Virus record (IMG/VR): IMGVR_UViG_3300042868_005937
Span: 1-20,068 of that record
DNA from: a virus
Direction: 5' to 3' (one strand)
Length of the DNA stretch: 20,068 nucleotides
Shown: one piece after another, positions 1-20,068 of the stretch
How positions within the stretch are numbered: position 1 is the first letter of the stretch
How the letters are laid out: every line of letters starts with the position of its first letter
The notes under the pieces: generated by a model
What the model saw: the letters and a program-made list of their open reading frames with translations, nothing else
The model's database searches: none
What the model was told of the DNA's origin: nothing
Made by a program: the position numbers and the translations under genes

Positions 1-210
1 TTCATAGTAGATTTCTTCCCCAGTTAAATCATATTCAGATTTATTCCAATATCTATTTGAATTTTCATAGTAGATATTTTTACCATTAGAATTGAATTCT
101 TTTTTATACCAATACCCTGTCGATTCTTCAAAATATATTATATTCCCTTTAGAATCTTTAACCCTAAATGGGAACTCTTTAATTTTTAATTGTTGTGCTA
201 TTGTAGTCAT
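1..210 (-). CDS. Tyr/Trp-rich repeat protein, C-terminus cut by the window edge
   Basis: The reading frame starts at ATG 210 and stays open for 70 codons to the left edge, so the stop lies outside the window. The N-terminus reads MTTIAQQLKIKEF, followed by a repeat of about 22 residues: 'IIYFEESTGYWYKKEFNSNG', then 'IYYENSNRYWNKSEYDLTG', then 'IYYE' at the edge. Each unit carries an aromatic YW(x)K core and a G-x-x-I-Y-Y-E turn. I recall many Bacteroidota phage proteins built from this unit, but no function is known to me. The upstream gene ends 9 bases before this start, so the two are probably cotranscribed. The repeat is the main evidence that the frame is real; its full length cannot be judged. 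Confidence 0.75.
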   Translation of the reverse strand, partial: MTTIAQQLKIKEFPFRVKDSKGNIIYFEESTGYWYKKEFNSNGKNIYYENSNRYWNKSEYDLTGEEIYYE

Positions 211-219
211 ATTATTTTT

Positions 220-474
220 CTATTTAAAATCTATAAAACCTTTATTTCTTAACTCAATTGAGTAGTCTAATAAGTTCCTGTATGGGTAATATAATTCATC
301 AGGACAATTTCTACTATCAAATTTATTGATGAATAACTCATAGACAATCATTTCAACTATCTTCGGTAATCCCGGTGTATTGGTTTCAATAAAAATACTA
401 TAAGATTTCTCCTGATTTAAAAATTTGGCTAATCTTAAAATATCTCTCTCAAATTGTTTTTTAGTTATAATCAT
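220..474 (-). CDS. Small hypothetical protein (84 aa)
   Basis: I place the start at ATG 474 (MIITKKQFERDILRL), not further upstream, because a TATCTTTG box lies 4 bases before it at 479-486. The longer in-frame reading would run through that promoter and the terminator hairpin. The product is mixed-charge with a helical N-terminus and a central stretch 'IFIETNTPGLPKIVEMIVYE'. There is no signal peptide, membrane segment or motif that I recognise. It is probably the first gene of a transcript that continues into the repeat gene at the left edge. Function unknown. Confidence 0.7.
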   Translation of the reverse strand: MIITKKQFERDILRLAKFLNQEKSYSIFIETNTPGLPKIVEMIVYELFINKFDSRNCPDELYYPYRNLLDYSIELRNKGFIDFK

Positions 475-478
475 ACCA

Positions 479-508
479 CAAAGATAATAAAAAAATCGGT
501 AATACAAA
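479..508 (-). promoter_or_regulatory. Bacteroidota-type promoter for the gene at 474
   Basis: On the minus strand TTTG (505-508) is followed after 18 nt by TATCTTTG (479-486), matching the Bacteroidota -33/-7 consensus TTTG/TAnnTTTG. The start codon comes 4 nt after the -7 box, so transcription should begin at or very near the ATG. The TTTG lies in the loop of the terminator hairpin 491-523. Confidence 0.75.
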
Positions 509-523
509 ATATTACCGATTTTT
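491..523 (-). terminator. Perfect 14-bp hairpin, terminator of the 533-889 gene
   Basis: Arms 491-504 and 510-523 (AAAAATCGGTAATA and its complement) pair perfectly around a 5-base loop. The stem ends in A/T runs on both sides, so it could stop transcription in either direction. It sits 9 bases past the stop of the 533-889 gene. A near-identical hairpin is at 906-937. Confidence 0.75.
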
Positions 524-532
524 AAAAATTAA

Positions 533-889
533 TTATTCAACTAATCTTAGTTCCTCATTTTCTAATTCAAAGTAAAGGTTTTGAAGTCTATGAACTTGGT
601 ATTTTTCACCCACCCAAACTTCGTCATCTCCAAAATATACTTGATGTTCTGTGGTAATAATTGTATCGTTTTTATGAAAATAACCAATATTTTTTTCTTC
701 AAAACCTAACATCGGATACCATTTATCGGTTAATCGTATCGGTTCAAAAGAATCATACTCAATCCAAGTAGTTTGTTCTTCATTTTTAACCCTAATACCT
801 AAATCATCAATTTCAACCACCTCAAATATAGTATCATCGTTAATATATTTAACTAAATTCCCTATTCGTAATTCATTTTTGTTAATCAT
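533..889 (-). CDS. Conserved Bacteroidota phage/prophage protein of unknown function (118 aa)
   Basis: The start is ATG 889 (MINKNELRIGNLVKYIND), 4 bases after a TATATTTG box; the longer in-frame reading would pass through the promoter. The plan matches a family that I recall as very common in Bacteroidota phages and prophages: an N-terminal 'LRIGNLVKY' strand, alternating V/I strands ('FEVVEIDDLGIRVKN'), a middle 'FEPIRLTDKWYPMLGFE', and a C-terminal 'HRLQNLYFELENEELRL'. No function is known to me. It is predicted mainly beta-stranded and cytosolic. It is transcribed on its own between two copies of the same terminator/promoter cassette. Confidence 0.85.
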   Translation of the reverse strand: MINKNELRIGNLVKYINDDTIFEVVEIDDLGIRVKNEEQTTWIEYDSFEPIRLTDKWYPMLGFEEKNIGYFHKNDTIITTEHQVYFGDDEVWVGEKYQVHRLQNLYFELENEELRLVE

Positions 890-893
890 ACTA

Positions 894-923
894 CAAATAT
901 AATAAAAAAATCGGTAATACAAA
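894..923 (-). promoter_or_regulatory. Bacteroidota-type promoter for the gene at 889
   Basis: TTTG (920-923), 18 nt, then TATATTTG (894-901) on the minus strand, with the ATG 4 nt later. The -33 TTTG is exactly the 4-base loop of the hairpin 906-937. Spacing and layout are the same as in the cassette at 479-523. Confidence 0.75.
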
Positions 924-937
924 TATTACCGATTTTT
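906..937 (-). terminator. Perfect 14-bp hairpin, terminator of the 955-1440 gene
   Basis: Arms 906-919 and 924-937 are identical in sequence to the arms of the hairpin at 491-523; only the loop differs (4 bases, not 5). It lies 17 bases past the stop of the 955-1440 gene and is flanked by A and T runs. Confidence 0.75.
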
Positions 938-954
938 AAAAATTAATTATTTTT

Positions 955-1440
955 TTAACTCCAATACCCAATATAACCCCATTTAACTTCAACTTTGTCA
1001 TCACCCAACTTTTCTTTCAACACATCAATGTATTTCTTATATGTTGTCATAAACCAAATTTTTTGGTTTGTTGAAGCGGTATCCACATTTACAAATTCTA
1101 TTACTCCACCACCATCATATGAACCAGGTATTTTATACCCCGAAGGAACTTTATTTGATGATAATAAAATAGTGGATTTAGAATTTATATCATATGGTTC
1201 ATATAACGAATTTTGAGATTCATCATCAAACTCATAAAGAAAATCTCTAATACTAAGTTTATCAACCACAAAATAATCTTCAGATTTTATTAATTCCCCA
1301 CAAGTAGGACAATATTTCTCATTAGACATTTTAACGGTTGGGTGATTAGAACAAAACCTTTTTACCTTTTCAACCTTTTTTTCAATACATCCTTTAACTT
1401 CAAGATAAGGACCAATAACTACACTAAATGAACTTCCCAT
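955..1440 (-). CDS. Hypothetical protein with zinc-ribbon-like knuckles (161 aa)
   Basis: I do not recognise this protein. The start is ATG 1440 (MGSSFSVVIGPYLEVKG). A C-x2-H (FCSNH, about residues 29-33) followed by C-x2-C (YCPTCG, about residues 43-46) could bind one zinc ion as a small ribbon. The remaining C-terminal part is soluble and acidic with several Tyr and Trp ('VEVKWGYIGYWS' at the end). The upstream gene ends 15 bases before the start, and a strong terminator hairpin follows (906-937), so this is the last gene of the operon that begins with smpB. The zinc-ribbon call comes from spacing only. Confidence 0.7.
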   Translation of the reverse strand: MGSSFSVVIGPYLEVKGCIEKKVEKVKRFCSNHPTVKMSNEKYCPTCGELIKSEDYFVVDKLSIRDFLYEFDDESQNSLYEPYDINSKSTILLSSNKVPSGYKIPGSYDGGGVIEFVNVDTASTNQKIWFMTTYKKYIDVLKEKLGDDKVEVKWGYIGYWS

Positions 1441-1455
1441 ATATTTTTTTATTTA

Positions 1456-1713
1456 TTATTCAAACCAAAACGAAATAAACGACTCTAACGATTCACCATT
1501 TTTACTTTCTTCCTTACTATAATCATCATAAGAATTACCATCACCATCATCCAAACCATATTCATAAAATTCTAATTTATAATAATTCTCTTTAGGTACT
1601 AAAACCCAACTTTTATTATCTTCTTCTATGAAGAAGTACCCTGAATGTTTATTGTCATCCTGAGTAAAACCTTTAGATTTTAAAAACTCAATATCCTTAT
1701 CTGTTAATACCAT
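1456..1713 (-). CDS. Small acidic hypothetical protein (85 aa)
   Basis: The start is ATG 1713 (MVLTDKDIEFLKSKGFTQ), 4 bases after the stop of the PRPP-synthetase-like gene; an earlier frame-compatible start would overlap that gene by over 30 bases. The protein opens with a short helix, then aromatic strands ('SGYFFIEEDNKSWVLVPKENYYKLEFYEYG'-like pattern at about residues 25-55), and ends in an acidic tail closing with FISFWFE. No family recognised. The tight spacing puts it in the same operon as its neighbours. Confidence 0.7.
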   Translation of the reverse strand: MVLTDKDIEFLKSKGFTQDDNKHSGYFFIEEDNKSWVLVPKENYYKLEFYEYGLDDGDGNSYDDYSKEESKNGESLESFISFWFE

Positions 1714-1717
1714 AATT

Positions 1718-2713
1718 TTATTTATTATACCAAACAACGTGAGTAGCATCTAACTGATCGGTTGAAAATACTTCATCACTACTTTTCATACCATCTTTTA
1801 CCCAATAACCAGATCCGTCATAATTACCTATCCAACCATCACTTAAAGCCTTATTCCATTGATCAATTGTGTAAATATCATCATCCCACCTACTATCAAT
1901 AGGTTCAACATATCTACCCTTTTTCTTTTCTTCAAAGATACCTAAATCATTGTAATCAAATACCTTAACATTTGATAATTCATATGAATCGTATTTTGTA
2001 TTTACACAATAGATTTTCTCATATAAACCTTCAAGTTCTTTATTAGGATTCTGAACCGTAATATGACTTACCGCTAAGTATAACTTACCAACATTTCTTT
2101 CTTTTAATAACTTAGCCAATCCAACAAAGGTACCCCCAAATACTGATAAATCATCCAAAATAAGAATGTCTCTACCACCAAAATCTTGTCTATCAATTAC
2201 CTGAGTAAGTTTATGTGTTTCTAAATCTCTTGATTTATTAGCACCATATACTTCACCTGGAAATTCAATCACATCAGCCAATTTATTAATCCATTTATAT
2301 GAACCAGCGTCTGTTGATAGCAATATTGGAGTTGTTCCAATATCTTCAAGGACTTTAATAACAAACTTTGAGTTGTCAATTGCTTTGAATTTATTGATTG
2401 ATATTTGGGAAACGTCAGAATGTGGATGATAAACATTAACCCTTTTGAAATTACAAGAGTTGATGAAATCAGATACTAATTTAAGTTCAAACGATTCATT
2501 CTCGTGAAATCTTCTATCGTGTTGTTGTTGAAACAAGTATGGGATATTTAATACCACATCTTCAACACCATTATAATCACAAACTTCTTTTAATGACTTG
2601 ATGAAGAATAAATCTTCGTAAGTATTAATTCTTTCGGTAATAACAGGATTACTAAAATCAGTAACCTTAGCATATACACCACCATCCGGGTATTTTATTC
2701 TTTCGTATTGCAT
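1718..2713 (-). CDS. prs: Ribose-phosphate pyrophosphokinase (PRPP synthetase)-like protein
   Basis: The family makes PRPP from ribose 5-phosphate and ATP, feeding nucleotide and NAD synthesis. Residues 58-69 (IPYLFQQQHDRRF) align with the 'PYFGYARQDRK' ATP-binding segment. Residues 72-99 align with the helix and histidine region, with HPHS in place of the usual DLHS/A. Residues 131-138 (LLSTDAGS) match the 'pDaG' segment, and 183-195 (ILILDDLSVFGGT) is a clear PRPP-binding loop. About 65 residues at the C-terminus (from 267), rich in Trp, Asp and Gly, go beyond the family; 'GSGYWVKDG' there resembles the repeat unit of the protein at 1-210. The start is 1 base after the smpB stop. In phages prs often accompanies nadV for NAD salvage, but no nadV lies in this window. 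The Asp-to-His change near the active site leaves activity uncertain. Confidence 0.85.
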   Translation of the reverse strand: MQYERIKYPDGGVYAKVTDFSNPVITERINTYEDLFFIKSLKEVCDYNGVEDVVLNIPYLFQQQHDRRFHENESFELKLVSDFINSCNFKRVNVYHPHSDVSQISINKFKAIDNSKFVIKVLEDIGTTPILLSTDAGSYKWINKLADVIEFPGEVYGANKSRDLETHKLTQVIDRQDFGGRDILILDDLSVFGGTFVGLAKLLKERNVGKLYLAVSHITVQNPNKELEGLYEKIYCVNTKYDSYELSNVKVFDYNDLGIFEEKKKGRYVEPIDSRWDDDIYTIDQWNKALSDGWIGNYDGSGYWVKDGMKSSDEVFSTDQLDATHVVWYNK

Positions 2714-2714
2714 C

Positions 2715-3140
2715 TTATTTATAGTTTTTTAATTCTCTTTTGGTATCTCTTTCAATGTCTTTAGATTTAATGACATCTTTTTTATCATATGTTTTTTTCC
2801 CTTTACCAACCCCAATTACAATTTTAACCAATCCTTTAACAAAGATTAGTTCCAATGGAATAAGAGCGTAACCTTTAACAACAAACTTATTTCTAATTTT
2901 ATTGATTTCCTTTGAGTTTAGTAATAATACTTTATCTCTTGTTTCTTCAGGTGAGAATTGATTATTTTTATTAACATATAACCCTTTAAGGATTATTGAA
3001 TTGGATGTAATCACACAGAAAGGATCGGTAAAATTACATTTACCATTACGAATGGATTTAACCTCATCTCCTTTAAGGATAACACCAGCGGTGTATTGTT
3101 CTTCAATGGTGTAATTATAAAATGCTTTCCTGTTTTTCAT
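2715..3140 (-). CDS. smpB: SmpB, tmRNA-binding trans-translation protein
   Basis: SmpB binds tmRNA and delivers it to stalled ribosomes. The sequence follows the family from end to end: 'NRKAFYNYTIEEQYTAGVIL' then 'GDEVKSIRNGKCNFTDPF' at the N-terminus (the family has NrkA.HdY.i...yeAGi.L.G.EVKSlR.Gk.nl.DsF), 'LLLNSKEI' in the middle, 'KGYALIPLELIF' and 'VKIVIGVGKGKKTYDKKDVIKSKD' towards the end, and a basic tail of about 20 residues. At 141 aa it is slightly shorter than typical bacterial SmpB (about 150-160 aa), mostly through a shorter mid-loop. It has its own TATATTTG promoter and leads an operon into prs. No tmRNA gene was seen here, so it presumably works with host tmRNA. Confidence 0.93.
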   Translation of the reverse strand: MKNRKAFYNYTIEEQYTAGVILKGDEVKSIRNGKCNFTDPFCVITSNSIILKGLYVNKNNQFSPEETRDKVLLLNSKEINKIRNKFVVKGYALIPLELIFVKGLVKIVIGVGKGKKTYDKKDVIKSKDIERDTKRELKNYK

Positions 3141-3144
3141 TCCA

Positions 3145-3152
3145 CAAATATA
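3145..3152 (-). promoter_or_regulatory. Bacteroidota-type -7 box for smpB
   Basis: TATATTTG on the minus strand, 4 nt before the smpB ATG. The -33 match is weak (ATTG at 3173-3176, 20 nt upstream). The box abuts the stop codon of the 3153-3578 gene. Confidence 0.6.
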
Positions 3153-3578
3153 TTATTTATTTATTACAATTCCAATTAATTTTTTAAGGCAAGCAAGTTC
3201 TGCTTCTTCGTAAGTGTCAAAATCTCCACTATAAAATGGTTGAGTATCCACACCATCACCCATTTTTATTTGAAAATCATAAATCCATTGGTTTGGAGAA
3301 TCTACATCATAAACTCTTGTATCTACAAAACTTCTTAAATTACACTTCTCTCTAAACCATCTAAATGCTTGTTGGTAAAGTGGTGCGGTTATCATTTTTT
3401 CACTATTCCCCAAATGTCTATTATGTAAACCAGAACCTTTTATTGAATCTAGTGATTGTTTTCCGTATATGGTTAATTTACCATTTGTAAATAATGCCAT
3501 ACATTCTTCATCAAAACCTAATTCTTTAAGTTTTAAAGACTCTTCATAAGGCACAAATTCTTTTTCTATTTTGATCAT
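3153..3578 (-). CDS. 'PYEEALALKELGFDE' family phage protein, copy 1 (141 aa)
   Basis: This is one of four paralogues between 3153 and 5206. The start is ATG 3578; it shares ATGA with the stop of the gene upstream. Family marks are the N-terminal 'EFVPYEESLKLKELGFDEEC', the middle 'ITAPLYQQAFRWFREKCNL', and the C-terminal 'FDTYEEAELACLKKLIGIV'. The region between the first two marks is variable and carries the substrate- or partner-specific part, if there is one. I recall the family as very common in Bacteroidota phages and prophages, without a known function. It is soluble with no signal peptide. Confidence 0.85.
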   Translation of the reverse strand: MIKIEKEFVPYEESLKLKELGFDEECMALFTNGKLTIYGKQSLDSIKGSGLHNRHLGNSEKMITAPLYQQAFRWFREKCNLRSFVDTRVYDVDSPNQWIYDFQIKMGDGVDTQPFYSGDFDTYEEAELACLKKLIGIVINK

Positions 3579-3913
3579 AATCTTATTATCTCAATAAATT
3601 TTGAGGTATCTTGTTTAATTATTAGATGTTGGAATCTTTCATAAAATTTAACATCTTCCGCTTCGTAAACATGAATAAACCAATTACGTTTTTGTAATTC
3701 TTTTATATCTTCCATCGTAAACCACTTATATAAAGTATCTAACGAATCCGTTGCTGATAACCACCCCACTAATTCAGGATCATAATCCATTTTAAGTTGG
3801 TTATTTAGACAAAAATTGAAGTCTCCATGTATCAATCCTGTAAACTCCCCCTGAGTATCATACCATAACCCTTGTTTTGTGTTTATATTACACACTCTAT
3901 AAAATTTAGTCAT
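3575..3913 (-). CDS. Conserved hypothetical phage protein (112 aa)
   Basis: I place the start at ATG 3913 (MTKFYRVCNINTKQGLWYD), overlapping the end of the upstream gene by 8 bases; a longer reading would need a non-ATG start. It shares ATGA with the start of the 3578 gene. The protein combines 'FYRVCN...GLWYD..GEFTGLIHGDFNFC' with a C-terminal half holding 'MEDIKELQKRNWFIHVYEAEDVKFYERFQHLIIKQD'. I recall similar small proteins from Bacteroidota phages but no function. It is a single-copy gene inserted between two members of the PYEEALALKELGFDE family. Confidence 0.8.
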   Translation of the reverse strand: MTKFYRVCNINTKQGLWYDTQGEFTGLIHGDFNFCLNNQLKMDYDPELVGWLSATDSLDTLYKWFTMEDIKELQKRNWFIHVYEAEDVKFYERFQHLIIKQDTSKFIEIIRL

Positions 3914-4325
3914 ATAATTTATTTTTAACAATCTCGATTAATTTTTTTAAGCATTCCAATTCAGCTTCTTCGTACGTAGAGTACTTTCCATCACTATATA
4001 ACCTTTTACAAGAATCAAAACAATCTTCATCATTCCAATCCCTATCTTTAGAATCGTAAATTGTAAAGTCAAAGTAGTAATGTCTTGAATTATCAGTTAA
4101 TTCAATACTACAAGAAAGTTTATATTTCTCTCTAAACCATCTAAATGTTTGTTGATATAGTGGTGCAGAAATTAAATAATTATCTTTCGTATTAATAGCA
4201 TTTTCCCAATTTACAAATTCAATAGTGATATTACCGTCTAAATCATATAACGCTAGACATTGTTCATCAAATCCTAATTCTTTTAAGACTAAAGCCTCTT
4301 CGTATGGTACAAATTCCTTATTCAT
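3906..4325 (-). CDS. 'PYEEALALKELGFDE' family phage protein, copy 2 (139 aa)
   Basis: The start is ATG 4325 (MNKEFVPYEEALVLKELGFD), which matches where the other copies begin; the frame stays open upstream to 4427 but only with a TTG start and into the previous gene. It has the three family marks: 'EFVPYEEALVLKELGFDEQC', 'ISAPLYQQTFRWFREKYKL' and 'YSTYEEAELECLKKLIEIV'. The middle holds a strand-rich region with aromatic residues ('HYYFDFTIYD'). No clear promoter was found in the 62 bases upstream, so it may be read from the promoter of the 4774 gene. Function unknown. Confidence 0.82.
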   Translation of the reverse strand: MNKEFVPYEEALVLKELGFDEQCLALYDLDGNITIEFVNWENAINTKDNYLISAPLYQQTFRWFREKYKLSCSIELTDNSRHYYFDFTIYDSKDRDWNDEDCFDSCKRLYSDGKYSTYEEAELECLKKLIEIVKNKLYD

Positions 4326-4387
4326 AGTTATTTTATTTAATAGTTTAATACTACTTTTATATTCTTCAGTATCTTTAATATTCAAAA

Positions 4388-4774
4388 TTACTTCTCCTTT
4401 ACAATTTCGATTAACTTTTTTAGACAAGCCAATTCAGCCTCTTCTTCAGAAGAATATTCACCAAAATCCCTAATTAATTCCACCGGGTATTCATCAAACC
4501 TTCTTGGATGTACCATATCATCAATTTTAAAGTAAAAACTTTCCCCATAATATTGAGTAATATTTGGATACAATTTATATTTACTCTTAAAAAAATTAAA
4601 TGCTTGGTAAAACAATGGAGCGGAAATCAAATTAGGGTTTTTATTATGATTCCCTAATTCAAAACCTTTATATATTCCAATATCATCCCAATACCAAGTT
4701 ATACAAGGATCATCAAAACCTAACGATTTTAATTCAATAGATAAATCAAGTGGAACTAATCTAATTTCTTTCAT
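4388..4774 (-). CDS. 'PYEEALALKELGFDE' family phage protein, copy 3, divergent (128 aa)
   Basis: This is the most divergent of the four copies. The N-terminus 'IRLVPLDLSIELKSLGFDDPC' replaces the usual PYEEAL wording, the middle is 'ISAPLFYQAFNFFKSKYKL', and the C-terminus is 'YSSEEEAELACLKKLIEIV'. The start is ATG 4774, 4 bases after a TATATTTG box at 4779-4786. It is probably cotranscribed with copies 1 and 2. Function unknown; the pattern of a fixed frame around a variable centre is the same as in its paralogues. Confidence 0.82.
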   Translation of the reverse strand: MKEIRLVPLDLSIELKSLGFDDPCITWYWDDIGIYKGFELGNHNKNPNLISAPLFYQAFNFFKSKYKLYPNITQYYGESFYFKIDDMVHPRRFDEYPVELIRDFGEYSSEEEAELACLKKLIEIVKEK

Positions 4775-4778
4775 CTGA

Positions 4779-4786
4779 CAAATATA
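4779..4786 (-). promoter_or_regulatory. Bacteroidota-type -7 box for the gene at 4774
   Basis: TATATTTG on the minus strand, 4 nt before the ATG. No TTTG was found at the -33 distance, so it is weaker than the others. Confidence 0.5.
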
Positions 4787-5206
4787 TTATTTATTTTTTA
4801 CTATTTGGATTAATGTCTTTAGACATTCAAATTCTGCTTCTTCTTTAGAAAAACATTCAGTATATGTATTAAAATTATTAGAACAAAATTCCATAACTTT
4901 ATTATCTACCTTTTGTCTTGTTTTGTAAATGAAAAAATCCCACATTTCAACTTCTTCTCCATTTTCATCCTCAACTAAGTCATCCTCAAATGAACAATCA
5001 AGTTCATACTTCTCTCTAAACCATTTAAATGCTTGTTGGTAAAGTGGTGCGTTTACAGAACCTATATGTTCATTTTTGAACAGTGATAATGTTTTAGTAT
5101 TATCGTTTCTGTCATAAGAACAATTCCAAAATTTTAAGCAAGGTTCATCAAAACCTAATTCTTTTAAAGCTAATGCTTCTTCATATCCAATAAATAATTT
5201 TTCCAT
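4787..5206 (-). CDS. 'PYEEALALKELGFDE' family phage protein, copy 4 (139 aa)
   Basis: The start is ATG 5206 (MEKLFIGYEEALALKELGFD), 4 bases after a TATCTTTG box. The family marks are 'YEEALALKELGFDEPC', 'VNAPLYQQAFKWFREKYEL' and 'FSKEEAEFECLKTLIQIV'. The variable centre includes an acidic stretch ('EDDLVEDENGEEVEMWDFFIYKT') and a C-proximal insertion with Cys and Asn. It is the most upstream copy of the array and has its own promoter. Function unknown. Confidence 0.85.
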   Translation of the reverse strand: MEKLFIGYEEALALKELGFDEPCLKFWNCSYDRNDNTKTLSLFKNEHIGSVNAPLYQQAFKWFREKYELDCSFEDDLVEDENGEEVEMWDFFIYKTRQKVDNKVMEFCSNNFNTYTECFSKEEAEFECLKTLIQIVKNK

Positions 5207-5210
5207 ACCA

Positions 5211-5241
5211 CAAAGATATTATAATATTTTATATCACCAAA
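5211..5241 (-). promoter_or_regulatory. Bacteroidota-type promoter for the gene at 5206
   Basis: TTTG (5238-5241), 19 nt, TATCTTTG (5211-5218), with the ATG 4 nt downstream, all on the minus strand. Confidence 0.7.
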
Positions 5242-5243
5242 TT

Positions 5244-5456
5244 TTATTTTTCGTGGAAGCAATAAGTTACCCTACCTTCACTAAATGGTTTATATAACTC
5301 AACCTGTTTTTTAGCAAATTCTTCTTTAATATCCTTAGATACATCACTTGAAAAAGGACAATCCATAGCCCAATTATTACCAAACCTACCCAATTTAGCA
5401 TTACCAACATCGGAAATTATTAATAACATCTGATTAATTTGTTTCGTTTTCTTCAT
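5244..5456 (-). CDS. Small hypothetical protein (70 aa)
   Basis: The start is ATG 5456 (MKKTKQINQMLLIISDVGNA), 4 bases after a TATTTTTG box with a -33 TTTG. The product has a short hydrophobic stretch (MLLIISDV) too short for a membrane helix, then a mixed soluble part 'GRFGNNWAMDCPFSSDVSKD' and a C-terminus ending in YCFHEK. I recognise no family. The promoter at the correct distance is the best support for it. Confidence 0.65.
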   Translation of the reverse strand: MKKTKQINQMLLIISDVGNAKLGRFGNNWAMDCPFSSDVSKDIKEEFAKKQVELYKPFSEGRVTYCFHEK

Positions 5457-5460
5457 CCCA

Positions 5461-5492
5461 CAAAAATATAGAACGATTACCTATTTTCCAAA
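5461..5492 (-). promoter_or_regulatory. Bacteroidota-type promoter for the gene at 5456
   Basis: TTTG (5489-5492), 20 nt, TATTTTTG (5461-5468), then the ATG after 4 nt. The -33 box lies inside the 3' end of the aminotransferase gene. Confidence 0.6.
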
Positions 5493-6730
5493 ATATTTAT
5501 CATATTTTCTATAACACCCTGATGTTCAGTTATGTCTTTCAACTTAATTGTCCCTATTGATAACCTAAACCAACCTTTATTTTCAGTTGATCCAAAATAT
5601 TCAAATGGAACTAATCCAACTTTACATTCATCAATAAGGAAATCTAACATTTCTTCCAAACTATTAAACTTATCCATATAATCCAAATAAACTGATATAT
5701 AGATAGCACCATCAGGTTTTTTATAATCAACCTTACAACCATTAGATTTCATTGTTTCTAATACATCACAAATACTATCACATATTTGTCCAAATGTATT
5801 ATTTCTTGTTGATAAAAAGGTGTCAATACCAGAATAAGGGTTATCAACATTGGTTGCTAAGTATTGTCCTACCCCAACTTGTTCAGGTTTATTAGCCCAA
5901 GCACCAATATGACTGAATATTTCACCCGCTTTCTTAATTAAATGTTCAGGTCCAAACATCCATCCAACCCTAACACCTGTCGCAGCCAATGATTTTGAAA
6001 TACCATCAACACATACCAAAAAATCTTTGATTTGAGGAACTAAATTAATTGGATGATGTGTTTGTATTCTTGATAAATCTGAATAAATCTGGTCAAAGAA
6101 AAGATATACTGGTTGGTATTCATTATTCGTTTCCAACCTTCTTTTATTTTCATCCACTATGATTTGACAAATATCTTTAAGAACATCAGGATTGATTATT
6201 TTCCCTGTTGGATTTTGTGGGGAACAAAGACATACTATCCTCGCTGTTTGAATATTATCTTTAATTTGTTTTGCTGTTGGGAAGAAATCATTCTCAGGGG
6301 AACATTCAATTTTAATTGGTTTCCCATCGTGTAAGAATGTATAATGGTTATTATTCCAACTTGGAACTGGAAATATAACTTCATCACCTTTATTAATAAT
6401 TGTCTTAAATATTGTATAAATAAGAGGTCTAACACCAGCACCAATAAGTATTTGATTTGGTGAGTAATCTATAAAATGACTTCTTTTAAGATGTGATGAA
6501 ACTGCTTCCCTGAGTGATAATTCACCAACAGGTGTTGGGTAATTTGTATTAGAAATATTAAAGTTCCATTGTATGTAATCATTTAATTTTTCAGGTATAG
6601 GATACAATTGAGAATCGAAATCCCCAATTGTATAATTATATACCTTTTCAGTCTTGGCTTTGATTTTACTTGATATTTTTAATATCTCGGATCCAATAAT
6701 ATTTTCACCATAATTTGATAATTCACTCAT
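5477..6730 (-). CDS. PLP-dependent class I/II aminotransferase (417 aa)
   Basis: This is a fold-type I aminotransferase of the aspartate-aminotransferase group, full length for the family (about 400 aa). It moves an amino group between an amino acid and a keto acid. Visible landmarks are Tyr64 and Gly69 in 'NYPTPVGE', Trp125 in 'PVPSW', Asn173 in 'SPQNPTGKI', Asp213 and Tyr216 in 'FFDQIYSD', the Schiff-base Lys246 in 'DGISKSLAATGVRVGW' with Arg254, and substrate-carboxylate Arg389 in 'WFRLSIGT'. All key residues are present, so it should be active; the substrate cannot be told. It is the last gene of a six-gene operon from 8771, starting 1 base after its neighbour's stop. Such enzymes are rare in phages; amino-acid supply or making a modified nucleotide or glycan precursor are both possible. 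Confidence 0.93.
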   Translation of the reverse strand: MSELSNYGENIIGSEILKISSKIKAKTEKVYNYTIGDFDSQLYPIPEKLNDYIQWNFNISNTNYPTPVGELSLREAVSSHLKRSHFIDYSPNQILIGAGVRPLIYTIFKTIINKGDEVIFPVPSWNNNHYTFLHDGKPIKIECSPENDFFPTAKQIKDNIQTARIVCLCSPQNPTGKIINPDVLKDICQIIVDENKRRLETNNEYQPVYLFFDQIYSDLSRIQTHHPINLVPQIKDFLVCVDGISKSLAATGVRVGWMFGPEHLIKKAGEIFSHIGAWANKPEQVGVGQYLATNVDNPYSGIDTFLSTRNNTFGQICDSICDVLETMKSNGCKVDYKKPDGAIYISVYLDYMDKFNSLEEMLDFLIDECKVGLVPFEYFGSTENKGWFRLSIGTIKLKDITEHQGVIENMINILENR

Positions 6731-6731
6731 T

Positions 6732-7697
6732 TTAAAATTCGTAATTTGCTACTGGATTATTTTCATATCCTTGTTCTTGGGGTACTTCCATTTCATCACC
6801 CCCCATGTCCATTTCCGACATTGGTTCTAATTGTTCATCCTCATAATAAGATATAAGATGTTTAATTTCAAAATCATCCAATAAAGATGCGTTTTGAATG
6901 TTTTTTTCCTTACAATAATCAATAAATAATGATTTAATTTGGTGAGGTATTGGAGCAAACATCATTTCCATTTTGGAATCCCAATCAGTCCAACAAGAAA
7001 ACTTCGTTGAGAACTCAAATATCTCCCTCATTTCGTAATCTTTATATGAATCCCCTGAATCCTTTGAATCCCCAAAAACATCTTCAATATCGTCCTGAAT
7101 AACAGACATACTCTTTCGTTTAAGACCACTATCAGTTTTAGGTTTTAATACTGTTTTATAATATGAGTCATACATATCGTAATATAAACCAATCTTCCTA
7201 TTTTTTTCCTTTTCAATGAAATAGGCTAGAATACCTTTATCACTATATCTATAAAAATATTCAGATTGAGTTACACACCATTTAGTTCCTCTACCATAAA
7301 CAGATGCTGCGTCATATGAAAGAGGTAAAAATAACATACATTTGTCATCCTCATAAAGGATTTTAATTTCTTTTTTGGCTTTACCAATTGATTTTATTAA
7401 AGTAGCGTCTTTAATTGATTGTTTAATAGCCGATAGGTTTTTATATTGATTTAAGTCAGCATTTTCAATTAACCCATTTGTTGATAACTCATCAAATTTA
7501 GTTAAAAACCCTAAAATGTACTCCATTTCAGTTATTGCGGTATGTTCAAAATCATTTGATAGATTTTTTGTAAATCTAACCATATGTTCTACATATTTTT
7601 TTGTTTTGGAATTGTCAATATTATTAGCCAATTCAATAAAATCAACAGGTTTGATTTTATCTTTAAATTTTTCTCTTATTACATCAATTTTAGCCAT
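6732..7697 (-). CDS. WC-motif family protein A (321 aa)
   Basis: This is one of four paralogues in the window (others at 10774, 12649 and 14828). Shared features in order are an N-terminal 'REKFKDK' helix, 'KKYVEHMVRFTK' (about 33-44), 'DLNQYKNLSAIKQSI' (about 81-95), a 'YEDDKCMLFLPLSYDAA' strand pair (115-131), and the core 'YGRGTKWCVTQ' with Trp140-Cys141, followed by 'YFYRYSDKGILAYFIEK'. After this comes a family-variable region and an acidic Met/Glu-rich tail. I cannot name the domain; the invariant Gly, Lys/Arg, Trp and Cys look like a binding or catalytic site. The start overlaps the upstream gene by 8 bases and the next gene follows after 1 base, so it sits in the aminotransferase operon. 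Soluble, no signal peptide. Confidence 0.85.
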   Translation of the reverse strand: MAKIDVIREKFKDKIKPVDFIELANNIDNSKTKKYVEHMVRFTKNLSNDFEHTAITEMEYILGFLTKFDELSTNGLIENADLNQYKNLSAIKQSIKDATLIKSIGKAKKEIKILYEDDKCMLFLPLSYDAASVYGRGTKWCVTQSEYFYRYSDKGILAYFIEKEKNRKIGLYYDMYDSYYKTVLKPKTDSGLKRKSMSVIQDDIEDVFGDSKDSGDSYKDYEMREIFEFSTKFSCWTDWDSKMEMMFAPIPHQIKSLFIDYCKEKNIQNASLLDDFEIKHLISYYEDEQLEPMSEMDMGGDEMEVPQEQGYENNPVANYEF

Positions 7698-7968
7698 TTG
7701 TTTCTATTTCGTATTGTGTGTTAATATTTATTTTATTATTATTGAAATCTTTTAATAATGAATCTCCAAATTCATCTACCCATTTATCATAATCGGTAAT
7801 TCTTTCTTGTTCTTTATGTAAAATCTTTAATTTTCCATTATCACCGAGTATTGTTATTTTTTCTTCACCTTCAGTAATATCAATAGGTGAGAAGTTAATC
7901 ATTTGAGCCATTATAGCAAAAAACTCAAATTTTGACTTATCTTTTAATGTATCTTTTAAATCACTCAT
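7690..7968 (-). CDS. Small hypothetical protein (92 aa)
   Basis: The start is ATG 7968, sharing ATGA with the stop of the lipoprotein gene; the end overlaps the next gene by 8 bases. The protein starts with a charged helix ('SDLKDTLKDKSKFEFFAIMA'), then a strand pair ('KITILGDNGKLKILHK') and a C-terminal helix ('YDKWVDEFGDSLLKDF'). No family recognised. The translational coupling on both sides shows that it belongs to the aminotransferase operon. Confidence 0.8.
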   Translation of the reverse strand: MSDLKDTLKDKSKFEFFAIMAQMINFSPIDITEGEEKITILGDNGKLKILHKEQERITDYDKWVDEFGDSLLKDFNNNKININTQYEIETNG

Positions 7969-8174
7969 TGTTCTATCGTATATTCATTATGTTTTATAAT
8001 CCATTTAATTTCACCACCTTTGTATAATAATAATTGACCTTCATCGGTTATTATTACTTTATCACAAACATAAGTTGTGTCTGTAATAACTTTGGTTTGT
8101 TTAGTTGTTTCAATATTACAAGATAAGATATTAAATATCAATATCACTCCAATTATACGGAATACCATTGTCAT
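7965..8174 (-). CDS. Small predicted lipoprotein (69 aa)
   Basis: Starts at ATG 8174 or 8168 both give a short hydrophobic leader, 'MVFRIIGVILIFNILSCN', ending in a plausible lipobox (I-L-S-C). Cleavage would leave an acylated Cys and about 50 residues: 'IETTKQTKVITDTTYVCDKV', strands with 'GQLLLYKGGEIKWIIK', and a charged end. The mature part would face the periplasm from the inner or outer membrane. The gene overlaps its neighbours on both sides. Phage lipoproteins can act in lysis (spanin-like), superinfection exclusion or receptor masking; nothing here decides among these. Longer reading upstream would use TTG. Confidence 0.7.
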   Translation of the reverse strand: MTMVFRIIGVILIFNILSCNIETTKQTKVITDTTYVCDKVIITDEGQLLLYKGGEIKWIIKHNEYTIEQ

Positions 8175-8505
8175 AATCAATTGTTTTAAATGAATTTATT
8201 AAATTATCTATTTTAGTTAATTCTTTACTTTTAGGGTCATCCTTCAATAGAAGTTTTTGATAGTTTTTGACTAATAACATCATTTCATCAAATGAATTAA
8301 CCGCATTTAAAATAAACACAGCGTCTTTTCTGGTATCAATAATATTTTGTTCATCTCTATCTTCCTCATCTTCTGCGGTTATTAAAGCAACAAATAAACC
8401 ATTTTGATCAACCAAATCAATTGAACCGAATGTTTCCGAATCATTCTCATCATTTCTTTCTTCCATTGTTAAAGGAAGTTTCATACTTCTATCAAACATT
8501 ACCAT
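8131..8505 (-). CDS. Acidic hypothetical protein (124 aa)
   Basis: The start is ATG 8505 or ATG 8499; the latter forms TAATG with the stop of the upstream gene. The centre ('DQNGLFVALITAEDEEDRDE' followed by 'DTRKDAVFILNAVNSFDEMM') has the layout of small phage proteins that combine a strand pair with an 'ANArLIAaAPdLLeAL' helix, which I recall as common in phages and of unknown role. The similarity is by pattern, not by many identities. The C-terminus ends in 'IPYNWSDIDI'. It overlaps the lipoprotein gene by about 44 bases, so the operon is tightly coupled. Confidence 0.75.
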   Translation of the reverse strand: MVMFDRSMKLPLTMEERNDENDSETFGSIDLVDQNGLFVALITAEDEEDRDEQNIIDTRKDAVFILNAVNSFDEMMLLVKNYQKLLLKDDPKSKELTKIDNLINSFKTIDYDNGIPYNWSDIDI

Positions 8506-8771
8506 TTTTCAGGAACTCCATTTCCTATATCATTTTTTTTAAATCCAAATAAAACCCATCTATAATAAACCAATAAAATCACATTTACTGATATATTAAA
8601 CCACGAAGCAATACCCATAGTTCCAACACCAAATAAAGGTAATAAACCTGTTGTTATTGAAAATAACGTAAATGACAAACCAATAAAAAGTAATCCTTTA
8701 CTATTTTTAAAACAAATGGTATGACTCTTAATCTTCCTTTCAGGAAACCATTCAACAATATAATTTTTCAT
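8499..8771 (-). CDS. Small two-helix membrane protein (90 aa)
   Basis: Two hydrophobic helices are visible, at about residues 27-47 and 52-75, joined by a short loop (FGVGTMG). The N-terminus is basic ('FPERKIKSHTICFKNSKG') and the C-terminus is 'GFKKNDIGNGVPEKW'. This gives an inner-membrane hairpin with both ends probably in the cytosol. It is the first gene of the operon that ends with the aminotransferase. The 50-base gap to the plus-strand lysozyme gene holds the promoters of both. A small hairpin protein could be a holin-like or exclusion protein, but no motif supports either. Confidence 0.8.
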   Translation of the reverse strand: MKNYIVEWFPERKIKSHTICFKNSKGLLFIGLSFTLFSITTGLLPLFGVGTMGIASWFNISVNVILLVYYRWVLFGFKKNDIGNGVPEKW

Positions 8772-8808
8772 AATTTTATATATAATAAATTAAAACCAAA
8801 AAAGGAAA

Positions 8809-8816
8809 TATTTATA
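8809..8816 (+). promoter_or_regulatory. TATTTATA box before the lysozyme-fusion gene
   Basis: TATTTATA ends 5 bases before ATG 8822. The same box, at a spacing of 3-5 bases, precedes the plus-strand genes at 10774, 12649 and (TATTTATG) 13668. T4-type late promoters (TATAAATA) sit at a similar place relative to the transcript start, so a phage-encoded late sigma factor is possible. Confidence 0.55.
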
Positions 8817-8821
8817 AAAAT

Positions 8822-10753
8822 ATGAGCGATATAAACAAAAAGAAATTATTCATACCATTAACCGAATCAGAAGAATCTAAAAAAGGTAAATTATTTATAC
8901 CCAGAAGATTATCGGGAGAGAATTCCAGATTTATCCAATGGAATAAAGAACAGCCGATAGTTAATGGTGTTCAGATAAATCAATATACACATGATGGTAA
9001 AAAAGAAGGATATTGGGAAGAAGGATATGATAATGGACAATTACATTCAAAAGGTTCATATAAAGATGGTAAAAAAGATGGTATATGGGAGTTTTATTAT
9101 GAAAATGGTAATTTAGAATATAGGGGTTCATTTAAAGATGGTGAAGAAGATGGTATATGGGAATCTTATTATGATAATGGTAAATTAAATTATAGGGGTT
9201 CATTTAAAGATGATATAAAAACAGGTATTTGGGAAAAATATTGGGATAATGGACAATTATATTCTAAGGGTTCATTTAAAGATGGTAAATATGATGGTAT
9301 ATGGGAATATTATTATGAAAATGGACAATTAAGTTCTAAAGGTTTATATAAAGATGGTAAAAAAGATGGTATTTGGGAATCTTATTATACTAATAGACAA
9401 TTATTGTCTAAGGGTTCATATAATAATGATTTAAGAGATGGTATTTGGGAAAAATATTATGATAATGGTAAATTAAAATCTAAGGGTTCATATGAAAATG
9501 ATAAATTAATTAAAGAATTACCAATAACTGAATCAGAAGAATCTAAAAAAGGTAAATTATTCATACCAAGAAAATTATCTGGTGAAAATTCTAGGTGGTC
9601 TGATTGGAATAATTCACAACCAATAAAAGATGGTGTTAGAATTAACCAGTATGATATGGAAGGTAAGGAAACCGGTATATGGGAAGAATATTATAGTAAT
9701 GGACAATTATATAAAAAAGGTTTATATGTAAATGGATTAAGAGATGGTTACTTTGAATATTATGGTGTTGATGGGGAATTATTGTATAAGGGCTATTATA
9801 AAGATGATAAAATGGATGGTATATGGGAAGAATATCATATAAATGGTAAATTACATTCTAAGGGTCCATATAAAGATGATTTAAAGGATGGTATATGGGA
9901 AGAATATTATATAAATGGTAATTTAGAGTTTAAAGGATTATATAAAGATGATGAATTAGTTAAAATATTACCATTGTATGAAAGTAAAACCCCATCATTC
10001 TTATTAAAAGAAGAAATGGGTTTAATAAGGGAAGGGAATGTTCAGGATTATATCAATAACGTAATATCAAAGATTAAAAACTTACCTTACGAAACAAAAA
10101 AGAAATATCTTACAATAGCAATTTCAACCCTTTTAGGTTATACATCTTATCCAACTATTCAAACAATTTTTAATAACTTACCAGATAAAGAAGTAAAAGA
10201 AATTGTCCATAAAATAATGAAAAAGAAGGATAAAAAATCCATATTTAATGATGGAACAAAACTTCGTTTATCTGAAAAAGGTTTTAGACATATTATGGAT
10301 GAAGAAAAACCAAAATTAGTGGCATACTCATTGGGTGATGGTAAAATAACCATTGGATATGGACACGCCGAACCGGTTGAAACAACCAAACTTAAAGTAG
10401 GTGACAAAATAACCAAAGAACAAGCAAAAATATACCTTAAACAAGACCTTAAAATAGCCGCAGATGGTGTAAGAAGAATGTTTAGAGATTGGAAAAAACA
10501 AAATAAAAATTATAAAGTTACTCAAGATATGTTTGACGCTTTAGTTTCAATGGCTTTTAATATAGGTGTGTCAGGTCTTAGAAATACTACTTTTGTTGAT
10601 TATCTTAGAGATGGTAATTATAAAACCGCAGGAAAACTAATTAAACAAACAAAAATTAATAATGATACATTCCCAGGTTTAGAAAAAAGAAGAAATAGGG
10701 AATCTGATATGTTTTTATCATATTTGTCAAAAAATAATAAAATAAATGTTTAA
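8822..10753 (+). CDS. Modular YwqK/MORN-like repeat protein fused to a GH24 lysozyme (643 aa)
   Basis: Modules in order are: residues 8-58, 'KLFIP-LTESEES...KLFIPRRLSGENSR'; seven repeats of exactly 24 residues (Trp at 65, 89, 113, 137, 161, 185 and 209, core DGIWE-YY-NG-L-SKGSYKD); a second copy of the linker (234-278); four more repeats (287, 311, 335, 359); a helical segment (about 390-470); and a GH24 lysozyme domain (about 478-632). In the lysozyme the general acid is Glu495 and Thr510 sits in 'TIGYGH', matching T4 lysozyme Glu11 and Thr26. The residue equivalent to Asp20 is Leu504, with Asp506 two residues on. A C-terminal 'DALVSMAFNIGVSGLR' is typical. Sites P-(L/I)-x-E-S stand at each module boundary (13-15, 235-237, 385-387). 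It may be a virion-borne lysozyme, not a lysis enzyme; no signal peptide is present. Confidence 0.88.
   Translation: MSDINKKKLFIPLTESEESKKGKLFIPRRLSGENSRFIQWNKEQPIVNGVQINQYTHDGKKEGYWEEGYDNGQLHSKGSYKDGKKDGIWEFYYENGNLEYRGSFKDGEEDGIWESYYDNGKLNYRGSFKDDIKTGIWEKYWDNGQLYSKGSFKDGKYDGIWEYYYENGQLSSKGLYKDGKKDGIWESYYTNRQLLSKGSYNNDLRDGIWEKYYDNGKLKSKGSYENDKLIKELPITESEESKKGKLFIPRKLSGENSRWSDWNNSQPIKDGVRINQYDMEGKETGIWEEYYSNGQLYKKGLYVNGLRDGYFEYYGVDGELLYKGYYKDDKMDGIWEEYHINGKLHSKGPYKDDLKDGIWEEYYINGNLEFKGLYKDDELVKILPLYESKTPSFLLKEEMGLIREGNVQDYINNVISKIKNLPYETKKKYLTIAISTLLGYTSYPTIQTIFNNLPDKEVKEIVHKIMKKKDKKSIFNDGTKLRLSEKGFRHIMDEEKPKLVAYSLGDGKITIGYGHAEPVETTKLKVGDKITKEQAKIYLKQDLKIAADGVRRMFRDWKKQNKNYKVTQDMFDALVSMAFNIGVSGLRNTTFVDYLRDGNYKTAGKLIKQTKINNDTFPGLEKRRNRESDMFLSYLSKNNKINV
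8993..9508 (+). repeat. Seven in-frame 72-bp (24-aa) YwqK/MORN-like repeats
   Basis: The conserved Trp of the D-G-I-W-E core recurs every 24 residues exactly (seven times). Units differ mainly by codon-third changes and by the residues after the core. The repeats are coding and form a beta-hairpin array in the family. Confidence 0.9.
9659..9961 (+). repeat. Four in-frame 72-bp repeats, second block
   Basis: These are the same 24-residue units, with the core at residues 287, 311 (GYFE variant), 335 and 359. The block follows a second copy of the KLFIPR/SGENSR linker, so linker plus repeats was duplicated as one module. Confidence 0.88.
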
Positions 10754-10760
10754 TTTTAAG

Positions 10761-10768
10761 TATTTATA
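10761..10768 (+). promoter_or_regulatory. TATTTATA box before the 10774 gene
   Basis: TATTTATA, then AGGAT, then ATG 10774 (5-base gap). The AGGA could also act as a weak ribosome binding site. Confidence 0.55.
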
Positions 10769-10773
10769 AGGAT

Positions 10774-12597
10774 ATGGGATTTTTACAATTTTTATACGAA
10801 GGGAAAGTTGATGATTTTAAAAAATTATTCAGCGATAAATATACAACCCCTGAACAAATAAACGCAATTATCAGAGTTTCATCTGAAGTAGATGATAAAC
10901 ACAAATATTTAATTTGGTTAGCAAAAACACTTACCAAACCAGTATCCAATAATGAAATTGCTTTCGGTGAAGAATTATCCGAAGCACAAGAACTTTTAAT
11001 GAAGTTTAAAACAATTGGTCCTAATCTACCAATTAAAGATATTTCACAATATAAAAGTATATCTGAATTAGCAGAAGCCATTAAAACCTACGAAAATAGA
11101 CAAAGAAGAACAATTAAAAAGGTTGATGGTGCTGATATAATCTATGATGACGATGATTATACAATTATCCATCCAAAAGAATATTTTGCATCTTGTTTTT
11201 ATGGTAAAGGTTCTAAATGGTGTACAGCTTCAGAAGATACTTCTAGTTATTGGTATTCATATAATAAAGAAGCGAAGTTATTTTATTTCTTATCAAAGAA
11301 ATTACCTACAAGTAATAACTTTTATAAAGTAGCGTTAGAACAAAAATACGATGGAAAAAGAATTTTTTGGGATGCACTTGATAAACCTTTTACTTCTGGT
11401 TGGATATTAGGGACTGATTACTTAAATGATTTACTTAAAGTAGTTGATCAATATATGAAAGATAATTACTCAAAAGAAATTGATATATTTGGTGATGAAG
11501 AAAAAGCAAAGATTGAAAGAGAAAGACTACAAAGGATTGAAACTCAACGAAGATTAAATCAAAAAAGAGAGGATGCTGAAAGTAGAAGGGAAACCGATGA
11601 ATGGAATCCTGAAGAAGTCACTCACGGTGAAGTTGGAGCACACGCTTGGGCTTTATTCACTTATTTAACCAGATATGAAAATCTTGAACCAAAAGAGCCG
11701 GGAGATGCTGAAAGACTTGAATTTATTGATTCTGAATTAGATAGATTAGGTGAATTACAAACTCAATATGAAGTTGAAGGTAGGAATTTAACTGATATTG
11801 ATGCTGATATTTCAGCATTAGAAGAAGAAAAAGATGAGTTAGAAAAAAGAGTTGATGTATATGATATGATACCTGAAAGAACTTATGGTATGTCAGAATT
11901 TAGTGTGGCAAGTCCTGATTATGATGGTTATGAATGGACTGTTGGAGATGAAAGTCAAATAGAAATTGCCGCTTACGATAGTGTTAAAGATTCACTTCAA
12001 GATAATGGGTATGAATATCTACCTAAATATCTTGTTGAACGACATATTGATGCTGACACTGTGGCTAATGAGGCGAGAGAGAATTACAACTATTGGGTTT
12101 ATGATAGTCCTGAGTCGTATTTAGATGAAACAGATAGAGAATTAAGCAAATCACAACAAAAAGAGATTGATGAATATCAAGAAAAGATTGATAAATATAC
12201 CTCTTTCCGTGAAAAAGCAACTGAACGTCAAGAAAATTATGATCCAGATAGTAGAGAATGGAAAGCACTTGAAAAGGGTATAGATAAACTAACGGATTTA
12301 ATATCTGATCTTGAATATGATATTGAAAACATTAAAGAAGAACCGGATGGGGAATGGGATGAGGGGAGAATGGAAGAAGTTATTGATCAATATGTTGAGG
12401 AAGCAAGACGTGATCCATTAGGGTATTTAAAAGATTTAGGTGTTGAAAAATATGATGATTATATAGATGATGATGAGTTAATTAAAGATATAATTGACTC
12501 TGATGGGTATTATAACACATTAAATCGTTATAATGGTGAGGGTGATACTGTTGTATGGGATGATGAAATATATCATATAATGAATACAGATAGATAA
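10774..12597 (+). CDS. WC-motif family protein B with long coiled-coil tail (607 aa)
   Basis: The N-terminal part is homologous to the other three WC-motif proteins: 'DFKKLFSDKY' (14-23), 'KHKYLIWLAKTL' (42-53), 'DISQYKSISELAEAI' (89-103), 'IIYDDDDYTIIHPKEYFAS' (122-140), and the core 'YGKGSKWCTASEDTSSYW' with Trp149-Cys150. From about residue 230 there is a long, highly charged, mostly helical region with coiled-coil heptads (ERERLQRIETQRRL..., LEEEKDELEKRV...) and a C-terminus 'DYIDDDELIKDIIDSDGYYN' ending in 'GDTVVWDDEIYHIMNTDR'. The N-terminus MGFLQFLYE|GK resembles a T4 capsid-targeting peptide with a (L/I)-x-E cut site. The role is unknown; it may be a virion-internal or injected protein. 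It lies 20 bases after the lysozyme fusion. Confidence 0.88.
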   Translation: MGFLQFLYEGKVDDFKKLFSDKYTTPEQINAIIRVSSEVDDKHKYLIWLAKTLTKPVSNNEIAFGEELSEAQELLMKFKTIGPNLPIKDISQYKSISELAEAIKTYENRQRRTIKKVDGADIIYDDDDYTIIHPKEYFASCFYGKGSKWCTASEDTSSYWYSYNKEAKLFYFLSKKLPTSNNFYKVALEQKYDGKRIFWDALDKPFTSGWILGTDYLNDLLKVVDQYMKDNYSKEIDIFGDEEKAKIERERLQRIETQRRLNQKREDAESRRETDEWNPEEVTHGEVGAHAWALFTYLTRYENLEPKEPGDAERLEFIDSELDRLGELQTQYEVEGRNLTDIDADISALEEEKDELEKRVDVYDMIPERTYGMSEFSVASPDYDGYEWTVGDESQIEIAAYDSVKDSLQDNGYEYLPKYLVERHIDADTVANEARENYNYWVYDSPESYLDETDRELSKSQQKEIDEYQEKIDKYTSFREKATERQENYDPDSREWKALEKGIDKLTDLISDLEYDIENIKEEPDGEWDEGRMEEVIDQYVEEARRDPLGYLKDLGVEKYDDYIDDDELIKDIIDSDGYYNTLNRYNGEGDTVVWDDEIYHIMNTDR

Positions 12598-12637
12598 TAA
12601 AAATTCACTATATTTGAACCCTTTAATAAAAATAATA

Positions 12638-12645
12638 TATTTATA
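12638..12645 (+). promoter_or_regulatory. TATTTATA box before the 12649 gene
   Basis: TATTTATA ends 3 bases before ATG 12649, in a 51-base intergenic gap that is otherwise A/T-rich. Confidence 0.5.
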
Positions 12646-12648
12646 TAT

Positions 12649-13614
12649 ATGACAAAAAATGAAGCAAAAAGAGCCTTTTTAGATAAAGGTATATTGAATA
12701 AAGACGCATTTGATAGATTTTTAAGTGAAGATCCAACAACACAAAAGAAATATGTGTTTTATATGATTAAACAATATCTAAAACAATCAGATGATGCGGG
12801 TAATAAAGTATCTGATTTATCGGTAGATGATTTAGATATGGGTATTTTATCACCTATATTTTCATATGTGACAGAATACAACACATTATTAAATAGAGTT
12901 CCTCAAGATAAGAAAGATATATATAAACTTTCTTTTGATGAGTTAGCCGATGTTGTTGATACATTGAACACATCAAGTGGTGAAAGTGATAAATCATCAT
13001 TAAGGAAAAAAGCTCGTGAGAATTCTGATACGTTATTAGATAATGTTAATGGGGTTTCAGTCGTAGCACCTTATAATCACGATGCTATTTGTTACTTTGG
13101 TCAAGGAACAAGATGGTGTGTATCTATGGACACTTCAGGTCATTGGATAGGTTATTACTTCAACCAAAGAAATACTTTCTACATTATAAGTGTTATAGGT
13201 GAGGACACTAAAAGAAAAGTTAAAGAACATTATGAAAATAAATGGGAATCAATGGGGTTAGGTAAACCATCATGGAACTCTAAAAAAAGAAAATGGACGT
13301 TAGTTAAGAATGGTAAAGATGTTGATGATATAGCGGCTGAAGATGAAAATGAAGCGGCTGAATTATTCAAACAAAGATTAAACCTACCATCATTAAAGGG
13401 TTATAGTATTGAAAACTATGGTTATAGAAACTTATATAAAGTAGCATTTTTAGTTCCACCATTAAAAGATAGGAAAGGTGAGATTATGAGGGATGAGGAT
13501 AATCAACCATTACCTGATATGGATAAAGCACATATTTATTCTTCTGACGATATATCATTCAATAAAGGATGGAAAGAATACTTTAAAGTAATTGGTTTAG
13601 ATGAATATATTTAA
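12649..13614 (+). CDS. WC-motif family protein C (321 aa)
   Basis: This is a divergent member of the family: 'KRAFLDKGILN' (7-17), 'TTQKKYVFYMIKQYLKQ' (30-46), 'DIYKLSFDELADVV' (90-103), a strand pair ending 'VVAPYNHDAI', and the core 'YFGQGTRWCVSMDTSGHW' with Trp156-Cys157 (Arg in place of Lys), then 'NQRNTFYIISV'. Compared with the other members it has an insertion after the core with 'GKPSWNSKKRKWTLVKNGKD'. The C-terminus contains 'YGYRNLYKVAFLVPPLKDRK' and ends 'FKVIGLDEYI'. The gene has its own TATTTATA box and is closed by a strong terminator. Soluble; function unknown. It is the second WC protein in the plus-strand block. Confidence 0.85.
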   Translation: MTKNEAKRAFLDKGILNKDAFDRFLSEDPTTQKKYVFYMIKQYLKQSDDAGNKVSDLSVDDLDMGILSPIFSYVTEYNTLLNRVPQDKKDIYKLSFDELADVVDTLNTSSGESDKSSLRKKARENSDTLLDNVNGVSVVAPYNHDAICYFGQGTRWCVSMDTSGHWIGYYFNQRNTFYIISVIGEDTKRKVKEHYENKWESMGLGKPSWNSKKRKWTLVKNGKDVDDIAAEDENEAAELFKQRLNLPSLKGYSIENYGYRNLYKVAFLVPPLKDRKGEIMRDEDNQPLPDMDKAHIYSSDDISFNKGWKEYFKVIGLDEYI

Positions 13615-13618
13615 AATT

Positions 13619-13644
13619 AAAAACCCCTTCATTGGGGTTTTTTT
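13619..13644 (+). terminator. Rho-independent terminator after the 12649 gene
   Basis: AAACCCC (13621-13627) pairs with GGGGTTT (13634-13640) around a 6-base loop, followed by a T run to 13644. It lies 5 bases after the stop codon. Confidence 0.85.
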
Positions 13645-13655
13645 GTGTTCCAAAC

Positions 13656-13663
13656 TATTTATG
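13656..13663 (+). promoter_or_regulatory. TATTTATG box before the 13668 gene
   Basis: This is a one-base variant of the TATTTATA box, 4 bases before ATG 13668 and just downstream of the terminator at 13619-13644, so a new transcript must start here. Confidence 0.5.
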
Positions 13664-13667
13664 TTTA

Positions 13668-14105
13668 ATGGAGAAGATTAAATTAACGGAACAAGATTTA
13701 ACCAATATAGTTAAACGAATAATATTGGAGGATGAAAAACCTAAAAAGAAATTATTTGTCCCAAGAAAAATTGATGAAAGAAAGATTGAACATCAAAAAA
13801 TAATTGATGGTGAAGTAGAAAAGATTAAAAAAAGTCCTTTTGGTTCAATATCAAAAAAATTTTTATTTGAGTGGTTACAGGAAAATAATTTAGATCAAGA
13901 ACTAAAACTTTCTTACAAAGGTCCATCTTTAGGTGAAGTAGGTATGACATCATATGATAATTCAAAAGGTGAAGTTACACTATTTTTAGAATCAAAAGTA
14001 ACATCTTTAGGTAATGTAGGGATACGTTTTAAAATATCCGACATTCAAATAGGGTATGTTGAACCAAATGAAATGGGAGATGATAAATTTTATCCAATAG
14101 ATTAA
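13668..14105 (+). CDS. Small protein with LTEQDL leader and KLFVPRK segment (145 aa)
   Basis: I choose ATG 13668 (MEKIKLTEQDLTNIVKRIIL) over an upstream in-frame start because the terminator T-run and TATTTATG box would otherwise lie inside the gene. The N-terminus (L-T-E-x-D-L-x-x-I-V-K-R-I-I-x-E) resembles a leader that I recall in front of many unrelated proteins of large environmental phages; I-L-E at 19-21 is a possible prohead-protease site. Then comes 'KKKLFVPRKIDER' (26-38), shared with the next gene and, as KLFIPR, with the lysozyme fusion. The C-terminal half is a glycine-containing beta domain ('LGEVGMTSYDNSKGEVTLFL'). Function unknown; virion-borne is an inference. Confidence 0.82.
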   Translation: MEKIKLTEQDLTNIVKRIILEDEKPKKKLFVPRKIDERKIEHQKIIDGEVEKIKKSPFGSISKKFLFEWLQENNLDQELKLSYKGPSLGEVGMTSYDNSKGEVTLFLESKVTSLGNVGIRFKISDIQIGYVEPNEMGDDKFYPID

Positions 14106-14107
14106 TC

Positions 14108-14596
14108 ATGAAAATAGTTATAACTGAAGAACAAAAGAAAAAGTTATTTGTCCCAAGAAAAATTGATGAGAGACAGGGACAATTAAAAAAAGAATTGGTT
14201 AAAAAAACCAAAGAACTTCTTTCACGTTTTAATATAACTGAAATAATGAATCATGGTCGTATTGATGATTATGATGAAGTAATAACCGCTGAAGATCATT
14301 TAGATGATGCCTATGAAAAAGTTATTATTGACGGTAAAAACTATCACGGATTTCCAAAAATGGATGACGTTGATGACGAAACAATAGATTTTTTAAACGA
14401 ATGGGAAGAAATGTTGGCAACATACTTAAATACAATTATGCCACAACCATCAGATGAAAGCATATATAAGTCAGAACCTAATGTTATTGGTAGAATGTAT
14501 AGAATAGATATTACCCCATCAAAAATAGATATTAGTTTTTCTTATGCTATTGTGGAATACATTAATAAAGAAGGTAAAGAAACTATTACCCTTTAA
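14108..14596 (+). CDS. Small protein with ITEEQ leader and KLFVPRK segment (162 aa)
   Basis: The start is ATG 14108, 2 bases after the stop of the preceding gene. The leader is much shorter (MKIVITEEQKKKLFVPRKID), with I-T-E at 5-7 and the same KKKLFVPRKIDER segment at 10-22; the DNA of this segment is nearly identical in both genes, so it was copied recently or is under strong constraint. A charged helix follows (25-40), then an acidic middle and a strand-rich C-terminus ('YRIDITPSKIDISFSYAIVEYIN'). The two small genes form one transcript ended by the hairpin at 14604-14623. The 3' end overlaps the convergent minus-strand gene by 11 bases. Confidence 0.82.
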   Translation: MKIVITEEQKKKLFVPRKIDERQGQLKKELVKKTKELLSRFNITEIMNHGRIDDYDEVITAEDHLDDAYEKVIIDGKNYHGFPKMDDVDDETIDFLNEWEEMLATYLNTIMPQPSDESIYKSEPNVIGRMYRIDITPSKIDISFSYAIVEYINKEGKETITL

Positions 14597-14828
14597 TATC
14601 ATCAACCCAAATAGGGGTTTTTTCTCCAACGTAAGCACCTGAAACATTAAAATCAAAGTATTCAATAGCCTCCACCTCATTCATTTCCCTACAAAGGATT
14701 TGAATACATTTAGAGACAGAATAAACCAATCTCATAGATTTGGTATCGACACCGATAAGAGCTTCGTCAAAACCATCGGCTTTAAGGAAACTCTCATCGG
14801 GGTATCTTTCAATAATACTATCAATCAT
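14586..14828 (-). CDS. Conserved small phage protein of unknown function (80 aa)
   Basis: The sequence 'RYPDESFLKADGFDEALIGV' followed by 'MRLVYSVSKCIQIL', 'EAIEYFDFNVSGAYVGEKTP' and 'IWVDD' matches a family that I recall from many tailed phages, including cyanophages; its function is not known to me. It is short, soluble and mixed alpha/beta. ATG 14828 overlaps the stop of the upstream WC-motif gene by 1 base (TAATG), so the two are translationally coupled. The 3' end runs into the convergent plus-strand gene and holds that gene's terminator inside its coding sequence. Confidence 0.88.
   Translation of the reverse strand: MIDSIIERYPDESFLKADGFDEALIGVDTKSMRLVYSVSKCIQILCREMNEVEAIEYFDFNVSGAYVGEKTPIWVDDIKG
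14604..14623 (+). terminator. Rho-independent terminator for the plus-strand block
   Basis: AACCC (14604-14608) pairs with GGGTT (14615-14619) around a 6-base loop, followed by a run of T to 14623. It lies 8 bases past the stop of the 14108 gene but within the minus-strand coding sequence 14586-14828. Confidence 0.65.
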
Positions 14829-15607
14829 TAGGCTTTAGCCTTTATATTAGGTCTATCCTCAATGTGTTTGATAACCGAATCATAAAGGTTAATAAACATT
14901 TCTTTGGTTCTACTACCAAATACAACGTCTTTTACTTCAGTTTTGGTATCTTGAACGTTCCAGAATTCAATGTATTTTTGAATTGCTGTGAATTTCTTAC
15001 CTTTAGTATCTAATCTACTAAAATCTGAACCCAATTTATCGGATGGTAAATAAATACCATAAGTTTCCTTTTGGTGATTTTTCTTAGAGATAAAGTAAAT
15101 CAATACGCTCTTAGAGTATGAATAGAAGTGGTTTGATGTATCTTTTGAAGCTGTACACCATTTAGTACTAGAACCATATGTTAATGACGCTTCATAGGTT
15201 AAAGGTGTTCCGATGATATATTCATCATCTTCAAAATACTTATGAAACTCTTTCTCCCTACGTTTCAACTCACGTTGTTGTTTAGCAGATTCCAAAATTT
15301 TATTGAAATCCTCAACTGATTTATATTTAAAGATGTCTGAATCAGTACCTTTAATAAATCCTTCTTTAGCCAACTCATCAAAATCAGTACAATCTTTATT
15401 GAAATCGTTTTCCAACCAATCAGTAAATTCGTCAAGAATTGACTTTTTAAGGTTTTCAATTTCATCAGTACAAGACACTAACCATTTAGTGTATTTAAAC
15501 TGACTTGACTTATTCTGAGCCGATGGGTCATACTTTTTTAATAAATCCAAAAGATCGATTGACAATTGATCTTTATATTTTTCTTTGATGTCTGTGATAC
15601 TAATCAT
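14828..15607 (-). CDS. WC-motif family protein D (259 aa)
   Basis: This is the shortest of the four paralogues. Family marks in order are 'IKEKYKDQLS' (7-16), 'FKYTKWLVS' (37-45), 'DIFKYKSVEDFNKIL' (91-105), 'YFEDDEYIIGTPLTYEAS' (124-141), and the core 'YGSSTKWCTASKDTSNHFYSY' with Trp150-Cys151, then 'LIYFISKK'. The central Gly of the core (YGxGT) is replaced by Ser. After the core the chain continues about 90 residues to 'IKAKA', ending before the long tails seen in the others. The start is ATG 15607, with a possible GGA ribosome site 8-10 bases upstream and a promoter further up. It is coupled to the small conserved gene after it. Function unknown. Confidence 0.85.
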   Translation of the reverse strand: MISITDIKEKYKDQLSIDLLDLLKKYDPSAQNKSSQFKYTKWLVSCTDEIENLKKSILDEFTDWLENDFNKDCTDFDELAKEGFIKGTDSDIFKYKSVEDFNKILESAKQQRELKRREKEFHKYFEDDEYIIGTPLTYEASLTYGSSTKWCTASKDTSNHFYSYSKSVLIYFISKKNHQKETYGIYLPSDKLGSDFSRLDTKGKKFTAIQKYIEFWNVQDTKTEVKDVVFGSRTKEMFINLYDSVIKHIEDRPNIKAKA

Positions 15608-15635
15608 ATTTTTTATCCGTTTTTAAATTATACTA

Positions 15636-15666
15636 CAAATATATTTCTTTTTTTTACAATTACAAA
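15636..15666 (-). promoter_or_regulatory. Bacteroidota-type promoter for the 15607 operon
   Basis: TTTG (15663-15666), 19 nt, TATATTTG (15636-15643). The ATG is 28 nt downstream of the -7 box, so unlike most promoters here it yields a short leader of about 20 nt carrying CGGATAAA. Confidence 0.65.
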
Positions 15667-16358
15667 TTAATTTCTTTTAATATTTCTAATACTTCATATT
15701 TCATATATGGTAAAGGAACTCTATCAAAATCCATAGTTTCTCTATTCCACCATAAAATCTTTAATTCCCTAAGTTTTTTACCTGTTCTTAATTGATACAT
15801 ATAAGCATAAAAACTTAATTGTATCGCATAAGCATTATATGAACAATCTGACAAATGTGATAAACAACCCTTCATCCAATTACCATAATCATTCTTATAT
15901 GTTAATTTTTTATTGGATTTGTAGTCATTAATATCAAAAAAATCACCATAATCCAACACTAAATCGGATGTTCCAGCAACTTTATATTCATCAATCCATA
16001 AACACTCCTCAGCCATTATGGTTTCAGCCCTTAATAAATCTAATCTCTTAAAAGCCTCAATAACCTGTTTTTCATAATCATCTGTTGGAAAATAAAATCC
16101 TTTGGCATTAATATAATCTTCAATCGGATTATGAACTTTATAAGTCCCAAAATCAGTTGCTTCCTTATTAATGGCTCTCCACTCAGCAATTATATCTTCT
16201 TTCTTTCTACCATCACGTCTTGCAATTGCCGAAGCAATTTTATCCTCCTCAAACTTAACCTTATATTTACCTAAGATTGCTGATATTGACGTGTATTGCT
16301 CACCTGTCTCCCTATTGAAGTATTTATGTTCAACCGGTTCTAAATATACTTTATTCAT
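15660..16358 (-). CDS. PD-(D/E)XK family nuclease, RecB/Cas4-exonuclease-like (232 aa)
   Basis: The start is ATG 16358 (MNKVYLEPVEHKYFNRETG), 6 bases after the stop of the peptidase gene; a longer reading would need TTG. Motifs, numbered from this start, are His76 in 'YKVHNPIEDYI', Glu118 in 'AEECLWIDE', Asp132 in 'GTSDLVLDYG', Asp145-x-Lys147 in 'INDYKSNKK' and Gln180 in 'IQLSFYAYMY'. This H/E/D/D-x-K/Q-x3-Y layout is that of RecB-type nucleases; two metal ions bound by the acidic residues cut DNA. An opening 'YTSISAILGKYK' is also usual in these phage exonucleases. It likely acts in phage recombination, replication or host DNA breakdown. It has no Cas4-type cysteine cluster. The gene is transcribed with the M20-type peptidase. 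Confidence 0.88.
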   Translation of the reverse strand: MNKVYLEPVEHKYFNRETGEQYTSISAILGKYKVKFEEDKIASAIARRDGRKKEDIIAEWRAINKEATDFGTYKVHNPIEDYINAKGFYFPTDDYEKQVIEAFKRLDLLRAETIMAEECLWIDEYKVAGTSDLVLDYGDFFDINDYKSNKKLTYKNDYGNWMKGCLSHLSDCSYNAYAIQLSFYAYMYQLRTGKKLRELKILWWNRETMDFDRVPLPYMKYEVLEILKEINL

Positions 16359-16364
16359 TATCAA

Positions 16365-17546
16365 TTAGTCAAGATAAAAAGGTGTGTCTTTATATTCTTC
16401 CATTACTTCAGTTATACTCTCACCCCCATTAAAATCATCAATATAATAATGAAGTCCATCAAAAATAAAGGAAAATTCATCATCACTCATATTGAATTTG
16501 GTTTTGTAATACTTTTTAATCTTTGTCCTAATTTCATCTTGTGATAAATATTTTTTACCACCACTCCAATTACCGTTAGAACTCCCACTATAACCATAAG
16601 CATATCCATTACCACTCCCATAATTATAAGATTGTCCATTACCAGAAGTATTAGAATTATATGTGGTGTATGTAGATTCTTGTTGTTCAAATGATTGTTT
16701 TTCATTACCCAATCTTTCAATAATAGCCACCGATAAATCATAAGCAATTTCAATACCATCAATTAAAACACATTCGTTAGCAGTATGATACTGATAATAA
16801 GCCGCAGGTAAATTAATACACTCAAAGTCAAATTTCTTAGTTAATTGACTAACATCAGTAAATGGATGACGAGCAAATATTCTTACACCATGATCATATA
16901 ATAAATCACCAATCTTACCCTCAAATTTATTCTTACCTGTTTCTTCATCAATAACTACACCAGGTTTAGCCCATTCACTACTGAATAATTGATAACCTGA
17001 ACAATACCAAGAAATTGTATCATTTTCAGGTGAATCGTGTTGAATTGTATAAGCCACATTTCCAAAGAAATCAGGATCAGCCTCTTTTGAACCAATACAA
17101 CCAATTTCTTCTGAAACAAAGAAAGCACATTTCATAACGTCAAACTTATCCATTATTTCAAGAGCCAAGAAAATACCTGCTTTATCATCACCACCACAAC
17201 CAGTTCTATTGGTATTAGTATGTGGCTTACCTTTAACATAACCACGAAGAACTTGTTGTCCCTCACATACTGATGAGTAATCAGTTTTACTCTTAACATA
17301 TGTTTCCTCAACAATATCAATACCCTCATATTCAATTTTATGAACAGTATCCATATGTGCAACCATACAAGGGTAAAATTCAGATTCACCTTTAGTTAGG
17401 TAAATATTACCTATTTTATCGGTATAATGTGGAATGTTACGACTTGTAGCCCAATCCGCAATGTATTTACGAACTTTTTCTTCCCTACCATACAACGATG
17501 GGATTGAAAGGATTTTCTTCAATCTTTCTAATTTATTATTATCCAT
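16365..17546 (-). CDS. M20-type (PepT/PepV-like) zinc aminopeptidase with an extra C-terminal domain (393 aa)
   Basis: The catalytic domain (1-280) carries all co-catalytic zinc residues: His64 and Asp66 in 'VAHMDTV', Asp120 in 'GCGGDDKAG', the base Glu146 with Glu147 in 'SEEIGCIGS', Asp171 in 'QHDSPE', and His254 in 'QYHTANE'. The family removes N-terminal residues from short peptides in the cytosol. A low-complexity linker rich in Gly, Asn, Ser and Tyr (about 296-330) then leads to a helical domain of about 60 residues (331-393) that the family lacks. The start is ATG 17546, 4 bases after a TACATTTG box. The gene leads an operon with the PD-(D/E)XK nuclease. Cytosolic M20 peptidases are unusual in phages; supply of amino acids or removal of a host peptide are both open. 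Confidence 0.9.
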   Translation of the reverse strand: MDNNKLERLKKILSIPSLYGREEKVRKYIADWATSRNIPHYTDKIGNIYLTKGESEFYPCMVAHMDTVHKIEYEGIDIVEETYVKSKTDYSSVCEGQQVLRGYVKGKPHTNTNRTGCGGDDKAGIFLALEIMDKFDVMKCAFFVSEEIGCIGSKEADPDFFGNVAYTIQHDSPENDTISWYCSGYQLFSSEWAKPGVVIDEETGKNKFEGKIGDLLYDHGVRIFARHPFTDVSQLTKKFDFECINLPAAYYQYHTANECVLIDGIEIAYDLSVAIIERLGNEKQSFEQQESTYTTYNSNTSGNGQSYNYGSGNGYAYGYSGSSNGNWSGGKKYLSQDEIRTKIKKYYKTKFNMSDDEFSFIFDGLHYYIDDFNGGESITEVMEEYKDTPFYLD

Positions 17547-17550
17547 ACCA

Positions 17551-17582
17551 CAAATGTAATACTATTTTTTCTAATTTCCAAA
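17551..17582 (-). promoter_or_regulatory. Bacteroidota-type promoter for the peptidase operon
   Basis: TTTG (17579-17582), 20 nt, TACATTTG (17551-17558), and the ATG 4 nt downstream. The -33 box lies at the 3' end of the gene upstream. Confidence 0.7.
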
Positions 17583-17825
17583 ATATTTTTTCCATAAATC
17601 ACTAACTTTACAATTATTTTTTATAACTGATTGAAATTCAGTAATCCTTATATATCTATAATTTAGTTTTGAATAACTATTAAACCCATATTTTTGAATA
17701 TAGTTAAATAAACCTCTTTCATCGGCATAATAAGCAACAAATTCGTGTTCATTTATTTTTTTATAAATAACTTCTTCATTACCACTAAATATCAGGTATT
17801 TATTTAAATTTTTTAATGATTTCAT
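17571..17825 (-). CDS. Small hypothetical protein (84 aa)
   Basis: The start is ATG 17825 (MKSLKNLNKYLIFSGNEEVI), 4 bases after a TATATTTG box. The protein has an 'EFVAYYADERGLFNYIQKYG' middle with many Tyr, then 'YRYIRITEFQSVIKNN' and a basic C-terminus. No family is recognised. It lies between a strong terminator (17862-17889) and the promoter of the peptidase gene, which starts inside its 3' end, so it forms its own unit. Confidence 0.7.
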   Translation of the reverse strand: MKSLKNLNKYLIFSGNEEVIYKKINEHEFVAYYADERGLFNYIQKYGFNSYSKLNYRYIRITEFQSVIKNNCKVSDLWKKYFGN

Positions 17826-17829
17826 TTAA

Positions 17830-17837
17830 CAAATATA
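17830..17837 (-). promoter_or_regulatory. Bacteroidota-type -7 box for the gene at 17825
   Basis: TATATTTG on the minus strand, 4 nt before ATG 17825. No TTTG at -33; the spacer instead holds T-rich sequence leading into the terminator. Confidence 0.55.
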
Positions 17838-17861
17838 TTATATTTTTTTTAAAATGAAAAA

Positions 17862-17889
17862 CCCACAACTAAAAAAAATTTAGTGTGGG
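17862..17889 (-). terminator. Terminator of the head-gene transcript
   Basis: The arms 17862-17873 (CCCACAACTAAA) and 17879-17889 (TTTAGTGTGGG) pair with one bulged A. On the minus strand the hairpin is followed by TTTTT (17857-17861), fitting an intrinsic terminator. It lies 37 bases past the stop of the 17927 gene; a T run on the other side may make it work in both directions. Confidence 0.8.
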
Positions 17890-17926
17890 CTTTTACTTTT
17901 TGAACTCCGGGAAAAGGTCAATATGT

Positions 17927-18670
17927 TTAGATTGTTTCCAAATCTGATTTTAACTTGATTAATTTAATAATACTATCTTTTTTATCTTCCGATGAATAAG
18001 ATTCCAATTTTAATTTAACTTTTGAAAGTTTTTCTTTTAATTCTGTATCACCAATATTAATTTTAGAATCAACTAATTCTAAGTTTTCTTTAATTATACT
18101 TTCTTCAATTGAAGATAATTTATTTTCATCGTTACCAATCATTGTTTTAACTAAATCTTTTTCCCATTCAGTTAAATGTTCATATTTTTTATTGAACTTC
18201 TTAGCAATTAAATTAGTATAAACTTTTATTGGTAGTGTTCCCTCAACTACATTATCCGATACAGATTTTTGTGTTAATAAATGTGATACCAAATATTTTT
18301 TAGCATTCATTCTACCTTCAATTAAATTAGATTTAGTATCCCTAATTAAAATATCAATATTCTCTAATAATGTTTCTTTCGTATATACCTTATCTGATTT
18401 ATATTTTAAAATAAAATCGTGTGCAATTGAAAAGTCATTTTCTAACGATTTAAGATAATCTATACTTTCATTCAAATAAGTAGTCGCATCCGACACATCA
18501 TCAAATTTCTTATTTTCAATATTAGAATATGTTATGTAATATTCTTTAATTGTTTTATTGTTTTTAAGTATGTTATAAAACTCCTTAAATAGTCTTTTAA
18601 ACTTATCTTTATCTGAATACGATTCAAATAAAATGTTATTTATATCTTGTTTAATTTTACCAAATGTCAT
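17927..18670 (-). CDS. Helical hypothetical protein next to the portal, possible head-core component (247 aa)
   Basis: I do not recognise a family. The chain is Lys- and Glu-rich and predicted almost all helix ('DKDKFKRLFKEFYNILKNNK' near the start, coiled segments to the end 'KLIKLKSDLETI'), with no membrane segment. It lies directly after the portal gene in the same direction, where T4 has the small prohead-core genes 67 and 68 and then the protease gene 21. The N-terminus MTFGKIKQDINNILFE|SYSD has an L-x-E at 14-16, as expected for a prohead-protease cut like those in T4 capsid-targeted proteins. That role is inferred from position and pattern only. A TATTTATT lies 20-27 bases before ATG 18670. 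Confidence 0.75.
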   Translation of the reverse strand: MTFGKIKQDINNILFESYSDKDKFKRLFKEFYNILKNNKTIKEYYITYSNIENKKFDDVSDATTYLNESIDYLKSLENDFSIAHDFILKYKSDKVYTKETLLENIDILIRDTKSNLIEGRMNAKKYLVSHLLTQKSVSDNVVEGTLPIKVYTNLIAKKFNKKYEHLTEWEKDLVKTMIGNDENKLSSIEESIIKENLELVDSKINIGDTELKEKLSKVKLKLESYSSEDKKDSIIKLIKLKSDLETI

Positions 18671-18709
18671 AGTTGTATTTTTTATACTAATAAATATACG
18701 ATTATTAAA

Positions 18710-20068
18710 TTATAGAATACTTTTATCAATTTTTTCTATCATTTCTTTTATATCCCTATTATAACTATCTGTTTTACTTATCAACTTTTCAGTTATTAAA
18801 GGCTTATGTCTTCCAGGTATAAATGATTCTTGTGGTGCTCCCTCAGGCCCACCAACAGGAGGTGCTCCAGCACCATCTTCAGGTGTTGCACCACCAATAG
18901 GAGTTGCACCAGGTGCTTCACCACCAGCAGCACCCACTTCTTCAGGCCCTCCACCAAAAGGACTTGGACTTCCACCAAATTCATTACCGGTTTCATTACC
19001 ACCTTCAGCAGGAACAGGACCACCTTCACCAGGTTTAACACCATAAATCTTATCAACCTTATCAAATACACCTGTTTTTGGTATAACCGATGCGGTATTA
19101 GCCAATTCAGCAGCCGCAGCCTTTTCAATTCTTTGTTGTTGTAAATCTAACGCAATTTCTTCGTCTGACATACCTAATATTTCTTTCTTACCTCTTACCA
19201 TAGATATAGCAGAAAAACCATTACCTGCATCAGCCATTGCTTTAGAATATACATCCAATTTTTGTGACCATAATTCAATCTTTAATAATTCAGCTTGGGT
19301 TGAGGGATTTGTTAAAGCCAATGTAAAGTTATCTAACTCTTCTTCATGTCCCAACATAAATAAATGAATAATAGCAATCTTATTCAATTCTTGAATCATT
19401 GCTTTTTGTATTCTATTAACTGTTCTTGAGAATCTAATGTCCAATAATGATAAGTTTTTACCATCACCTACAGCTTCACCAAAACCTAAGAAAGGTGCTG
19501 GAACTCTAATCGCTGCAAATAATTTCTTTTGTAAGTATTCAATATCATCAATTGGTAATGGTGCCGCTCCCGGTAATGTATCAATAGGACTTGCAGCGTT
19601 TTCGGTTCTAACAGGAACAAACCAATCTTGGTCAATACCTGCTTGATTATATCTTAAATCAATTTGTCCTGTTTTACTATCAACAATAGGTGTTCTTTTA
19701 AACTTATTCGCTATTTTTTGGATGTATGCTTCAATATCACTATCTTCCATATTACCAACAAACACCTTGAATATTCTTCTTTCAGGTGCTCTTACAACCC
19801 TATAAATTAACATAGCATCTTCCGACATTACTAATTGTCTATAAATCCTTCTTGCTTTTTCAAGAATACTAGTGCCATAAGGAAGTTTTCTATCATCACC
19901 TAATAATCTAAAATGAGCAATCTGAAATGGTTCAAATTGTAAATCTTTTGTTTTATATTGAAATCTAATTTTCTTTTTCTTAGCAATTAAATCAGTATCC
20001 TCAAATCTTTCAATTTCAATTGTAGGTAATTGAGTACATCCAACAACCCCTTCACCGTGTTCTAAATG
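18710..20068 (-). CDS. 20: T4 gp20-type portal (head vertex) protein, N-terminus cut by the window edge
   Basis: The frame is open from base 20068, so at least the first 100 or so residues are missing. ATG 19828 is internal: the 80 codons before it carry 'FRLLGDDRKLPYGTSILEKA' and 'RRIYRQLVMSEDAMLIYRVV', then 'RAPERRIFKVFVGNM', all typical of T4 portal proteins. 'IDTLPGAAPL', 'YLQKKLFAAIRVP' and 'GMSDEEI' continue the match. The portal forms the twelve-subunit ring at the head vertex through which DNA is packed. Unlike T4 gp20, the C-terminus has a Gly/Pro/Ala/Glu-rich linker (18830-19036, about 69 residues) followed by a 39-residue helical tail with 'LITEKLISK', which holds an I-x-E. The shorter product from 19828 is not a separate gene. 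Confidence 0.95.
   Translation of the reverse strand, partial: HLEHGEGVVGCTQLPTIEIERFEDTDLIAKKKKIRFQYKTKDLQFEPFQIAHFRLLGDDRKLPYGTSILEKARRIYRQLVMSEDAMLIYRVVRAPERRIFKVFVGNMEDSDIEAYIQKIANKFKRTPIVDSKTGQIDLRYNQAGIDQDWFVPVRTENAASPIDTLPGAAPLPIDDIEYLQKKLFAAIRVPAPFLGFGEAVGDGKNLSLLDIRFSRTVNRIQKAMIQELNKIAIIHLFMLGHEEELDNFTLALTNPSTQAELLKIELWSQKLDVYSKAMADAGNGFSAISMVRGKKEILGMSDEEIALDLQQQRIEKAAAAELANTASVIPKTGVFDKVDKIYGVKPGEGGPVPAEGGNETGNEFGGSPSPFGGGPEEVGAAGGEAPGATPIGGATPEDGAGAPPVGGPEGAPQESFIPGRHKPLITEKLISKTDSYNRDIKEMIEKIDKSIL

What the first reader, a model, noticed from the sequence alone, without database searches (positions are those of the whole stretch)
6732..15607. Four unnamed 'WC-motif' paralogues in one 9-kb stretch, on both strands
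Proteins at 6732-7697, 10774-12597, 12649-13614 and 14828-15607 share, in the same order and at nearly the same residue numbers, a (F/Y)xDK start, a K-K/H-Y helix, a DI..YKS..EL segment, and the core Y-(F)-G-x-x-(T/S)-(K/R)-W-C at residues 140-157, followed by a (D)-T-S-x-x-(F/W)-Y-x-Y...FYFI stretch. Their C-termini differ totally: acidic tail, 380-residue coiled coil, Lys/Trp-rich insertion, or none. A fixed domain joined to variable tails suggests a delivered or regulated effector, or a binding module. I know no domain name for it. The invariant Trp-Cys and Lys/Arg may be catalytic.
Basis: partly seen in the sequence, partly recalled or inferred. Interest (0 to 1): 0.8.

Follow-up and report, generated by a model that had tools for sequence, protein, structure and literature searches.

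The report
Phage WC-domain family, some probably head-packaged
Four neighbouring genes of an uncultured T4-like phage share a widespread but unnamed protein domain that is almost confined to large viruses; one of the four carries what looks like the address tag by which T4-type phages pack proteins into the head for delivery into the bacterium.

Summary
All four proteins are paralogues: pairwise BLASTP E 4e-4 to 1e-19, and a profile made without them or their near relatives finds them at E 8e-16 to 4e-44. There is no Pfam, NCBIfam, PADLOC or PDB match for the core. The closest named family is PcfJ, suggested by fold (E 6e-4) and motif order, not proven by sequence.

New here: the family has two architectures. 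Long members (430 aa or more) almost always begin with a short hydrophobic stretch ending in L/I-x-E|G/S-R/K, the published T4 gp21 prohead-protease motif. The Glu is invariant in 43/43 orthologues of window protein P2. A tagged relative in phage PA5oct is annotated as an MS-detected 'structural protein'. Short members (P1, P3, P4) lack the tag. I infer that P2-type proteins are packaged and ejected, and that the WC domain acts on the host; its action is not shown. No His is conserved, so a papain-type protease is unlikely. Interest 0.6.

The parts
6732..7697 (-). P1: short untagged WC protein (321 aa), acidic C-terminus; WC domain about 7107-7604, W-C codons 7275-7280
10774..12597 (+). P2: long tagged WC protein (607 aa), one of a syntenic orthologue group found in about 80 viral contigs
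10774..10800 (+). P2 N-terminal tag MGFLQFLYE|GK: candidate capsid-targeting propeptide with prohead-protease site after E9
   Evidence: E9 invariant in 43/43 orthologues; residues 1-7 are the only segment of 3 or more residues with pLDDT below 50; T4 gp21 motif L/I-X-E (PMC9026906)
10897..11463 (+). P2 WC domain; W-C codons 11218-11223
   Evidence: profile match residues 42-230; AF2 strands 120-125, 129-134, 167-174, 185-191, 196-199
11464..12594 (+). P2 tail: helical/coiled-coil region and a conserved C-terminal mixed alpha/beta region
   Evidence: AF2 model, pLDDT mostly 80-95; no match in phage records; orthologue conservation
12649..13614 (+). P3: short untagged, most divergent WC protein (321 aa); WC domain about 12754-13221, W-C codons 13114-13119
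14828..15607 (-). P4: short untagged WC protein (259 aa); WC domain about 14912-15460, W-C codons 15155-15160; AF2 model pLDDT 81.5

Best explanation
The four proteins belong to one phage-specific family, here called WC, built on a PcfJ-like alpha/beta core with an invariant W-C pair, preceded by a helical region and followed by a changeable tail. Long members such as P2 are internal head proteins. An N-terminal propeptide of about 8-15 residues ending in L/I-x-E directs them into the prohead core; a gp21-like prohead protease cuts after the Glu; the mature protein rides in the head and is ejected with the DNA. In the host the WC core acts on, or more likely binds, a host component, and the tail sets the partner. 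Short members (P1, P3, P4) lack the tag and would act only after expression in the infected cell. Shown: family membership, two architectures, tag conservation, and a Gp23 capsid protein with a matching site in three related genomes. Inferred: cleavage, packaging in this phage, ejection. Conjectured: the host-directed action and its target.
For: Membership. Tag: of 113 distinct complete members, 44 have the motif (39 of them at least 430 aa long) and 69 do not (65 of them shorter); shuffled N-termini give 5% against 44% observed. E9 invariant in 43/43 P2 orthologues. Out-of-sample: five further long members found later by profile without the strict motif all begin with [IL].E[GQ] (MKSINYIILETLLNE|G, MNSLYKLLEETVLLE|G, MTNIKYIILEQIINE|G, MAFNFRDVLSELIIE|G, MKFNQIIKSIIVE|Q) and all keep W-C. 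The motif is about tenfold commoner in the first 15-19 residues than elsewhere in proteins of these loci, including unrelated families, though P2 orthologues make up many of the cases. Capsid protein with LINE|AS at the expected position, beside a gp21-like protease, in three contigs. T4 precedent: L/I-X-E cleavage and a 10-residue capsid-targeting sequence (PMC9026906). PA5oct EST35_0205, which starts MKLFEVFTLYE|DK, is annotated 'structural protein, ESI-MS/MS'. AF2 leaves only residues 1-7 of P2 below pLDDT 50. PcfJ link: Foldseek BFVD E 6e-4 to 1e-3, probability 0.99.
Against: Tag and length are not independent of ancestry: independent pairs on the tree give no significant association, so the Fisher p of 3e-20 is inflated. 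In PA5oct the strict tag is not significantly commoner in MS-detected proteins (18/92 against 10/88, p 0.15; a looser form gives p 0.02, uncorrected), and that MS list includes ribonucleotide reductase, thymidylate synthase and FtsH, so detection is not proof of a virion place. In one whole contig a lenient tag pattern is only slightly enriched at N-termini (15% against 6-14%). Neighbour genes show no single shared function. No direct evidence of a host target.
Confidence: 0.5

Rival explanations
1. Long WC proteins are structural core or scaffold parts of the head; they are packaged through the same tag but have no action in the host.
For: P2 is conserved and syntenic over about 80 contigs at about 40% identity; coiled-coil tail; the PA5oct member lies directly downstream of EST35_0204, whose counterpart in Paride is annotated terminase large subunit, within a run of structural genes; T4 core proteins are also gp21 substrates (PMC9026906).
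Against: Copy number varies from 1 to many per genome, tails vary, and a large untagged class has the same domain; all argue against a fixed head role.
Confidence: 0.25
2. The family is not packaged at all; the N-terminal hydrophobic-x-E-G-R stretch is an ordinary capping helix of the long class, and the proteins are intracellular accessory factors made after infection.
For: Tag and length share ancestry; PA5oct test weak; short members are common, lack the tag and have the same domain.
Against: Invariant Glu with I/L two residues before and G/S after it in sequences that otherwise vary; the same kind of N-terminus in unrelated proteins of the same phages; lowest model confidence exactly there; PA5oct MS annotation.
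Confidence: 0.22
3. The WC domain is a cysteine enzyme (for example a protease or transglutaminase-like fold) and the proteins are catalytic effectors. This concerns the domain's chemistry and can be true together with either packaging reading.
For: C invariant in 217/217 aligned members, and retained in five members found without the strict motif; Cys is also kept in PcfJ.
Against: No conserved His among columns above 80%; no PDB fold match for either model; the recruitment pattern contained W-C, so the 217/217 is partly circular.
Confidence: 0.15

Closest known systems
PHROG 17056 and PHROG 28193 (unknown function)
   Same: All 59 sampled members match 17056 and 49 match 28193; the same family
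   Different: Neither has a name or function in the library; the tag, the two classes and the PcfJ-like link are additions made here
PcfJ-like proteins (Pfam PF14284)
   Same: Same order of elements: strand ending in Pro, helix with (E/Y)G, invariant Cys, aromatic, strand, strand; Foldseek E 6e-4, probability 0.99; sub-threshold Pfam hits in 5/59, best E 0.0011
   Different: H-C instead of W-C; below the Pfam cut-off in the window's proteins; profile-profile comparison not significant
T4 internal proteins IPI-III and Alt, with capsid-targeting sequences
   Same: Short N-terminal propeptide ending in L/I-x-E, with different passengers behind it (PMC9026906)
   Different: Different passenger domain; cleavage and ejection not tested here
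Ejection proteins of the jumbo phage SPN3US
   Same: Large phage that carries many proteins in the head, several cut by a prohead protease, and ejects them (abstracts)
   Different: No sequence relation shown or tested

Membership tests
PHROG 17056 / 28193 family (WC) | Significant profile match over the core | tested here: met
   E about 1e-7 for all four with 17056; P3 and P4 also with 28193; 59/59 sampled members
PcfJ-like (PF14284) | Score above Pfam gathering cut-off (25 bits) | tested here: not met
   P4 16.9 bits, the other three no hit
PcfJ-like (PF14284) | EG..(h)HCV motif | tested here: not met
   WC family has YG..(T/S)(K/R)WC
PcfJ-like (PF14284) | Same fold | tested here: inconclusive
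   Foldseek E 6e-4 to 1e-3, probability 0.99, but low TM-scores (0.27-0.29 by query)
T4-type capsid-targeted internal protein | N-terminal propeptide ending in L/I-x-E | tested here: met
   P2 and 43/43 orthologues; not met by P1, P3, P4
T4-type capsid-targeted internal protein | gp21-like protease in the same phage | tested here: inconclusive
   Recognised by sequence and gene order in three related contigs, no profile search run; not seen in the window, which is only a 20-kb record
T4-type capsid-targeted internal protein | Found in the virion | tested here: inconclusive
   PA5oct relative annotated from ESI-MS/MS, but that list contains enzymes too; nothing for the window's phage
T4-type capsid-targeted internal protein | Cleavage and ejection into the host | not testable with these tools
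   needs experiments

The most novel reading that the evidence does not exclude
WC is a large, unnamed, virus-specific effector superfamily that T4-like and jumbo phages (and, by fold search, some Marseillevirus-labelled giant viruses) use in two forms: pre-packed in the head behind a protease-cut address tag, and made in the cell after infection. The domain together with interchangeable tails would form a host-takeover or counter-defence toolkit.
Probability: 0.35. Interest if true: 0.78.

Novelty: new variant of a known kind. Interest (0 to 1): 0.6.

Why it matters
If the tag reading is right, the first residues of a phage protein would help to predict which unknown proteins are delivered with the DNA. 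That turns many hypothetical genes of these T4-like phages into a testable list of ejected proteins, and gives PcfJ, a domain for which the literature search found no described role, a possible relative.

Tried and rejected
PcfJ membership by profile-profile comparison: the expected register appeared in one comparison, but not significant; ranking with a home-made PcfJ HMM gave only diffuse enrichment (13 of the top 50 against 8% expected, related rows). PDB by sequence and by fold for both models: nothing above noise. Gene neighbourhood as a clue to function: no repeated partner beyond the P2 synteny block. Tag against tail length as independent evidence: not independent of ancestry. PA5oct MS labels as a test of the tag: weak. 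The C-terminal part of P2 searched alone in phage records: no match. Named phages are few: Salicola SCTP-2, PA5oct-like Pseudomonas phages, Caulobacter CcrBL9. Plasmids: none. PADLOC: only one weak hit in the coiled-coil tail of P2. Literature searches for PcfJ-like proteins returned nothing useful.

Full report
WHAT IS THERE. The window is a complete 20,068-base IMG/VR record. It encodes the C-terminal part of a T4-type portal protein (phrog_213, E 5e-44) whose best matches are in Microcystis phage Mel-JY01 and Flavobacterium immuto phages, so it is a piece of a T4-like phage. The four proteins exist as described: P1 6732-7697(-), P2 10774-12597(+), P3 12649-13614(+), P4 14828-15607(-).

All pairs are significant by BLASTP (E 4e-4 to 1e-19), and a profile built without the window or its close relatives finds all four (E 8e-16 to 4e-44). 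All match the unnamed PHROG 17056 at E about 1e-7. In a 103-sequence tree P2 sits in a starred, wholly tagged clade, P1 and P4 fall in the large short-protein clade (support 85/93), and P3 is on a long branch. The four therefore look like old lineages collected in one region, not recent duplicates; close relatives keep the same arrangement.

A VERY LARGE, VIRUS-RESTRICTED FAMILY. The GTDB collection of 257 Gb gave 4 loci; plasmids gave none with P4 as query. Many genomes carry several members: 7 in a 318-kb contig, 5 in a 196-kb contig. Salicola phage SCTP-2 has at least six WC-core copies close together, plus many more stretches that match only the C-terminal half of PHROG 17056, as if that tail were a separate module. 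Fold search in BFVD finds PA5oct and CcrBL9 proteins and also proteins labelled Marseillevirus LCMAC201/202. Pfam, NCBIfam and PADLOC have no model for the core.

CORE AND RELATIVES. Columns conserved above 80% are F, D, P, S, Y, G, T, K, W, C, F, Y, G, L, Y, K, K, D; no His is among them. W-C is 217/217, which is partly circular because loci were recruited with that motif, but five members recruited by profile alone with altered surroundings (YGAHSNWC, YGVHSAWC, YGIHSSWC, YGGQNKETQWC, YGGQNKETRWC) keep it too. AF2 models of P4 (pLDDT 81.5) and P2 (86.1) show a helical N-terminal part, then two strands, a helix, the W-C region, a helix and further strands. Neither matches a solved structure. 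The only named neighbours by fold are PcfJ-like phage proteins (E 6e-4 to 1e-3, probability 0.99, low TM-scores). PcfJ has the same order of elements with H-C in place of W-C, but sequence profiles do not prove the link. I treat PcfJ as a probable distant relative, not as the family of these proteins.

TWO ARCHITECTURES AND A TAG. Among 113 distinct complete members, 44 have an N-terminal [IL]xE[GSAND][RKFYWM] motif and 69 do not; 39 of the 44 are at least 430 aa long, 65 of the 69 are shorter. Shuffled N-termini give the motif in 5% of cases against 44% observed. P2 orthologues begin MGFLQFLYE|GK, MDFLKLIQE|GR, MNLSKVLLE|GR, MKFLKLILSE|GR, MKFINLLLE|GR and so on; the Glu is invariant in 43 of 43, with I or L two residues before it. 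Five long members found after the pattern was defined all fit [IL]xE[GQ]. A review of T4 states that gp21 cuts after L/I-X-E, that mature head components lose N-terminal propeptides of 7 to 65 residues, and that the first 10 residues of IPIII suffice for targeting (PMC9026906). In three long contigs with a P2 orthologue, the head cluster shows portal, a protein resembling gp21 (assigned by sequence and order, not by profile search), scaffold and a Gp23 major capsid protein (Pfam PF07068) with LINE|AS at about residue 60. In the P2 model, residues 1-7 are the only segment of three or more residues below pLDDT 50. Unrelated proteins of the same phages have similar starts (MKFINILETVISE|QKR, MNINRLIQKVLEE|QRG, MKKVIRLTESQLENIIRKVIAE|QE). 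In PA5oct, the WC protein EST35_0205 starts MKLFEVFTLYE|DK and is annotated 'structural protein, ESI-MS/MS'.

LIMITS OF THE TAG ARGUMENT. Long and tagged members share ancestry; on independent pairs the association is not significant, so the Fisher value is inflated. Using PA5oct annotations as labels, the strict motif is in 18/92 MS-detected and 10/88 undetected proteins (p 0.15); a looser form gives 23/92 against 10/88 (p 0.02, one of three forms tried, uncorrected). The MS list includes ribonucleotide reductase, thymidylate synthase and FtsH, so it is not a clean virion list. A lenient pattern in one 199-kb contig is only mildly enriched at N-termini. Many of the tagged cases are P2 orthologues.

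MOST LIKELY WORKING. P2-type proteins are directed into the prohead by the tag, cut by the protease, packed and ejected; short members act after expression. The step from delivery to action is inference. The repeated, tail-swapping copies, the patchy distribution and the absence of a fixed partner gene fit a host-takeover or counter-defence role better than a fixed structural role. The wide conservation and synteny of P2 (usually followed by a gene of about 240-260 aa and preceded by one of about 330-350 aa on the other strand) keeps the structural rival alive; the window and its close relatives have different flanking genes. A Cys-His hydrolase is unlikely for lack of a conserved His; a binding module is the better guess.

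VERDICT. Observation confirmed; 'unnamed' confirmed; 'delivered' partly supported for P2 only; 'catalytic W-C' not supported. New variant of a known kind, confidence 0.5, interest 0.6.

Noticed in passing
2715-3140 (-): Phage-encoded SmpB (PF01668, E 6e-43), the tmRNA-binding protein of trans-translation; no tmRNA gene in the window.
   Followed up: partly
3153-5206 (-): Four tandem paralogues of a second family ('YEEALxLKELGFDExC ... APLYQQAFRWFREKY ... EEAELxCLKKLIEIVKNK'), 39-54% identical to the first; no Pfam match for the two tested.
   Followed up: partly
8822-10753, 13632-14105, 14108-14596 (+): Three otherwise unlike neighbouring proteins (MORN-repeat lysozyme and two unknowns) share a peptide 'KKLF(I/V)PR(K/R)(I/L)'; near relatives have it too. 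It may be another address or processing tag.
   Followed up: partly
13668-14105 (+): Protein starting MEKIKLTEQDLTNIVKRIILE|DE, an N-terminal type ('LTExxLxxIVxxVIxE(Q/D)') seen on several otherwise unlike proteins of relatives such as contig G142.
   Followed up: partly
8822-10753 (+): MORN-like repeats fused to a phage lysozyme domain (phrog_7; weak match to 'internal virion lysozyme motif' phrog_2083; MORN_2 and Phage_lysozyme confirmed by Pfam in the relative L007).
   Followed up: no
1718-2713 and 5477-6730 (-): A ribose-phosphate pyrophosphokinase (phrog_619) and a class I/II aminotransferase (PF00155) carried by the phage.
   Followed up: no
L124:97-2031 (contig G002): A PcfJ-type HCVGGY domain behind what looks, by eye, like a pol-beta nucleotidyltransferase region, in a contig that also holds 7 WC genes.
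   Followed up: no
L090:283-1494: WC domain followed by TPR-like repeats (by eye) in a Bacteroidia assembly contig of 4.5 kb; two adjacent WC genes, possibly a virus fragment.
   Followed up: no
L005 and the rest of Salicola phage SCTP-2: The C-terminal half of PHROG 17056 occurs alone in many places of the genome, without the WC core, suggesting a mobile tail module.
   Followed up: no
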